Assembly: GCA_022226955.1 (NCBI GenBank)
Contig: CP092079.1
Coordinates: forward strand, 3,374,790 to 3,438,789
Direction of reading: 5' to 3'
Origin: Nitrospira sp.
GTDB lineage: Bacteria; Nitrospirota; Nitrospiria; Nitrospirales; Nitrospiraceae
DNA length: 64,000 nt
Shown: positions 1 through 64,000 of the stretch, one piece after another
How the letters are laid out: each line of letters begins with the position of its first letter
How positions within the stretch are numbered: the stretch's first letter is position 1
Program-made: the position numbers and the translations under genes
Notes under the pieces: model-generated
Databases searched by the model: none
What the model was told of the DNA's origin: nothing
The model's input: only the letters and a program-made list of their open reading frames with translations

Positions 1-146
1 TCGGCGTGGCACAGGGGGGGGCGGCTACGTCGATGTTGGCTTCATCGAGTCAGTGCTGCTGGGGGTGATGGTGAAGGAGTCTAATAAGTCAATACTCATG
101 CCTGGCCCTATTGATTTAACGCAGTGTTGCCTCAACGAGGAAAGAT

Positions 147-1214
147 ATGAAACGAAAGTTGGCTCTGATCGTCGTACTGCTCTTCGTGGGGTTGAGACCG
201 CAGCTAGTGGCGTGTGAGGAGCCGCGCTATCCGATCAAGGATTCGAAGATTCCAGTGGATCGGCAGACTCGTCCTGTTTGGCTCAACAATAACCAGATCA
301 TCTTTGTGGGCTACGCACCAGATTCGGCTAATCCTCCCAAGCAAGTAGGTCTGGCGTGGGAGATTCCACAAGCGGTGTATGTGTGGGATCTTGAAAAAGG
401 CAAGGCTGTGCGCGATCCCAGCTGGGATGGAACAAATAGCTGGTGTGCATCTGGAGAATTTCGTTCATTTCATCGCCTGCGATCAGGAACAGAGACGACA
501 TACGAGCTGGTAGAGGGGAAAATTGGTGAGGAGCGCGTGCAGCCTCTTCCCGTGAAGTGGTTTAATCCAATCAGTTGTCGTCACTACGATATCGATCTTC
601 CGTATTGGCGACACGAAGGTAAAAAAACGAGGTCCATTCCATTGTTAGAGGAGCATGGATATTTGGACTTCGGTCTCCCATCGCGAGCTGATCCATCCAA
701 AGCAAGTCCTGTTCTCTTGTACCCATCCGATCAGAAAAATCCGAAGCAGCTTCCGTTTACTGGGGAGCAGGTGCGATTCCATGTCGCGTACTTTGAATTC
801 GCTGGCGTCTATTTATTGGAGGGCCATATCAAAACAACGTACGCAACTGACATTTGGCTGCTGAAGTCGGATGGTACTGTCGTGAAGGCTTTAGAGCCGA
901 AGGGGGAACAATGGGAGAAGCTAGGATGGGGCCAATATAACCTCACAAAGAAGGGCCTTTTTGCTGCTGGTGGATCAGGGCCATACGACCAGGTAGGTAC
1001 TACAGGTGGCTACCTTTTTCAGAGAGGCAAACCTGCTCGTCTAATTGCAGGGCTTACTAGAAACATTTCAGTTTCTCCTGACGGTTGCAAGGTGGCGTTT
1101 GTTCACTCGTTGCATTCGTTAGCGGAGGCCGACAGTGTGAAAGCACTTCGTGAAGGCAAACCAGGGGCGGAAACTCTGAAAATGATCGATTTCTGCGCGG
1201 GGAAAGGAGAATAG
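147..1214 (+). CDS. Secreted beta-propeller-like hypothetical protein
   Basis: 355 residues with an N-terminal signal peptide (KRK n-region, hydrophobic stretch to about residue 22). The start is supported by a GAGGAAAG ribosome site 137-144 just before ATG 147. A C-terminal motif ISVSPDGCKVAF is the type seen in TolB/PD40 and WD40-like blades, so a periplasmic or exported beta-propeller is likely; no enzyme motif was seen. It ends 3 bases before the RTX gene start, so the two are probably co-transcribed and it may act with the RTX protein or its secretion. Base composition looks lower in GC than the genes further right. Function unknown; the propeller assignment is an inference from one motif. 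Confidence 0.75.
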   Translation: MKRKLALIVVLLFVGLRPQLVACEEPRYPIKDSKIPVDRQTRPVWLNNNQIIFVGYAPDSANPPKQVGLAWEIPQAVYVWDLEKGKAVRDPSWDGTNSWCASGEFRSFHRLRSGTETTYELVEGKIGEERVQPLPVKWFNPISCRHYDIDLPYWRHEGKKTRSIPLLEEHGYLDFGLPSRADPSKASPVLLYPSDQKNPKQLPFTGEQVRFHVAYFEFAGVYLLEGHIKTTYATDIWLLKSDGTVVKALEPKGEQWEKLGWGQYNLTKKGLFAAGGSGPYDQVGTTGGYLFQRGKPARLIAGLTRNISVSPDGCKVAFVHSLHSLAEADSVKALREGKPGAETLKMIDFCAGKGE

Positions 1215-1217
1215 GCC

Positions 1218-4200
1218 ATGGCGCTACCGACGGGACTTAATGATCTTGCAAAGCTGACACTGCTCGCATCTGACGCATCATACTTCAAGACCGATCTAAC
1301 GGGCAGTGTGCTCGCGGCGCTTCCTGACACGACGTATGGCGTTGCACCGCAATATTCTGTTCCATCGGGTTATGTTGCTGTTGCGCAAGGGGTTGATCCA
1401 AACACCGGGTTTGGGTTCATTGCCTATCAGAATCAACAAACAAATGAAGTGATCGTTGCTATGCGAGGGACGGATGGGCCGAATCCTCAAGACTGGGTGG
1501 CGAATAGTCAGTACCTTGGTTGGAATCAATGGAACACGCAAAACGCAGGAAGGAGTTTGGTATTTGGGTTTCTAAACGGTCTGACAAATCCAGACGAGAG
1601 TCCCTTCACAGGCGAGATCCATTTTACTGGTCAAAGCTTGGGTGGTGGGCTCGCCCAATACGCGGCCTATGAATATGTCCGTGATCACAAAGCTCTCGCT
1701 GCTCAAAATAACACAACATTCGATGCGTCGCGTATCACACTAACCACGTTCAATGGTTTGGGCGGCGTCCTGGGTCTCCAGTACAACCTTGGGAATTACT
1801 CCCCTGCGGTGTTGGCCGACATCGGGTCCAACGCGCACTTCTATACCGAAGGCGACCTCGTGAGCCGTCTGGGCAGTTTTGGTGGTGTGGGGCATACGGG
1901 TGGTACGGCTTATTTTCTGAGTATTGGTTCGAAAGAGATTGATCCCGATACGGGGGAACCGTTTCTTCTCAATGGAGTCGACGCCCACCGCATTGAAACG
2001 GGCTTCTATCCGTTTCTTAGTCCTGGAACAGAGTTCGAGGTTGCTGTGGCGCGGCCGATTGACTATTTGCCGATGCAGAATGTGCAGCAGATCGCCTCGC
2101 TGTTCGGCCGAGTGCTCAACGATCAGGATGTGTCACCGGTTGAATCGCTGCCTCGGCTCGCTGCTGGATTGATCGCGGCACTGTCTCTGGGCAATCCGAC
2201 GGAAACCAATGCACTCGTCCAAGCCGTACTCACCAATCTGCATTCAGCCGACAACATGTCTGATGAGTGGTATGTGGCACTGAGGAGCCTCGATTGGGAG
2301 AAGATCGCTCAAAACTCCGCGTTTCAAATTGGTGCTTCGACAGGCTATGGAGTCACTCTCCTTGGAGCGATTCTGAGCGATGCCTTGCAGTTCCAAGTCG
2401 AGCGTCATGTTCAGCTATTCAAGAGCCTCCGTGATTGGGTCTCAAGCGGGATCTCAACACCGGATTTGCAAATTAGTTCGGAAGATCGTCGTCTGCAGAT
2501 GGACATGCTGTTTTCGCTGATTCCAGGCGCGGCGATTGGATCCAGGTTGGCTCCCCTGTTGCAACCCTTAGCGGTCGATGTCGAAGGATTGGCTCAAAGG
2601 ATGTTGTCAGGTGGCGCAAACTGGGTGAGTGATACCTTCACGTATTTGAGAGCGACGGCGCAAACCACTCTCGCAGATACGAAGATTGGAGGGTTTGTTG
2701 TGAAGCTGGCGTCGGTCTTCGCTGATATGGCACGCGACAGCGGCATGACGGATCTTACGCTACAGAGCTACCTCGATAACGAGATCATCCCTTTTATTCA
2801 TGATACGGCCAATGGAATGGCCAAGGCTGTGAGTGAGTTTGTGCAGGATATTCCCAACACCTTCTTTAATTTTGGCCGTACCATCAGCAATCTTGCCGAC
2901 ATTCAACTCATTGACCAAGCCTATGCGGCAGAGCTGAGTGATCCGCAGTTGTCGCCGCTGGTGCGAGCCGCCGCCAAAGAGGCTCACCAGACATTTCAAC
3001 GGGCTGGACAGACGGTGGTGATTCAGAAGGGCGTGGGAGCGAATCCGTTTCACACAGCGGGGTTTGTTCCTGGGGGCGCATCATCCGCGACGGTAGAAGA
3101 ACGCTTGGGAGAACAGTTTCGACTCTCGTTGCCGTTTGCGGCTGAGGCGGGAGGCCAACGCATCTCACTCCAGTTGCAAGGCCCGCAGGTCAATCAATTG
3201 AGTGTGTTGACTGCGGATGGAGTGCAGGCAATTGGGGCGAATGGGGCGTTTGAACTGACGGTGCCGGAGGGGGCCGATCAGATTTATTTCACGTTGAATG
3301 CCAGCGATGATATGTCGTTCGACGCGAGCGTGACACTTTCGGCCACTCTGGTGGATACCGTGACAGGCGTTGCCACGCATACGCCGCAAGTCGAAAGCGT
3401 GGTGAGTGTGAAGGCCTTTGTAGGAAATACGGAAGATGGCTATGAAGCATGGATAGAAGACTATTCGCATATCACCGATCCGAGCATTAGTCTTCCGCTT
3501 GGAGTTGGTGGCTTCTATCACCAGACATTGCACGGAGGAGAAGGGCCTGATTCGTTAAACTTTTGGCAGGGGTTTGGCGACGACACATTGTATGGCAATG
3601 GGGGCGATGATTGGATTTTGGGTGGATATGGTCATGATCGCCTTTACGGTGGAGCTGGCAATGATCGGCTGCTGGCGGATCCGTACGACTATCATCCAGA
3701 TCCTATCCCTCGTCCAACGCTGTATTCACAACGGCCTACATTGGACGGGAAAGATTATGCCGACGGCGGGGATGGGAACGATCGGATAGGCGGTGGCGGG
3801 AATGATGATCGGTTGATCGGTGGGGCAGGAGACGATGAGATCTGGGGTGACGCGCTTACCCGCGGGACCGAAATTGAGAATCCCGATGGGAGCCAAACAT
3901 TTGTGTCGCTGACTGGTGTGTTGGTTCCAGGCAGTGATGTATTAGAGGGAGGTGATGGAAACGATTATCTGAGCGGAGATGGGGGCGACGATACGCTGGA
4001 TGGAGGGATTGGCGATGACGTGTTGTGGGGGGATACGGAAACAAGCGTGAGTCTTCTGATTCCTATGGCGCCTGGTGATGATTTCCTTTCGGGTGGGGCC
4101 GGCAACGATCAGCTCTCTGGAGGTGCCGAGGATGATGTGTTGCTTGGTGGATCGGGTAATGATCTTTTGTTCGGTGACGATGAAGGCGTGGGGGTAACGC

Positions 4201-7200
4201 TGCAAGGGGATGATTGGTTGGAAGGCGGAGATGGGAATGATCAGCTGGCTGGTTTTGGTGGCGATGATGTGCTGCTAGGGGGAGCGGGCACGGATGCTCT
4301 CTTTGGTGGCGATGGAGATGATGCGCTAGATGGCGGCGCTGGGGACGATGTAGGATTTGGCGGCGCTGGCGATGATGGGCTGTCAGGCGGTGCGGGCGAC
4401 GATCAGTTCGATGGAGAAGCCGGTGGCGATGTCATGTTTGGAGATGAGGGAAACGATTTGCTGATTGGTGGCGATGGATTGGATACGCTCGACGGTGGTG
4501 CGGGGGATGATCTGTTGGTGGGCAATGCAGATACAGATACAGTTTTTGGTGGAGACGGGATAGATGAGCTCCAGGGTGGGTTAGGAAATGATTTTCTCGC
4601 TGGGGATGCGGGGGATGATCGGTTGTTGGGAGAGGAAGGCGATGATGAACTCTTTGGCGGTGATGGCAATGATGGATTGCGCGGTGATGATGGTGCCGAT
4701 CAACTTGATGGTGGGGCGGGAGACGATACTCTAGTCGGTGATGCCGATGGGCAGATCGGTGGGACTGGCGGAAGCGATGTGCTCATCGGTGGAGCTGGGA
4801 ACGATACTCTTGTGGGCGGCGGCGGGCAAGATACATATTTCTTCGATTCAGGAGATGGGTTCGATGTCATTGTCGACGCTGCCGGAGAAGGGAATCGGCT
4901 CGTCTTCGGGGCAGGGATTGGTGAAGAGGATCTGTCCCTGAGTGTCGCGGCAGGTTCGCTTGTGGTGCGCCTTGGCTCATCTGCCCAAACCGTTACAATC
5001 GGCGGATTCGATGCGGCGAACGTCGAGGGGGCATCCGGGGTGGATACCTACCACTTCGCCGACGGAACCGTGCTATCCCATGAACAATTAGTCGCACGGG
5101 GATTTGCCTTCACGGGGTCGGTCGGTAACGACACGCTTACCGGCGTCACCAATGGCTTCAATCGACTCGTGGGCGGGGTGGGTGACGATACCTACATAGT
5201 CAACCATGTGACCGATCAGGTGTTCGAGGCCTCGAGCGAGGGAATCGATGCCGTATACACCTCGGTCGACTTCATGCTGCCGGACTTCGTCGAGAATCTA
5301 TTCGCTGCCGTGCCGGAAGGATCATCTTCTGCGCCGGTCGCTCTCACCGGCAACAATTTGTCCAATATGATTCAGGCGCTCCCCGGATTGCCAACGGACA
5401 ATCGCCTTCAAGGCCGGGGAGGAAACGATCAGATTAGCACTTTCGAGGGCAACGACATTTTGGAAGGTGGTGCGGGAGACGATACGCTCGACGGGGGCTT
5501 AGGCAGCGACATATACGTTTTCGGGGTGGGGGACGGTGTTGACGTGGTCATTGATCAGAGTACTCCGGGTACGGACATCGATACGATCCAGTTTGGGCCA
5601 GGCGTGGCTCCTTCCGATGTGCGCGTGCGTCTTTTGCAGGGGCAGGAGCCCAATGAGTTCGAGCGTGCAGTCGAGTTGGGTCTCGGTGTCGATAAGATGA
5701 TTCTGCGCAATGCTTCGATCGAACAGATGACGTTTGTGGATGGAAGCATTTGGGATGCAGTGGCGATTGAAGCCAGGACGGAAGGGTTGACCCTGAGGGC
5801 CTCGCAAACGGGGTCCAGTCTTTTCGGGACGGTGTATCGGGACACGCTCATCGGAGAGGGTGGGGACGACTTTCTTGACGGGAACGAGAATGCCGACCGC
5901 ATGGCGGGCGGGGCCGGTGATGATCGTTATCAAGTCGACCATGTGGACGATACGGTGGAGGAACTCGACAGGGAGGGTACCGACACCGTCCATAGCCTGA
6001 TTGACTATACGCTTCCGGATCATGTGGAGAATCTCCTCCTGCATACTACAGCTCAATCGACCACAGATCCGGTCCGTGGTGAGGGGAATGCGAGCGCGAA
6101 TCTGCTGCTCGGGAATTTCGTGAGCAATCTCTTAATCGGCGGAGCGGGTGCTGACACCTTGTGGGGCGGGTACAGCATCGGTAACGAATATGGGCTGGGT
6201 GACGATGATCTGAATGGCGGCGCAGGAAACGATACCTATGTGATCGAAGGCAGCTTTAATGGGTTCGATGCGATCCATGATGTGGCTCTGCCCGGAGAGG
6301 GGAACCGGCTACAATTCGGCAACAGTGTCCATCCGGACGATGTGGTGTTTGTTCAGGAGGGCTCAGCTCTCCGAATTACAAACGCTGGGGGAATGAATGG
6401 CGCGACTTTGATGGATTTTGATCCGAGTGGGACTGCCGGGTCGCCGGTGACTGAGTTCGTTGCCTTCAGTGCGGGAGTGGAGGACATCACGGGTGGCTAT
6501 GAAACGCGCTTGCTGGCACTGATGAATCCAACAGTGGGTACGGACAATGGTGAAACAATGGCAGGGACCTCCCAAACCGACGTTATCAAGGCGCGGGGCG
6601 GTGACGATGTAATCGCGGGAGGAGCGGGAAACGATGTGCTGATTGGCGGAGCCGGCAATGACACCTATATCTTTAATCAGGGCGACGGATTTGATCTGAT
6701 CGACGACCAGTCTGGAACGGGAGACGTCAATCTGGTGCAATTCGGTGCCGGCATCACTCAGGACATGCTGCAGGTCTCGTATAGTGGAACATCCAGTATT
6801 GGGGGATTGACGGTGCGTGTTGGCATGTCGGGGGATGGTCTGCATTTTCTCGGAGTGTCCGCTGAGGATCCCGGTGCCCCACACGCGATCGACACCTTTT
6901 CATTTGCGGATGGCACACATCTCTCGTTTGTCCAATTGTTCGATCGCGAAGTCTTGGTGCAAGGAACCGGACGAAGCGATGGGGAACTCTTCGGAACCGT
7001 TGCCGACGATCGTATGGTAGGCCTGGTTGGAAGTGAGTCCCTCTCGTCCGGCGCCGGGAGCGATACGCTCACCGGAGGTCCTGGGAATGATGTTCTGGAT
7101 GGTGGAGAAGGCGGCGACACGTATGTGTTCAATCCCGGAGATGGCATCGATGAGATTAGAGACGACATTGGAGATCCGGCCTTCCCCGATGTGAATCGTC

Positions 7201-9806
7201 TCCGGTTCGGGACCGGGATTACGGCGAGCGATCTCACCTTGTTTACTAACGGCGATGGAATCACCGTGAACAGGGTCGCGGTTGGAACATCCGGCGATGA
7301 GATTTCACTGCCCAACTTCGCCGACTTCATTCCGGCCCTCGCGGTGGCTGAGTTTGCCGACGGTGTGACTCTCGATCTCTATAATCTCTATGCTGCAAAT
7401 CTCAGGACTGACAACCAGACCATCGTAGGCGGAGAGGGAGAGTTGGTTTTGATCGGTGGAACGGGGAATGACACCATTCTTGGATGGAGCAGCACCTCAA
7501 CTCTGCTTGGCGGCATGGGTGATGATGTCTTGGTTGGCGCAGACGGGACAAACTTTCTGATGGGGGGCCGCGGCAACGATTTCATACAGGGCGGTTCAGG
7601 CAACGATACCTATCTCTTCAACATGGGCGACGGTCTCGATACGATTGACGATGTGGCAGCGGTCGGTGAAGGGAACCGAATTCAGTTCGGTGCCGACATC
7701 CGTCAGGCCGATCTGACCACCACGCGGGATGAGGCGGCGCGGACGCTCACGATTCAAGTAGGCGCCAGTGGGGCGGACAGACTGGTACTGACCAACTTCG
7801 ACTCCACCGGGGTCAACGGTTCTCTGGTTGTGGAGACGCTGGCCTTTGCCGACGGGAGCACCGCAAGTATGGCAAGTCTGCTCGGGCCGTCCATCACGAT
7901 CTTCGGAACCGCGGGTGCGGAGGTACTGGTGGGGACAGCCGGTAACGATGGCATCGACGCCGGAGCCGGCAATGATGCGGTGTACGGCAATGGGGGAGAC
8001 GATCTCATCCTGGCCGGAGAGGACGATGATTCAGTCACCGGCGACGAGGGGGCAGATACTATTTCCGGTGGTGGCGGGACCGACTACCTCTATGGCGGCG
8101 CGGGCAACGACATCATCAACGGGGATGACGGCAACGATACACTGGTCGGCGATGTGGGTAACGACGTGTTGAACGGCGGCCTCGGCAATGATGTCCTCAA
8201 CGGCGGCGCGGGTGTGGACCAGCTGGTCGGCGGCGAAGGCGACGACACGCTGTACATCGATGCAGCCGACACGGTGGCGAACGGGGGCGCGGGCTACGAT
8301 GTGGTGTCGGTGCTGGGCGCAGAGGCGATTACCTTCAACGCGACGGCCGCCGAAGTGGAGCTGGTGGTGGCCAGCAGTGGAAATGATGTGGTGACGGCCG
8401 TGGGCAGCGCCACAGGGGTGACGATCTATGGTGGAGACGGGAACGATCAACTCACCGGGGGAGATGGGACTGAGGTCTTGATCGGCGAAGCCGGGGCGGA
8501 CACGCTACTCGGTGGCGCCGGAAATGATGTGCTCAACGGCGGACTGGGCGACGATGTCCTGACCGGTGAGGCCGGCGATGACGCCTTCTATGCTGAAACT
8601 GGGGATGACCAGATTCAGGGAGGTGAAGGCAGTGATTCTGTCTCGGGCGACGAGGGCACCGATACGATCTATGGCGGTACCGGCGTGGACTATCTCTATG
8701 GCGGTGACGGCGACGATGTCATCAATGGGGATGAGGGCAACGATACGCTCGTGGGCGATGCGGGGACCGATAGCCTGATGGGCGGGGCCGGGAACGATGT
8801 ACTCAATGGTGGCGCCGGCGCCGATCAACTCACCGGTGGCGAGGGCGATGACGCGCTGTATATTGACGCGGCCGATACCCTGGTTGTCGGTGGGGTGGGC
8901 TATGATCAGGTGATTGTGACGGGAATAGATGCGGTGACCTTCGATGCGGCGGCAGCCGAGGTCGAGCTGGTGGTGGGCGGCAGCGGAGACGATGTCGTTA
9001 CGGCCGTGGGCAGTCTCGCCGGGGTGACCTTCTATGGCGGAGAAGGTCACGATCAACTGACCGGAGGCGATGGAAATGATGTCTTGATCGGTGAAGCTGG
9101 TCACGACACGGTAATCGGTGGGGTCGGGAATGATGTCCTGAACGGCGGAGTAGGTGACGATACCTTGTCCGGCGGGTCCGGGGAGGATGCCTTCTATGCA
9201 GGAGCGGGGAACGATCTGATCAGCGGAGGGGACGGCACGGACTCAGTATCGGGCGACGAGGGCAATGACGTGATTGCCGGCGGAGCCGATGGCGATTATC
9301 TCTACGGCGGCATGGGCGACGATGTGCTCAATGGGGATGCCGGGAACGATGTGCTGGTTGGCGAAGCGGATCACGATACGCTCGTTGGTGGCGCCGGGAA
9401 CGACCGGTTGGTAGGAGGCAGGGGCAATGATGTGTATCGCTTCGGACTCGGGGGTGGCAGTGACGTCATCGCTGAGGATGATAGCACGGCGGGGAATCAA
9501 GACTTGTTGCAGTTCGATTCTGAATTGACTCCGCTGGACCTGGTGATCAGTCAGCAGGCCAATGATCTCCGGATCGCGATTCATGGCACGACGGATCAGA
9601 TATTGTTAGAAAACTGGTTCCAGGGGGAAGATTATCAGGTTGAAACGATTGAGGCGGGAGCAGGGGGCACGTTGTTGAATGCCCAGGTCGATCAGCTCAT
9701 CCAAGCGATGGCGACGTTCAGCAACCAGACTGGGCTGACGTGGGATCAGGCTATCGATCAACGGCCGCAGGATGTCCAAACTGTGTTGGCGGCCAGCTGG
9801 CATTGA
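1218..9806 (+). CDS. Giant RTX protein with lipase-like N-terminal domain, type I secretion substrate
   Basis: 2862 residues, no signal peptide. Residues ~20-330 resemble class 3 lipases/Mbeg1-like alpha/beta hydrolases: nucleophile elbow TGQSLGGG with Ser140, plus candidate Asp213 (EGDLVSRLG) and His257 (DAHRIETG). Residues ~330-770 have no recognised domain. From ~775 on there are dozens of GGxGxDxLx calcium-binding nonapeptides interrupted by about seven haemolysin-related modules (YxFxxGDGxDxIxD...LxFG...DL) and two D.VxE..EGxDTV / PDxVENL modules. The C-terminus ends in a haemolysin-related module and a short tail typical of an uncleaved C-terminal secretion signal. It is followed by ABC exporter and adaptor genes, so it is almost certainly exported by them and folds on extracellular calcium. 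Lipase activity is inferred only; Q replaces the usual H of GHSLGG. Confidence 0.93.
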   Translation: MALPTGLNDLAKLTLLASDASYFKTDLTGSVLAALPDTTYGVAPQYSVPSGYVAVAQGVDPNTGFGFIAYQNQQTNEVIVAMRGTDGPNPQDWVANSQYLGWNQWNTQNAGRSLVFGFLNGLTNPDESPFTGEIHFTGQSLGGGLAQYAAYEYVRDHKALAAQNNTTFDASRITLTTFNGLGGVLGLQYNLGNYSPAVLADIGSNAHFYTEGDLVSRLGSFGGVGHTGGTAYFLSIGSKEIDPDTGEPFLLNGVDAHRIETGFYPFLSPGTEFEVAVARPIDYLPMQNVQQIASLFGRVLNDQDVSPVESLPRLAAGLIAALSLGNPTETNALVQAVLTNLHSADNMSDEWYVALRSLDWEKIAQNSAFQIGASTGYGVTLLGAILSDALQFQVERHVQLFKSLRDWVSSGISTPDLQISSEDRRLQMDMLFSLIPGAAIGSRLAPLLQPLAVDVEGLAQRMLSGGANWVSDTFTYLRATAQTTLADTKIGGFVVKLASVFADMARDSGMTDLTLQSYLDNEIIPFIHDTANGMAKAVSEFVQDIPNTFFNFGRTISNLADIQLIDQAYAAELSDPQLSPLVRAAAKEAHQTFQRAGQTVVIQKGVGANPFHTAGFVPGGASSATVEERLGEQFRLSLPFAAEAGGQRISLQLQGPQVNQLSVLTADGVQAIGANGAFELTVPEGADQIYFTLNASDDMSFDASVTLSATLVDTVTGVATHTPQVESVVSVKAFVGNTEDGYEAWIEDYSHITDPSISLPLGVGGFYHQTLHGGEGPDSLNFWQGFGDDTLYGNGGDDWILGGYGHDRLYGGAGNDRLLADPYDYHPDPIPRPTLYSQRPTLDGKDYADGGDGNDRIGGGGNDDRLIGGAGDDEIWGDALTRGTEIENPDGSQTFVSLTGVLVPGSDVLEGGDGNDYLSGDGGDDTLDGGIGDDVLWGDTETSVSLLIPMAPGDDFLSGGAGNDQLSGGAEDDVLLGGSGNDLLFGDDEGVGVTLQGDDWLEGGDGNDQLAGFGGDDVLLGGAGTDALFGGDGDDALDGGAGDDVGFGGAGDDGLSGGAGDDQFDGEAGGDVMFGDEGNDLLIGGDGLDTLDGGAGDDLLVGNADTDTVFGGDGIDELQGGLGNDFLAGDAGDDRLLGEEGDDELFGGDGNDGLRGDDGADQLDGGAGDDTLVGDADGQIGGTGGSDVLIGGAGNDTLVGGGGQDTYFFDSGDGFDVIVDAAGEGNRLVFGAGIGEEDLSLSVAAGSLVVRLGSSAQTVTIGGFDAANVEGASGVDTYHFADGTVLSHEQLVARGFAFTGSVGNDTLTGVTNGFNRLVGGVGDDTYIVNHVTDQVFEASSEGIDAVYTSVDFMLPDFVENLFAAVPEGSSSAPVALTGNNLSNMIQALPGLPTDNRLQGRGGNDQISTFEGNDILEGGAGDDTLDGGLGSDIYVFGVGDGVDVVIDQSTPGTDIDTIQFGPGVAPSDVRVRLLQGQEPNEFERAVELGLGVDKMILRNASIEQMTFVDGSIWDAVAIEARTEGLTLRASQTGSSLFGTVYRDTLIGEGGDDFLDGNENADRMAGGAGDDRYQVDHVDDTVEELDREGTDTVHSLIDYTLPDHVENLLLHTTAQSTTDPVRGEGNASANLLLGNFVSNLLIGGAGADTLWGGYSIGNEYGLGDDDLNGGAGNDTYVIEGSFNGFDAIHDVALPGEGNRLQFGNSVHPDDVVFVQEGSALRITNAGGMNGATLMDFDPSGTAGSPVTEFVAFSAGVEDITGGYETRLLALMNPTVGTDNGETMAGTSQTDVIKARGGDDVIAGGAGNDVLIGGAGNDTYIFNQGDGFDLIDDQSGTGDVNLVQFGAGITQDMLQVSYSGTSSIGGLTVRVGMSGDGLHFLGVSAEDPGAPHAIDTFSFADGTHLSFVQLFDREVLVQGTGRSDGELFGTVADDRMVGLVGSESLSSGAGSDTLTGGPGNDVLDGGEGGDTYVFNPGDGIDEIRDDIGDPAFPDVNRLRFGTGITASDLTLFTNGDGITVNRVAVGTSGDEISLPNFADFIPALAVAEFADGVTLDLYNLYAANLRTDNQTIVGGEGELVLIGGTGNDTILGWSSTSTLLGGMGDDVLVGADGTNFLMGGRGNDFIQGGSGNDTYLFNMGDGLDTIDDVAAVGEGNRIQFGADIRQADLTTTRDEAARTLTIQVGASGADRLVLTNFDSTGVNGSLVVETLAFADGSTASMASLLGPSITIFGTAGAEVLVGTAGNDGIDAGAGNDAVYGNGGDDLILAGEDDDSVTGDEGADTISGGGGTDYLYGGAGNDIINGDDGNDTLVGDVGNDVLNGGLGNDVLNGGAGVDQLVGGEGDDTLYIDAADTVANGGAGYDVVSVLGAEAITFNATAAEVELVVASSGNDVVTAVGSATGVTIYGGDGNDQLTGGDGTEVLIGEAGADTLLGGAGNDVLNGGLGDDVLTGEAGDDAFYAETGDDQIQGGEGSDSVSGDEGTDTIYGGTGVDYLYGGDGDDVINGDEGNDTLVGDAGTDSLMGGAGNDVLNGGAGADQLTGGEGDDALYIDAADTLVVGGVGYDQVIVTGIDAVTFDAAAAEVELVVGGSGDDVVTAVGSLAGVTFYGGEGHDQLTGGDGNDVLIGEAGHDTVIGGVGNDVLNGGVGDDTLSGGSGEDAFYAGAGNDLISGGDGTDSVSGDEGNDVIAGGADGDYLYGGMGDDVLNGDAGNDVLVGEADHDTLVGGAGNDRLVGGRGNDVYRFGLGGGSDVIAEDDSTAGNQDLLQFDSELTPLDLVISQQANDLRIAIHGTTDQILLENWFQGEDYQVETIEAGAGGTLLNAQVDQLIQAMATFSNQTGLTWDQAIDQRPQDVQTVLAASWH
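8031..9430 (+). repeat. 606-bp in-frame tandem repeat inside the RTX gene
   Basis: A 606-bp unit (202 codons) begins at 8031, recurs at 8637 and starts a third, partial copy at 9243. Each begins S-V-(T/S)-G-D-E-G and runs through paired DYLYGG, LYIDAADT, AAEVELVV and DVVTAVGS blocks. The third copy stops after about 60 codons and passes into the terminal haemolysin-related module. The spacing is identical between copies, indicating recent internal duplication. Confidence 0.85.
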
Positions 9807-9831
9807 GGGTGAACGAAGGTCTTTTCTTGTC

Positions 9832-9878
9832 GGAGAGGCGGCGTGGGTGGTTGAAGGCTGCGCCTCCCGGAATTTTTC
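9832..9878 (+). terminator. Possible weak intrinsic terminator after the RTX gene
   Basis: GAGGCG (9835-9840) can pair with CGCCTC (9861-9866) across a 20-base loop, followed by AATTTTT. The loop is long and the stem short, so this may at most attenuate transcription between the RTX gene and its exporter. The remaining spacer to 10065 shows no gene. Confidence 0.3.
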
Positions 9879-10065
9879 CCTAACTGCGAAGTAAAAGGTC
9901 GAGTGTTTTCGAGAGAAATTCTCGATTGACAGGCTGTGTCTGTATTGGTACATACGGGTTCAATAGTATTAGGAATAAATGTAAGTATGGTGTCTCTCCC
10001 CATGCGGCTAATTGAATGCTTTCGGTAAGGGGAGAAGAGGTGCGTCGGCATGAAGCGAATAATGT

Positions 10066-12258
10066 ATGTTTCATGACGTAGCAGGTGCGGGCATTTCTCC
10101 TGAAGGTCAGGCTTCGGAAGCGGGCAATGGTCCTCTAGTCGATACAGGCCTCTTGTGTCTCTTGATCCTGGCTCGGTTCTACGATTTGCCTGCAGACGCA
10201 GGGCAATTGCGTCATCAGTTTGCCCAATCCAACCATGTGTTTTCCGACAGAGAACTGCTTCGAGCCGCGAAACATCTCGGGCTCAAAGCCGGCATACAGA
10301 CCATCACTGAGAGTGCGCTTGCTGGAATTCCGCTTCCCGCGATTGCCAAGTGGACCGACGGCCGGTATGTCGTGCTGGCCAAGATCGACGACGATAAGGC
10401 GTTGATCCAAGACCCGGTGGCAGGGCGGCCGCTAGTGCTTTCGCGCGAACAGTTTGAGGCCGTCTGGTCCGGCGAAGTGTTGCTGATGACGAAGCGGGCG
10501 AATCTTCGCCTTCAAGATCGAACCTTCGACGTCACCTGGTTCATTCCCGCCATCGTCAAGTACCGAAACCTCCTGGGCGAAGTCTTTGTCGCGTCATTCT
10601 TTCTGCAGCTCTTTGCGCTCCTCACGCCGTTGTTTACCCAAGTCGTGATCGACAAGGTGCTGGTCCACAAGGGCTTTACGACGTTGCATGTCCTGGCCAC
10701 CGGCATGATCGCGCTCGCGATTTTCGATGCGCTGCTCGGCGGGTTGCGCACCTATCTGTTTTCTCACACGACGAATCGCATCGATGTCGGACTCGGCGCG
10801 CAACTGTTCAGGCATATTCTGGCGCTGCCCCTTGCGTATTTTGAGGCACGACGTGTGGGCGATACGGTGGCCCGGGTGCGCGAGCTGGAGCAGATCCGTC
10901 AGTTTCTGACGAGTCATTCTGTGACGGTGGTGCTGGATCTGCTCTTCACCGCGGTCTTTTTAGCAGTGATGTGGTTCTACAGTCCGATCTTAACCGGCGT
11001 GGTGATGCTGTCGCTCCCGCTCTATGCCTTGTTGTCGATTGCCATTACGCCGGCGATTCGCTCCAGGCTGCATGAAAAATTCAATCGTGGAGCGGAGAAC
11101 CAGTCGTTCTTGGTCGAAACGATCAGCGGTATGCAGACGGTGAAGGCTATGGCGGTGGAGCCGCCGCTGCTGCGCAAGTGGGAAGAGCAGCTGGCCGGCT
11201 ATGTGAGCGCTAGTTTTCGTGCTACGAGTCTGATGACGGTTGCTGGTCAGATCGCCGCTTGCATTCAGAAAATTACGGTCGTGGCCGTGCTCTGGGTTGG
11301 CGCCTATCGCGTGATTGATGGCGAGCTCAGTATCGGGCAGCTCATTGCCTTCAATATGCTATCGGCACAGGTCACGGGCCCGCTTTTGCGCCTCGTTAAT
11401 CTCTGGCAGGAGTTTCAGCAAGTGGGGATTTCTGTGCAACGGCTCGGGGACGTCCTCAATACTCAACCGGAGCCAACGTACAATCCGAACCGGACCACAC
11501 TCCCCCAAGTACGTGGACAAGTGGTTTTTGACGGGGTGACCTTTCGCTATCGGCCAGACAGCGCCGAGGTGTTGCGCAAGGTGTCGTTCACGGTGGCCCC
11601 CGGCAAGGTGATTGGGATTGTTGGGCGATCTGGATCGGGAAAGAGCACCATCGCCAAGTTGATCCAGCGTCTCTATGTGCCTGAGCGGGGCCGCATCCTC
11701 GTCGATGGGGTCGATCTCGCGCAGGTGGATCCTGCCTGGTTGCGCCGCCAGGTGGGGGTGGTGCTGCAAGAGAACTTTTTGTTTCATCAATCGGTGCGCG
11801 ACAACATTGCCTTAACCGATCCGGGACTGGCGATGGAGCCGGTGATGCAGGCCGCGAAGCTGGCCGGCGCCCATGAGTTCATTCTGGAATTGCCTGAAGG
11901 TTACGACACATTGGTCGGAGAGCACGGCTGTTCGCTGTCAGGCGGCCAGCGGCAGCGCATTGCGATTGCCCGCGCGTTAATCGCGAATCCTCGCATTTTG
12001 ATTTTCGATGAGGCGACCAGCGCCTTGGATTATGAATCCGAGGCGATCATTCAGCAGAACATGACGCAGATTTGTCAGGGGCGCACGGTATTCATCATCG
12101 CGCATCGGTTGAGCACGGTGCGGCCGGCCCATTGTATTTATGTGATAGACAAAGGCGATGTGGTGGAGTCCGGCCCACATGATGAACTGGTGCGGATGAA
12201 CGGATTCTACGCCAGATTGTGCCAGCATCAGAAAGGGGCGAACTCGATACCAGTATAG
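10066..12258 (+). CDS. HlyB-type type I secretion ABC exporter (C39-like domain, permease, ATPase)
   Basis: 730 residues. Residues ~20-140 form a peptidase-C39-like domain in which the expected Cys position reads D-T-G (VDTGLLCLL), as in HlyB-class exporters that bind rather than cleave RTX substrates. Residues ~150-440 are the six-helix permease; the rest is the ATPase with Walker A GRSGSGKS, signature LSGGQRQR, Walker B ILIFDEATSALD and switch His in IIAHRLSTV. It sits in the inner membrane, exporting the RTX protein together with the HlyD-like adaptor that follows. Start: ATG 10066 has no good ribosome site directly upstream; the purine-rich GGGGAGAAGAGG (10029-10040) instead fits a mini-ORF at 10050-10076 that overlaps this start. 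Confidence 0.95.
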   Translation: MFHDVAGAGISPEGQASEAGNGPLVDTGLLCLLILARFYDLPADAGQLRHQFAQSNHVFSDRELLRAAKHLGLKAGIQTITESALAGIPLPAIAKWTDGRYVVLAKIDDDKALIQDPVAGRPLVLSREQFEAVWSGEVLLMTKRANLRLQDRTFDVTWFIPAIVKYRNLLGEVFVASFFLQLFALLTPLFTQVVIDKVLVHKGFTTLHVLATGMIALAIFDALLGGLRTYLFSHTTNRIDVGLGAQLFRHILALPLAYFEARRVGDTVARVRELEQIRQFLTSHSVTVVLDLLFTAVFLAVMWFYSPILTGVVMLSLPLYALLSIAITPAIRSRLHEKFNRGAENQSFLVETISGMQTVKAMAVEPPLLRKWEEQLAGYVSASFRATSLMTVAGQIAACIQKITVVAVLWVGAYRVIDGELSIGQLIAFNMLSAQVTGPLLRLVNLWQEFQQVGISVQRLGDVLNTQPEPTYNPNRTTLPQVRGQVVFDGVTFRYRPDSAEVLRKVSFTVAPGKVIGIVGRSGSGKSTIAKLIQRLYVPERGRILVDGVDLAQVDPAWLRRQVGVVLQENFLFHQSVRDNIALTDPGLAMEPVMQAAKLAGAHEFILELPEGYDTLVGEHGCSLSGGQRQRIAIARALIANPRILIFDEATSALDYESEAIIQQNMTQICQGRTVFIIAHRLSTVRPAHCIYVIDKGDVVESGPHDELVRMNGFYARLCQHQKGANSIPV

Positions 12259-12275
12259 GGAGCAGACGAAGAGCG

Positions 12276-13685
12276 ATGGCCTTTGGATCAGTGGCACGAC
12301 ATTGGGCGGTGTGGAAAGCGGCGTGGCAGGCGGAGACGGGCATGGGATCAGGATCCACGCGAAGCGCGAAGAAGGGAGCCAGCCCCCTGGCCACGGAGTT
12401 TCTTCCCGCGGTATTGGAGATTCAGCAGGCGCCGCCCTCGCCGATCGGCCGGGCGATGCTCTGGACTATTATGGCTGTTTTTACCACGGGTGTGCTGTGG
12501 GCGACGTTCGGCTGGATCGATATCGTGGCAACGGCACAGGGGAAAATTATTGCGAGTGGCTATTCCAAAGTGATTCAGCCCTATGAAACTGGCGTGGTTG
12601 CCGCGATCCATGTAGCGGATGGGCAGGTGGTGAAGAAGGGTGACGTGCTGATCGAGCTAGATCCCACGCAGAATCGCGCGGACCATGATCGGGCGTTTAA
12701 TGAGTATCGCGCGGCGAAAGTCGAGGCTGCCCGGTTGCGGGCTTTAGTTGCGGGGCAAGCGACGTTCAAGGCGCCCGCCGATGCCGATCCGCAGTATGTG
12801 GCACTGCAACGGCGGTTGCTCGCCGACCAACTGGCCGAATATCAGGCCAACGTAGCGGCTGCGCAACATGTGATCGATCAACGGACGTCGGCCTTAGAGC
12901 AGACGCACGAGAATATTGTGCGCCTGGAAGCGACGGTCCCGATGGAGGCGGAGCGCGCCGAGGCTTATAAAAAACTACTGGAGCATGATGCGGTTACCAA
13001 AATGGATTTTCTTCAGGCGGAGGGCCAGCGCATCGACAAGACGCAGGAGCTGGCTGGTCAACGGAAGAAGTTAAAGCAGGATCAATCCGCCTTGGCCGAG
13101 GCTGAGAAACACTACGGTGCGATGCAGTCGGAGTTTCAGCAGGTGAAACAGGTCGAGCTTTCGGCGACGGAAACCAAGGTGGCGTCGCTTGTACAGGACG
13201 TGACCAAAGCCGGACAAAAAGCGGATTTGCAACGACTCTCTGCACCCATCGACGGTGTTGTGCAGCAAATGGCGATGCACACGATTGGCGGCGTGGTGAC
13301 GCCGGCGCAACCATTGTTGGTTGTCGTGTCGCAGGAGCATCCGGTCGAAGTGGAAGCGCAGGTGGAAAACAAAGATGTCGGGTTTGTGCAGGAAGGGCAG
13401 CCGGTTGAAATTAAGGTCGAGACGTTTCCATTCACTCTCTACGGAACGATTCCCGGTCTGGTGCTCACGGTCTCCGACGATGCGGCGCCGATTGAGAAAG
13501 TCGGTTTGGTCTATCCCGCCCGCGTTAGCATGGACCGAGGGACCATTCAGGTTGAAGGCAAGCCGGTGCATCTGACCCCCGGCATGGCGGTGACGGTGGA
13601 AATCAAGACTGGCCAGCGGCGGATGATCGAGTATTTACTTAGTCCCTTGCTGAAATCTGTACAGGAAAGTATGCGGGAACGATGA
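12276..13685 (+). CDS. HlyD-family membrane fusion (adaptor) protein of type I secretion
   Basis: 469 residues from ATG 12276, which follows GAAGAGCG; an upstream in-frame ATG at 12219 would overlap the exporter gene and is less likely. One transmembrane helix near residues 70-90 (LWTIMAVFTTGVLW), then a lipoyl/beta-barrel half-motif (ASGYSKVIQPYETG, VADGQVVKKGDVLIELD), a long periplasmic coiled coil (~120-290), and the returning lipoyl and beta-barrel strands (APIDGVVQQMAMHT). It links the ABC exporter to an outer-membrane TolC-like channel. It begins 17 bases after the exporter stop and its TGA overlaps the next gene's ATG (ATGA). Confidence 0.95.
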   Translation: MAFGSVARHWAVWKAAWQAETGMGSGSTRSAKKGASPLATEFLPAVLEIQQAPPSPIGRAMLWTIMAVFTTGVLWATFGWIDIVATAQGKIIASGYSKVIQPYETGVVAAIHVADGQVVKKGDVLIELDPTQNRADHDRAFNEYRAAKVEAARLRALVAGQATFKAPADADPQYVALQRRLLADQLAEYQANVAAAQHVIDQRTSALEQTHENIVRLEATVPMEAERAEAYKKLLEHDAVTKMDFLQAEGQRIDKTQELAGQRKKLKQDQSALAEAEKHYGAMQSEFQQVKQVELSATETKVASLVQDVTKAGQKADLQRLSAPIDGVVQQMAMHTIGGVVTPAQPLLVVVSQEHPVEVEAQVENKDVGFVQEGQPVEIKVETFPFTLYGTIPGLVLTVSDDAAPIEKVGLVYPARVSMDRGTIQVEGKPVHLTPGMAVTVEIKTGQRRMIEYLLSPLLKSVQESMRER

Positions 13686-14933
13686 GTCTGCGCAGCGCGG
13701 TCGTGCCTACGGTTATGGGGTTGGTGTTGCTTCTGGTGATTTCGACGGGACAGGCTGCCGAGACAACGGGATTTGGTGCTCCTGTTCCACCGCCTGTCTT
13801 GACCCTGACGTTGCGTGGAGCTCTCACGGCGGCCGTCGACAATAATCCTGATGTCCAGCTGTATAAGGAACGGATTGAAGCCGCACAGGGGCAGGTGCAG
13901 ACGCAACTCGGCAGCCTCCTGCCCAATCTTGCCGGCACGGTTCGCCAGACGCGGCAAACGCAGTTTCTCGGGACGTTCGGACTGGCGCCTCAACGAACAG
14001 ACCCCTTCAGTATTTTCGATGGACGGGTGAATGCTTCGCAAAATCTATTCAGTGTCAGTCTCATCCAACGATGGCGGGCATCGCGCGAAACATTGCATGT
14101 CACCGAGTTTGAGGCCGAGAGCCGGAAGTTCGATGTCATGGCTAGTGCCGCGCTCGCCTACATGGAAGGGCTGAAGGCCATGGCCATGGTAAAGATGCAC
14201 GAGGCCAATCAGCGAGCGATGGAAGAGTTGCTGGTCTTTGTAAAACAGCGCGACGTGGCAACAGGGTTGGATGCCGCCTGCCTCGGCGCGCCAATTATTG
14301 GCCTTGACATCTTGGTATGAGAAGGAGCACCGTAAAGCTACACTGCTAATTTTCGGCCATTCCATTTTCTGGCCATTCCCATAAATCAAACTGACGCTCA
14401 CCGACGATCTGACGACAGGTACAGCTCGTCCTGGTAAAAGCGTCGGAACTAACCTATTTGTCGATGACTGGAGAGCGCGTCCTGTCGCTCGTTGCGCGGG
14501 GGGCCTCCGGCCTCAATGACAATCGATGGAATAACATACTCGAGACTACAATATGGCGCTCTTACTCCAGATTCCCATCTTCGACGGTGCGCAGCGAGCG
14601 GGGCGCATTGCCGAAGCGCGCAGCCAGCCGAGGCAGGAGGCGCTGTGGATGCGCATGGTCCTGAATCAGGTCAAGATGGAAGTCCACGATGCCGTGGCCA
14701 CGGTGATCGCAGCCAAAGAACAGGCGGTCATCGCGCAAGCCGACTTGCAGATAGCCACGAAAGAGCTCGATCTGGCTCGTGAACGCTACGCCGCCATCAC
14801 GGCCGCTAGTTACTTTGAACTCACCAACGGACTCACCTGTGTGGCTAGAGGGCGGGAGAATCTGGTGAACGTACTGTTCCAACTCACCGCCGCCCGCGTC
14901 AACTTTGCTCGCTCGCTCAATACGCTGTACTAG
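13682..14933 (+). pseudogene. Decayed TolC-family outer-membrane channel gene of the type I secretion locus
   Basis: The first 212 codons (13682-14320) are a normal TolC start: signal peptide, LTLRGALTAAVDNNPDVQ and the coil up to QRDVATGLDAA, then an early stop. TolC-like sequence continues in shifted frames: KLTLTDDLT near 14388-14414, LSLVARG..GLNDNRWNNI near 14480-14535, then QIPIFDGAQRAGRIAEAR and NLVNVLFQLTAARVNFARS in the frame ending at 14933. At least two to three indels separate these pieces, so no full-length channel can be made. An intact TolC elsewhere in the genome would be needed for the exporter to function. Confidence 0.85.
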
Positions 14934-14986
14934 AGAACGTCTAGTGCAGCCGTGCGATAAGCCAGACCTGAATAAAATATGACGAG

Positions 14987-15260
14987 GCACCCTGCCGGGT
15001 GCAGAGAGAGGCCACTCGAACCAGCGAGTAGCCGTTGTCGTCTGGATTGGCGTTGCACGATTCTCTCGTAGAGTGTGTATTGCTAAATCTTTAAGCAGGA
15101 ATTTTGGCTAGCGTCTAGGAATCCTCATTGGTATGGGATGTCTGTGCCTGGGGCAGTATGTCTAGGGAGAGTCGAGCGGATTCAGTGGAGTGAGACCCCT
15201 GTGAGTAGGCGGACGGTTTAACCTGCAGTGAGCCGGTTAACGGGCGAGCAGAAGGATGCT
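14987..15260 (+). promoter_or_regulatory. Structured leader upstream of FG-GAP gene, copy 1
   Basis: Gene-free stretch between the tolC remnant and the lipoprotein gene. It contains a perfect hairpin GCACCC-TGCC-GGGTGC (14987-15002), a 9-bp arm pair 15010-15018/15025-15033 with a 6-base loop, and a stem 15216-15223/15235-15241 (GTTTAACC with GGTTAAC, one bulged T). The second copy preserves all three, with one compensatory change. No known riboswitch class was recognised. It could be a cis-regulatory RNA or a small RNA gene. Confidence 0.45.
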
Positions 15261-15310
15261 GGGGTTCGTGACATACCTGGCTTGCTGACATCACCGAAGG
15301 AGGATGCGTT

Positions 15311-16852
15311 ATGAATCAAGACGGCCTGACATTGGTGAAGAGTGCTGCGATTTGTCGGAACCTATTTCTGTGCGGCTTGCTGTTTGGGCTGGTGGGTTGT
15401 CCAGAGAATGATTCTTCGGCACCGGTATTGGTAGAGATGTCGACTCTCTCAGCCTCCCTGATCCAACAGGCCTATGTGAAAGCGTCGAATACAGGGGCTA
15501 CAGATAAATTCGGAGGGAGTGCTGCGTTGGATGGCGACACCTTGGTGGTTGGGGCCTACCAGGAAGACAGCTCCAGGGTCACGGTCACTCGGCCCGATGA
15601 GAGTGTGCCGGATAGCGGAGCGGTGTATGTGTTTACACGGACGAATGGAGACTGGTCCCAGCAGGCCTACCTCAAAGCCTCTAATGCAAGAGTTGGAGAC
15701 CACTTTGGCACGGCCCTGACCCTGAGCGGCGATACGCTGGCGGTTGGAGCCCCACGAGAGGATAGCTCGGGAGTCAATGGCGATCAGGCCGACAACAGTG
15801 CTCCAGATAGTGGAGCGGTGTATGTGTATACGCGCACCAATGGAACTTGGGCGCAGCAGGCCTACCTCAAAGCCTCGAATGCGGGCATGGGCGATTTCTT
15901 TGGCAGTGCGCTGGCGTTGAACGGCGACACGCTGGCGGTTGGAGCCCCTCAGGAGGACAGTGCCGCGACTGGAGTCAATGGCAATCAGGTTGACAGCAGC
16001 GCCTCCAACAGCGGGGCGGTCTATGTGTATACGCGCACCAATGGAACTTGGGCGCAGCAGGCCTACCTGAAAGCCTCGAATACGACAAGCTTCAATCGCT
16101 TCGGGAATGCCCTGACATTGAGTGGCGACACGCTGGCGGTTGGAGCTCCTCAGGAGGACAGTGCCTCGACTGGGGTCAATGGCAATCAGGATCAAGGTGA
16201 TGTCAATAGCCAAGCCACTAACAGCGGAGCAGCCTATGTGTTTACGCGAACGAATGGAAGCTGGACCCAGCAGGCCTATCTCAAAGCCTCGAATACGGGC
16301 CTGGCCGATTACTTTGGCACTGCCTTGGTCTTGAGCGGCGACACGTTGGTGGTTGGGGCCAAGGGGGAGGGGAGCGAGGCGACTGGGGTCAATGGCGATC
16401 AGATCAGCGATGATGCTGCAGGCAGTGGGGCGGCCTATGTCTTTACGCGAACGAATGGAAGCTGGGCACAGCAGGCCTATCTCAAAGCCTCGAATACGGA
16501 CCCGGTGGATGGGTTCGGTAATTCTTTGGCTCTGAGCGGCGACACGTTGGTGGTGGGAGCCGCGTGGGAAGACAGCGCTACGACCGGGATCAATGGCGAT
16601 CAGCTCAACGACGGTGCGCAGGAAAGCGGGGCGGTGTATGTGTTCACACGAACGGGAGGAAGCTGGGCCCAGCAGGCGTATTTGAAAGCCTCAAATACGG
16701 GCGCAAGTGACGGCTTTGGCACTGCCTTGGCCTTGAGCGGCGACACCTTGGCGGTGGGAGCCTCGGGAGAGAGCAGCGTCGCGGCTGGGATCAATGGCGA
16801 TCAGCTCAACAACGGTGCGCTGGAAAGTGGGGCGGTGTATGTGTTCCAGTAG
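15311..16852 (+). CDS. Seven-repeat FG-GAP (integrin-like propeller) lipoprotein, copy 1
   Basis: 513 residues; AGGAGG ribosome site just before ATG 15311. N-terminal lipoprotein signal with lipobox LVGC, Cys30. The rest is seven repeats of ~65 residues of pattern QQAYLKASN...FG.ALALSGDTLAVGA...DSGAVYVFTRTNG.W, matching the FG-GAP blade; seven blades would close one integrin-alpha-like beta-propeller. An asparagine/aspartate-rich loop (GVNGDQxDN) in each blade could bind calcium. Probably anchored to the outer membrane as a surface or adhesion protein. It is paralogous to the gene at 17895 through tandem duplication. The ligand is unknown. Confidence 0.88.
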   Translation: MNQDGLTLVKSAAICRNLFLCGLLFGLVGCPENDSSAPVLVEMSTLSASLIQQAYVKASNTGATDKFGGSAALDGDTLVVGAYQEDSSRVTVTRPDESVPDSGAVYVFTRTNGDWSQQAYLKASNARVGDHFGTALTLSGDTLAVGAPREDSSGVNGDQADNSAPDSGAVYVYTRTNGTWAQQAYLKASNAGMGDFFGSALALNGDTLAVGAPQEDSAATGVNGNQVDSSASNSGAVYVYTRTNGTWAQQAYLKASNTTSFNRFGNALTLSGDTLAVGAPQEDSASTGVNGNQDQGDVNSQATNSGAAYVFTRTNGSWTQQAYLKASNTGLADYFGTALVLSGDTLVVGAKGEGSEATGVNGDQISDDAAGSGAAYVFTRTNGSWAQQAYLKASNTDPVDGFGNSLALSGDTLVVGAAWEDSATTGINGDQLNDGAQESGAVYVFTRTGGSWAQQAYLKASNTGASDGFGTALALSGDTLAVGASGESSVAAGINGDQLNNGALESGAVYVFQ

Positions 16853-16879
16853 CGCGATCCGGGCTGGGCAGAGTCACGC

Positions 16880-17495
16880 CAAGGATTGTGCACTTTTTGT
16901 GCGAAGAGCGTCGGTTGGCGATGTCCTGGGGGCAATGCATGCGTATCTCGACGTGCATCCTGGCGTACGGTCTCATGCCCATCATCTTCATCTGGCCCTC
17001 GATCGCATTGAGATGGCGACCTGAGCCGCTGGAGGCAGTGGCTGCTGATGGCACACGTGCGATGGTATCACTGGTGGTAGGACCCCAGTGGGCATGTGTG
17101 GCAAGACTGGTTTGGAGCGTTCTCGATTGAGCAAGATGAACTCTCCTGACCGGCTGCGCTATCTCGAACAGAATCCTGCGCGAGCCACTCGTATGGTACG
17201 AGCCGAAGAGTGGCGATGGTCGAGCGCGTGAAGGTGGCAGGAGGCTGGGCAACGTATTTGTGTTGAAGCAGAGCCTGTTGCTAGACCGGAGCCGTGGCTT
17301 GACTGGGTAAGTGGTTTGATAGAACAAGGCAGAGGTTCAGTGGGTTTGCCAGAGCCTGAGTCAAGGTGCGCCGTTAGGGGCAGCTGTCTGGGCTGCGGTG
17401 ACCGCAGCGGTGCCGAGGCTGGAGGCCAGTCTCCGGCCAATCGGCAGACCGCAGAAACCCGTGGAAATGTGGTCTGTTCCCGTTCCCCCGCCCTG
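16880..17495 (+). pseudogene. Degraded IS200-like / REP-associated tyrosine transposase (RAYT)
   Basis: Fragments in several frames line up in order with RAYT transposases: VHFLCEERRLA then ILAYGLMP at ~16890-16980; the family motif MPNHLHL is restored if one A is added after ATGCCC (16975-16980). Then SGHVWQDWFGAFSIEQDEL (~17090-17145), RYLEQNPARATRMVRAEEW followed by RWSSA (17157-17231), EPWLDWVSGLIEQ (~17289-17328), GAPLGAAVW and SLRPIGRPQKP (~17367-17463). Multiple stops and frameshifts separate them, so it is inactive. It lies exactly between the two FG-GAP units. Confidence 0.8.
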
Positions 17496-17570
17496 CTCGC
17501 TCAATACGCTGTACTAGAGAATATCTAGTGCAGCCGTGTGATAAGCCAGACCTGAATAAAATATGACGAG

Positions 17571-17844
17571 GCACCCTGCCGGGTGCAGAGAGAGGCCGCT
17601 CGCACCAGCGAGTGGTCGTTGTCGTCTGGATTGGTTTTGCACGATTCTCTCGTAGGGTGTGTATTGCTAAAGCTTTAAGCAGGGATTTTGGATAGCGTCT
17701 AGGAATTCTCATTGGTATGGAGGATCTGTGCATGGGGCAGTGTGTCTAGGGAGAGTCGAGCGCATTCAGTGGAGTGAGACCCCTGTGAGTAGGCAGACGG
17801 TTCAACCTGTAGTGAGCCGGTTGACGGGCGAGCAGAAGGATGAG
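17571..17844 (+). promoter_or_regulatory. Structured leader upstream of FG-GAP gene, copy 2
   Basis: Equivalent of 14987-15260 shifted by 2584. The hairpin GCACCC-TGCC-GGGTGC is unchanged (17571-17586); arms 17594-17602/17609-17617 still pair over 9 bp using two G-U wobbles; in the stem 17800-17807/17819-17825 the T-A pair of copy 1 (15219-15239) is C-G (17803-17823). This supports RNA structure rather than simple sequence retention, but from one pair of copies only. Confidence 0.45.
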
Positions 17845-17894
17845 GGGGCTCGTGACTCAACTAGCTTGCTGACATCACAGAAGGAGGATGCATT

Positions 17895-19427
17895 ATGAGT
17901 CAAGACAGCCTGACATCGGTGAAGAGTGCTGCAATCCGGCGGAACCTGTTTCTATACGGATTGCTGTTTGGGCTGACTGGTTGCGGAGGGGATGATGCTT
18001 CGCCGCGGCTGGTAGGGATGCCGACGCTCTCGGCCTCCCTGATCCAGCAGGCATACGTGAAAGCCTCGAATACGAATTCCGGTGATAACTTTGGTTTTCA
18101 AGTTGCGCTGGACGGGGACACCTTAGTAGTTGGAGCTTGGAATGAAGATAGTACCGGGGTCAATGGCAATCAGGCCGACAATACTGCAAGAGACAGTGGG
18201 GCGGTGTATGTATTCACGCGCACGAATAGGACCTGGGCGCAGCAGGCCTATCTCAAAGCCTCCAATACACGCGCCGGAGACCGCTTTGGCACGACCCTGG
18301 CTTTGGACAGCGATACCTTAGTGGTTGGCGCTTGGCTTGAAGATAGCGCGGCGACCGGGGTCAACGGCATTCAGACAGACAGCAATGCCGGGGATAGTGG
18401 GGCGGTCTATGTGTTTACGCGGACGAATGGAAGCTGGACCCAGCAGGCCTATCTCAAAGCCTCGAATACAGGGGCCGGGGATCGTTTTGGCAGCGCCTTG
18501 GCATTAAGCGACGATACGCTGGCGGTTGGAGCCTCGCGAGAGGACAGTGCCGCGACTGGGGTCAATGGTGACCAGGCCGACAACAGCGCGGCGGACAGCG
18601 GGGCCGTCTATGTGTTTACACGCGCGAACCATGTCTGGACGCAGCAGGTGTATCTCAAAGCCTCGAATACAGGGGCCGGGGATCGTTTTGGCAGCGCCTT
18701 GGCATTAAGTGGCGACACACTGGCGGTTGGAGCTTCGCAAGAGGACAGTGCCGCGACTGGGGTCAATGGCAATCAGGTCGATAATACTGCGGGGGACAGC
18801 GGGGCGGTCTATATATATACGCGGACGAATGGGAGCTGGACGCAGCAGGCGTATCTCAAAGCCTCGAATACAGACGCTGGGGACGCTTTTGGCGATCCGG
18901 TGGCTTTGAGCGGCAATACGTTGATCGTCGGGGCCACGGGGGAGCGCAGCGCCGCGACGGGGGGCAATGGCAATCAATCCAATAACCACGCGTTCAGTAG
19001 TGGAGCGGTGTATGTGCTCACACGCAGCGGAGGAGTGTGGGCGCAACAAGCCTATCTCAAAGCTTCGAATACGGGCGCGAGCGACTTCTTCGGTAATGCT
19101 GTGGCACTGAGTGGCGATACCTTGGTGGTTGCGGCAATGTGGGAGGATAGCGCCGCGACGGGAGTCAATGGCAATCAATCCAATAACCACGCTTCCAGTA
19201 GTGGAGCGGTGTATGTATTCACGCGCGCCGGTGGGGTATGGGCTCAGCAAACGTATGTGAAAGCGTCGAATGCAAATGCGTCAGATTATTTTGGCTCGAG
19301 TGTGGCGCTGAGCGGCGACAGGCTGGCGGTTGGGGCTTCTGGAGAGGGCAGTATTGCGACTGGGGTTAACGGCGATCAGAGCGACAACAGCGCCGGGAAC
19401 AGCGGGGCGGTGTACGTGTTTCAGTAG
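17895..19427 (+). CDS. Seven-repeat FG-GAP (integrin-like propeller) lipoprotein, copy 2
   Basis: 510 residues; AGGAGG precedes ATG 17895. Lipobox LTGC with Cys30, then seven FG-GAP blades as in copy 1. Blades 3 and 4 are nearly identical in DNA (TGAGDRFGSALALS), pointing to recent blade conversion or duplication within the gene. Blades 5-6 carry QSNNH loops not seen in copy 1, so the paralogs have diverged mainly in the loop segments, as expected if loops contact a ligand. Predicted outer-membrane-anchored propeller; function unknown. The tail after the stop (19428-19584) has no recognisable gene. Confidence 0.88.
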   Translation: MSQDSLTSVKSAAIRRNLFLYGLLFGLTGCGGDDASPRLVGMPTLSASLIQQAYVKASNTNSGDNFGFQVALDGDTLVVGAWNEDSTGVNGNQADNTARDSGAVYVFTRTNRTWAQQAYLKASNTRAGDRFGTTLALDSDTLVVGAWLEDSAATGVNGIQTDSNAGDSGAVYVFTRTNGSWTQQAYLKASNTGAGDRFGSALALSDDTLAVGASREDSAATGVNGDQADNSAADSGAVYVFTRANHVWTQQVYLKASNTGAGDRFGSALALSGDTLAVGASQEDSAATGVNGNQVDNTAGDSGAVYIYTRTNGSWTQQAYLKASNTDAGDAFGDPVALSGNTLIVGATGERSAATGGNGNQSNNHAFSSGAVYVLTRSGGVWAQQAYLKASNTGASDFFGNAVALSGDTLVVAAMWEDSAATGVNGNQSNNHASSSGAVYVFTRAGGVWAQQTYVKASNANASDYFGSSVALSGDRLAVGASGEGSIATGVNGDQSDNSAGNSGAVYVFQ

Positions 19428-19584
19428 AGCGGACTGTGGTTTGAGTGCAGGACCGTGTGTTTCTCGCGCGGGGAACGTCGCTGGGCTATGTCCTGGTTGT
19501 TCTGCCTTTCGAATATCAGCGGGTCATCGACGCCATGTCGGTGATGCTCGGCTAGCCGCGTTCTTTCCGCAGAAGGTTTATCGC

Positions 19585-20442
19585 CTAGGCGGCTATGGCC
19601 ATGGGGCTGAAGAGCGCCAGGGTTTCTTCCAATGACGCATGTGCTTCCATGAGCAGGGCTGGCCGGCTGCTGTCTTTGAATTGGGTTGTCTGGATCGCGT
19701 AGAGATGGAAGGGGAGCGCGGGCGGGACTTGAGCCTTGGGTAATTCGCTGTGGTCGGCGATGACGCCGGCGAGGTGGACGATGGAGGCATGGAGCGCATA
19801 TTCGCCAGCTTCATCGGGGCGGAGCTGGTGGCGGACAGCCTGTTCGATTTGTGTCGGCATGCCCCACACGCGAATAAGCTCCGCGCCGACTTCGGCGAAG
19901 TCGCAGCCGATGCTGGCCTGCTCCACTTCGGCGAGCGGCGTGCCGAGATTGCCGGCTTCGATGAGCGCGGATTGGGCGCGTTGCGGGATAGTCTGATAGA
20001 GGACGAGGTGGCCGATGTCGCGCAATAACCCTTCGATAAAGAATCGCTCGCTGTCGTCGATGCTGCAAGATTTGGCAATCTTTCCCGCCATCAGTGCGGA
20101 GAGCACGCTCTTGCGCCAATAGGCGGAGAGATCCATCACTTCTGTTGTCATGCCGGTGAAGGTCCGTCCAACAGTGGTGGCGGTGACGAGGTCGCTGACA
20201 GCTTGCATGCCGATGAGATTCACGGCGCGGGTAATGGTATCGATCTGTTTCGGGAATCCATAAAAGGGGCTGTTGACGATCTTCAGGAGCCTGGCGGAGA
20301 TGGCGGGGTCGAGCTTTAGCGCATTGGCGAGGTCGTCCATAGTTGACTCATGGTTATCGACGACATCCCTGACGCGAAAGTAAATTTCCGGCAGGGTAAA
20401 GATGTTTGAACAGGATTGGACGAGCTCTTGCGCCGATGCCAT
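19585..20442 (-). CDS. HDOD domain signalling protein
   Basis: 285 residues. Residues ~10-210 match the HDOD fold: the LPEIYFRVRDVVDNHESTMD entry helix, DPAISARLLKIVNSPFYGFP, ITRAVNLIGMQAVSDLV, and a later IGHLVLYQTIP. HDOD proteins are HD-like domains without a complete metal site and commonly act in bacterial signalling, but the partner is not evident here. No receiver, GGDEF or EAL domain is attached. It stands alone, divided by ~140 bases from the next minus-strand gene; likely cytoplasmic. Confidence 0.88.
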   Translation of the reverse strand: MASAQELVQSCSNIFTLPEIYFRVRDVVDNHESTMDDLANALKLDPAISARLLKIVNSPFYGFPKQIDTITRAVNLIGMQAVSDLVTATTVGRTFTGMTTEVMDLSAYWRKSVLSALMAGKIAKSCSIDDSERFFIEGLLRDIGHLVLYQTIPQRAQSALIEAGNLGTPLAEVEQASIGCDFAEVGAELIRVWGMPTQIEQAVRHQLRPDEAGEYALHASIVHLAGVIADHSELPKAQVPPALPFHLYAIQTTQFKDSSRPALLMEAHASLEETLALFSPMAIAA

Positions 20443-20580
20443 AGTCGCTCCTCGTTGACAGTCTCGTAGCGGTCCTCGGTTTCTCTATCGGCGGGTAGCT
20501 CGTCTAACTAAAGGGGGGCGTGCGGAAAGGCGGCTGTTTGTTTGCAGGCGTGCAGAGAGCGGGGATGAATGGACGGAGCG

Positions 20581-21309
20581 CTATTTTACCAGCCAGACGC
20601 GAAAGGTCTTGGCCTCGGCCGGTTTGGCAACTTTCAAGATCGCCACGGCTCCTGGGTTCATCACGTCGTCGCCTGAGGGTGTTCGTCTGGCCGCATAGCG
20701 TTCGGTCTTCAGCAGAAGTCCCGCGCTGTCGTAGAAGTCCACCATGATGTCCGCGGATTCCCGCAACCCGCCCTGATAGTGGGTGCCAAGCCAGTCCAGC
20801 CGCTTGAGCGCCTGGTATTGAATCGCGATGGTGCTATTGGGCTCTTCCTGTACGGTGAGAATCCGCAGGACGCGGTTCTGGTCGATGCCCTCAGCCGGCG
20901 CAGGACCGCCGGTCAATTGCGTGCGAATGACGCGCGCACTCTCGTCTATCTGGAGATAGCCTTGCACTCGGCAGGAGATGGTCCGTCCTTGCTCTGTTTG
21001 CGCAACGACCTTGGGGTCGTGAACATGATGATCGGCGAGTGTATAGGACAGTCCACGCAAGAGAGGCGAGTCGATGACCGAGGTAGTGTATTCACGATAG
21101 AGCGATGAATCGATTACGGCTTGCCGCCAGGCTTCCCTGCAAGCGAGCGAATTGGCATCGGCGGCAGACTCTGACTCGTGGACGGCATAGCGATACTCGC
21201 CGGTGATTTCAAGTCGGCCGTTCATGGCTTCCGCTGCTTGTGAAGGAAGAGGAAGGCCGATCAGTGCGAAGAGCAGCAGGCCGTTGGTCGTGGTGTGGCG
21301 GATAAACAT
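20581..21309 (-). CDS. Secreted protein with FlgT-N-like region
   Basis: 242 residues with a signal peptide ending about AEA near residue 28 (LLLFALIGLPLPSQA). The segment GRLEITGEYRYAVHESESAADANS then ACREAWRQAVIDSS resembles the N-terminal domain of FlgT and related LPP20-like periplasmic proteins, in which a family of ACxxAxxxA helices packs on a small sheet; GYLQIDESARVI continues that pattern. The C-terminal ~100 residues (SADIMVDFYDSAGLLLKTERY) look like a beta-sandwich. No flagellar genes are nearby, so a flagellar role is doubtful; a general envelope role is as likely. Confidence 0.65.
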   Translation of the reverse strand: MFIRHTTTNGLLLFALIGLPLPSQAAEAMNGRLEITGEYRYAVHESESAADANSLACREAWRQAVIDSSLYREYTTSVIDSPLLRGLSYTLADHHVHDPKVVAQTEQGRTISCRVQGYLQIDESARVIRTQLTGGPAPAEGIDQNRVLRILTVQEEPNSTIAIQYQALKRLDWLGTHYQGGLRESADIMVDFYDSAGLLLKTERYAARRTPSGDDVMNPGAVAILKVAKPAEAKTFRVWLVK

Positions 21310-21364
21310 AGCGCCTCCTCTTCGGTGGACGAATGAGAGTCATGCTACCACGCGGCTAATAGCC

Positions 21365-22270
21365 TCACAATGGCAAGTCGGCTGGTACGGTGAGCGTTTC
21401 AAGCAAGGCTTGGACGGTCAGAGGGCTGCAACCCTCCGATCGATTATTCACCAGAACATACGAAGACCGTCCTTCCGCCTTCGCTTGTTTGACCAGCGTG
21501 ATGGTCTCCTGCCGCATGCGTGGTTGTGGCTGTACGATGCGATCGTAAGGAGCGTAGCGTTCGACCGCTCGTTCAAAGGCCAGCCCCAGCGGAGTCAGGA
21601 GCCGAAAGACGGTGAAGGGCGCGGTGAAGGTTCCCGTCAGTTTCCGATGTTGTTCGGACAGCGGCGGCATGGCAGTCCAATGATTGTAGACATGGGCCAC
21701 GCTGTGTGCGCGAAGGATGTCGTGATAGCGCGGGCCGAGGATGGCAGGATTTCTCACTTCGGTTGCGTAGGCCTGGCCTGGCGGCAGCTGTTCGAGAAAC
21801 CGGTCGAGCTGTTGCAGGAAAACGGTTGAGTCGAGCCCCCAGCGCTGAAATTCAAAAATAAAGGGGCCGAGCTTGGCTGCTAACCCTGTCAGTGCCGGTT
21901 GCAGCACAAGATCGTGAAAGGCTCCGGCATCCAAGAACCGCGGATTCGGCTTGCCGGCTTTTGCGCCATACCGCGGAAGATTGGCATAGACTGGGACGGT
22001 GATCTCTTCCCACACCTTTTGGCAGAAGCGGAATTCATCCGGGACTTGCGCGGCATAGTGGGCTAACTGTGCCGCGCTGGCCGGCCGGTAAAATGAATGA
22101 TCGATGCCGACAGTGGAAAATAAGGGCTTGCCGGGAGTTGGATGGGTGGCATATTCGGCGAGTGTGTCCTGGCTGAACCGGCTCTTCGGATAGGTTCGAT
22201 GATAGACGAGCCCCTGCCAGCCTTCGTAGGCCCACGAACTGGTGCCGAAGCGGAGTGTGGCGGTGGGCAT
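21365..22270 (-). CDS. DUF72 (YecE-like) family protein
   Basis: 301 residues, the usual length for the family. Hallmarks: FGTSSWAYEGWQGLVY at the N-terminus, FSTVGIDHSFYRPAS, FRFCQKVWEEIT, ATEVRNPAILGPRYHDIL and the C-terminal YVLVNNRSEGCSPLT. The fold is a TIM barrel related to endonuclease IV/xylose isomerase; biochemical function is unknown. It starts 76 bases from the oppositely oriented malQ start, so the two may share a divergent promoter region. Confidence 0.88.
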   Translation of the reverse strand: MPTATLRFGTSSWAYEGWQGLVYHRTYPKSRFSQDTLAEYATHPTPGKPLFSTVGIDHSFYRPASAAQLAHYAAQVPDEFRFCQKVWEEITVPVYANLPRYGAKAGKPNPRFLDAGAFHDLVLQPALTGLAAKLGPFIFEFQRWGLDSTVFLQQLDRFLEQLPPGQAYATEVRNPAILGPRYHDILRAHSVAHVYNHWTAMPPLSEQHRKLTGTFTAPFTVFRLLTPLGLAFERAVERYAPYDRIVQPQPRMRQETITLVKQAKAEGRSSYVLVNNRSEGCSPLTVQALLETLTVPADLPL

Positions 22271-22346
22271 TCTGGATAATCTAAATAGTCTAGGGAAACA
22301 ATAGGATAGCTTGACTTACCGCAGGTCGTCGCGCACACTCTCCGAC

Positions 22347-24599
22347 ATGTACGATCAGCCGGAACATGAACTGCTGTATCTGCTCTCCGACCGTGCCGGG
22401 ATCGCCGCAGATTATCACGACATTGCCGGGACTCGCCATGTGACGACGGACGACACCCGTCGAGCTATCCTTTCGGCGATGGGATTTTGTGTGACTGATC
22501 GGGCTGCGTTGATCGACGCGCTGACCGCGTGGGATCAGCGGCCATGGGTGCAGGGGTGCGACCCTGTTTATGTGGTCAAGACTGGTCACGCTCCTCGCGA
22601 GTGGTCGCTGCATCTGCCCTGTGAGTCTTCGGAGGATGGGCAGCTATCTGTCCATTGGAAGGTGTCGGGCGAATGCGGCGAAAAGCACGGCGAGTGGAAC
22701 GAGGGGCCTGGGCTTCCGATTCATGAGGAGCGGCTGATTCAGGGGCGTCGCTATGTGCGGCTGGCGTTTCCTCTGTCGCACGATTTGCCGATCGGATATT
22801 ACGAGACAAAGGTCTGGGTGCAGGGTGGATCAGCGTCGCGTGAATTCCAATTTCGTCTGATCGTCGCGCCGGCGCGGTGCTATGTTCCTGAATCGTTTCA
22901 GGCCGGACGCCGGATCTGGGGGCTTGCGCTGCAATTGTACTCGTTGCGAAGTGAACGGAACTGGGGGATCGGAGATTTTGGCGACTTGGCGAGACTCGTC
23001 GAGTGGGCGGGCTCTCAGTTGGGTGCGGGTGTTATCGGGTTGAATCCTTTGCACGCGCTCAAGAATACCCGACCTTATCACATCAGCCCCTATTCGCCGA
23101 GTAGCCGGCTCTATCTCAACGAGATCTATATCGACATCGATCGAGTGGCTGAAGCCAAGACCTCGCCGGATGTCCAGAACCGCCTAGCCGATCCCGCGTT
23201 TCGCGCGCAACTGACGAAGACCAGAACGAGCGAATATGTGGACTACGAAGCGGTGGCGGCGTTGAAGCGGATGGTGCTGGATCTGTGCTACCGGGCTTTT
23301 CTGCGTGACAACTTTGAGGGGACGGAGCCGGATCTGAAGCCGGCGACGGATCGCGGCCGGTTATTTCAGGCATACATTCAACAAGAGGGGGCCGCGCTCG
23401 CCGACTACGCGCTCTTCCAGGCGCTGGCAGAAGAGCGGCAGGTTGCGGAGCCTCACTCGGTTGTGTGGGCGGATTGGCCGGAGGCCTACCGCGCGCCCGC
23501 GAGCGATGCTGTTGCTGAGTTCAGGCACCGGCAGACGGAGCGGGTGCGGTTTTTCCAGTATGTCCAATGGCTAGCGACCGAACAGTTGATTGCGGTCGGA
23601 AGCCAAGCCGATGCGGCCGGAATGCCGTTAGGGTTGTATCACGACCTGGCGCTGGGCAGCGATCGCTATGGCGCGGATGGCTGGCGATTTCAGGAGGTGC
23701 TGGCGCATCAGGCCGATTGCGGCGCGCCGCCCGACGCGTTTGCGCCGGAAGGACAGAACTGGGGGCTGTCGCCGTTCGACCCCGTGAAGTTGCGCGCCAG
23801 CGGCTATCAATTTTTTATCGAGTTGCTTCGGATGAATCTGCGGTATGGCGGAGCGATTCGTATCGATCATGTGATGGCCTTATTCCGCCTCTTTTGGATT
23901 CCGCGCGGCATGCCGGCTTCCATGGGGACGTATGTGCATTATCCGGCGGACGATCTCCTGGCCATTCTCGCGTTGGAGAGCGTGCGAGCCGGAACGCTGG
24001 TGATCGGCGAAGATTTGGGGACGGTGCCCGATTGGGTGCGTGATCGCTTGGGCGCCGCCGGTGTCTTGTCGTATCGCGTGCTCTATTTCGAGCGGAATGG
24101 CGATGGGAGTCTGAAGGCGCCGTGGGCCTATCCCGCGCAATCGCTGGGTGTGGTGACGACGCATGATTTGCCGACATTGAGCGGCTACTGGGAAGGCACC
24201 GATATTGACACGCGCGTCGCCCTTGGGCTCGGTGGGACGGAGGAGGCCCGTCGAGGTGCGTTTGCTGAGCGGCACATGGACAAGGCCCGCCTGCTGGCAG
24301 CACTCAGGTCCGAGGGTCTCTTGCCGAATGGCTTGTCGGACGATCCGGCACAGAGTCCGGTCATGACAACGGAGCTGGCGGCGGCGCTGCATCTCTATCT
24401 CGCCCGCACGCCCTCATGGGTTGTTCTTGCCAATGTGGAAGATGTGATCGGTCAACGGGCACAGACGAATGTGCCCGGCACCGTCGATCAGCATCCCAAC
24501 TGGTCCAGGAAGTTAACCGCTACTGTTGAGCAGATGGTGCAAGATTCCCGCTTCGCGTCGCTCGCCGCCCAGTTGCGTTCAGCCCGTCCATCTGTGTAA
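22347..24599 (+). CDS. malQ: 4-alpha-glucanotransferase (amylomaltase), GH77
   Basis: 750 residues from ATG 22347; a TTG at 22311 would add 12 residues without a better ribosome site. The enzyme transfers alpha-1,4-glucan segments between chains (EC 2.4.1.25) in maltodextrin/glycogen metabolism. N-terminal ~150 residues form the extra beta domains of the long E. coli-like class. Core motifs: LQLYSLRSERNWGIGDFGDL, nucleophile Asp in IRIDHVMALFR (~507), acid/base Glu in VIGEDLGTVPDWV (~555) and TTHDLPTLSGYW (~607). It probably works with the alpha-glucan phosphorylase at 55554-57713, though they are not in one operon. Confidence 0.95.
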   Translation: MYDQPEHELLYLLSDRAGIAADYHDIAGTRHVTTDDTRRAILSAMGFCVTDRAALIDALTAWDQRPWVQGCDPVYVVKTGHAPREWSLHLPCESSEDGQLSVHWKVSGECGEKHGEWNEGPGLPIHEERLIQGRRYVRLAFPLSHDLPIGYYETKVWVQGGSASREFQFRLIVAPARCYVPESFQAGRRIWGLALQLYSLRSERNWGIGDFGDLARLVEWAGSQLGAGVIGLNPLHALKNTRPYHISPYSPSSRLYLNEIYIDIDRVAEAKTSPDVQNRLADPAFRAQLTKTRTSEYVDYEAVAALKRMVLDLCYRAFLRDNFEGTEPDLKPATDRGRLFQAYIQQEGAALADYALFQALAEERQVAEPHSVVWADWPEAYRAPASDAVAEFRHRQTERVRFFQYVQWLATEQLIAVGSQADAAGMPLGLYHDLALGSDRYGADGWRFQEVLAHQADCGAPPDAFAPEGQNWGLSPFDPVKLRASGYQFFIELLRMNLRYGGAIRIDHVMALFRLFWIPRGMPASMGTYVHYPADDLLAILALESVRAGTLVIGEDLGTVPDWVRDRLGAAGVLSYRVLYFERNGDGSLKAPWAYPAQSLGVVTTHDLPTLSGYWEGTDIDTRVALGLGGTEEARRGAFAERHMDKARLLAALRSEGLLPNGLSDDPAQSPVMTTELAAALHLYLARTPSWVVLANVEDVIGQRAQTNVPGTVDQHPNWSRKLTATVEQMVQDSRFASLAAQLRSARPSV

Positions 24600-24658
24600 G
24601 TACGAGGGGCGTGCGCATCGTTTCTTTCCGTCTTTCCCATCGGAGCGAGTGCTGGACG

Positions 24659-25813
24659 ATGAAGACCCGCAATTGGCTGGTGCTGAGTATTGCAGGCGCC
24701 TGTTTCCTCGCCATCGTCATTGTTGAGAAGCTCGCGCCGGCCAATGTGGTCGGGGCTTACGGCTATGTGTTGCCGATTCTCTTGGTCGCGACCTTGCGCA
24801 ATCGTACGTTGATGCTGGTGACGGTGCTGGCTTGTGTGGTGGCGACCTATGCGGGACTGCTCCAACCGACGAAGCCGGGACGCTTTCAGTCCGCGGTGAT
24901 CAATCGCACGGTGGTGGTCGGGGTGTTGTTGGTGGTGGCGTATATCGGGATGAGCTGGGAGGAGCGAAAGGCCAGGGAAGAAGCGGCTCGCGCCGCGCTG
25001 GCTCGTCAAACGGAAAATCTGTTGCGCGCCAATGCGCAGTTGGTCGATGTGAAGGATCAGCTCAACCGGTCTGAGCGTCTCGCGGCTGTTGGGCAACTGG
25101 TGGCGTCGGTCGCGCACGAGGTGGGCACGCCGTTGCACTCGATTGCCTGGCATGTCCAGGCGCTGGCGGAAGAGCCGACCGTCACGCCGGATATGAAGCG
25201 GCGGATCGATGTGATCGATGGGCAGCTAACGCGTGTGGTCGGCATTATTCAGGATCTCTTATCCTCGACTCGGCAGCGGAAGCCCGATCCCACCTGGTTG
25301 CCGGTCGATCATGTGGTGAGTCCGGTGACGGCACTCATGGAGCCTGCATTTCAAGCGAAGGGGGTGGCGCTTCGAGTCGAGCTCGGCGACGCATTGCCGC
25401 TGGTGTGGGCCGATGCCGAAAAGCTGCATCAAGTGCTGGTCAATCTTTTTGCCAATGCCCTCGCGGCGACGTCGGAGGGCGGGATTGTCACGATTGGCGC
25501 CGGCAGGCGGGCCGCCACGCCGGAAGAGATCGAAGTGGGGCTGCGCGTGGGGAATGCGATGTTCACCACGATGGTCACAATCGTCGTCAGCGATACAGGA
25601 TCGGGTATGCCCGAGGAGGATCTCCAGAAAGCCTTCACGCCGTTCTTTACGACGAAGGCGATTGGGAAGGGGACTGGGCTGGGACTGTTTATTAGCCGAG
25701 AAACGGTGCAGGCGCATGGCGGGACGCTCACGTTGGAGAGCACCGTAGGGAAAGGGACAACGGTTGTGATATCGTTGCCTGGGCAAAGTGCGGCGGACAC
25801 ATCAGAGATTTAG
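24659..25813 (+). CDS. NtrB-like sensor histidine kinase
   Basis: 384 residues from ATG 24659. About three transmembrane helices in the first ~110 residues with almost no periplasmic loop, then a linker coiled coil, HisKA with phospho-acceptor His153 in VASVAHEVGTPLHSI, and HATPase with N-box (VNLFANAL), G1 SDTGSGMP and G2 GKGTGLGLFIS. The lack of an extracytoplasmic domain suggests sensing within the membrane or by a partner. The stop is 8 bases before the response regulator start, so the pair forms an operon. Confidence 0.93.
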   Translation: MKTRNWLVLSIAGACFLAIVIVEKLAPANVVGAYGYVLPILLVATLRNRTLMLVTVLACVVATYAGLLQPTKPGRFQSAVINRTVVVGVLLVVAYIGMSWEERKAREEAARAALARQTENLLRANAQLVDVKDQLNRSERLAAVGQLVASVAHEVGTPLHSIAWHVQALAEEPTVTPDMKRRIDVIDGQLTRVVGIIQDLLSSTRQRKPDPTWLPVDHVVSPVTALMEPAFQAKGVALRVELGDALPLVWADAEKLHQVLVNLFANALAATSEGGIVTIGAGRRAATPEEIEVGLRVGNAMFTTMVTIVVSDTGSGMPEEDLQKAFTPFFTTKAIGKGTGLGLFISRETVQAHGGTLTLESTVGKGTTVVISLPGQSAADTSEI

Positions 25814-25821
25814 GGGGCGAC

Positions 25822-27237
25822 ATGCCGGCAGCGAAGATTCTCGTGATCGATGACGACGCGGTGGCCCGCGAGTTGCTGGCCGATGCTTTGAAAAAAGATG
25901 GGCATGAGGTGGAGTCTTTTTCCAATGGGACGGATGCCTTGGCTCGCGGGCACCAGGCGCTGTTCGACTTAGTGCTTACCGATATTCGGATGGGGACGGT
26001 GGATGGGTTAACCGTGTTGCGGGAGTTCAAGCGGTTCAGTCCCGACACATCCATTGTGTTACTCACCGCGTTTGGATCGTTGGAAGGGGCAATTGAAGGA
26101 ATTAAGCAGGGCGCATTCGATTACCTGGCCAAGCCCTTTCGAAAGGAAGAGATAAAACTCGTTGTTCAGCGCGCGCTCGATCATTGCAAGCTGGTGCGGG
26201 AGAACAAGCGCTTCAGGGTTGAACTGAAAGAAAAGGAAGAGTGGTCTCCGCTGGTCGGGAGCAGTCCGGCGATGCTGGATGTCTATAAGCTGGTGGCCCG
26301 AGTCTCGGAGAGCCGGAGCACCGTGTTGCTCCAGGGGGAAAGCGGCACCGGGAAAGAACTCATCGCCAGAGCCATTCATGCCAATAGTCCGCGTCGAGAC
26401 AAGCCGTTCATTCCGGTGAATTGCGGCGCGTTGCCCGATACGCTGCTGGAGTCCGAGATGTTCGGACATGAGAAGGGAGCCTTTACAGGAGCGGTAGGCA
26501 TGAAGGCGGGGCTGTTTGAAGCGGCGACCGGTGGGACACTGTTCCTTGATGAGATCGGCGAACTTGGGCCTGCGCTTCAAGTCAAGCTGCTACGGGTCAT
26601 GCAGGATCAGGAAGTGCGGCGCGTGGGAGGGACCGCCTCGGTCAAAGTTGATGCGCGCATCATTGCCGCGACGAATCGCGATTTGGAACAACTCGTCAAA
26701 GAAGACAAGTTTCGAGACGATCTCTACTATCGCTTGAACGTGGTTCGGATTACGCTGCCATCGCTAGCCGATCGCAAAGAAGACATTCCGATGCTGGCGC
26801 ATCATTTTCTTCAGAAGTATGTCGGCGGGACGTCGGCGGGGGTGCGCGGATTTCTCCCAGACACGATGGCGCGCCTCAAGGAGTATCGATGGCCGGGCAA
26901 TGTGCGGGAGTTGGAGAATGCGGTGGAGCGCGCGGTGTCGTTGAGTCATGGCCCCTTAGTCACGCCGGACGACCTGCCGGAAAGTATTCGGACGGCGGCG
27001 CCGTTGGAGGCGAAAGCCGCTCCGGCGTTGGAAGGGGATGAGATCTGCCTGACGCTCGAAGAGGTGGAAAAGCGGCATTTGATCCGCGTCTTGAAAGAGA
27101 TGAAGGGAAACAAGGTCAAGACGGCCAAGATCTTAGGCATCGACCGCCGGACGCTCTATCGGATGGCTGAACGGTTTGGACTCGACTTGGGGGATGATCT
27201 CGAGGCCGGCGACAAAGAGCCGGCAGAGAAGTTATAG
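25822..27237 (+). CDS. NtrC-family sigma54-dependent response regulator
   Basis: 471 residues. Receiver domain 1-120 with acceptor Asp54 (LVLTDIRMG) and Lys in YLAKPF; AAA+ sigma54-interaction domain with Walker A GESGTGKE (~172-180), GAFTGA loop (~219-224) and Walker [14 protein letters not shown]-terminal Fis-type helix-turn-helix ([18 protein letters not shown]). It receives phosphate from the adjacent kinase and activates sigma54 promoters. No obvious -24/-12 target was found in the window. Its 3' end overlaps the converging lipoprotein gene by 6 bases. Confidence 0.96.
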
Positions 27238-27672
27238 CAGTTGCAGGGCGTTCTTGATGAGCCGCAATTGATTGTCGGCGCTTTGGGGCAATGCGCTGGG
27301 AACCTGATCCCAGCTGGTAAAGATCCCGTCTTTTCCCTCTGACTGAACTTCCAGCTTCAGCGCCGTGTTCTGATTATCCGCAGCCGTCACCGTCGCATTG
27401 ACTCGGCTTTTGATCGTGCCGAATCGCCAGCGATAGAGCCAGTTCCAAGGACCCTGCATCTCTTCCCGATAGCTGGTTTCCAGCGTAGAGTCATTCTTCC
27501 AGTCCACATCGTAACCGTCGTCGGTGAGAATTTGCGTGAGGGCGGTTTTCACGGTATCGAGCGGGGCGGACAGCCGGGTTTCAACGAAGTCGGCCGGCAG
27601 GGGACGGGGCGCTCCGCTGCAACCGATCGCCAGCGTCATGGTTGCGAGAAGAAGACCTGCCCGTAGAATCAT
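27232..27672 (-). CDS. Small lipoprotein, unknown function
   Basis: 146 residues; signal with lipobox LAIGC, Cys18. The mature part (LDTVKTALTQILTDDGYDVD, then LKLEVQSEGKDG and [11 protein letters not shown]) looks like a compact alpha/beta domain similar in style to periplasmic lipoproteins that correct outer-membrane assembly, but no family was recognised. Its ATG overlaps the stop of the upstream RAM-domain gene by 4 bases, so the two are translationally coupled. Confidence 0.7.
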   Translation of the reverse strand: MILRAGLLLATMTLAIGCSGAPRPLPADFVETRLSAPLDTVKTALTQILTDDGYDVDWKNDSTLETSYREEMQGPWNWLYRWRFGTIKSRVNATVTAADNQNTALKLEVQSEGKDGIFTSWDQVPSALPQSADNQLRLIKNALQLL

Positions 27673-28070
27673 TTGGCCATGCTTTCCTGTGTGCGATAGA
27701 CCAGATGGGTATCGGTTTGCGTCACGCCTTCAATGCCATGAATTTTGCTCAGGACCAATTGTGTCAGCGCGTCCTGATCGGCCACATCGGCGACGACAAT
27801 GATGTCCGGCTTTCCCCAGCAAGGATCGATGGTCTTGATCGCTGTGATTTGCCCGAGCGATTTCACGACACTGGAGGTCAAGCCGGGGCTTACGTTGATC
27901 ATGATATAGGCCCGGTCGGACATCAGAGGCGCTCCCGCGCTGGGCGCGTGAATGGTAAATGGGATAGCCGGTGGAGCAGGCTGCGGCTCACCGTAACGAA
28001 CTTCTTGCCGCGGTGTCAATACAGCCGTGGCGCGAGTGGAGGCGGCGGGGGATTTGGGTTTTCTTGGCAT
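27669..28070 (-). CDS. Orphan Lrp/AsnC-type RAM ligand-binding domain protein
   Basis: 133 residues: a proline-rich, probably disordered N-terminal ~50 residues, then an ~80-residue domain beginning MSDRAYIMINVSPGL and running through VVKSLGQITAIKTIDPCWG, DIIVVADVADQDALTQLV and VTQTDTHLVYR. This is the RAM (regulation of amino-acid metabolism) domain of Lrp/AsnC regulators without the DNA-binding helix-turn-helix. An internal ATG for MSDRAY could be the real start, which would drop the tail. Stand-alone RAM proteins are thought to oligomerise with or sense small molecules for others. Confidence 0.75.
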   Translation of the reverse strand: MPRKPKSPAASTRATAVLTPRQEVRYGEPQPAPPAIPFTIHAPSAGAPLMSDRAYIMINVSPGLTSSVVKSLGQITAIKTIDPCWGKPDIIVVADVADQDALTQLVLSKIHGIEGVTQTDTHLVYRTQESMAK

Positions 28071-28083
28071 AGTCGATCAGGCC

Positions 28084-29415
28084 TCACTTTGGCGCGACGA
28101 GGACATCCACAGTGAAGGAGTCGCTCACGCTGGTTAGGTCCGTTTCGAGCCGCGTCGGACTGCCGATGCGCCCCTCCGGATCGTAAATAAAATAGAACAA
28201 GTGGACGCAGGGTTTACGCGAGGCGTAGTGGGCGGTATCGGCGGCGATTTGCTCGGCCAGCTCCTTGGTGGTGAGGCCCGAGCGGGTTTTTTGAGAGACT
28301 ACGGCAAGGCGGTCTTGATTCAAGAGCAGCGTGGTGCGTGTCGAGCCGTCTGCGTAAGACGGTGTCCATTCATCGGCGCCCACTTCATCGAATTCCAATT
28401 TCAGCAACGCACACAGTAAATCGTGCAGATCGTAGTTGTCTTCCACTTCCAGCGTTGTGCGATAGTCTTTTCGCAAACGGAGTTGTCTCGCGACCGCGTG
28501 AAATCGCAGGCAGACTTTTCGAAGCGCATCGACCGGATCCAGTGCCGGTTGTTTGCTTGTCGCAATGGCGGATGAAGTCGCTGTTGGATGTGGCAATGGG
28601 ACTGGCGATGCAGTTGGTGGCGCGACGACTATGGCCGGAGTGCCGGGTAGATCGGGCGGACTCTGGACGCATTCATTTGCAGTGACCGGGGCTGTCGTTG
28701 TCGTCGATGTCGATGGGGCGGCAGCCTCTATTTGTGGTTGAGCCGGAGTGGTTGCATGGGGTAACGCGGTCGGTGTTGATGCGGAAGGAGCGATGGGGGC
28801 CTGTTCGTCTGTTGGTCTTGTCATCGCCGGTATTGCCGGCGCACTAGCTTGAGTCGGTGCAGGCGGTTCTATGGCCGGTGTCTGCGGGGTCGGCGTAGCT
28901 GGTTGGAGTAAATCGGTCGCAATGGCGACGGACATCGTCACTGGTAGCGCGCTCCCCTTGGCGGTTTGCGCCATTGTCATTTGAGTAGCTGGCGTTGTGG
29001 GAGGGACTAAGGTCATCTGTGGCGGACTGGAAACTGTGGGCAATCCCTCGGCCTCAGGCGCCGTTTCTGTAAGAGGAAGCCCTTGTAGCTCCAGTTTTTT
29101 ACGTTCCAATGCTGCGATGAAGGATTTGACCAGTTGCACGCTCTGCGTCGTTTCAGCCGAGGTGGAGATTTTGAGCTTGTGCGCGCGGTGTGCTTGATAT
29201 TCGGGAGAGCGCTCACCGAATAACCGGCGAGCGGTTTCACGAATCTGTAACTCTGCTTTGGCGCGCGCGCCGTCGCGATAGGGAAAACCTTCCCGGCTGA
29301 AATCTTCAATCGAGGTCAGAATGCCTTGGAAGGTGGCGAGGCCCTGCGCGATTTCTTCGATCGCGGCGGCCTTCGAACGTGTGCGGGGAGACTCTGCGGA
29401 GCGTGCGCGTGCCAT
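28084..29415 (-). CDS. DpnII/MboI-like nuclease-fold protein with inactivated catalytic site
   Basis: 443 residues. Residues ~1-110 are helical (ARRLFGERSPEYQAHRA). Residues ~110-290 are a Pro/Thr/Ala-rich linker. Residues ~300-443 follow the REase_DpnII-MboI pattern closely: RKDYRTTLEVEDNYDLHDLL, EVGADEWTPSYADGSTR, KELAEQIAADTAHY, FYFIYDPEGRIGSPTRLETD. In that family the strand after SSR carries Asp (RMDFLL) and the next strand reads EVKKTR; here these are RTTLLL (Thr362) and VSQKTR (V373, Q375), so the Asp, Glu and Lys of the PD-(D/E)XK site are all missing. Probably a non-catalytic binding or structural relative. The partner is unknown. Confidence 0.75.
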   Translation of the reverse strand: MARARSAESPRTRSKAAAIEEIAQGLATFQGILTSIEDFSREGFPYRDGARAKAELQIRETARRLFGERSPEYQAHRAHKLKISTSAETTQSVQLVKSFIAALERKKLELQGLPLTETAPEAEGLPTVSSPPQMTLVPPTTPATQMTMAQTAKGSALPVTMSVAIATDLLQPATPTPQTPAIEPPAPTQASAPAIPAMTRPTDEQAPIAPSASTPTALPHATTPAQPQIEAAAPSTSTTTTAPVTANECVQSPPDLPGTPAIVVAPPTASPVPLPHPTATSSAIATSKQPALDPVDALRKVCLRFHAVARQLRLRKDYRTTLEVEDNYDLHDLLCALLKLEFDEVGADEWTPSYADGSTRTTLLLNQDRLAVVSQKTRSGLTTKELAEQIAADTAHYASRKPCVHLFYFIYDPEGRIGSPTRLETDLTSVSDSFTVDVLVAPK

Positions 29416-29538
29416 ACGATTGACTGCAGCTTAGCCCAGGGGTCGTACCCTGGCAAGAAAACGAGGGATTCTCACGGGGAATTTAGCGCGCCTCTGCGAG
29501 TGGCGCGCTGGAGCCAATGTGTCCAGGCGTCTCGTCCA

Positions 29539-32500
29539 TCAGATGCGCTTCGAAGGGGACTTTGCCCGACTCGACTTGCGTGCATAGGTCTGCCAGACCT
29601 CTGGTCCTCTCATAGATTCGAGCGTTTCGACGATGTCTCGTATTAGCCGGTCTTGCTCTTCTTGGAGGTGATGAATGGCTCTTTCGACCATGGGGGCAGG
29701 GCTGCCATCTGTAAGCTGACACGCGGTTTGTTCGATCGTGAGGGCGAGGGCGGCGATGGTCGTGGCGCCGGAGATCGAATTGATGCCTCCGAGCTGATGT
29801 AATGCATGTGCAGCGGCGGACCATTGGCCAGCGGCGGTGGCCTGGCTCAAGGCGGCGCAGCTTTGTTGGTAGTGCCCCACAAATTGCACAAGGGTTTGGA
29901 GATACAGCCATTCTTTGCCTGGAATATAGGTCGTGGATTGTAGGCAATGCAGGCCTCGAATGGCGGTTAAGGCGCGCACGAGTGTGGCATCGTCGGGGGG
30001 CTGTTTTGTGACAGGCGGCGAGGCCGGCGCGGTCGCTGGAATGGCAGCGGCGTTTGGTGACAGCCATCGGGCCAGAGTTGCCCAGAGCTGTTCAGGGGAA
30101 AACGGTTTGGTAATGAGATCGTTCATTCCGGCGTTCGTACAGTGTTGCAGCGTTTCCGGAAGGGCATAGGCGGTCAGTGCGATGATTGGCAGCTGTCCCC
30201 AGTCAGCATGGTCGCGAATCTGCATGGCCGCGGTGGGGCCATCCATGACGGGCATTTGCCAGTCCATGAGTACGGCGGCGTAGGGGTCATGAGCGGCGGC
30301 CGCCTTCATAATGGCGGCCACAGCCTGCGCCCCGTGCTCGGCGGCGTCGGCGCGTAATCCGGCCATTTCCAGCAAACTGATCGCGACTTCCCGATTCATC
30401 GCCGTATCGTCGGTGACGAGGATGTGGGCGCCATGAAATGGAGCTAGGGCGTGAAGGGCAGCTGTCGCGGGAGTAGGGTTCTTCATATAACGCGTGGGAA
30501 CGGTATGGCCGAGTCGATGGGTCATGGCATTGAGCAGATCGAACGCCAGGACGGGTTTCCCCAGTATGAACGGAGCAAGATTCTTCGCGATGGCGGAAGA
30601 ATCTGCCAGGGGCGATTGGAGCCAGATGATGCGGTCCTCGGTGAGGTCTCCAGTTTGTGCGCCCCACGCCACCAGCTCCATGGCGGCCATATCGGGGAGG
30701 TGTGTGGAGAGGATCGCGAGGTCCACAGACTGTCCTCCTTGCGGTCGACGAGCCGATAACGCCGCCATGGCGGCTTGCCCCGACGCCGCTTCAATAACCT
30801 GGAGATTCCAGGCCCGCAGGTTGCTGGCCAGCGATTCACGAGTGGCGCGATGCGGTTCTAGGAGCAGAATCGACCGGCCCTGGATCGTGGTCAGTAGGTG
30901 TGAGTCAGCGTGGGAATCTCCGATGCCACAGGCCGTGGTCAGCCAAAAGGTCGAGCCCTGGCCCGGAGCGCTCTGGAGGCCTACGGTGCCTCCCATCAGA
31001 GCCGCATACTGTTTACTAATGACAAGCCCCAGTCCCGTAGTCCCGATGAGGTGTGGCGTGCATGGTTCTTGAGCGTAGGCGTGGAAGAGACGTTCTTGTT
31101 GAGCTGGATCGATCCCTGAGCCTGTATCGCGCACGGCCCATCGCAAGAGGATGCGATCGGCCTGCCGGCGCTCAACGGAGACCCGAATCACAATCTCACC
31201 CTGGTTAGTATGACGCAAGGCATTATTGAGATAGTTGAGCAAGGCTTGGCTAATCCGCATTGAATCGCCGATGAGTCGACGGGGTACATCGGGGTCGATT
31301 TGCCAGACGAGTTCCAGACCTTTGTCGGAGGTGCGGTCTAAGGCCATGTCCTTCAGCACGCGGAAAACGTGGTCGAGAGAAAACGCTACTGGGGTGATCA
31401 TGGCTTTCCCGGATTCCAGTTGTGAGAAATCGAGGATTTCATTCAGTACGGTGATGAGATGGTGGCTGGTTCGCTGAATTTTGTGGACCGTGTCTCGCAT
31501 GCGATCCGGGGTGGGATCGAGCGTGGCCACATCGGCGAGTCCGATGATGCCGGCGAGCGGGGTGCGGATTTCGTGGCTCATGGTCGCCAGGAGTTTGGCG
31601 TTGGCCTGAGCGACCTGTTCAGCTTTCTCGCGCCCTAGGATCAACTCCGACTCGTGCTGGCGCAGTTGGTCGTTGGCTGTCAGGAGCGCGAGGGTTCGCT
31701 CCTGTACGCGTTGTTCGAGCTGGGTGTACATTTCGGCGTGATCGATGGCGATGGCCGCTTGGGTGATCAGCCAGGTGAGCACGTCTTGGCGGGCTGGCCA
31801 GCGGTCTTTGGTGAGGGTGGAAAATTGAAGATATAGGGCGCGTTTATTGTGGTGTCGGTGGTCGATGGGCATGCACAAGACCGACGCTGCCCGTACGGTG
31901 GAGAGGTCGCCGAAGTCGTGGGATGCCACGGGAGAGGTGTGCATCAGCTGACGATCGGGAATGTCGAGGGCGACGGTGTCGCCGCTATTAAACACATAGT
32001 GCGCGAGCGTTGCGGGGAGGCGATTGATGTGCGCGAGGCCGCGCGCGTAGTCGATCGTCAGCTGATCGTGCTCACGTAGGAGAATTGCGCCACGGTCTGC
32101 GCCGGAAAACTCGATGATTAACCGCAGCAGAATTGGCAAGAGTTGCGCAAGGTCGGGCTGCTGGTTCAAGACGCGGAGCACCCGCCACATGGCTTGTGAA
32201 TCGATGAGATCCATGACGGGCCCATCGTCAGGGGCCTGTGGGTCCACACCCAGATCCTGCAATTTCTGATCGACGCGTTGGAGCAAGGCATAGGCTTGGG
32301 CCTGAAGATAGCCGCTGCGGGCTTCGTGCAACACGCGGATGCGCAACGGGAGTGGTTGGTTCTGCTGTGCGAGCCAGTCTGCGAGCCGTTCGCAAAAATA
32401 GGCTTCGTCGATCAGAAACCCACCGCGACCGGCCAGTGTAATGGCCTGGCGGTACCCGTGCGTGGCGGCATCGATGTGGCCGTGTAACCGCTCGAGTTCG

Positions 32501-35500
32501 GTTCGCAGGAACTGAAGGCGATGCGCGATATTTTCAGCGGTGATCGCGGCATGCGTTTCAAGCGTGGCGATGGCTTGCATGAGGCCGTTGCGATAGCTGG
32601 TCCGGCTCTCGCCGTCCGCCAGTGTTTCCAGGCTGGCGCAGGCCAGGCCACGCCAGAATTGGAGCAGACGGTGTGGAATAAACGGGGGCGAGGCGGCGAT
32701 TTCCGGTGCATCCACTGCGGCCAAGACCTCGGTCCAGCGGCCGGCGAGTCCAAGCAAGGGCACGCGCGCGCCTTGCCGGAGTCCCAACACCATGGGCAAG
32801 GCTTGGTAGCGCGCGAGAAAGACGTCGTCCGTGACATGCGCGCCATCGAGACTGGTCAGCGACGCCGTCTCGCCGCGCAAGGCGGCCGCCATGGCGGCAT
32901 AACATTGCGTGAACCCCACGATGACTTCCATGGCCGGGAAGGGCTGGCAATGGTGGACGACGCGTTGGTGAGCGTCCAGGATATCTTGCGTGCTGGCGCC
33001 CAAGCTCGCCCGGATAATAACCATCACGTTGAGGAGATAGCCCCCATAGATGGGATCGTGCGCTTTCTTGGTAATCTCCAGCGCGTCTTCCGACAGTTCG
33101 AGGAGACCTTCGTTGTGTTGGCTCCAGTGGAGCACGAACCAGATTTGATGCACGCGCATGCGGCCATAGACCCAGCCGTCTTGCCCGCGCTGTTCCCAGA
33201 GTTCGGTCGCCAGTTCTGCGAGTTGCCGGGCTTCGCCGTAGGCCGCGCGGTTGGCGATCAATCCTTGGCCCAATAAGGTGTACATCAAAGGCGAGAGCAG
33301 GGTATGGCCATATTGGAGGCTGATATTGGTGCCAATGGCGGCTAAGAGACTGAGGAGCGGAGTGTTCATAATCGTGGCGGCATCGCCCATGGCGCCGATG
33401 AGCCGGTGAATGTGTTCGGCCATGGGATCGGTCGCCGCCGGCAGCGCAACCAGGCGTTCGCGTAATTGCTCAAGGGGAACCTGGCGCTGGAGCGTGGCCA
33501 TTTCCAGGTCAAACCTGGTCTGAATGGCCGGGAGGTCCTGCGGGGGAGGCAATGCGAGACCCACTTCGGCCAAGGCTTGGCAGCCAATCGACAAGCCGGC
33601 TTGCATTTGGCTGGATTGGCAGACATGGATGGTTTGGCGAATGCGGACCCGGAGGCGGTCCAGTGGAGTTGCGGCTTGTGCCAGCAAGAGCGCAATCTCT
33701 TTCTGGAAGGCGTCGTCCTCACTCAAGACCGAGGTGTTTTCGGCAAGGGCGAGATGGATCTGATAGGCCAGCGCATAGTGGCTATCCCACGGGTCTGCGG
33801 GCAGGAAAGTGACGGCCATGCTCAAATATTTTTGCGCGTTCGTGTAGGCCATGGCGGTATGGGCGCGTTCGGCGGCCAGGAGATTGAGCCGGGCGATCTC
33901 TATTCGCAGGCTGGGGTCTGTGATCAAGGAAAGGGCCAGGTTAAATTGGTCGACGATGCGAAAGACAGTGGCGGGAATACCCTCCGGCGGGGTAAGCGCG
34001 CGGAGGCTGAGGCCCGCGGTCAGGTGAAGCTGGTGGACAGAGGGTCCCTCCGGCAACGTATACGCGGCTTGTTGCACGCGGTCGTGTGCAAAACGAAACT
34101 CATAGGCGTGCGGCGCGTTATCGACGGGCAGAATGAGTTCTTCGCGCAGGACTGGCGCCAGCGCGGTCAGCGCTGCCGCATCGGCGAGACGCAGCATGTG
34201 CGCCAAGATAGGAAGCTGGAAGTGCTTGCCTAAGCAGGCGGCGGCTTTCATGAGCTGGCGCGTGAGTGGGGTATGGAGGCTCAGGCGGCTGTGCATCAAT
34301 TGAATGACGTCGCCATGGGTCTCAGCCGGATCTTGACGGGTGTGCCACTGCCAGCAGGTGGCGGCGCGGTCATACGTTAATTCCTGCTGGCGGACCATAT
34401 TGGCGAGGAATTGGCGAGTAAAAAAGGGGTTGCCGTGGGTTTGGTCCATCACATAGCGCGCCAGCCGCTCGGGCTCGCTGAGCCGGTAGAGTGAGTCGGC
34501 GATCATGTGCGAGATATCGATTTCGCGCAGGGGCTGGACGACAAATTCTGCGAGGAGCGCCTGGTCTGTGCGCAAACTGGCGATCAAGGCCGTCAACTGG
34601 TGCGTGGGGCCGACTTCGTTGTCACGGTAGGCACCGATTAGCAGCAGATGCGCGCCCACGCCTTCCTGCACAAACGTGTGGATTAACGTGAGCGAGGACG
34701 AATCGGCCCATTGGAGGTCGTCGAGAAAGAGCACCAGCGGATGTGTGGGGCTGGCAAATTCCTTGAGCAGCGAGGTGAAGAGCGTGTTGAACCGGGTTTG
34801 TGCGGCGGCGCCGGTCAACTCAGGCACGGGCGGTTGCAGGCCAATGATCTGGCTCAATTCCGGCAAGACATTGGTGAGCACCGAGCCGCTATCGCCGACC
34901 AGCGCGAGGATTTGCTCTCGGCTGCGGGCAATTTCTTCCTGCGTGCGAGAGTGCAGGCGGCGGAGCAGGCCGCGAAAGGCTTCGATGATGGCGGAGTAGG
35001 GCATGGCGCGCTGATACTGATCGTATTTGCCTTCGACAATATCGCCGCCGGTGGCGAGGACATGCGGCCGTAGGGCTTGGACAAGCGAGGATTTGCCAAT
35101 GCCGGAATAGCCGGACACGAGGCACAGCACAATCTCGCCGTTGACGGCGCGGCGGTAAATCTGTTCCAGGTCCGCGACGTCCTGGTCGCGGCCATAGAGT
35201 TTCGCGGGAATGAGAAATTGGGCGCCGCGTTCGGCGCCGCCGAGTTCAAAGGGCGGAATCGAGCCGGTGGCGAGCAGGTGTCGCTCGCATTCCCGTAAAT
35301 CGTGGAGCAAGCCTTCGGTGGAGGCATAGCGGGCCTCCGGCAATTTGGCCAGCAGCCGGTCGACGAGGGCGCTGAGGGGTTGGGGGATCGTGGTTTTCAG
35401 CGCGAGCGGTTCAGGGACGATTGCCAGGTGGCAATGCGCAAGCGAGAGGGGGTTGTCGCTGGGGAATGGCGGGGTGTGCGCCCAGAAGCTATAGAACATG

Positions 35501-35778
35501 GCGCCGAGGGAATAGAGATCGCTGCGGACGTCGATCAGCGGCAGTTTTCCGATCTGCTCCGGCGGCATATACTGCATCAGCTCGATGGGATCGGCGTCGG
35601 CGGGCGCCGGACGCACGTCGACTCGTCCTTGGGTATCTTCGACAAAATAGCTTGGAAGTAAGGAGCCTCGTGCGGTTGTGGCTCTATGGTGGCATTGCAG
35701 CGCACGGGTCCAAGCCATCGCCAGGCGGACGAGGTATAAGGTGTGTTCCTGAGAAGGTGTGGAAGTATCGACGCGCAT
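29539..35778 (-). CDS. Giant hybrid sensor kinase: pseudokinase fragment, AAA ATPase, GAF, HisKA, HATPase, two receivers, Hpt
   Basis: 2079 residues. The first ~170 keep only the C-lobe of a Ser/Thr kinase (YMPPEQIG, DVRSDLYSLGAMFY); the N-lobe is absent and the catalytic HRD loop is unrecognisable. Then an AAA/NACHT-type ATPase (GYSGIGKSSL, Lys ~229; LFLDDLQWADSS ~353), a long helical/TPR-like region (~500-1150), GAF (~1210-1350), HisKA with His ~1401 (MSHEIRTPLAG), HATPase (DTGSGI, TTGLGL), a degenerate receiver with Ser (~1690) at the acceptor position (DLAILSTHLP), a normal receiver with Asp ~1839 (VLMDWQMPVMDG), and an Hpt domain with His1991 (AHALHQLGG). A complete cytoplasmic phosphorelay without transmembrane helices. 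The output partner is not adjacent. Confidence 0.92.
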   Translation of the reverse strand: MRVDTSTPSQEHTLYLVRLAMAWTRALQCHHRATTARGSLLPSYFVEDTQGRVDVRPAPADADPIELMQYMPPEQIGKLPLIDVRSDLYSLGAMFYSFWAHTPPFPSDNPLSLAHCHLAIVPEPLALKTTIPQPLSALVDRLLAKLPEARYASTEGLLHDLRECERHLLATGSIPPFELGGAERGAQFLIPAKLYGRDQDVADLEQIYRRAVNGEIVLCLVSGYSGIGKSSLVQALRPHVLATGGDIVEGKYDQYQRAMPYSAIIEAFRGLLRRLHSRTQEEIARSREQILALVGDSGSVLTNVLPELSQIIGLQPPVPELTGAAAQTRFNTLFTSLLKEFASPTHPLVLFLDDLQWADSSSLTLIHTFVQEGVGAHLLLIGAYRDNEVGPTHQLTALIASLRTDQALLAEFVVQPLREIDISHMIADSLYRLSEPERLARYVMDQTHGNPFFTRQFLANMVRQQELTYDRAATCWQWHTRQDPAETHGDVIQLMHSRLSLHTPLTRQLMKAAACLGKHFQLPILAHMLRLADAAALTALAPVLREELILPVDNAPHAYEFRFAHDRVQQAAYTLPEGPSVHQLHLTAGLSLRALTPPEGIPATVFRIVDQFNLALSLITDPSLRIEIARLNLLAAERAHTAMAYTNAQKYLSMAVTFLPADPWDSHYALAYQIHLALAENTSVLSEDDAFQKEIALLLAQAATPLDRLRVRIRQTIHVCQSSQMQAGLSIGCQALAEVGLALPPPQDLPAIQTRFDLEMATLQRQVPLEQLRERLVALPAATDPMAEHIHRLIGAMGDAATIMNTPLLSLLAAIGTNISLQYGHTLLSPLMYTLLGQGLIANRAAYGEARQLAELATELWEQRGQDGWVYGRMRVHQIWFVLHWSQHNEGLLELSEDALEITKKAHDPIYGGYLLNVMVIIRASLGASTQDILDAHQRVVHHCQPFPAMEVIVGFTQCYAAMAAALRGETASLTSLDGAHVTDDVFLARYQALPMVLGLRQGARVPLLGLAGRWTEVLAAVDAPEIAASPPFIPHRLLQFWRGLACASLETLADGESRTSYRNGLMQAIATLETHAAITAENIAHRLQFLRTELERLHGHIDAATHGYRQAITLAGRGGFLIDEAYFCERLADWLAQQNQPLPLRIRVLHEARSGYLQAQAYALLQRVDQKLQDLGVDPQAPDDGPVMDLIDSQAMWRVLRVLNQQPDLAQLLPILLRLIIEFSGADRGAILLREHDQLTIDYARGLAHINRLPATLAHYVFNSGDTVALDIPDRQLMHTSPVASHDFGDLSTVRAASVLCMPIDHRHHNKRALYLQFSTLTKDRWPARQDVLTWLITQAAIAIDHAEMYTQLEQRVQERTLALLTANDQLRQHESELILGREKAEQVAQANAKLLATMSHEIRTPLAGIIGLADVATLDPTPDRMRDTVHKIQRTSHHLITVLNEILDFSQLESGKAMITPVAFSLDHVFRVLKDMALDRTSDKGLELVWQIDPDVPRRLIGDSMRISQALLNYLNNALRHTNQGEIVIRVSVERRQADRILLRWAVRDTGSGIDPAQQERLFHAYAQEPCTPHLIGTTGLGLVISKQYAALMGGTVGLQSAPGQGSTFWLTTACGIGDSHADSHLLTTIQGRSILLLEPHRATRESLASNLRAWNLQVIEAASGQAAMAALSARRPQGGQSVDLAILSTHLPDMAAMELVAWGAQTGDLTEDRIIWLQSPLADSSAIAKNLAPFILGKPVLAFDLLNAMTHRLGHTVPTRYMKNPTPATAALHALAPFHGAHILVTDDTAMNREVAISLLEMAGLRADAAEHGAQAVAAIMKAAAAHDPYAAVLMDWQMPVMDGPTAAMQIRDHADWGQLPIIALTAYALPETLQHCTNAGMNDLITKPFSPEQLWATLARWLSPNAAAIPATAPASPPVTKQPPDDATLVRALTAIRGLHCLQSTTYIPGKEWLYLQTLVQFVGHYQQSCAALSQATAAGQWSAAAHALHQLGGINSISGATTIAALALTIEQTACQLTDGSPAPMVERAIHHLQEEQDRLIRDIVETLESMRGPEVWQTYARKSSRAKSPSKRI

Positions 35779-36422
35779 GATCGTCGGTGTCCCTCACTCA
35801 GAACTTATGAATGTATTTCAGTAGGAGGTATTTATACTCGTAAAGCGAATAGTTTACTAGTGCCAAAATGTTGCCGTGACTATTCGATAGTCCGTAGTAG
35901 TACTATGAATATGCGACCTCGACCCATATCTATCGAACGCTTCCATCGCACTGTACGGAAGGAGTGTTGAGGCTGGGCACGTCTGGCGTCGAAGGTCTCC
36001 CGCTATTGATCTCCGCAGTGCATATGTTTCTCGATCAGTCTCATGACCACTTTGCTGCTGTGCTTCTGGATATAGGCGTCTTTATATGATGGTGGTGTGC
36101 TAGATGTCCGGTGGATTTCATGTGGTCGAATTGCACAAGCCGCATACACTGTCGGAGGCACGAGCGTTTGCCGCCAAGTGGCAACAAACCGTGGAATATT
36201 AGGAAGGAGCCGCCTTTTGGTGTCACTCACCGAGCTGAGCCGCACTGTGGTGCTCGGTGACCCGTGTGATGCTCGAGTGGTGGGTGGTGCAGTTAGCCGG
36301 CCTGCAGGTTTCGGATCTTCTCCAAGCCTGGGTTGCGTGAGGCGCATGAACGGTTTGGCATTGCGACGAACAATTCCGCATCACGACCGAGCAGGCCGCT
36401 GGTCGGTCGTGCGGGCGGGCGA
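35779..36422. other. Gene-poor spacer with possible transposase remnant
   Basis: No convincing gene on either strand. One short stretch near 35932-35969 reads IERFHRTVRKEC, which resembles the end of integrase-core transposases of IS3-type elements (usual form ERFNRTLREECL), but nothing flanking it extends the match. The open frames through 36003-36426 have no recognisable motif, no good ribosome site, and unlike codon use. Probably decayed sequence. Confidence 0.4.
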
Positions 36423-36451
36423 TTGACAGGGCTAGTCGATAAGACCATTCT
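36423..36451 (+). promoter_or_regulatory. Candidate sigma70 promoter
   Basis: TTGACA at 36423-36428, a 17-base spacer and CATTCT at 36446-36451, 58 bases before the ATG of the coiled-coil gene. The -35 is perfect and the -10 weak. Confidence 0.35.
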
Positions 36452-36508
36452 TACACGATGCGCAGTAATGCGTTTTTATTTTTAGGATTACCAAACATGG
36501 AGGGACTC

Positions 36509-36940
36509 ATGAAAATTTCAGATCTTCTGGCATCACTCGCTGGGAGCGCAAAGGATCTTGAGGCTCAAATGGACGAATGGAACAAGAGCCTTTCGGTCCA
36601 GGGTGACCAGGCATTGGCTAAAGTCAAGGAATGGCAAAAGACCGCAGAGCGTCGCAGCGAAGAGTGGAGGACGCAGTTCAACGCTTATGCCAATGACGTC
36701 GATATGAGCCTGAAAAACCAATGGACTGAACTTCAAGCGGGATTCGAGAAGCAAATGGTCGCTGCGCGCAAACAGGCTGAGGCCTGGCGTGCCGAGGCCG
36801 ACAAGAAGGATGCGAACACCAAGGCGAATTGGTATGAGGCCTATGCTGCGAACATGATCTCGGTTGCCAGACGCGCCGAGCAGGAAGCTGCGGCCGCCAT
36901 TTCCGCAGCAGCCGAAGCCCGGGCGAAAGCTCCCAAGTAA
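36509..36940 (+). CDS. Small coiled-coil protein
   Basis: 143 residues from ATG 36509, chosen because GGAGGGACTC lies at ideal spacing; the earlier ATGs at 36458 and 36497 have no ribosome site. Almost wholly helical and charged, with heptad-like Glu/Lys/Ala runs (KEWQKTAERRSEEWRTQF, AARKQAEAWRAEADKKD) and an Ala-rich tail (EQEAAAAISAAAEARAK). No signal peptide or membrane helix. Resembles stress-type or apolipoprotein-like helical proteins in style only; function unknown. Confidence 0.75.
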   Translation: MKISDLLASLAGSAKDLEAQMDEWNKSLSVQGDQALAKVKEWQKTAERRSEEWRTQFNAYANDVDMSLKNQWTELQAGFEKQMVAARKQAEAWRAEADKKDANTKANWYEAYAANMISVARRAEQEAAAAISAAAEARAKAPK

Positions 36941-37034
36941 GCGCCGGGAAAGGAAGCTTCAGAGAAGGCTTGAGAAACTCACTCATACATGCGGCAGGAC
37001 AACTATAGATCTGCAGCAATGAAGGGGAAAAGGT

Positions 37035-37111
37035 TGGTGCCCCCGATACGAATTGAACGTACGACCTTCGGTTTAGGAAACCGCTGCTCTATCCAACTGA
37101 GCTACGGGGGC
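37035..37111 (-). tRNA. tRNA-Arg (anticodon CCT)
   Basis: On the minus strand the acceptor arm GCCCCCG (37111-37105) pairs perfectly with CGGGGGC (37045-37039), followed by discriminator A and an encoded CCA (37037-37035). D-arm TAGCTCAGTTGGATAGAGC, anticodon loop TTCCTAA giving CCT (reads AGG), and a T-arm with GTTCAAT are all in place. Only the outermost anticodon-stem pair (G-A) is mismatched. It lies between two protein genes, with no rRNA nearby. Confidence 0.93.
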
Positions 37112-37186
37112 GTGGCGTGAATCTAGCGCACTTATGAGAGGGGTGCAAGCGACGGCCATCAGAGGGGTATTGCAAGGCGTTGTAGG

Positions 37187-38575
37187 CTATTCATTGATGG
37201 TGAGCGTGGAGAGTTCGTACCAGCCGTCCGCGCGTTTGCCGTCGATTGCGAGTTCAACGAGCGCCGATTCGCCGGCTTCATGGAGTATGGCAGCATCCAG
37301 CTGGTAGGCTCCTGATGCGATTTGGGCAGGGATTCGCAGGGCATCCTCAATGAGGTAGCGCGTGCCGGGAAGCCATTGTTTCACGTTGGCGCGGCTGGTC
37401 CATTGAGCGACAACGTCATCGGATGCATTTCTCAATCGGAACGCAAGTGGCCAGGGACGGTAGACAGGGGCCACCCCGATATTTTCCCATTCGGTCCGAA
37501 GGGTCCAGATCGGGCCAACCCTGACCTCTGTTGGGTGGCTGACGGTTCGCAGCACCAGCCGATATCCCATCTTCTTGAGAAATTCTTGTACCTTGGACTG
37601 CCAGCGGGTGGGTATCGGCGAGGATTTCGCGTTCAGGACGGAGACATGCCAGTCTAGCCCCTGTTGTAGAATGCGATCGATGTCGAAGCCTTTGTCTTCC
37701 CAATCCTGCATGACGCCGCAGACTTCAAACTGCACCGGGCCGCGTGTCCATGCGGCGGCGATCACTGGGTCTTGGAGCGCGGGTGCATAGGCCTGCTCCA
37801 TATGATTCCAGTCCGGGCCAAAGTAGCCATAGTCGCCGAAGCAGTCTCCCCGCCATCCCGCCCCACGTTCGGTGGCATAGCGGAGTTGCCCGCCATGCAA
37901 CATGACGAGCGGGACCTGCGAAAAGTATTTGAAATACCAATCGGTGATCGCGATCTGGACGTCTTCCGTGGGGAAATATTGCTTGCACTGCCGCTCTACG
38001 CCTTGGCAGCAAGCCATATTCCATTCACCCCAGCATCCGATCGATCCGATGTCCACATGATCGATGTCGGGCGATTGGCCATAGCGAGCGCCCAAGGCTT
38101 TGATGAGCCGTTCATGATAGTCGAGAAAGATGGGGTTGTTGTAATCCGGGAAGCGGCCGCCGCCGACTTCGATCGAGGGAACGCCTTTCGCCAGCAGCCA
38201 GGCCGGAGAACCGGAACGATATTCGGACATGACGCGGAACGCGAGCCGCTCTCCTTTGGCCTTGGCCTGTTCGATGGTGTGATCGATCCGATCGAAGTCG
38301 TACTGACCTTCCGCCGGTTCGAGGTCGGCCCAGGACCAGCGGAAGTACGCCACGGTTGAGCGCGGATAGGTGCCTGGCGCGGGTGGGTGGTCGAACCCGA
38401 AGTGAAAATCGGCGAAACCCATTCCCGGGTTATAGAGGACGTCTGCAATCTCCCGAGGGTGGACGATGACCTGCTGTACGCTTGAGAGATCGGCGGGCTG
38501 TTTTGGGGACAGCTCAACGCACGATGTGCTGAATAGCAAGAAGGCAGTCAGCAAGAGGGGGATGGCAAGATGCAT
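37187..38575 (-). CDS. DUF4832/DUF4874-type glycosidase-like lipoprotein
   Basis: 462 residues from the ATG at 38575; a frame extending to 39001 overlaps unrelated sequence without signal features. Lipobox FSTSC, Cys19. The core resembles TIM-barrel glycoside hydrolase-like DUF4874 (NPGMGFADFHFGF, FRWSWADLEPAEGQYDFDRI, FRVMSEYRSGSPAWLL) followed by HVDIGSIGCWGEWN, and then the DUF4832 beta-sandwich (GYRLVLRTVSHPTEVRVG, LRTEWENIGVAPVYRPW, Y.LDAAI). The Glu in GCWGEWN is a plausible catalytic acid. Outer-envelope carbohydrate-active enzyme by family resemblance; substrate unknown. It is read away from the ccm operon. Confidence 0.8.
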   Translation of the reverse strand: MHLAIPLLLTAFLLFSTSCVELSPKQPADLSSVQQVIVHPREIADVLYNPGMGFADFHFGFDHPPAPGTYPRSTVAYFRWSWADLEPAEGQYDFDRIDHTIEQAKAKGERLAFRVMSEYRSGSPAWLLAKGVPSIEVGGGRFPDYNNPIFLDYHERLIKALGARYGQSPDIDHVDIGSIGCWGEWNMACCQGVERQCKQYFPTEDVQIAITDWYFKYFSQVPLVMLHGGQLRYATERGAGWRGDCFGDYGYFGPDWNHMEQAYAPALQDPVIAAAWTRGPVQFEVCGVMQDWEDKGFDIDRILQQGLDWHVSVLNAKSSPIPTRWQSKVQEFLKKMGYRLVLRTVSHPTEVRVGPIWTLRTEWENIGVAPVYRPWPLAFRLRNASDDVVAQWTSRANVKQWLPGTRYLIEDALRIPAQIASGAYQLDAAILHEAGESALVELAIDGKRADGWYELSTLTINE

Positions 38576-38784
38576 CCAGTTCTCCGATTCCTTATCGATA
38601 GAGGAATATCTCCACTGGCATCCGGCTTGGCCTAGCTGCTCGATACGGTACCTGATGGGGCGCTCAGTCGCAAGCCGCTCACGTGCATATCTGAGGGGAA
38701 GAGCAGGGGCTTGCCACCTTGTTTTGGACCTTGCAAGCGCACCCTGGCCCAGGCAATATCTGCTGTGAGTGACAGAGGTGGTAC

Positions 38785-38803
38785 GTGCCATCTCGGATGG
38801 CAC
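38785..38803 (+). promoter_or_regulatory. Perfect inverted repeat upstream of ccmA
   Basis: GTGCCATC, a 3-base loop TCG and GATGGCAC form an 8-bp perfect hairpin 25 bases before the ccmA ATG (38829). It could be an operator or mRNA leader hairpin. Alternatively it is coding sequence if the upstream GTG at 38769 is the start. Confidence 0.35.
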
Positions 38804-38828
38804 CGTGGTTTGCTGGATCGTCATCGCT

Positions 38829-39449
38829 ATGCTGGAAATTATCGATGTGGCTTGTGCGCGCGGAAACCGCGTGCTGTTCTCGGCTCTGAACCTGACCCTG
38901 TCGCCGGGCTTTCTTGTGGCGATTGTCGGTGAAAATGGCAGCGGAAAATCAAGTTTCCTTCGTCTGTTGTCCGGTCTGCTTCCCAGAGAGCAAGGCCGCA
39001 TCCAGTGGAATGGGACGGATATCGACGAGTTGGATGACGACTATAAGCGGCAGCTGACGTATCTCGGCCATCTCAATGGCATCAAGGACGATTTAACCCC
39101 GATTGAGAATCTGCAGATTTCCGCCGAGTTATTTGGGGACGATCGATCGGCGGTCGCTGCCCGCGAGGCCTTGCAGGCGGTGGGGCTTGGCAAGCATACA
39201 GAATCCTTGCCGACGCGAGTGCTTTCCCAGGGGCAGAAACGGCGAGTGGCGCTGGCCAGGCTCTGGTTGTCGACGCGGCCGCTGTGGATTTTGGATGAGC
39301 CGTTCGCCGCGCTCGACGATGTGGGAACCGCGTTGCTGACGGAACGGCTGTCGCGGCATCTGGACGGCGGCGGGATGGCCGTTGTGGCGACACACCAGGC
39401 CATCGGGGTTCGCGGCGAGGCGCTCCGTTCGTTGAGGCTGTCCGGATGA
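38829..39449 (+). CDS. ccmA: Heme exporter ATP-binding protein CcmA
   Basis: 206 residues from ATG 38829 (MLEIIDV...), the standard CcmA length; a GTG at 38769 would add 20 non-conserved residues. Motifs: Walker A GENGSGKSSFLRLLSG, signature LSQGQKRRVALARL, Walker B LWILDEPFAALDD, and a C-terminal switch His in VVATHQAIG. With CcmB, C and D it forms the ABC complex that uses ATP to release heme-loaded CcmE. It overlaps ccmB by ATGA and heads the nine-gene system I operon. Confidence 0.95.
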   Translation: MLEIIDVACARGNRVLFSALNLTLSPGFLVAIVGENGSGKSSFLRLLSGLLPREQGRIQWNGTDIDELDDDYKRQLTYLGHLNGIKDDLTPIENLQISAELFGDDRSAVAAREALQAVGLGKHTESLPTRVLSQGQKRRVALARLWLSTRPLWILDEPFAALDDVGTALLTERLSRHLDGGGMAVVATHQAIGVRGEALRSLRLSG

Positions 39450-40129
39450 GCCAGGCTGGGTTGAGCGCGGTGGTTCAGGCGATCGTCCGGCGGGATGTGC
39501 TGCTGGCCTTTCGGCGGCAGGCCGATGTGATGACGGCGGTGTTCTTCTTTGTCATTGTTGCGAGTCTGTTTCCCCTGGGTGTCAGCCCCGAGCCGGCCGT
39601 GTTGAGGATGATTGCCCCTGGTGTGCTCTGGGTGGCAGCCTTGCTCTCCTGCTTGCTCTCTCTCGGGCGAGTCTTTACAGCAGACTATCAGGACGGTGTG
39701 CTAGAACAGATGGTGCTGATTCCGCATCCGCTGGCGGTCCTGGTGCTGGCCAAGGTCTTTGCCCATTGGTGCGTGTCCGGAGTGCCGGTTGTGTTGCTGT
39801 CGTTGTTGCTTGGTGTGCAGTTCGGTTTAGAGGGCGAAGCGCTGGGCGTTCTTGCGCTCTCCCTTCTTCTTGGGACGCCGACCTTGAGTCTGATCGGATC
39901 GATTGGCGCGGCGCTGACGCTGGGGGTTCGTGGCGGCGGGATGCTGGTGGCGTTGTTGGTGTTGCCATTGTTTATTCCAGTCTTGATTTTCGGATCGGGC
40001 GCGGTGAGCAGCACGGTCTCGGGCATCGGGGCTGAGGCCAATCTCTCGTTGCTCGGCGCCGCGTTGCTGTTGGCGCTCCCGCTGGCTCCGTGGGCCGCGG
40101 CGGCAGCGGTGCGAATCGCGGTAGAGTAG
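39446..40129 (+). CDS. ccmB: Heme exporter membrane protein CcmB
   Basis: 227 residues, six predicted transmembrane helices. Family features: RRDVLLAFRRQADVMTAVFF, a cytoplasmic loop FTADYQDGVLEQMVLIPHPL, LLGTPTLSLIGSIGAALTLG and LLVLPLFIPVLIFGSGAV. Inner-membrane half of the CcmAB transporter complex. The start overlaps the ccmA stop (ATGA), and the stop is 5 bases from the ccmC ATG. Confidence 0.95.
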   Translation: MSQAGLSAVVQAIVRRDVLLAFRRQADVMTAVFFFVIVASLFPLGVSPEPAVLRMIAPGVLWVAALLSCLLSLGRVFTADYQDGVLEQMVLIPHPLAVLVLAKVFAHWCVSGVPVVLLSLLLGVQFGLEGEALGVLALSLLLGTPTLSLIGSIGAALTLGVRGGGMLVALLVLPLFIPVLIFGSGAVSSTVSGIGAEANLSLLGAALLLALPLAPWAAAAAVRIAVE

Positions 40130-40134
40130 GCAGA

Positions 40135-40884
40135 ATGCGTATGAGCGAATCGCGCGGGACATGGACGAAGTACTCCTCGCCGCAGGCGTTCTATCCGCTC
40201 GCCGGCAAGCTGATTCCCTGGTTTGCCGGCCTGGCGATTATCTGTCTGGCCGCAGGGCTTTATATGGGGTTTCTCGTCGCTCCGACCGATTTCCAGCAAG
40301 GCGATTCGTATCGCATTATTTTTGTCCATGTGCCGGCAGCCTGGATGTCCATGTTTCTCTATGTCGTCATGGCCGGATGGGCGGCGGTGGGGCTGGGGTT
40401 GAAGGCGCGGCCATCCTTTATGATGGCGCAGGCCATCGCGCCGACCGGGGCACTGTTCACGTTCCTTGCCCTGTTTACCGGAGCGTTCTGGGGGAAGCCG
40501 ACCTGGGGAGCCTGGTGGGTGTGGGATGCGCGGCTTACTTCTGAACTGATTTTGCTGTTCCAGTACGCCGGGGTTATTCTCCTGCATGCTTCGATCGACG
40601 ATCTCCGCCGTGCCGACCGGGCGAGCGCGGTGCTGGCGTTGGTCGGTGTGGTCAATGTGCCGATCATTTACTTTTCCGTGCGCTGGTGGAATACCCTGCA
40701 CCAGGGCGCCTCGATTAGTATGACCGCTGCGCCGAAGATGGCGGCGACGATGCTGTCGGCCATGGGGATCATGGCGCTGGGTTTTTGGATGTATAGCGCG
40801 GCGGTCACATTGATGCGTGTGCGGTGCATCATTCTCGAACGCGAACGGCAGGCGTCCTGGACGCAGATAGAGAGGGGTGCCTGA
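40135..40884 (+). CDS. ccmC: Heme handling protein CcmC
   Basis: 249 residues from ATG 40135. It presents heme to CcmE at the periplasmic face. WWD domain WGAWWVWDARLTSE, axial His ligands in FVHVPAAWMSM and WWNTLHQGASI, and six transmembrane helices. A GTG-type extension to 40090 would run back into ccmB and is unnecessary. The TGA overlaps the ccmD ATG by one base (TGATG). Confidence 0.96.
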   Translation: MRMSESRGTWTKYSSPQAFYPLAGKLIPWFAGLAIICLAAGLYMGFLVAPTDFQQGDSYRIIFVHVPAAWMSMFLYVVMAGWAAVGLGLKARPSFMMAQAIAPTGALFTFLALFTGAFWGKPTWGAWWVWDARLTSELILLFQYAGVILLHASIDDLRRADRASAVLALVGVVNVPIIYFSVRWWNTLHQGASISMTAAPKMAATMLSAMGIMALGFWMYSAAVTLMRVRCIILERERQASWTQIERGA

Positions 40885-41063
40885 TGCAGTGGGGCAGTCT
40901 CAATGAGTTTCTTGCGATGGGCGGCTATGGGGCCTATGTCTGGCCGTCGTTCGGGGTGACGGCGCTCGGCATGATCTGGGAAGTGCTGCTGCTCCGCCGC
41001 CGGCATGCGGCGGTCCGCGCCGCACTGAATCGACCGGACGCGGCCGTGGGTGTGGCATCATGA
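40884..41063 (+). CDS. ccmD: CcmD, small membrane subunit of the heme release complex
   Basis: 59 residues: one transmembrane helix ([20 protein letters not shown]) followed by an Arg-rich cytoplasmic tail ([14 protein letters not shown]), the standard CcmD layout, with [16 protein letters not shown] matching its consensus start. Needed for release of heme-loaded CcmE from CcmABC. It overlaps ccmC by one base and ccmE by four (ATGA). Confidence 0.92.
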
Positions 41064-41524
41064 CGCCGCGGCAAAAACGATTTTCCATGATTGGACTCGG
41101 CTTGGCGGCGCTGGGAATTGCAGCGGCCTTAGTGCTGAATGCCTTCAACAGCAATCTCGTGTTTTTCTTTACGCCCACCCAGGTGGCGAACGGCGAGGTG
41201 CCGAAAGGCCAAAGCTTTCGCATCGGCGGCATGGTCGAAGCTGGGACGCTGACGCGCGAGACGGACGGCTTGACGGTTCATTTTGTGATGAGCGACACGG
41301 TGAAACGAGTCCCCGTCATCTATAAGGGTATTCTTCCGGATCTGTTTAAGGAAGGGAAGGGTGCGGTTGCGCAGGGGAAGCTCTCATCCGAGGGCACCTT
41401 CGTGGCGAGTGAAGTGCTGGCTAAGCACGACGAGAACTATATGCCGCCGGAGGCCGCTGAGGCGATGGCCAAGGCGAAGGCTGCTGGGAAGCAGAGCAGC
41501 GATACGCTGGTGGTCACTCCATAA
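41060..41524 (+). CDS. ccmE: Periplasmic heme chaperone CcmE
   Basis: 154 residues: N-terminal membrane anchor ([16 protein letters not shown]), an OB-fold beta barrel ([34 protein letters not shown]) and the heme-attachment His123 in [12 protein letters not shown], the classic HxxxY form. It carries covalently bound heme from CcmC to CcmF/H. Followed after 22 bases by ccmF. Confidence 0.97.
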
Positions 41525-41546
41525 GATAGAACGAGGATAGACCTGC

Positions 41547-43550
41547 ATGATTCCTGAAATCGGCCAGTTTGCATTGATCCTGGCGCTTTGCGTCGCCGCC
41601 GTGCAGGGCACCCTTCCGATTTACGGGGCGGTCTCCGGCAACGCGTCGCTGATGGCGGTCGCCAAACCTGCGGCGCGCGGGCAGTTTCTCTTGGTGCTCA
41701 TCGCGTTCTGCTGTCTGGGCTATGCCTTTGCTCAGAAAGATTTCTCCGTGCTCTATGTCGCCGCGAACGCCAACTCAAAGCTGCCGCTCCATTATCGTCT
41801 CGCGGCTATTTGGGGCGCGCATGAAGGCTCGCTCTTGTTGTGGACGTTCATTTTGACGCTCTGGATGATGGCGGTGACCCTGTTCTCGAAACATCTTCCG
41901 GAAGCGATGCGCGCGCGCATTCTCGGGGTAATGGGGCTGGTCAGTCTTGGATTTCTTCTATTCATGCTGACGGTGTCGAATCCGTTCGAGCGGTTGATTC
42001 CCGCTGCGCCCGACGGTCGCGATCTGAATCCGCTGCTTCAAGATCCCGGCATGGTCCTGCATCCGCCCATGCTCTATATGGGGTACGTGGGCTTTTCCGT
42101 CGCGTTTGCCTTTGCGATCGCGGCGCTCTTGGGCGGCAACTTGGATGCGGCCTGGGCCCGCTGGTCCCGTCCCTGGACGACGGTGGCCTGGTGCTTTCTC
42201 ACGGTCGGCATCGCCTTGGGCAGCGGGTGGGCCTATTACGAGCTGGGTTGGGGAGGCTGGTGGTTCTGGGATCCGGTTGAAAACGCCTCCTTCATGCCCT
42301 GGCTGGCTGGGACTGCGCTCATCCATTCGCTGGCGGTGACGGATAAACGAGGCGGATTCAAAGTCTGGACGGTGCTGCTGGCGATCCTCGCCTTCTCGCT
42401 CAGCCTGCTTGGCACCTTCCTCGTGCGGTCCGGTGTGTTGACGTCGGTGCATGCGTTTGCCACGGACCCGAAGCGCGGGTTGTTCATCTTGATTTTTCTG
42501 GCGGTGGTGATCGGTGGATCGCTGTTGCTGTATGCCTGGCGCGCGCCGCGTGTTGGATTAGGCGGCGGGTTCGACATGGTGTCGCGGGAAGCGATGTTGC
42601 TGGCCAACAATGTGCTGTTGGTCGTCGCGATGGCCTCGGTGTTGTTGGGAACGCTCTACCCGCTATTTCTGGATGCGCTGGGGCTCGGGAAGATTTCCGT
42701 CGGGCCGCCCTATTTCGATACGGTCTTCGTTCCGCTCATGACGCCCGCGATTTTCTTAATGGGCATCGGTCCGCTGGCCCAATGGAAGAAAGCGAGTCTG
42801 CCGAGTCTTGCCCTGCAATTGCGCTGGGCCTTTGGCACCAGCGTTGCGACGGCCTTGCTGCTGCCGTTGGTGTTGGGGAAGTGGACGCCGTTGCTGAGCC
42901 TCGGTCTCCTGCTGGCCTTGTGGATTGTGACAACAGCGGCGGTCGCGGTGCGTGAACGGATCGGTCATCTTGAGGGCGTGGGACTGATGGCGCGGCTGGC
43001 ATCGGTGCCGCGTTCTTATTGGGGCATGATTCTCGCGCATTGCGGGATCGCGGTGTTCATCGTTGGGGTGACGATGGTGAAGGGGTTTGAGACGGAACAG
43101 GATCTGCGGATGAATGTGGGCGAGTCCGCTACCATCGGCGGCTATGCGTTTCAGTTCGAGGGCGCGAAGGATTTTGTGGGGCCGAACTATATTGCGGCGC
43201 GCGGCCTGTTTCGCGTGACGAAGGACGGCCGCGACGTGACGACGATGTATCCGGAAAAGCGCCGGTATCTGGCGCAACGCCAGACGATGACGGAGGCGGC
43301 CATCGATTCCGGAATGTTTCGAGATTTGTACGTGTCGCTGGGAGAGCCGCTGGAGGCCGGCGCTTGGAGCGTGCGGCTCTATCACAAACCCTTTATCGAC
43401 TGGATTTGGGGTGGGTGCTTGCTCATGGCGATGGGTGGCGTGCTGGCGATCACTGACCGCCGGTATCGGCTGGCTTGGCGTCGAGAGCCTGGCGTCGAGG
43501 CTGCTGCGGTCCAACCGGCGGTCCAATCGGCTGGAGCGCCCATCGTATGA
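41547..43550 (+). CDS. ccmF: Cytochrome c heme lyase subunit CcmF
   Basis: 667 residues, ~15 transmembrane helices. WWD motif GWGGWWFWDPVENASFMPWL, His ligands in WGAHEGSLLLW and LHPPMLYMGYVGF, and the conserved periplasmic C-terminal region (YPEKRRYLAQRQTMTEAAI, LGEPLEAGAWSVRLYHKPF). It holds b-heme and transfers heme from CcmE to apocytochrome with CcmH/I. The stop overlaps ccmG (ATGA). Confidence 0.97.
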   Translation: MIPEIGQFALILALCVAAVQGTLPIYGAVSGNASLMAVAKPAARGQFLLVLIAFCCLGYAFAQKDFSVLYVAANANSKLPLHYRLAAIWGAHEGSLLLWTFILTLWMMAVTLFSKHLPEAMRARILGVMGLVSLGFLLFMLTVSNPFERLIPAAPDGRDLNPLLQDPGMVLHPPMLYMGYVGFSVAFAFAIAALLGGNLDAAWARWSRPWTTVAWCFLTVGIALGSGWAYYELGWGGWWFWDPVENASFMPWLAGTALIHSLAVTDKRGGFKVWTVLLAILAFSLSLLGTFLVRSGVLTSVHAFATDPKRGLFILIFLAVVIGGSLLLYAWRAPRVGLGGGFDMVSREAMLLANNVLLVVAMASVLLGTLYPLFLDALGLGKISVGPPYFDTVFVPLMTPAIFLMGIGPLAQWKKASLPSLALQLRWAFGTSVATALLLPLVLGKWTPLLSLGLLLALWIVTTAAVAVRERIGHLEGVGLMARLASVPRSYWGMILAHCGIAVFIVGVTMVKGFETEQDLRMNVGESATIGGYAFQFEGAKDFVGPNYIAARGLFRVTKDGRDVTTMYPEKRRYLAQRQTMTEAAIDSGMFRDLYVSLGEPLEAGAWSVRLYHKPFIDWIWGGCLLMAMGGVLAITDRRYRLAWRREPGVEAAAVQPAVQSAGAPIV

Positions 43551-44074
43551 AGCGCTTCTTGCTTCCGCTGGCAATCTTTGTGGTGATGGTGGGGTTTCTC
43601 GCGGTGGGACTGACGTTGAATCCGCGTGAAGTGCCGTCTCCGCTAGTAGGCAAAGCGGCGCCAGATTTTTCGCTGCCTCAACTGCATGAGTCCGATCACG
43701 TGTTTTCGCCGAAGGAGATGGCCGGGAAGGTATGGCTGCTGAATTTTTGGGCCTCCTGGTGCAGTGGCTGCAAAGACGAGCATCCGGTGCTGATGCAGAT
43801 GGCGAAGTCAGGAGAAGCGCCGATTTATGGTGTGGATTACAAGGACACGAGGGACGAGGCGCTGGGCTGGCTGCGCCAGTGGGGCAACCCCTATCAATTG
43901 GTCGCCGTCGATGCGGCCGGCCGGGTGGGCATCAATTATGGCGTCTATGGAGTGCCGGAGACCTACGTGATCGATAAGGCCGGGAAGATTCGGTATAAGC
44001 AAATCGGGCCGGTGGATCAGGCTGTGTGGGAGAACACGATTCTTCCTCTTGTGCGGGAGTTGCAAAACCAATGA
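43547..44074 (+). CDS. ccmG: Thiol:disulfide oxidoreductase CcmG (DsbE)
   Basis: 175 residues from ATG 43547, overlapping the ccmF stop. N-terminal anchor, thioredoxin fold with active site WASWCSGCKDEHP (Cys72/Cys75), the GVDYKDTRDEALGWL insert typical of DsbE and cis-Pro in YGVPETYVID. It reduces apocytochrome CXXCH thiols. The CSGC dipeptide differs from the usual C-(V/E)-P-C, which could shift the redox potential. Confidence 0.95.
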   Translation: MKRFLLPLAIFVVMVGFLAVGLTLNPREVPSPLVGKAAPDFSLPQLHESDHVFSPKEMAGKVWLLNFWASWCSGCKDEHPVLMQMAKSGEAPIYGVDYKDTRDEALGWLRQWGNPYQLVAVDAAGRVGINYGVYGVPETYVIDKAGKIRYKQIGPVDQAVWENTILPLVRELQNQ

Positions 44075-44538
44075 TTCGCACGTGGTTGTTGATCATTGCG
44101 CTGACAATCTCCGGTTTGGCGGCTGCGCAAGAGGCGCGGCCGCTGGCGGAGAATCCGATTGCCGAGGCCCGGCTCAAGGCGCTGGCGGTCGAATTGCGCT
44201 GTCTCGTCTGTCAAAACCAAACGCTGGCGGATTCCAATGCGCCGCTGGCCGAAGATCTGCGCCGGGAAGTGCGCGAGATGATCGCCAAGGGTATGAGCGA
44301 CCCAGAGATTATCGACTTCCTGGTCGAGCGCTATGGCGATTTCGTTTTGTATCGGCCGCCGTTGCGCGCCGCGACCACATTGCTCTGGATCGGACCCTTC
44401 CTTCTGCTCATTGTCGGAGGTACGGTGTTGATTCTGGCTCTTCGGCGCAGACAGAAGACGCTTCCGGATGCGGTTGTCTCAGAAGCCGATCATGAACGTG
44501 TGGAGCAATTGTTCTCCGATGGAGCCAAGCATCCATGA
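44071..44538 (+). CDS. ccmH: Cytochrome c maturation protein CcmH
   Basis: 155 residues from ATG 44071 (ATGA overlap with ccmG). Signal/anchor, the hallmark LRCLVCQNQTLADSNAPLA (Cys44/Cys47), YGDFVLYRPP, then a C-terminal transmembrane helix (LWIGPFLLLIVGGTVLIL). Periplasmic thiol reductase that presents the apocytochrome thiols to CcmF. The short CcmH form, paired with the separate ccmI. Confidence 0.96.
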   Translation: MIRTWLLIIALTISGLAAAQEARPLAENPIAEARLKALAVELRCLVCQNQTLADSNAPLAEDLRREVREMIAKGMSDPEIIDFLVERYGDFVLYRPPLRAATTLLWIGPFLLLIVGGTVLILALRRRQKTLPDAVVSEADHERVEQLFSDGAKHP

Positions 44539-45821
44539 CGGTGACATTTTGGCTCATCGCCTCCGGTATGATGGCCGCGATCCTCGCGTTCGTACTCTGG
44601 CCTTTGCTGCGCCGCATGCCTGCGGTGGCTGCGGGAGAAGAAGAAAAACGCTTATCGGTGTACCGGCAGCAGTTCGTCGAACTGGAACAGGATCGCCGGA
44701 ACAGCGTGTTGACGGATGAGCAATATCACATTGCGCGGAGAGAGCTGGAGCGCCGGGTGCTCGAAGAGACCGGCAGCGCGGAGCTTCCCCCTGCTGTATC
44801 CGGGAGTCAGATAAACAGCAAGGTTTTGGCGGCGGCGCTCGCGGTGGTCATCCCCACGGTCAGCGTGGGGCTCTATGCAAAGCTGGGCAGTCCTTCAGCG
44901 CTCTCCTCTGCTGGTTCCTCAGCGGCAGCTGAGGCAGGGAACGGAGGCCGTGAGCCGATCTCACTCGATGAGATGAATGCGCTGACCGAACGATTGCGAG
45001 TGAAGCTTGAACAGAATCCTGCCGACGGTGTGGGATGGGCCTTGTTGGCCCGAGCCTATGTCGAGTTGGGGCGCCATCCGGAAGCGGTGCAGGTTTACGA
45101 GAAGGCGATGCAGTTGATCCCGAACGATGCGCAGTTGCTCGCGGACTATGCCGATGCATTGGGGACGCTTAACGGGCGGAAGTTGGATGGAAAGCCAGAG
45201 GAGTTGATTCAGCAAGCCCTTGCCGCTAATCCTCGAAACATCAAAGCGCTGATGCTGGCTGGAACGGTCGCCTACAATCACAAAGAGTTCGACCGCGCGG
45301 CCTCGTATTGGGACGAGGCGCGGATCAATCTGCCTCCCGATACGGATCCTGAGGCGGTCCAAGAAATTGTGGCAGGCATCGCCGAAGCGCGCCAGCTTGC
45401 GGGTGGGCGCCAGGCGGCGCAGGGTGCCGTGTCATCGACTTCAACCTCGGCACCGGCGGCTGCGCCGGCCGGACCGGCTCTGGCGATCACCGGGCAGGTG
45501 ACGATTGCTCCCGGCCTGGCAGCCAAGGGATCGCCGACCGACACGCTCTTCGTATTCGCTAAGGATATAAACGGTCCGCCGATGCCGGTGTCGATTGTCC
45601 GCGCGAGCAAGAAAGATCTGCCATTTACCTTTCGGCTCGACGATTCAACCAGCCCAATGCCGTCGAGAAAGCTGTCCAGCATGGGCACGGTCGTGATCGT
45701 TGCGCGTCTGTCCAAGTCCGGCGAGGCCATGCCGAAGAGCGGCGATCTCCAAGGCATAAGTGAACCGCTCAAACCGGGGGCCAGCGGCGTCACCATTGTG
45801 ATCGATCGAGAAGTTCCCTAA
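44535..45821 (+). CDS. ccmI: Cytochrome c biogenesis factor CcmI
   Basis: 428 residues, overlapping ccmH by four bases. Two membrane helices at the N-terminus with a short leucine-zipper-like loop (LEQDRRNSVLTDEQYHIAR), TPR motifs (GWALLARAYVELGRHPEAVQ, LLADYADALGTLNGR, ALMLAGTVAYNHKEF), and a C-terminal beta domain (LFVFAKDINGPPMPVSIVRA, ARLSKSGEAMPKSGDLQG) typical of CcmI. It binds apocytochrome C-termini as a chaperone for CcmFH. Last gene of the operon. Confidence 0.95.
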   Translation: MTVTFWLIASGMMAAILAFVLWPLLRRMPAVAAGEEEKRLSVYRQQFVELEQDRRNSVLTDEQYHIARRELERRVLEETGSAELPPAVSGSQINSKVLAAALAVVIPTVSVGLYAKLGSPSALSSAGSSAAAEAGNGGREPISLDEMNALTERLRVKLEQNPADGVGWALLARAYVELGRHPEAVQVYEKAMQLIPNDAQLLADYADALGTLNGRKLDGKPEELIQQALAANPRNIKALMLAGTVAYNHKEFDRAASYWDEARINLPPDTDPEAVQEIVAGIAEARQLAGGRQAAQGAVSSTSTSAPAAAPAGPALAITGQVTIAPGLAAKGSPTDTLFVFAKDINGPPMPVSIVRASKKDLPFTFRLDDSTSPMPSRKLSSMGTVVIVARLSKSGEAMPKSGDLQGISEPLKPGASGVTIVIDREVP

Positions 45822-45952
45822 CGCAGGTTCTCCTCCCGCCTGCGATCGCTCCACGCGATCATCGGTTGAAACCGCTTCAGTAGAAATGCGTTGGGCTATC
45901 GCGCTGTGACGATTCGATTGGACGCGGCAATGCGTGGGTTGATCGCGTGTGG

Positions 45953-47329
45953 CTAGTGCCCGGAGGTGTTTTTGTCGATGGATTTTGCCAGGAGTTCTGT
46001 CTTGGCTGGGATCTGATTGAGGAGATCGGGGCGGGCTTGGAAGACGCCTTGGAGGCGCTCGCCGGTGGCATAGATGAGGTTGCCGGCCTGGCTGCCGAGT
46101 GTGAGTCGTCCGGCGATTTTTCCGTCTCTCCCCGTCGCGACAAATTCCGCGGACGGCGCCACAAGCCCATAGGGAGCCAAGGCGGCCGCTTGTTTGGTGA
46201 CCCGCTCTTCGGCGGGGAGATTGGCCACGCGGCTGACAAGCAGATCGGCGGCTTCCTGGCTCAGCTTCTCGGTCGGCTGATCCTCGAGAACCCACTGGCC
46301 GTTGTCATTGATTAAGACGTACTGCTTATCTCGCGTCTTCACGGAGAGCATGGCGATGTCGGTATAGTCGATTCCCAGCAGCCGCTTGTCCTGGAGGGTA
46401 AACAGCTCACGGGACAGATCTTTGATGACTAGCGGATTGATGCGGTAGAGCGGCGCATCCGGTTTGGTTTCGGCAAAGGCTTCCCCGCTGTCCGGGTCGG
46501 GCTCATACAGTTTGACCGTCTGGTCTCCGTCTTGGGTGTGCAGGGTAATTTTCAGTTTCGGGGCGGTCAGCGTCTTGCCGATTGCGGTCCGTTCAGGGCC
46601 GGGATCGATGATGCCGAGCGCCTTCAAATCCTCCAACTTAAACAGGAGCGAACGCACTTCTGTCTGATCCGCCTCGGCGTCGATGGGGTAGCGGATTTTC
46701 CAGTTAGGCTTCGGCTTGTCCTTCGACAGGTTGTAGAGGACGATTTCCGTCGTCGGGTAGGTGAGCCGCACCCGGTCGAGCTCGGCTTGCACGAATTGCA
46801 ACAAGTCCTTTCGGCGGAACGTCAGCAAGGTTTTGTTGACGAAGCTTTTCGTGGTCAGGTCGGTCAGGAGGACGCTGTGGGAGGAATGGCGATGGACGTA
46901 CAGCGTCGAGGAGAGGGGGCCGTTGTCGCCGATCGATAAGGTTTCTTGCTGTGCGCCCGCGGTGACGGTAATAGTCGTAATTGGGTGCTCGAGTCCGAAC
47001 GGGGCTAGCGCGCTCGGGTTCTCTTCAACGCTGCGGAGCACCTTCCCGGTCACGAGCGCCCGAATCATGGACTGCACTTCCCGCGTATCGGCGTCGGTCT
47101 GGAGTGGCGCGGTGATTGCCCAGCCCTTTTGCTGCCGCTTCATCTCCACTGAGCCTTGCTCTGTGGAAACCGTTAGGCCGGTGATGTCTGTTTCAGGAAA
47201 GGGCAGGAGGTTTTGTTGCGCGACGGCCTGTGTTTCTTCCGTCTGCTTCGCCGGCAGTTCGACGAAATAGAGGTAGCCTCCCAATCCCGCCAAGACTAGC
47301 AGCAGCAATAGTGTCGGCCAGTAGCGCAT
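45953..47329 (-). CDS. DUF4340 family membrane-anchored protein
   Basis: 458 residues: N-terminal anchor (LLLLLVLAGLGGYLYFV), then repeated alpha/beta modules of the DUF4340 type (ITGLTVSTEQGSVEMKRQ, KGWAITAPLQTDADTREVQS, LAPFGLEHPITTITV, YTDIAMLSVKTRDKQYVLI). It is the last gene of an ABC cassette; the pairing GldG-like plus DUF4340 behind an ABC ATPase and permease is common. Exact role unknown, probably an extracytoplasmic partner of the transporter. Confidence 0.85.
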   Translation of the reverse strand: MRYWPTLLLLLVLAGLGGYLYFVELPAKQTEETQAVAQQNLLPFPETDITGLTVSTEQGSVEMKRQQKGWAITAPLQTDADTREVQSMIRALVTGKVLRSVEENPSALAPFGLEHPITTITVTAGAQQETLSIGDNGPLSSTLYVHRHSSHSVLLTDLTTKSFVNKTLLTFRRKDLLQFVQAELDRVRLTYPTTEIVLYNLSKDKPKPNWKIRYPIDAEADQTEVRSLLFKLEDLKALGIIDPGPERTAIGKTLTAPKLKITLHTQDGDQTVKLYEPDPDSGEAFAETKPDAPLYRINPLVIKDLSRELFTLQDKRLLGIDYTDIAMLSVKTRDKQYVLINDNGQWVLEDQPTEKLSQEAADLLVSRVANLPAEERVTKQAAALAPYGLVAPSAEFVATGRDGKIAGRLTLGSQAGNLIYATGERLQGVFQARPDLLNQIPAKTELLAKSIDKNTSGH

Positions 47330-47333
47330 AGAG

Positions 47334-48857
47334 TTACAGACGGCGGCGTTTTCTCCACACCATCACACCGGTCAGGATGGTCGCGATGGGGAGGAAGAGC
47401 ACTTGAATGTAGAGCAGCGCCCGTTCTTGCGTGGGATTCGGGATGAACGGGCGGAGCGCCGGTTCTTTGGGCACGATGGAGATCAAGTCCCGCTCTTCGG
47501 CCAGCCAGCCGGTGGTGTGCAAGAAGAAATCGGTGTTGCCGGGAAAATTGAAAAACGCATTGGTGGCGAACGTTGAATTGCCCACGACCACGATAGCCGG
47601 CCTGGGCTTCCCTTCCTCTGGAGCCTTCTTTGGCGACAGGGCGGCGGCGAGCGGCAAGGGCCCCTTCACATCTTCTTGTTCATTGAGGCTGACCACGCGC
47701 CCTTGCATGTTGGTCTCGGCCCAACTGTTCGGTGAGGTGCGGGCCAGCGGCACGTAGTCCCAGTCTTTTCCAGCCTGCTCATCGAATGTCAGATGACGCG
47801 CGAGCGGGAAGAGCACCGCCGCTGTCAGGTCCTGGGTAATTTCATGTTCCGTGAAGGTGCGGACCAATAATGACGTCAGGTCTCCTTGAGCCAGCCGGTC
47901 TTGGAGATCGACTAGCACTCCCGATCCCAGCCCAAGGCCGTAATGGGCGAGCAGTGGGTCCAGTTCGGTTTTGGTATCCGGGTCGATCAGCGCGAGCAGG
48001 TGTCCGCCCTTATCTACGTAGGTTTGAATGCGGCTCTGTTCTTCCGGTGTGACTTGATTCCGCGGTCCGGCCAGCACGAGCACGGCGGTATCGTCCGGTA
48101 CGGCCGCCTCTTTCAGCAGCGACAGGGTGCCGATGTCGTAGCCTTGTTTGCTCAGCGCCTCTTTAGCGAGAGAGAGGCCGTTGCGTTCTTTATCTTCCAG
48201 GCTGCGTTCGCTGTGGCCATCCAGAAAGACGATGCGCTTCTTGGCGGATTTGGAAATGCGGAGTAGCGCGCCGGTCAGCTCGACCTCCGACGGATTGGTC
48301 ACACGAATCGTTTGCCCATTGCTTTCGAAGATGGCCGTGTCGGTTCGGAAGATGCCGTAGTTCTGCGCGATCTTCGGTTGCCGCTCCGGATCGACGAATT
48401 CGACGCTGAGCTTATTCGAGGCTTGGCGGTAACTCTCCAGCCGTTCTTTGTAACCGGTATAGCCCGGATCCTTTTCGCGCGTGAAGACGGTAATTTTCAC
48501 ATCTTGCGGAAGGCTGCGGAGGACGCGATAGGTTTGCGGCGCCAGGGTGAAATTCTGATTCTCTGAAAGGTCCCACCGGATTGAGTGGCGCGAGGCCAGG
48601 AAGTTGACGATCACGAGAATAGCCGCGACCAACAGGATCATGAGCAGGCTGTTCGCCCCCATGTGGGTCGAGCGGCGGCTGGAAAACGCTTTGACGGCGT
48701 CGAAGTGCAGAATGAAAAAGAGGATCAGACACAGGAGCGCCAATCCTTCCGCGATGGTCACGGCCCAGAGCAGGTCGGGGCTGAGGCTATAGGCGATGAG
48801 GCCGGCGACGGCCAGCACGGTTCCAATGATGCCGAGCGGGAGGGCTTTCAGGCTCAT
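47334..48857 (-). CDS. GldG-like ABC-associated membrane protein
   Basis: 507 residues from the ATG at 48857, overlapping the permease stop by four bases; a longer frame to 49178 lies wholly inside the permease. Membrane helices at both ends (KALPLGIIGTVLAVAGLIA; LFLPIATILTGVMVW). The central periplasmic part is the GldG/IFT52-like fold: TLAPQTYRVLRSLPQDVKIT, FVDPERQPKIAQNYGI, VFLDGHSERSLEDKE, LVLAGPRNQVTPEEQSRI. A gliding role is not implied outside Bacteroidota. Confidence 0.87.
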   Translation of the reverse strand: MSLKALPLGIIGTVLAVAGLIAYSLSPDLLWAVTIAEGLALLCLILFFILHFDAVKAFSSRRSTHMGANSLLMILLVAAILVIVNFLASRHSIRWDLSENQNFTLAPQTYRVLRSLPQDVKITVFTREKDPGYTGYKERLESYRQASNKLSVEFVDPERQPKIAQNYGIFRTDTAIFESNGQTIRVTNPSEVELTGALLRISKSAKKRIVFLDGHSERSLEDKERNGLSLAKEALSKQGYDIGTLSLLKEAAVPDDTAVLVLAGPRNQVTPEEQSRIQTYVDKGGHLLALIDPDTKTELDPLLAHYGLGLGSGVLVDLQDRLAQGDLTSLLVRTFTEHEITQDLTAAVLFPLARHLTFDEQAGKDWDYVPLARTSPNSWAETNMQGRVVSLNEQEDVKGPLPLAAALSPKKAPEEGKPRPAIVVVGNSTFATNAFFNFPGNTDFFLHTTGWLAEERDLISIVPKEPALRPFIPNPTQERALLYIQVLFLPIATILTGVMVWRKRRRL

Positions 48858-49624
48858 TTCCACCTGGTCGATTCTACGGCGCGGTGGGTGAGAAAGAGCA
48901 TAAAGGCGAGGCCGCTGATGAAGTACACCAAGTCTTTGGTGTCGATCATTCCACGGACGAGGCGGTCGTAGTGGTCCATGAAGGAGACATACGAAATGAT
49001 TTGCCCCAGCGTGGTGTCTCCCAACAGCGCGCCCAGTCCCGAGACCAACCAGATGAGCAGCAGGATGCCGAAACTGAGAAATGCCGCGACAATCTGGTTT
49101 TCTGTAATGGCTGACGCGAGCAGGCCGACTGAAATAAAGAGCGCGCCGAGCAGCGTCATGCCGAGATAGCCGGTCCAAATCGGGTTCCAGTCGAAGTCGC
49201 TGAAGAGCATCAGGACCGTCGGCACGAGGCCGGTCAGGCCGAGGAGGCTCAGAAATACGAGAAATACGCTGACGAACTTGCCCGCCACGATCTCATTGAT
49301 GCCGATCGGCGAGGTCATCAAAAATTCAAATGTCCGGAGTTTGCGCTCTTCCGCAAAGAGCCGCATCGTCAGAATGGGCAGAATAATGAGGAGCACAAAC
49401 CGCATGCTGGCGAAGAGATTCCTGAAGACCAGATCATTTAAGTTCAACTGAGCCTGGCCGCCCTGCATCTGCATGATCTGAATGGCCTGGTACCCGGCAT
49501 AGACGACATACAGATAGGACAAGAATCCGAAGATTAGCAGAAAGATGGCGCCGACCACGTAGACGACCGGGGAGACGAAGTAGCCGCGCAGCTCTTTGGC
49601 GATGATGGCCTGCACCGGCGTCAT
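48854..49624 (-). CDS. ABC-2 type permease (GldF-like)
   Basis: 256 residues, six transmembrane helices. Motifs: AIIAKELRGYFVSPVVYV, LPILTMRLFAEERKLRTFEF and LLTSPIGINEIVAGKF, the usual ABC-2 pattern. It overlaps the ATPase gene by four bases (ATGA) and the GldG-like gene by four, so it is translated as one unit with them. Substrate unknown. Confidence 0.88.
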   Translation of the reverse strand: MTPVQAIIAKELRGYFVSPVVYVVGAIFLLIFGFLSYLYVVYAGYQAIQIMQMQGGQAQLNLNDLVFRNLFASMRFVLLIILPILTMRLFAEERKLRTFEFLMTSPIGINEIVAGKFVSVFLVFLSLLGLTGLVPTVLMLFSDFDWNPIWTGYLGMTLLGALFISVGLLASAITENQIVAAFLSFGILLLIWLVSGLGALLGDTTLGQIISYVSFMDHYDRLVRGMIDTKDLVYFISGLAFMLFLTHRAVESTRWK

Positions 49625-50610
49625 GAGGCGGCTTCCTGTGTAGCCTCGGTGAGTTCGCTCACGCTGTCGCCTTGGGGCGTCAGGCCTTCTTCATGGCGGG
49701 TGAGTTGTAAGAACACGTCTTCGAGCGTCATGGAGATCGTTCGTAATTCGAGGAGGCCCCACTGATTGGCGATGACGAACCGGGCGACTTCATCGCGTTT
49801 GTCCTGGCCGAGCGCGCATTCGAGAAGGAACGTGCCGGCGGACTGGCCTTGAAAGACATTCAGAATACCTGGGATAGTTCGGAGTGCGGCCAGGCTGTTG
49901 TCCGATGGATGCTGAATTGTGACGGAAATTTTTTCCGAATGCCTGAGCCGAGCCGAGAGCTGATCGGGCGTGTCTTCGGCCACAATGCGTCCGCCGCTGA
50001 TGATGACCACCCGCTGGCAGACTGCGGTGGCTTCGGGGAGTATGTGTGTGCTGAGAATCACGGAATGCGATCCGGCCAAGCTCTTAATCAAGTCGCGAAT
50101 CTCGATGATCTGTTTCGGGTCCAATCCCACGGTTGGTTCATCGAGGATCAAGACAGGCGGATCGTGGAGGACGGCTTGAGCCAGCCCGACGCGTTGGCGG
50201 TAGCCTCGCGAGAGGTTGCCGATCAAGCGATGGCGGACAGTCCCCAGGGCGAGTTTTTCAATGGATTGATCGATGGCCGTCGTGAGATTTTTGCCGACCA
50301 TGCCGCGCATCCGGCCCACGAAGGTCAGATATTCCGAGACGGTGAACTCTTGATAGACCGGCGGCGTTTCTGGGAGATAGCCGATGCGGCGCTTCACGTC
50401 GAGGGGTTGATCGGCACAATCGTATCCCGCCACTTTGGCCGTGCCTTCGGTCGCCGGCATAAAGCAGGTGAGGATGCGCATGGTGGTGGTCTTCCCGGCG
50501 CCGTTCGGGCCGAGAAAGGCTAAGACCTCGCCTTTGGCCACGGAAAAGGTGACTCGGTCGATGGCCGTGAGATTTCCATACCGTTTGGTAATGTTCTGAA
50601 CGTCAATCAT
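49621..50610 (-). CDS. ABC transporter ATP-binding protein (GldA-like)
   Basis: 329 residues from the ATG at 50610 (MIDVQNITKRYG); the frame extends 21 codons further up without conserved sequence. Walker A GPNGAGKTTTMRIL, Q-loop GYLPETPPVYQEF, signature LSRGYRQRVGLAQAV, Walker B VLILDEPTVGLD, switch His in ILSTHILPE. A C-terminal ~90-residue regulatory domain follows. First gene of the four-gene cassette 50610-45953. Its promoter should lie in 50611-50872, shared with the oppositely oriented lipoprotein gene. Confidence 0.93.
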   Translation of the reverse strand: MIDVQNITKRYGNLTAIDRVTFSVAKGEVLAFLGPNGAGKTTTMRILTCFMPATEGTAKVAGYDCADQPLDVKRRIGYLPETPPVYQEFTVSEYLTFVGRMRGMVGKNLTTAIDQSIEKLALGTVRHRLIGNLSRGYRQRVGLAQAVLHDPPVLILDEPTVGLDPKQIIEIRDLIKSLAGSHSVILSTHILPEATAVCQRVVIISGGRIVAEDTPDQLSARLRHSEKISVTIQHPSDNSLAALRTIPGILNVFQGQSAGTFLLECALGQDKRDEVARFVIANQWGLLELRTISMTLEDVFLQLTRHEEGLTPQGDSVSELTEATQEAAS

Positions 50611-50872
50611 GGCTATGGTATCGGGGTAATCAACTGTGAAGGAGTTCGCCGTACATTCGCACTGAGCGAGCACATCATTATCGCGTGAGGATCTTACTGA
50701 GTCCGCCGGGATCAGTCAATACGGGCCGGATGGCCCTCGAATATGCGATTTCGGCAGATGCAATCTTTACAGTTGGAGAGTGACCTGCTAGAGTTTTTCC
50801 CCGCGCATTCGAATACGATTTGTCATCGGCTCGAATATTGGCATTTCACTTTTCTGGCAGAGGAGGTTTGGT

Positions 50873-51499
50873 GTGAAACAGATGGCTTGGGGCGCAATTC
50901 TTTTGGGGAGCCTGGTGTGGTTAGGCGGATGCGCTGGGAAGAGTGAAGAGGTGCCGATGAATGTAGGGCTTGCGCCTGTGACAACGCCGGCCGCAGTGGC
51001 TCCCGTCAGCTCGGTCAAAGTGGTGGTGATTCCTTTTCAGGACGACCGGTCCGACCGGATGAAGTTGGGGATTCGCCGCACGCGCGTGGGGGCCGATCAG
51101 ACTTTGACCGTCAAGAGTGGGACCGTTGGAGAAGCCACGGCCAAAGCGTTTGCCGATTATCTGATCCGCAAGGGATGGCGGGCGCAGTATGTGTCGTCGG
51201 CCAGTCAGACCGGTGGAGCGGATGTGGTGATCTCGGGAAAGATTCTCGAGTTGTCGACAGACACGCATGGCATGATCGGCTCTACGGACATTACCGCGAA
51301 GAGTAAAATGACGGTTCAGGCATCTAATCAAGTGGATGGAAGTTCGATTACCAGCACCAATAGCCACACAGGGAACTACACCGTGTTCTGGTATGCCCCG
51401 GAAGATGGAGAGGAGCTGCTGAGCGAAGTCCTGGAACGGAACTTTGAAAAATTCATGAGTTCGACCAAATTCGATGGAGCGGCCCTGCGTTTCCGCTAA
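50873..51499 (+). CDS. YajG-like lipoprotein
   Basis: 208 residues with a GTG start at 50873, chosen because AGGAGG (50861-50866) sits 6 bases upstream. Lipobox WLGGC, Cys20. The mature part (VKVVVIPFQDDR, KAFADYLIRKGWRAQYV, GGADVVISGKILELSTD, ITAKSKMTVQASNQ) follows the YajG/LPP20-like pattern of outer-membrane lipoproteins that test for solubility of envelope targets. It ends in front of a strong terminator, so it is a single-gene unit. Confidence 0.75.
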   Translation: MKQMAWGAILLGSLVWLGGCAGKSEEVPMNVGLAPVTTPAAVAPVSSVKVVVIPFQDDRSDRMKLGIRRTRVGADQTLTVKSGTVGEATAKAFADYLIRKGWRAQYVSSASQTGGADVVISGKILELSTDTHGMIGSTDITAKSKMTVQASNQVDGSSITSTNSHTGNYTVFWYAPEDGEELLSEVLERNFEKFMSSTKFDGAALRFR

Positions 51500-51513
51500 C
51501 AGCGATCTGCTTC

Positions 51514-51550
51514 GGGAAGTCGGCCCCCAGGCCGGCTTCCCAGGTTTTTT
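51514..51550 (+). terminator. Strong rho-independent terminator
   Basis: Arms 51514-51525 and 51530-51541 form a 12-bp stem (one T-G wobble at 51520/51535) with loop CCCA, followed by six Ts at 51545-51550. It closes the lipoprotein gene 15 bases after its stop. Confidence 0.93.
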
Positions 51551-51585
51551 GCGAGTACGTTGTCAGTGCGATCTCCGGTTGCCGG

Positions 51586-51613
51586 TTGACTCTCTTCCCC
51601 TGCTCCCTATATA
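51586..51613 (+). promoter_or_regulatory. Candidate sigma70 promoter for the RlpA-like gene
   Basis: TTGACT (51586-51591), 16-base spacer, TATATA (51608-51613), about 200 bases before ATG 51812. The rest of the 51551-51811 spacer shows nothing else recognisable. Confidence 0.4.
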
Positions 51614-51811
51614 TAGCTTCACCGCGTTTCCTTGAAGACATGCCGATGTGTTCGTTCTTGTACTACCCGATTGTGAATATGCCGGAGATTTCCCTCATAC
51701 CGACGTAGGGGGGAGGGGTACGCAGTCGGTATTGTTGAGGTCGGCAACCTCCCGTAGGCTGACACCTGTGAGCCAAACGTCCTAGCCTGCAAGTGGAGGA
51801 TCGAACGAAAG

Positions 51812-52486
51812 ATGACACATCAAAGCTGCAACACCCATCCGCGCACCGGCCTTTCCGGGGTTCTTTTGGCCATCCTCTGTGTATCGTTCGGGGCTTGCTC
51901 ATGGGTGCCGAAGGGAGAAACGGGGCTGGATGTCGGGATTAAGGACCGTGGCATTGCCTCCTGGTATGGTGAACGGTTTCATGGCAAGCAGGCTGCCAAC
52001 GGAGAGTTGTTCGATATGCAGGCCTTGACCGCCGCGCACCGGACCCTTCCGCTCGGCAGCATGGTGCGGGTGGTGAATCTCACGAACGGCAAACATGTGC
52101 GGGTGCGGATTAATGACCGCGGCCCCTATGTGAATGGCCGAATCCTCGATCTCTCCCAGGCTGCAGCGGTGAAGCTGGGGATGGTTCAGAACGGATTGTC
52201 TATCATTCAATTGGAAGTTGTCGGTGACCGTCGTCCGGACTTTGTCCTGGCTGAAGAAGAGGCCCCGTCGGCGCAATCCGCGCTCCTCAGTGTGCATTAC
52301 CTCGATCCATTGGCCATCCGAGTTCCTCCCGTGTCTACAGTAGAATTGCCAATTTCCTCGTCGGCGCATCGGCCTCGCATTCTGCCGACCGATGTGCTGA
52401 TACAGCGGCGTATTCGCCGCGTGCCGTCTTTCTTAGCCGTCGATCATACGGCCCATACCGAAAACGTCGTGCTGGTTATCGCATAA
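51812..52486 (+). CDS. rlpA: RlpA-like septal ring lipoprotein (DPBB domain)
   Basis: 224 residues; lipobox SFGAC, Cys29. Double-psi beta-barrel ~45-135 with GIASWYGERFHGKQAANGE, TAAHRTLPLGSMVRVVNL, RINDRGPY and LDLSQAAAVKLGM, containing the conserved Asp and His of lytic transglycosylase RlpA. There is no SPOR domain; the C-terminal ~80 residues are low complexity and lack denuded-glycan binding motifs. Likely outer-membrane-anchored peptidoglycan enzyme acting at division or pole. The ribosome site (GGAGG) is rather far from ATG 51812. Confidence 0.9.
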   Translation: MTHQSCNTHPRTGLSGVLLAILCVSFGACSWVPKGETGLDVGIKDRGIASWYGERFHGKQAANGELFDMQALTAAHRTLPLGSMVRVVNLTNGKHVRVRINDRGPYVNGRILDLSQAAAVKLGMVQNGLSIIQLEVVGDRRPDFVLAEEEAPSAQSALLSVHYLDPLAIRVPPVSTVELPISSSAHRPRILPTDVLIQRRIRRVPSFLAVDHTAHTENVVLVIA

Positions 52487-52606
52487 CGGCATAACGGCGG
52501 AAGCCGGCGCGGTTGACAGTACTGGAAGGTCTCCTCTACACTGAGCCGTCAAAATTCAAGGGCGGGTCACGCCCATTATCGATTTGATGAAGGGGAGTCA
52601 GACGGC

Positions 52607-52801
52607 ATGGCGAAGAAGACGGCAGGAGAATCCGAAGAAACCAAGTTGAAGAAGAAGCTCATCGCTAAGAAAGCCGATGACGGCGGAGCTGCGGTGCGGT
52701 CATTGCGGAAACGGCTGAAGCGGGAACAGCGCCGCCGACGGTCGTTAGCGCTTAGACAGAAACATGCCGCAGGAAAGAAGGCCGCGACGCCTGCGAAGTA
52801 G
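52607..52801 (+). CDS. Small highly basic protein
   Basis: 64 residues, very rich in Lys and Arg (KLKKKLIAKKADD, LRKRLKREQRRRRSLALRQ). GGGGAG lies upstream of ATG 52607. Composition suggests nucleic-acid or ribosome association, but no family was recognised. It sits 44 bases before the HEAT-repeat gene, perhaps in the same transcript. Confidence 0.6.
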   Translation: MAKKTAGESEETKLKKKLIAKKADDGGAAVRSLRKRLKREQRRRRSLALRQKHAAGKKAATPAK

Positions 52802-52845
52802 TCCGTATCATTCAGATACACAAGCGAACGTTGTAGGATTGAACT

Positions 52846-53679
52846 ATGGAACACCCCCGTCAAGCATCCCCGTCCGCTGAGACGCCCGACGCACTTCCGG
52901 CCAGCGATGAGCTCGCCGACAAGGTGGCCGAAGATTTGGCGCTGACTCCTGCGGCATCGCAGGAAGAAGTGATTGCGGAAGCCGCCGAGACTGTCCCTCT
53001 TGAAGAAGAGAAAGTCAAAGACGAGATCGAGATCCAGATCGATCTGCTCAGCGATCCGGATTGGGTGGTGCGCCGCGAAGCCGTCATTACGCTCGGCGAG
53101 ATGGCCGACGAACGGTGTGTCGAGCCGCTGGCTCGCGCGTTGCGCGACGGCGACTGGCAGGTGCGTGAAGTGGCCATCGAAGCGCTCGGGCAGGTTGGCT
53201 CTCCAGCCGTCGAAATTCTCTTGAAGCTGCTTCGCGATTGGGATGTGCGGAAGTACGCCATCTTGGCGCTCGGGAAGATTCGCGATGAGCGCGTGCTGGA
53301 TCCTTTGATGGTGCAGTTGCGGAACGACGAGTTCAAAGACGACGCGATCAATGCGCTTGTGGAACTCGGCGAGCCGGCGGTGCCGAAGTTTATCGCCGCG
53401 CTGAGAGATAAAGAAGAGAGCGTTCGTCAGAGCGCCGTGTTGGGCTTGGGCCGGATCAAGCACAGCGAGTCGATCGATCCACTTATCGCCATGTTGCAGG
53501 ATAAAGACTGGTTTACCAGATTGATTGCGGCGGCCGCATTGGAGTCGATCGGCGATGACCGGGGGCGCGAGGCGATCAAGCCCTTGCTCAAGGATTCCGA
53601 TATGGTGGTGAAGATGCGAGTCGAGCGGATTCTGGCTAAGTGGAAGAAGACGCCGGTCTCCCAACCGGCGAATGCGTAG
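52846..53679 (+). CDS. HEAT-repeat protein
   Basis: 277 residues. Acidic N-terminal ~65 residues (EEVIAEAAETVPLEEEKV), then six or so HEAT/PBS-lyase-type repeats of ~31 residues: DPDWVVRREAVITLGEMADE, DGDWQVREVAIEALGQVG, DWDVRKYAILALGKIRDE, and so on to the C-terminus. An alpha-solenoid for protein-protein interaction; PBS lyase-like repeats do not imply phycobilin chemistry here. It converges with the next gene, leaving 1 base between the stops. Confidence 0.9.
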   Translation: MEHPRQASPSAETPDALPASDELADKVAEDLALTPAASQEEVIAEAAETVPLEEEKVKDEIEIQIDLLSDPDWVVRREAVITLGEMADERCVEPLARALRDGDWQVREVAIEALGQVGSPAVEILLKLLRDWDVRKYAILALGKIRDERVLDPLMVQLRNDEFKDDAINALVELGEPAVPKFIAALRDKEESVRQSAVLGLGRIKHSESIDPLIAMLQDKDWFTRLIAAAALESIGDDRGREAIKPLLKDSDMVVKMRVERILAKWKKTPVSQPANA

Positions 53680-53680
53680 G

Positions 53681-54136
53681 CTACCGGCTGAGTTCTTTGT
53701 CGAGCCTCAACTGAATTTCGTCGAGCCGTTTCATCGGCATCGGTTTCCCCATCGCCACTTCTAAGCGCACTTCGCGCAACGCGCTGGCCAGCTCACGAAC
53801 CGCGTCGAGTGTAGGATCGGCCTTTACCCCCTTCGCTGCGACTTCCAACACCGTGACCGCTTCCCCCAATTCTTTCGCGGCGTCCCCAAAATTGCGCTCG
53901 AATAGATTAGCCTTCGCTTGCACGACCCGCGATTTCGCATCCACAAGCCCCTGGCGACGCCGCAAATCCCGCTCGATGCCCTGTGTGGTATCCAAGACAT
54001 TGCGCGACAGCTTCGTGATCGATTCCTGCAAGTCGGTCACGGTGTGTTGGAGGGTGCCGACTGGGCGCTGGCCGACAAAGTAACCTGCTCCGAATGCGGC
54101 GGCGATCAGGAGCAAGATTCCAAGAAATTTGAGCAT
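53681..54136 (-). CDS. Membrane-anchored coiled-coil protein, unknown
   Basis: 151 residues: one N-terminal transmembrane helix with small residues (ILLLIAAAFGAGYFVGQRP), then a helical region with heptads (VTDLQESITKLSRNVLDTT, AKANLFERNFGDAAKELGEA). Possibly coupled with the HEAT-repeat gene upstream on the same strand, 14 bases away. Function unknown; a scaffold-like role is speculative. Confidence 0.7.
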   Translation of the reverse strand: MLKFLGILLLIAAAFGAGYFVGQRPVGTLQHTVTDLQESITKLSRNVLDTTQGIERDLRRRQGLVDAKSRVVQAKANLFERNFGDAAKELGEAVTVLEVAAKGVKADPTLDAVRELASALREVRLEVAMGKPMPMKRLDEIQLRLDKELSR

Positions 54137-54150
54137 GGGTCTCCGGTTCT

Positions 54151-55530
54151 CTATGGCCGACGCGCGGGGCGCGCGGCGCGCGCGGTCTGTTGCAAGAGGC
54201 TGCCGGCTGCGGCAATGCGCACCGCTTCATCGGAGTCCTGCAAGCCTTTCAGCAGAATGGGGATGACGGGGCCTGTCACCTTTCCTAAGGCCTTCGCGGC
54301 CATGAGGCGCGGCAGCGGCTGCTGATCTTGAAGCAAGGCCTGCAGCAGCGACAGCGCTTCCTTGTCGGAGGTTGCGCTCAATGCCTGGGCCGCGCTGCCG
54401 CGAATAGACGGGTCCGGATTCCTGGCCAGATCGGCGGCCATGAGCAAGACCGATGAGTCGCCCAGGCGCAACAGGCTTTCCGCGGCACTGGCGCGCACTT
54501 GCAAGCTGGGGTCTCTGGTAAGGGTTTGGAGCAAGGGACGATTTTCTTTCAGTCCCAATCGGCCGAGACTGCCTGCTGCGATGCCGCGTACCATCGCCAT
54601 TTCATCGCCCAGCGCATGAGTCAGTGGGGCGACTCCTCCGGGAGATCCGAACTCGCCCAGCGCGCCGGCGGCAAAGGCCCGCACGGATGGGTTGGGATCA
54701 TACACGGCTTGACTGAGCACGGCGAGGCTGGCCGGCCGTTTCAGCCGTCCCAGCACGCCGATCGCGGCCATGCGGATTTCGGCATCGGGCAGGGTGGCGG
54801 CGTTTGTGATGTCAGCCAGCATGTCGGTCTGGCCCATTTTGAAAAGAGCGGCATACGCAAAGATGGCTTCGGGTCCATCTTCAGTCCGGCCGACTTGGAT
54901 CAGCCGCGGCTTCATCTCTACGACATGGGCATCGCCCAGCGCATTCATGGCGGCGATACGGACACTCGGCGCTTCGTCGTGAATCGCCCGCTTGAGCGCG
55001 CCCGACTTGGCGGCGAGCCCGGCGCGTCCGATCGCTTCCGCGGCGCGCGCCCGCACCAACACTGAGCTATTCAGCAGGCCGTCTTCCAGCAGCGGGCCGG
55101 TTTCTGGGATGCCCAACTCGGCCAGGACCGTGTAGGCTGCGATCCGCACATGCTCTTTCTGATCGCGCACGCGGCTAGTCACGAGGCTGAGCGCCAGAGG
55201 GTTGAGCAAGGCCAGATCGTCCGGCTGGCCCTCCGATTGAATACGAGGATATAACGGCAAGGCTTCTTCCCCGCGTCCGAGTTTTACGAAGCTCTGGAAC
55301 GCCAGGCGGAGCATCTCTTTTGACGGCGTGGCGTCTTTGGGGAGAGCTTGAAACCGTTGCACGATGGCTGGGTAGTCGCCTGCCTTGAAGAGTGCGGAGA
55401 GGTCCTTGTCTTGGACGGATGCCGAGGTGGTGGCCGCTAGAGATTCGAGTGGCGCGGTAAGAAAGAAAGAGAGGCCGACCATCATGGCGCAACAGAATGC
55501 CGCAGCCCTGGCACTCCGTTGCGCGCGCAC
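54151..55530 (-). CDS. Exported HEAT-repeat protein
   Basis: 459 residues from a GTG at 55530 with GAGGGA just upstream, giving a good signal peptide (RAQRSARAAAFCCAMMVGLS to about APLESLAA). An ATG pair at 55485/55482 is an alternative but cuts the n-region. About ten HEAT repeats follow (RVRDQKEHVRIAAYTVLAEL, SVLVRARAAEAIGRAG, AFAAGALGEFGSP, VRGIAAGSLGRLG). A periplasmic or surface solenoid. It starts 23 bases after the phosphorylase stop, so it may be in the same transcript. Confidence 0.8.
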   Translation of the reverse strand: MRAQRSARAAAFCCAMMVGLSFFLTAPLESLAATTSASVQDKDLSALFKAGDYPAIVQRFQALPKDATPSKEMLRLAFQSFVKLGRGEEALPLYPRIQSEGQPDDLALLNPLALSLVTSRVRDQKEHVRIAAYTVLAELGIPETGPLLEDGLLNSSVLVRARAAEAIGRAGLAAKSGALKRAIHDEAPSVRIAAMNALGDAHVVEMKPRLIQVGRTEDGPEAIFAYAALFKMGQTDMLADITNAATLPDAEIRMAAIGVLGRLKRPASLAVLSQAVYDPNPSVRAFAAGALGEFGSPGGVAPLTHALGDEMAMVRGIAAGSLGRLGLKENRPLLQTLTRDPSLQVRASAAESLLRLGDSSVLLMAADLARNPDPSIRGSAAQALSATSDKEALSLLQALLQDQQPLPRLMAAKALGKVTGPVIPILLKGLQDSDEAVRIAAAGSLLQQTARAARPARRP

Positions 55531-55553
55531 GAGGCGTCCCTCAGCGGCGGGGT

Positions 55554-57713
55554 TTACCACGACGATGGCGTGCGGGCAGAGGCTCCGCTGTACATCGTCT
55601 CGACGTAGTCCTTCACCATGCGCTTCGTGCAAAACTGCGGGGCGACCGTCCGGATACATTCCTTCACCATTTGGAGCCAGCCTCGCGGCGTGCCGTCGAG
55701 GTCGCGCTGATAGTAAAGGGGGACGACTTCTTCTTCAAGCAGGCGGTAGAGCTCTTCCGAGTCATGGGCATCCTGCTCCTGTTGGTCGGCCGACGGCGGC
55801 AGCGGTTCGATCCCCCAGCCGTTTGCGCCGTTGTAGCCTTCTTTCCACCAGCCGTCGAGCACGCTGCAATTGATGACGCCATTCAGCGCGGCCTTCATGC
55901 CGCTCGTGCCGCTGGCTTCAAGCGGGAAGCGCGGTGTGTTGAGCCAGATATCCACGCCCTGCACGAGAAACTTGGCCATGTGCATGTCGTAGTCTTCGAG
56001 AAACGCGACGTGGCCGCCGAGTTTATGGTCGTTGCAGAAATTCACCACTTCATGGATGAAGTAGCGTCCCGGCTCATCGGCCGGATGGGCTTTGCCGGCG
56101 AACACGAGTTGCACGGGCCGCCAATGATTTTGCAACAACCGCTTCAGCCGTTCGAGGTCGCGGAAGAGCAAGGTGGCTCGTTTGTACGTGGCGAAACGGC
56201 GGGCGAACCCCAGCGTCAAGGCTTCGGGATCGAGCAAGGTTCCGCGGGCGATGACTTGCGAGGATTGCAGGTGGCCGTTGATCCAGCCGGTTCTGGCGCG
56301 TTCGCGGATGAAACCCATGAGTTTCCGCTTCATCAGTTGCCGCACGGCCCAAAGTTGGTTGTCGGGAATATCGCTGACGCGCTGCCACATGGCCTGCTCG
56401 TCGCAGCGATCGGCCCAGTCCGGACCGAGGAATTTGCCGTAGAGCTGGTTCATCTCCGGGCCAATCCATGTTGGAGCATGAATGCCGTTCGTCACACTCT
56501 TGATCGGGATCAGATCCATCGTGAGACCGGGCCAATGGTGCTGCCACATCTCGCGCGAGACGCGGCCATGTTCGATGCTGACGCCGTTCACGTGCGCGGC
56601 CTGGTTCATCGCGAGCGCCGTCATATTGAAACCCTGCCCGCGCGATTCCGGTGTTTCACCCAGCCGGAGGAATTCCTCGCGGCTCAATCCAAGTTGCTCC
56701 CAATAGCCAGCGAAGTAGCGGTCCATGAGGTAGTGCGGGAAAACATCGTGGCCGGCCGGGACCGGGGTATGGGTCGTAAAGACGGTGCTTTGGCGGACCA
56801 GTTCACTGGCCTCGGCGAGGGTCGATCCCTTTTGGACGAATTCACGAATGCGTTCCAGCGTGAGAAACGCCGAGTGTCCCTCATTGGCATGGAAGACGGT
56901 CGGATTGATCCCGAGTTCCCGCAGCATCCGCACGCCGCCGATGCCGAGGAGGATTTCCTGGCAGAGGCGAATCTCTTGGTCGCCGCCGTAGAGGCGTGCC
57001 GAGAGCGCTCGATTTTCAGGGGTATTTTCCGGGACATCGGTATCGATCAAATAGAGCACGATGCGTCCGACGTCGACGCGCCAAACTTGCGCGGCCACCG
57101 TGCGATGGCCCATCGCCACCGTGATTTTGCAAGGTGCGCCCGACGGGGTGAGAGCCGGGCGGATCGGGGATTCTTCGCGGTTGAACGGCGAATAGGCGGC
57201 TTCCTGCCAGCCTTCCGGCGTGATCCGTTGACGAAAGTAGCCCTGCGGATACATGAAGCCGATGCCCACGAACGGCAGGCCCAGGTCGCTGGCTTCTTTA
57301 CAATGGTCGCCCGCGAGGATGCCGAGACCTCCGCTATAGATAGGGATGGAATTATGCAGGCCGAACTCTGCTGAGAAGTAGGCGATGGAGGGGCTCTTCG
57401 GCTGGCCGTACTTCTTGCCGTACCATGTGCCGTTGCCCAGGCGGTATTCGTCGAAGCTCTTCATCACCGCCGAGTAGTGCCGGACAAACATTGGATCGTG
57501 TATGAGGTGCTGGAACCGTTCTGGTTTCACCTCCTGGAGCAGACGAACCGGGTTGTGATGGGTGAAGTACCAGAGGGTCGGATCGATCTGTTCGAATAGC
57601 TGCCTGGCCTCCAGCGTCCAGCTCCACCAAATGTTTTGTGAGAGCTCGGCTAGCCGGGCTAAGCTTTGCGGGAGGTGTTTGGGAATAGCATTCGTATTCT
57701 CGACAGTATCCAC
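55554..57713 (-). CDS. glgP: Alpha-glucan phosphorylase, GT35
   Basis: 719 residues of the short alpha-glucan phosphorylase class (TIGR02094-like). N-terminal NIWWSWTLEARQLFEQIDP, IAYFSAEFGLHNSIPIYSGG then LGILAGDHCKEASDLG, VFHANEGHSAFLTLERIREF, and the PLP site region EASGTSGMKAALNG (Lys ~607). It cleaves glycogen or maltodextrin to glucose-1-phosphate. Together with malQ in this window it gives a storage-glucan turnover set. A long open frame antisense to this gene is a GC artefact. Confidence 0.94.
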   Translation of the reverse strand: MDTVENTNAIPKHLPQSLARLAELSQNIWWSWTLEARQLFEQIDPTLWYFTHHNPVRLLQEVKPERFQHLIHDPMFVRHYSAVMKSFDEYRLGNGTWYGKKYGQPKSPSIAYFSAEFGLHNSIPIYSGGLGILAGDHCKEASDLGLPFVGIGFMYPQGYFRQRITPEGWQEAAYSPFNREESPIRPALTPSGAPCKITVAMGHRTVAAQVWRVDVGRIVLYLIDTDVPENTPENRALSARLYGGDQEIRLCQEILLGIGGVRMLRELGINPTVFHANEGHSAFLTLERIREFVQKGSTLAEASELVRQSTVFTTHTPVPAGHDVFPHYLMDRYFAGYWEQLGLSREEFLRLGETPESRGQGFNMTALAMNQAAHVNGVSIEHGRVSREMWQHHWPGLTMDLIPIKSVTNGIHAPTWIGPEMNQLYGKFLGPDWADRCDEQAMWQRVSDIPDNQLWAVRQLMKRKLMGFIRERARTGWINGHLQSSQVIARGTLLDPEALTLGFARRFATYKRATLLFRDLERLKRLLQNHWRPVQLVFAGKAHPADEPGRYFIHEVVNFCNDHKLGGHVAFLEDYDMHMAKFLVQGVDIWLNTPRFPLEASGTSGMKAALNGVINCSVLDGWWKEGYNGANGWGIEPLPPSADQQEQDAHDSEELYRLLEEEVVPLYYQRDLDGTPRGWLQMVKECIRTVAPQFCTKRMVKDYVETMYSGASARTPSSW

Positions 57714-57790
57714 ACTGGCTCCTTTGTGTGAGGCGTGTTGTAGCGGCTAGAGGCGATCGGCCGATGACCGGCGGGCCGGTCGAACGGCGG

Positions 57791-58636
57791 TCAGGCGTGT
57801 CCGGTCTTGTGCCACGAGCTCCATTCCTCAGAGAATGCCACGGCGGCGTAGCGTTCGCCAAGGATTTTTGCAACTCGGTTTAAGTGTTTGGTGAGTTGCT
57901 GCAACTCAGTGGGCGTGAGATCTCCGCGAAAACGCGGATGGAGGCCCCAGCGCGTTTCGACTTCTTCGCCATTCACGTTGGACATGAGGCTCACAAGTTT
58001 AATGTCCTGTCCCGTCGGACCTTTCTTGGCCGGTTCGTCGCTGGAGACCAGTATGGGTTGCTGGCCGGGTGTCGAGGGTGCGGCGGAGGGGGGCGCCTCG
58101 CCCTTGAGCACGGCGCTGACGGCTGGGATGATGGCGCTGGCGCAGAGGGTTGCGGCGGCAATCACCTGGCCGTTCTGCGGCGCGCCGAGCGCCTCGGCGA
58201 CACGTCCGGAAAAGGATTGAAACAGTTCGTTCTTCGCTTTTGAATCTTCGGTGATGAGGAATTTGTATTTCTCGTAGAGGTCGCGGCTTTCCGCCACGGC
58301 ATTGCCGACCGTCAGGACGATTTCCATCTGATCGGCATTGTTGCCAAATGCCGGTTCCAGCACGGCCTTGAGTTGGGTCGTTACAGCATCTTCCAGGCCG
58401 TTCATGAATTCCATCTGATCTTTGATCGGGATGTGCAGTGCTGTCAGCCGGTCGGTTAGGTTGAACATGATTTTCAAGAATTCGAGATAGATGCCCCACT
58501 CATCTTGCCGCTTCAGCTTCAGCGCCTGCTCCGGGGCGTTGCGCTTCATCATCGTGACCGATTCGCCGGAGACGGCGAGCATGAGCTCAGCGAGTTGGCG
58601 AAGTTGCGCTTGGTATTCTTTGTTAGCGGTTCCCAT
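57791..58636 (-). CDS. Hypothetical cytoplasmic protein
   Basis: 281 residues. Helical N-terminal ~160 residues (RQLAELMLAVSGESVTMMKR, IYLEFLKIMFNLTDRLTALH), a short Ala/Pro-rich linker (GEAPPSAAPSTPGQQP) and a C-terminal ~75-residue region (LTPTELQQLTKHLNRVAKIL) ending EEWSSWHKTGHA. No signal peptide, membrane helix or known motif. Not recognised. Confidence 0.7.
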   Translation of the reverse strand: MGTANKEYQAQLRQLAELMLAVSGESVTMMKRNAPEQALKLKRQDEWGIYLEFLKIMFNLTDRLTALHIPIKDQMEFMNGLEDAVTTQLKAVLEPAFGNNADQMEIVLTVGNAVAESRDLYEKYKFLITEDSKAKNELFQSFSGRVAEALGAPQNGQVIAAATLCASAIIPAVSAVLKGEAPPSAAPSTPGQQPILVSSDEPAKKGPTGQDIKLVSLMSNVNGEEVETRWGLHPRFRGDLTPTELQQLTKHLNRVAKILGERYAAVAFSEEWSSWHKTGHA

Positions 58637-58751
58637 AGGTGCTCCTGTTCAAGAACGGCGATTATAGCGGAGGAATGTTTGGGGATGAAAGGGGTGCGGG
58701 GGAGGACCCGCTAGTATAGTGAATTGAAGGCGGCTTGCGTCCAGAGATTGA

Positions 58752-59060
58752 TCGGCGTATATACGAAAAATATTTGCCTGGGATATTGCAAAGGCGATCT
58801 CGAACTTTGAGAAGCATGGCGTTCCGTTCGAGGAAGCGACCACGGTTTTTGGCGATTCCCGTGCGTTAGACGGAGATGATCCGGCTCATTCATCCCATGA
58901 ATACCGTCGTCAGCGGATAGGGCGGTCGGTGGCAGGACGAATTCTCTTTGTGGCGTATACGATCAGGAGGCGGGCACATGAAAAAGAAACGGTCCGAATC
59001 ATCAGCGCAAGGCAGACGAGTCGTAAAGAGCGTCAAGCATATACCCGACTCGCAAATTGA
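58752..59060 (+). pseudogene. brnT: BrnT-like toxin frame without a normal start codon
   Basis: The frame reads IRKIFAWDIAKAISNFEKHG, VPFEEATTVFGD, GRILFVAYTIR and RIISARQTSRKERQAYTRL, matching BrnT (FEWDxxKAxxNxxKHGVxFEEA...RIISARxAxxxER). Upstream the frame closes at TGA 58749-58751 and no in-frame ATG, GTG or TTG exists before the middle of the protein; only ATA or ATT could initiate. Removing one A from AAAAA (58766-58770) would connect it to a TTG-started frame. So it is either inactivated or uses a rare start. Its 3' end overlaps brnA. Confidence 0.75.
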
Positions 59061-59271
59061 CTTTTCCGACATTCCCGAAGCCACGGATGGCGAGTTGCGG
59101 CGCATGCGGCGAGTCGGCCGGCCTTCGAGCGGCATGGCGAAGCAGCTGATCGCCATTCGTCTTTCGCCACGGTTATTAGACCAGCTCAGGAAGATGGCGG
59201 CCAAGCAAAAGAAACCGTATCAGACTCTCATTCACGAACTGCTGGAAAAGGCCGCTTCCCAAGCCGTCTGA
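58978..59271 (+). CDS. brnA: BrnA-like antitoxin
   Basis: 97 residues from ATG 58978 with AGGAGG well placed upstream. N-terminal disordered basic part, DFSDIPEATDGELRR, then a ribbon-helix-helix: AKQLIAIRLSPRLLDQLRKM and TLIHELLEKAA. It is the RHH antitoxin type that binds BrnT and represses its own operon. Start within the 3' end of brnT is the standard arrangement. If brnT is broken, this would be an orphan antitoxin. Confidence 0.88.
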   Translation: MKKKRSESSAQGRRVVKSVKHIPDSQIDFSDIPEATDGELRRMRRVGRPSSGMAKQLIAIRLSPRLLDQLRKMAAKQKKPYQTLIHELLEKAASQAV

Positions 59272-59379
59272 GCCTTTTAGGCCAGGGATATGAATAAGGT
59301 GTTTCCGCCAGGCTGGGTAATTCCATGAATGAAACAGATGGGTTCATGTCTTGATTTGAGGAACAGTGGAGGTGCAGCC

Positions 59380-59648
59380 GTGACAGATACATCATCTGAT
59401 ACGGGCATCCGGTATCGAGCCATGCTGATGCAGTGGACCGGAGAAGAGCGGTTTATTATGGGATGCGATATGCGCGATACCTTCCGCGCGTTCATTGAAG
59501 CTTCCTTGCGGGAGCACGATCCGAATGCCACGGCGGAGACCATTCGCAAGGGACTTTTCTTCGCTTCGACGGACATGAATTCAATACTGAGACTCGCACC
59601 AAGACTCTCGCAGCCATTGAGCGAGCAGCGGATTCCGTGGCTGGGTAG
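59380..59648 (+). pseudogene. Frameshifted small protein of unknown family
   Basis: GTG 59380 follows GGAGGTG. The frame reads MLMQWTGEERFIMGCDMRDT then FRAFIEASLREHDPNATAET to about 59550. The usual ending continues in another frame: LRFDGHEFNTETRTKTLAA then IERAADSVAG, stopping at 59648, if one T were added in CTTTTCTTCGC (~59553-59562). The unshifted frame instead gives ASTDMNSILRLAPRLS to 59652. This small family is often found beside nucleotidyltransferase or toxin-type genes (recalled from general knowledge). Function unknown. Confidence 0.6.
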
Positions 59649-59717
59649 ATGAGACAAGCCTCCATGTGGCAAGCAGGCCCCCGTCTTTTTTCTGACGCTG
59701 GTATGCGGAAGCAATCA

Positions 59718-60659
59718 ATGCATTTGAATCGGTTGAAGCTCGGCTGGTGGAGCCATTTGCTGCTATGTCTCTGCCTGGTACTGGCGCCGTTCACTGCACG
59801 GGCGGGCGAGGCGGTGTTTTACTATCACAACGATGCGACGGGCTCGCCGGTGGCGATCACGAACAGCGCTGGCACGGTTGTGTGGAAGGCGGACTACGAG
59901 CCGTTCGGTGAGCTCGCGGGGCTGGTGGAAAATGTCCCGAACCCTCAGCAGTTTCTCGCGAAGACGGTCGATCCCGAAACCAGCCTCCATCTCCTCGGTG
60001 CCCGCTACTACGACGGAAAGATGGGGCGATTCCTCAGCGTCGATCCGGCGCTGCTTCAAGGGCGACAGGCCTCTCAGCTTGGCCGCTCGCAGTTTCTCAA
60101 TCCCTATTCGTATTCGATCAACAATCCGTATCGCTTTAGCGATCCCACGGGCAATACTCCGATCGACCTGATCTTCCTCGCCGTGGATGTGGCCAGGTTC
60201 GGTGTGGCGGTCTATACCGGTGATGGAGTTGGAGCAGCCGCCATTGATGTGGGGCTCAGTCTCGCTGGCGTGGTGAGCCCGATAGCAGGAACTGGGGAAG
60301 CGCTCAAAGTAGGGCGAGCGGCTGACCATGCACTAGACGCTGTAAAGGGGCTTGATACAGCTGGCGATGCTACAAGGGCTGTCTTGCCAAAAAATCCTGA
60401 CGATCTCCTTAACCAGGGGTATAGGGAAGTCAGTCACCCAAATGCGGCGGAAAAAGGTCATCGGTCGTTTGAGAATCCAGAGACTGGAGATAAATTACGA
60501 TTTGATAAAGGTGATCCAAGCGAAAAAGGCATGAAAGCGCGCGATCAATACCATCGCGAAAACTCCAACACAACAGGGAAGCAGGATAAGTATCTCGATA
60601 AAGATGGAAATCCATGCCGTGATGGCTGCAGGGCATCACATTTGTTCCCGGGAGATTAG
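59718..60659 (+). CDS. Miniature Rhs-core toxin protein with its own signal peptide, cassette 1
   Basis: 313 residues from ATG 59718. Signal peptide (LKLGWWSHLLLCLCLVLAPF, cleavage about ARA-G) fused directly to the Rhs-associated core: FYYHNDATGSPVAITNSAG, VVWKADYEPFGE, LHLLGARYYDGKMGRFLSVD and YSYSINNPYRFSDPTG. There are no upstream YD repeats. The C-terminal ~160 residues are a variable tip, ending GHRSFENPETGDKLRFDKG, DQYHRENSNTTGKQDKYLD and ASHLFPGD, a pattern seen at the end of polymorphic toxins; activity not assigned. The tip is visibly AT-richer than the core. It is followed after 2 bases by a candidate immunity gene. Confidence 0.78.
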   Translation: MHLNRLKLGWWSHLLLCLCLVLAPFTARAGEAVFYYHNDATGSPVAITNSAGTVVWKADYEPFGELAGLVENVPNPQQFLAKTVDPETSLHLLGARYYDGKMGRFLSVDPALLQGRQASQLGRSQFLNPYSYSINNPYRFSDPTGNTPIDLIFLAVDVARFGVAVYTGDGVGAAAIDVGLSLAGVVSPIAGTGEALKVGRAADHALDAVKGLDTAGDATRAVLPKNPDDLLNQGYREVSHPNAAEKGHRSFENPETGDKLRFDKGDPSEKGMKARDQYHRENSNTTGKQDKYLDKDGNPCRDGCRASHLFPGD

Positions 60660-60661
60660 CC

Positions 60662-60994
60662 ATGCAACTGCCCGAATCCTATTCCTTTCATGAGGCCAGC
60701 GTTGATAAGTTCTTTCGACCAGATGATTGCGTGCGACTTGAATTATCGGGAATCTATGGTGATGACGACGATGATCGCTATGCAGCTGTTCTGGAGGTGT
60801 CTGGTGTCCGTCTCATTGAAACTGATGCTGTAGGCTCCAATCTCATGGCAGCAGAGGATGGAGAGGTTTTGACTCTTGAGCACGGCCAGAACGAGCTGTA
60901 TGTAATCATCGAATGGCGTAATTACTCCCCGAACAAAACATTTATACATGCCTACAGGGTCCACGGAGAAAACGTGACGGTCACTGTGTTGTGA
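60662..60994 (+). CDS. Candidate immunity protein for cassette 1
   Basis: 110 residues starting 2 bases after the toxin stop. Acidic (GIYGDDDDDRYAAVLEVSG), beta-rich, no signal peptide, ending WRNYSPNKTFIHAYRVHG. Position and acidity fit a cytoplasmic immunity protein; no family was recognised. Confidence 0.6.
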   Translation: MQLPESYSFHEASVDKFFRPDDCVRLELSGIYGDDDDDRYAAVLEVSGVRLIETDAVGSNLMAAEDGEVLTLEHGQNELYVIIEWRNYSPNKTFIHAYRVHGENVTVTVL

Positions 60995-61074
60995 GATCGT
61001 AACAATGGTGGGGGAGTTCCTTCGATTTGCGCAATCTTAGCCCGAGGCGATGATAGCTCTTCCGGGAAGGCGTT

Positions 61075-61227
61075 ATGCGAAGAAATACGCTGATGGCGAT
61101 GGTGGGCATGATGTTCTGTCTGCTGAGTAGCTGGAGTACGGGCAGCATCTGGGCCCTATCAGCGGGGGATGGGAAGGACGATTCGTGTGATGGCCAGGGT
61201 GGTGTGACTGAGGTGCTGAGTGATTGA
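61075..61227 (+). pseudogene. Remnant of an Rhs N-terminal leader
   Basis: 50 codons: MRRNTLMAMVGMMFCLLSSW then SAGDGKDDSCDGQGGVTEVL. It aligns with the leader and SAGDGKDDPFYVQKGQYGAT of the Rhs N-terminal fragment at 62656, with the rest lost. It lies directly in front of cassette 2. Confidence 0.65.
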
Positions 61228-61237
61228 AGGGGCGTCG

Positions 61238-62206
61238 ATGCATTTGAATCGGTTGAAGTTCGGCTGGTGGAGCCATTTGCTGCTGTGTCTCTGCCTGCTG
61301 CTAGCGCCGTTCACTGCACGGGCTGGTGAGGCGGTGTTTTACTATCACAACGATGCGACGGGATCGCCGGTGGCGATTACGAACAGCACGGGCACGGTTG
61401 TGTGGAAGGCGGACTACGAGCCGTTCGGCGAACTCGCGGAGCTGGTGGAAAATGTCCCGAACCACCAGCAGTTCCTTGCGAAGACCGTCGATCCCGAAAC
61501 CAGCCTCCATCTCCTCGGCGCGCGCTACTACGACGGAAAGATGGGCCGATTCCTCGGCGTCGATCCGGCGCTCTTGAGAGGGCAACCAGCCTCAGCGATC
61601 CAGTATCCGCAACGACTCAGTCTCTACAGCTACGCCGGAAACAATCCTTACCGACATGTAGATCCTACCGGACGCTATCTCGAAACCGCTTTTGATCTCA
61701 TTTCTTTTGGTTTGAGCCTGCAGTCGTATAACTCCGATCCCTCTCTGCTCAATGGGCTTGCGCTGGCATACGACACCTTCGCCGTCGCCGCGCCATTCCT
61801 GCCGGCTGGTGCCGGCATGATCGTGCATGGGGCCAGTGGGCTGGAGAAAGCTGTGGATGTAGGCGGGGCGGTGAATCGTACTGATGGCGCGAGTAATATA
61901 GCAACCGCTGCCAAGCTTCAAGGACAATTCACAGGAAAAGAAATTGCCGGAGGTCATGCGTTTGAAAAACATATCCTTGAAAGAGGTGAATTTAGTGGTT
62001 TGGAAATTCGAACCCGTGAGCAGTTCGCTAAACATATTGAAAATGTGGTGAACAATCCAACCGCTAAGCGAGAATTGAGCGGTGGTCGTACGGCTTATTA
62101 TGATGATGTTACCAATACCGTTGTGATCCGTAATCCAAAAACACCTGATGGAGGCACGGCATTCCAACCTCGAGAAGGTCGAGAATATTTTAATAATTTG
62201 AGGTAG
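61238..62206 (+). CDS. Miniature Rhs-core toxin protein with its own signal peptide, cassette 2
   Basis: 322 residues from ATG 61238, with GAAGGGG upstream. Same leader (LKFGWWSHLLLCLCLLLAPF) and core as cassette 1, ending LYSYAGNNPYRHVDPTG. A different C-terminal tip: a hydrophobic stretch (TFAVAAPFLPAGAGMIVHG), then GGHAFEKHILERGEFSGLEI, TREQFAKHIENVVNNPTAK and SGGRTAYYDDVTNTVVIRNP. The FEKH and GRTAYYD...VIRNP pattern resembles C-terminal nuclease-type (BECR/CdiA RNase-like) toxin domains; this is a tentative assignment. The tip region is AT-rich. Followed after 5 bases by a candidate immunity gene. Confidence 0.78.
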   Translation: MHLNRLKFGWWSHLLLCLCLLLAPFTARAGEAVFYYHNDATGSPVAITNSTGTVVWKADYEPFGELAELVENVPNHQQFLAKTVDPETSLHLLGARYYDGKMGRFLGVDPALLRGQPASAIQYPQRLSLYSYAGNNPYRHVDPTGRYLETAFDLISFGLSLQSYNSDPSLLNGLALAYDTFAVAAPFLPAGAGMIVHGASGLEKAVDVGGAVNRTDGASNIATAAKLQGQFTGKEIAGGHAFEKHILERGEFSGLEIRTREQFAKHIENVVNNPTAKRELSGGRTAYYDDVTNTVVIRNPKTPDGGTAFQPREGREYFNNLR

Positions 62207-62211
62207 TTCAG

Positions 62212-62421
62212 ATGAAGATCGTTAAAACAGCTGGCGAGCATGTACAAGTTAGCCTGAGTAGAGATGACCTTATGATTATAAATGCCGCCCTGAATGAGGT
62301 GTGTAATGGGATTGATGTCTTTGAGTTTAGTACCCGCATGGGTGCTGATCGTTCACAGGTTGCCGCGTTGCTGAAAGAGGTTGGCACCCTTATCAGCAAG
62401 ATGAAATCAGATGACATATAA
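62212..62421 (+). CDS. Candidate immunity protein for cassette 2
   Basis: 69 residues, starting 5 bases after the toxin stop. VQVSLSRDDLMIINAALNEV and FSTRMGADRSQVAALLKEV suggest a small alpha/beta then helical fold. Position fits an immunity protein to the cassette 2 toxin; not otherwise recognised. The stretch 62422-62655 after it holds no clear gene. Confidence 0.6.
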   Translation: MKIVKTAGEHVQVSLSRDDLMIINAALNEVCNGIDVFEFSTRMGADRSQVAALLKEVGTLISKMKSDDI

Positions 62422-62655
62422 GGTGGTCGCCGAGAAAGCTTGGTCAATCGTATAGTCTCGATAAACACTGATAAATCCGTTGGGTGGGTTGGCATGGGAA
62501 CAGGCACGCACGGACTGGATAGAATCCTATGTCGATGGGATGAGTTGCAGAAGATTGAACGGTGGTCGGGATAGTTTTAAGTCTGGTTGGATTGAAACGA
62601 GTATGGCGCCTGGTTGGTACCATTTATCAGCATGATTGGAAAGACGAGGTCGAGG

Positions 62656-63483
62656 ATGAGTCAGCACGTAGGAATGGCAGTGGCTCTGGGGAAACGTGGC
62701 CGCAAGTTCTTGGCTGTGTTGGGCTACATTGGGATCATGCTCAGTCTGCTCTTAGGAGTAGCGCCATCTCTATGGGCCCAGTCAGCGGGCGATGGGAAGG
62801 ACGATCCATTCTATGTCCAAAAGGGGCAGTATGGCGCGACGGATGTGAGCCAGCTCTTGGCCGATTCTACACAGGCGGTATTTCAGCAGGTGCAAGAGAG
62901 CGTCGCCCCGTTCACCGGAAATCTGAGTCTGGTGCAGACCGATCTCGTTTTACCGGGTAACGGTGGAATGGATCTGAAGGTGCAGCGCGTCTACAACAGC
63001 CGGATTTGGGGCCGACGAGATACCTCGAATCCCGGCGTGGCGGCCTACAATGAGCGCAGCATCGCGGGCCTGGGCTGGTCGTTTCACTTTGGCCGCGTGC
63101 GCAATCCCTTTGGGAGCGGGAGCCAGAATCCCACGGTCGGCGACAATCCCGTCATCGAATTGTCGGATGGCTCCATGCATCCGCTGTATGCTGATATCAA
63201 CGACCCCACCCTCGCGACCAAAGTCAGCGTCGAACAGTGGAAGTATCGGCAAGGCGCCACCAGCAGCATCTTCTTGCTGACGATCACGGATGGCACGGTG
63301 TACGAATTCACCGCTGCCAACGAATATTTCACGCTTGGAGGGACGCTGAGCAATAAGGTGTGGCAGGTGAGCAAGATCACGGATCCGAACGGCAATGTCA
63401 TCACGTTTGCCTATGATCCGGCTGATCCGCGCAAAGTCATGTCTGTGACCGATAGCGTCGGTCGCTCCATCACCTTCACCTAG
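62656..63483 (+). pseudogene. Rhs N-terminal fragment, truncated before the repeats
   Basis: 275 codons from ATG 62656 (GAGG upstream). Signal peptide (FLAVLGYIGIMLSLLLGVAP to about LWA-Q), SAGDGKDD, VQESVAPFTGNLSLVQTDLV then LPGNGGMDLKVQRVYNSR, LGWSFHFGRVRNP, DGTVYEFTAANEYFTL, then the first Rhs/YD repeat (ITDPNGNVITFAYDPAD, VTDSVGRSITFT) and a stop. This is the N-terminal plug region of a large Rhs protein. The rest of the repeats, the core and the tip are missing, so it is a broken gene or a donor fragment. Confidence 0.75.
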
Positions 63484-63640
63484 CGATGGAAAAGGCATCA
63501 GGAGTCTTTTTAGCATGCATTGGACCAGTCATATATTCCTTGGTGAGGCCGATCCATTTCTTAATGCCTGCGGCATTCTCGGTAGTCTTGCTCTGAAGAC
63601 CTATCGGTCTGAAAGGAAGTGCCTCCGTTGCTCAGGATCG

Positions 63641-63664
63641 GCACGAGTATGGTATACTACGTGC
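63641..63664 (+). promoter_or_regulatory. Palindromic operator candidate over the -10 region of the DUF433/DUF5615 pair
   Basis: GCACGAGTAT (63641-63650) and ATACT-A-CGTGC (63654-63664) are inverted repeats around GGT, interrupted by one extra A. The centre overlaps a TATACT -10-like hexamer; TTGCTC lies 19 bases upstream. About 30 bases before ATG 63695. The arrangement fits autoregulation of a toxin-antitoxin operon. Confidence 0.5.
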
Positions 63665-63694
63665 GCCCGAAAGAAGAATAGGAATGCCAAGGCT

Positions 63695-63949
63695 ATGACG
63701 ACGAATCGAATCGAAATGAACCCTAAAGTTATGATGGGGAAGCCCATCATCCGCGGTACACGTATTCCCGTTGCGCTGATTCTTCGAAAGCTCGGCGAGG
63801 GTGCGACTGAAGTTGAGTTGCTCGATGCCTATCCCCGGCTGACCAAGGCCGATATTCAGGCGGCCATTGGATATGCTGCTGACACTGTGGCCCATGAAGA
63901 AACGGTGCTGGCGAGCACTTTCCCTGTTCGCAAACGAGCTAAGCGATAG
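63695..63949 (+). CDS. DUF433 antitoxin-like protein
   Basis: 84 residues from ATG 63695. Family motif MNPKVMMGKPIIRGTRIPVA then LILRKLGEGATEVELLDAYP and LTKADIQAAIGYAADTV. A VapB/DUF433-type winged-helix antitoxin. Two bases after its stop a DUF5615 (PIN-like) frame begins, the usual partner. Confidence 0.9.
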   Translation: MTTNRIEMNPKVMMGKPIIRGTRIPVALILRKLGEGATEVELLDAYPRLTKADIQAAIGYAADTVAHEETVLASTFPVRKRAKR

Positions 63950-63951
63950 TT

Positions 63952-64000
63952 GTGAGGTTCCTCGCCGATGAGAGTTGTGACTTCTCGGTTGTTCGAACGC
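63952..64000 (+). CDS. DUF5615 PIN-like toxin, 5' part only
   Basis: GTG 63952 opens a frame reading RFLADESCDFSVVRT, the signature start of DUF5615 (MRFLADENxxxxVVRxL). The gene continues beyond the window edge. It is the expected toxin partner of the DUF433 gene. Confidence 0.75.
   Translation, partial: MRFLADESCDFSVVRT

Follow-up and report, generated by a model that had tools for sequence, protein, structure and literature searches.

The Gene and Its Protein

The locus described here raises the question of what becomes of a restriction endonuclease fold whose catalytic residues have been replaced, and what a protein that retains such a fold may do in the cell. The DNA is from Nitrospira sp. 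(GenBank assembly GCA_022226955.1, contig CP092079.1, positions 3,374,790-3,438,789 of the forward strand), and this whole stretch of 64,000 nt is referred to as the window. A previous interpretation made from the letters alone (the sequence-only reading) placed at 28084-29415 a DpnII/MboI-like protein with all three catalytic positions lost. The coordinates stand, but the gene has to be assigned to the minus strand, as in the open reading frame list, the plus strand being interrupted there by stops. The gene and the parts of its product are as follows.

28084..29415, minus strand: predicted pseudonuclease gene, encoding head, linker and a putatively dead DpnII/MboI-type domain, 443 aa (open reading frame list, PF18742)
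29077..29415, minus strand: head, residues 1-113, predicted helices (AlphaFold2; hhalign; PADLOC PDC-S35 in the orthologue L113)
28546..29076, minus strand: low-complexity Pro/Thr/Ala/Ser linker, residues 114-290 (predicted disordered; near-neutral dN/dS)
28087..28545, minus strand: C-terminal restriction-fold PD-(D/E)XK domain, residues 291-443 (PF18742; AlphaFold2; VIA-align 2)

In a Pfam search of the protein, PF18742 (DpnII-MboI) covers residues 297-443 along essentially the whole profile (2-150 of 150) with 154.5 bits and an E-value of 1.9e-45, the curated cut-off being 27 bits; no other family gives a better match, and this is the single PF18742 match in the whole genome. The C-terminal domain is modeled by AlphaFold2 as a confident alpha/beta fold (pLDDT 91.6), and restriction enzymes lead its VIA-align 2 list, in which BstYI is first (Z 7.8, rmsd 4.3, 128 residues aligned) and OkrAI, McrBC, EcoT38I, BglII (Z 6.3, rmsd 4.4, 124 aligned) and others rank below it, although it should be noted that Z values under 8 may reflect only a common arrangement and are not proof of fold kinship. 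Foldseek E-values for the domain are weak (0.01 and above), with no match at 0.001 or better for either model, and a phmmer search of PDB sequences with the domain returned one hit, with an E-value of 0.93. At the level of sequence, the profile match settles the family despite the weak structural scores, in agreement with the DpnII/MboI-like identity first proposed.

The other two parts are also as the sequence-only reading described them. Four helices are predicted within the head (residues 15-39, 47-66, 71-75, and 86-110, pLDDT mostly 83-92), whose structural matches are common helical bundles that are little informative (best Z 10.8). The linker, taken to be about 180 residues and rich in Pro and Thr, spans approximately residues 114-290 and has 177 aa, including 38 Pro, 32 Thr and 32 Ala; it is modeled as disordered, and in 80 orthologues its length ranges from 51 to 309 aa (median 209.5), with 26% Pro. 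A promoter scan gave a result at chance level.

Loss of the Metal-binding Acids

The domains compared are 135 distinct sequences taken from 202 hits after removal of identical ones and those of <120 aa; relatives found in the scan of named genomes, the source of the added deep Nitrospirota copies, are the best 80 of 174. Group counts are given on 134 domains, comprising 13 intact relatives, 112 of clade B, which includes the window protein, and 9 of clade A. The domain left out, L116, is a remote intact D-E-K relative with a branch of 4.81 that fell inside the clade in an earlier tree. The codons of the window gene at the catalytic positions translate to Thr362, Val373 and Gln375.

28330..28332, minus strand: codon of T362, site of the metal-binding Asp (D in 13/13 close intact relatives and 0/112 clade B domains)
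28297..28299, minus strand: codon of V373, site of the metal-binding Glu (E in 13/13 close intact relatives and 0/112 clade B domains)
28291..28293, minus strand: codon of Q375, site of the active-site Lys (K in 110/112 clade B domains)

The window protein thus lacks the combination of Asp, Glu, and Lys (or a substitute) that characterizes active PD-(D/E)XK enzymes. The genus alignment has 70 rows, of which 69 have letters at the catalytic sites, one row ending at a contig edge. Position 362 is Thr in 50, Ala in 12 and Met in 7 of these; position 373 is Val in 66, Ile in 2 and Ala in 1; and position 375 is Lys in 67 and Gln in 2. Neither metal-binding acid is present in any genus copy (0/69), so that both substitutions are fixed, and both acids are gone in every row of clade B. 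Chance can be dismissed as the cause, since these two acids are absent from 69 of 69 rows while the other acids of the family, Asp326, Asp329, Asp332 and Asp412, stay in all 134 domains. No homologue with an intact triad was seen at the locus; among the best 80 of 174 relatives, the nearest intact ones are at most 53% identical, lie at other places and fall outside the clade.

The claim that all three positions are lost therefore holds for this species and one neighbor (L003) but is rejected as a feature of the family, in which Lys375 is kept in 67/69 genus rows. As judged from the alignment, Gln375 is a late local change special to these two, and the real loss is that of the two metal-binding acids, not of Lys375. 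Gln takes the place of the active-site Lys in some enzymes that do cut, BglII and NotI among them (PMC4081073).

It might be supposed that the protein is still a nuclease in which other acids took over the metal site. The Ecl18kI/Bse634I group are nucleases with migrated acids, and acids are found in clade B at 385 (112/112) and 388 (110/112), 10 and 13 residues past the position of the active-site Lys. However, acids at these positions also occur in 8/13 and 9/13 intact relatives, respectively, and hence are not replacements; no new acid substituting for Asp362 was found in the 134 compared domains, and the deep copies lost different acids. Rebuilding of the metal site by migrated acids is rejected on these grounds, and we consider continued nuclease activity very improbable.

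Selection and Distribution

Values of dN/dS were computable for 10 of 14 pairs for the C-terminal domain (0.08-0.27), 8 of 14 for the head (0.02-0.58) and 13 of 14 for the linker (0.65-2.1), the linker values being open to inflation by the gapped alignment; the start of L046 is misplaced in this set, and its head is accordingly too short. Purifying selection acts on both end domains and the linker is near neutral, the pattern of two functional domains joined by an unconstrained tether. Loss of the acids throughout the clade, together with purifying selection on the domain, upholds the description of a retained but dead nuclease fold, and that the protein is a pseudonuclease, leaving aside any attachment to DNA, is in our judgment very probable. 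Active-site loss can be a first outcome of decay and the gene is missing from some small genomes, as would be the case for a functionless relic, but the low dN/dS of the C-terminal domain speaks against decay, as does the rarity of in-frame stops, which interrupt the matched region in 2 of the 70 matching genus genomes, nearly all copies being open. A relic is thus given a negligible probability.

The gene was found in 70/79 genomes of the genus Nitrospira and in 47 of the 49 good ones. In a draw of 245 genomes across the phylum, PF18742 is present in 58/64 Nitrospiraceae genomes, and the sister family f2 has one weak match, below the cut-off. Because it is missing from 6 of the 64 family genomes, the gene is not essential. 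Additional PF18742 matches within the family number one in G127, two in G033 and one in G001; those in G033 consist of fragments of the genome's own copy and a remote kind, that in G001 is weak, and a close intact second copy is present only in G127 among the 58 genomes. A copy 80% identical was also seen on a contig titled Phycisphaerales (L126), probably a mis-binned Nitrospira contig.

The Conserved Locus

The conserved side of the locus contains the following features.

27669..27920, minus strand: stand-alone Lrp/AsnC ligand-binding (RAM) domain protein, 83 aa, conserved downstream neighbor (PF01037)
27232..27672, minus strand: small protein with a lipobox-like N terminus (by eye) and without a Pfam match, conserved neighbor
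24611..27237, plus strand: histidine kinase and sigma-54-type response regulator, convergent with the gene

Along the locus, a glucanotransferase gene is followed by those of the histidine kinase and the regulator, and then by the convergent lipoprotein-like, RAM and pseudonuclease genes. The locus survey took the first 120 loci, 115 of which hold the gene or the intact paralogue and several of which repeat one place. The same response regulator adjoins the gene in 111/115 loci, the four others being two short contigs and two loci of the intact paralogue, and the RAM gene adjoins in 110/115. The upstream side is variable; a conserved upstream neighbor was rejected, the commonest open reading frame cluster occurring in only 31/79 upstream stretches. 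The idea that the gene works together with the RAM and lipoprotein-like genes downstream of it was likewise rejected: these two genes and the regulator persist in G132, G148, G219, and G269 without the pseudonuclease gene. The neighborhood consequently tells of vertical descent and not of a shared job, and the link is positional.

Two observations concern the annotation of neighboring genes. The RAM open reading frame is listed from 28070, but relatives match it from around residue 51 onward, and its start is probably 27920. The minus-strand gene at 29539-35778 encodes a hybrid sensor kinase of 2079 aa in which the N-terminal protein-kinase match is to the C-lobe only (profile 162-260 of 263), and no N-lobe was seen by eye in the upstream frames.

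The neighbors identified between 21365 and 35778 are DUF72, 4-alpha-glucanotransferase, histidine kinase, response regulator, lipoprotein-like, RAM and the big sensor kinase genes; they include no cognate DNA methyltransferase gene and no Argonaute or other defense gene.

Intact Relatives and the Number of Inactivations

All 13 close relatives outside the clade have an intact D-E-K triad, as do all six plasmid relatives examined (from 20 listed of 203 plasmid records). The intact relatives have open frames of 204-316 aa, without a long linker in those that were read, and two of them, L118 (Nitrospira defluvii) and L186 (Hydrogenophaga), are spanned almost entirely by phrog_29450. L118 is near an integrase, and L186 is next to an SNF2/PLD helicase, with a phage lysozyme nearby. 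The heads of intact relatives match the PADLOC candidate PDC-S35, which the head of L113 also matches (E 0.0014), and in hhalign the profile of the Nitrospira head aligns with that of the intact heads (P 3e-4, probability 40%) over the same stretch, with a shared FG-x-x-S motif. From these comparisons, of which the hhalign match of the heads is weak, the head is likely to be distantly homologous to the helical one of the intact relatives, and the source of the Nitrospira gene is likely to have been a mobile defense-type protein. The domain is labeled "malate dehydrogenase" in two plasmid relatives (L220:2698-3489 and L221:2695-3483), which look misannotated.

In N. defluvii (G127, with L118 and L120; FP929003, with L162) a dead copy and an intact paralogue are present in the same genome; in G127, the intact relative is at L118:4771-5595 on the plus strand and the dead core copy is L120. 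This coexistence would suit a part in phage defense, in which the protein acts as a decoy, as a sensor or in a dominant-negative way by damping intact members of its family, and both the head and nuclease families are filed under defense (PADLOC PDC-S35 and Aga_Helical-REase). However, in most genomes no intact partner is present on which it could act, and vertical descent at one fixed place and the slow evolution of both end domains are at variance with such a part. The sensor or decoy role suggested by the sequence-only reading accordingly finds little support in a vertically inherited resident of a fixed locus that has no other defense genes among the neighbors identified, and we regard a defense role as improbable.

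In the final tree, which was built without the catalytic columns and without L116, the lost copies form one side with support of 100/99. The nine clade A copies have the triads D-V-I and D-S-R (two each) and Y-E-K, D-T-R, G-E-R, D-V-K and D-Q-K (one each); six of them (L113, L114, L181, L182, L191, and L196) were seen at all or part of the conserved locus, and three (L185, L190, and L195) were not. Since some rows lack the Asp and have the Glu and others are the reverse, both acids were present in their common ancestor, barring the regain of a residue, and inactivation therefore happened at least twice, with the same proviso. The best trees suggest several separate losses, but a larger count was not adopted: trees that hold L113 and L191 together (p-AU 0.236) or the seven Asp-keeping rows together (p-AU 0.128) are not rejected, and only two inactivations are therefore claimed, if no acid was regained. 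Lys366 and Gly387 of the intact relatives are altered in nearly all clade copies, and some functional change may have preceded the loss of the acids. One metagenome-assembled genome, CR_Sed_300A_bin.33, has a clade B copy at the locus (L176, S-I-K) and a clade A copy on another contig (L195, D-V-K), so that either the genome has two copies or the bin is mixed.

These graded copies are compatible with a history in which a mobile anti-phage nuclease was domesticated in an ancestor of the Nitrospiraceae and made into a resident DNA tether that does not cut, acquiring a household function first, while intact, and then losing its cutting site separately in several lineages, with the partial copies Y-E-K, G-E-R, D-Q-K, D-V-I and D-T-R as snapshots. 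We offer this order of events tentatively and think it somewhat doubtful.

Basic Residues and a Possible Role in DNA Binding

Arg315 and Arg319 are present in 134/134 domains, Arg or Lys at 360 in 126/134 and Lys or Arg at 375 in 130/134, and this kept set favors a retained nucleic acid surface. Tight DNA binding is common among restriction enzymes whose active site has been disabled. Against DNA binding, as far as residues can indicate, are the loss of two other basic residues of the intact relatives, Arg346 (0/112 in clade B and 4/9 in clade A) and Lys366 (2/112 and 0/9), and a negative net charge of the domain (window, −5; clade B mean, −1.2; intact mean, −2.6). A domain clearly more positive after loss of the acids was not seen, the net charges being slightly negative.

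The main rival to a DNA tether is a protein-binding scaffold, in which the dead domain would be a docking module off DNA and the head and domain would bind two partners that the linker joins. The loss of Arg346 and Lys366 fits this explanation, as do new and near-invariant features of the clade outside the catalytic positions, Leu314 (112/112 clade B domains) and Arg or Lys at 299 (111/112), and the presence in the fold list of Wolbachia CidB/CinB and Rpb5-type subunits. Some CidB/CinB and Rpb5-type proteins carry non-nuclease domains of the restriction fold. However, Arg315, Arg319, Arg360, Lys375, and Thr377 are nearly invariant in the relatives even though cutting is not expected, which is most simply understood if a nucleic acid surface was kept. 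A scaffold seems unlikely, if less so than a part in defense. Among the roles that the sequence-only reading proposed, DNA binding is probably still the likeliest.

The mechanism that we propose is that a two-domain defense-type nuclease, with a helical head and a DpnII/MboI-type domain, settled at the chromosomal locus before the Nitrospiraceae diversified and gained a long disordered linker. With the loss of both metal-binding acids the usual metal site is gone, and DNA cutting would not be expected. The dead domain would still bind DNA through the kept Arg/Lys set, the head may oligomerize or hold a partner, and the linker would act as a flexible tether between them, so that the full protein would be a non-cutting DNA-tethering or DNA-marking protein with a household role. 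We consider this reading as a whole, that of a pseudonuclease turned into a tethered non-cutting DNA-binding protein, to be evenly poised, the DNA tether being the inferred element.

Comparison with Known Systems

The intact two-domain members of PF18742, such as Hydrogenophaga L186 and N. defluvii L118, have the same full-length C-terminal domain and the same order of head then domain as the Nitrospira protein, but differ in retaining D-E-K, in being shorter and without its long linker, and in their mobile or phage-like settings where these were examined. BstYI and BglII are top structural matches of the Nitrospira domain, yet they are active enzymes and are only 6-9% identical to it in the alignments. 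The window locus differs from DpnII/MboI-proper type II restriction-modification systems in having no neighboring methyltransferase (21365-35778). The C-terminal domain matches Aga_Helical-REase of PADLOC with 61 bits, but only at positions 235-374 of 378, the C-terminal part of that profile, and no Argonaute is found among the neighbors identified, "Aga" being presumably Argonaute-associated; PDC-S35 matches the heads of intact relatives and of L113. Taken at face value the family name would mislead, and the window protein should not be read as a restriction enzyme.

No description of the Nitrospira pseudonuclease was found in the literature, of which coverage was partial. Dead nuclease folds are already known; this one is near-universal and at a fixed locus across a family of nitrifiers, in a protein conserved in Nitrospira, a key group in the nitrogen cycle. 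The graded intermediates and the intact mobile relatives make it a tractable case for the conversion of a defense enzyme into a household protein.

The closest published parallel found is fungal Ssd1/Dis3L2, in which the nuclease site disappeared on at least four occasions with a non-nuclease function kept, and for which the non-nuclease job is proposed to have arisen first (PMC8097288). The two cases are alike in the repeated independent loss of the active site with conservation of other parts, but Ssd1/Dis3L2 has an RNase II fold and is eukaryotic and RNA-binding, whereas the Nitrospira protein has a restriction fold, is bacterial and is a putative DNA binder. If the domestication of a mobile nuclease outlined above is true, the Nitrospira protein would be the bacterial restriction-fold counterpart of fungal Ssd1.
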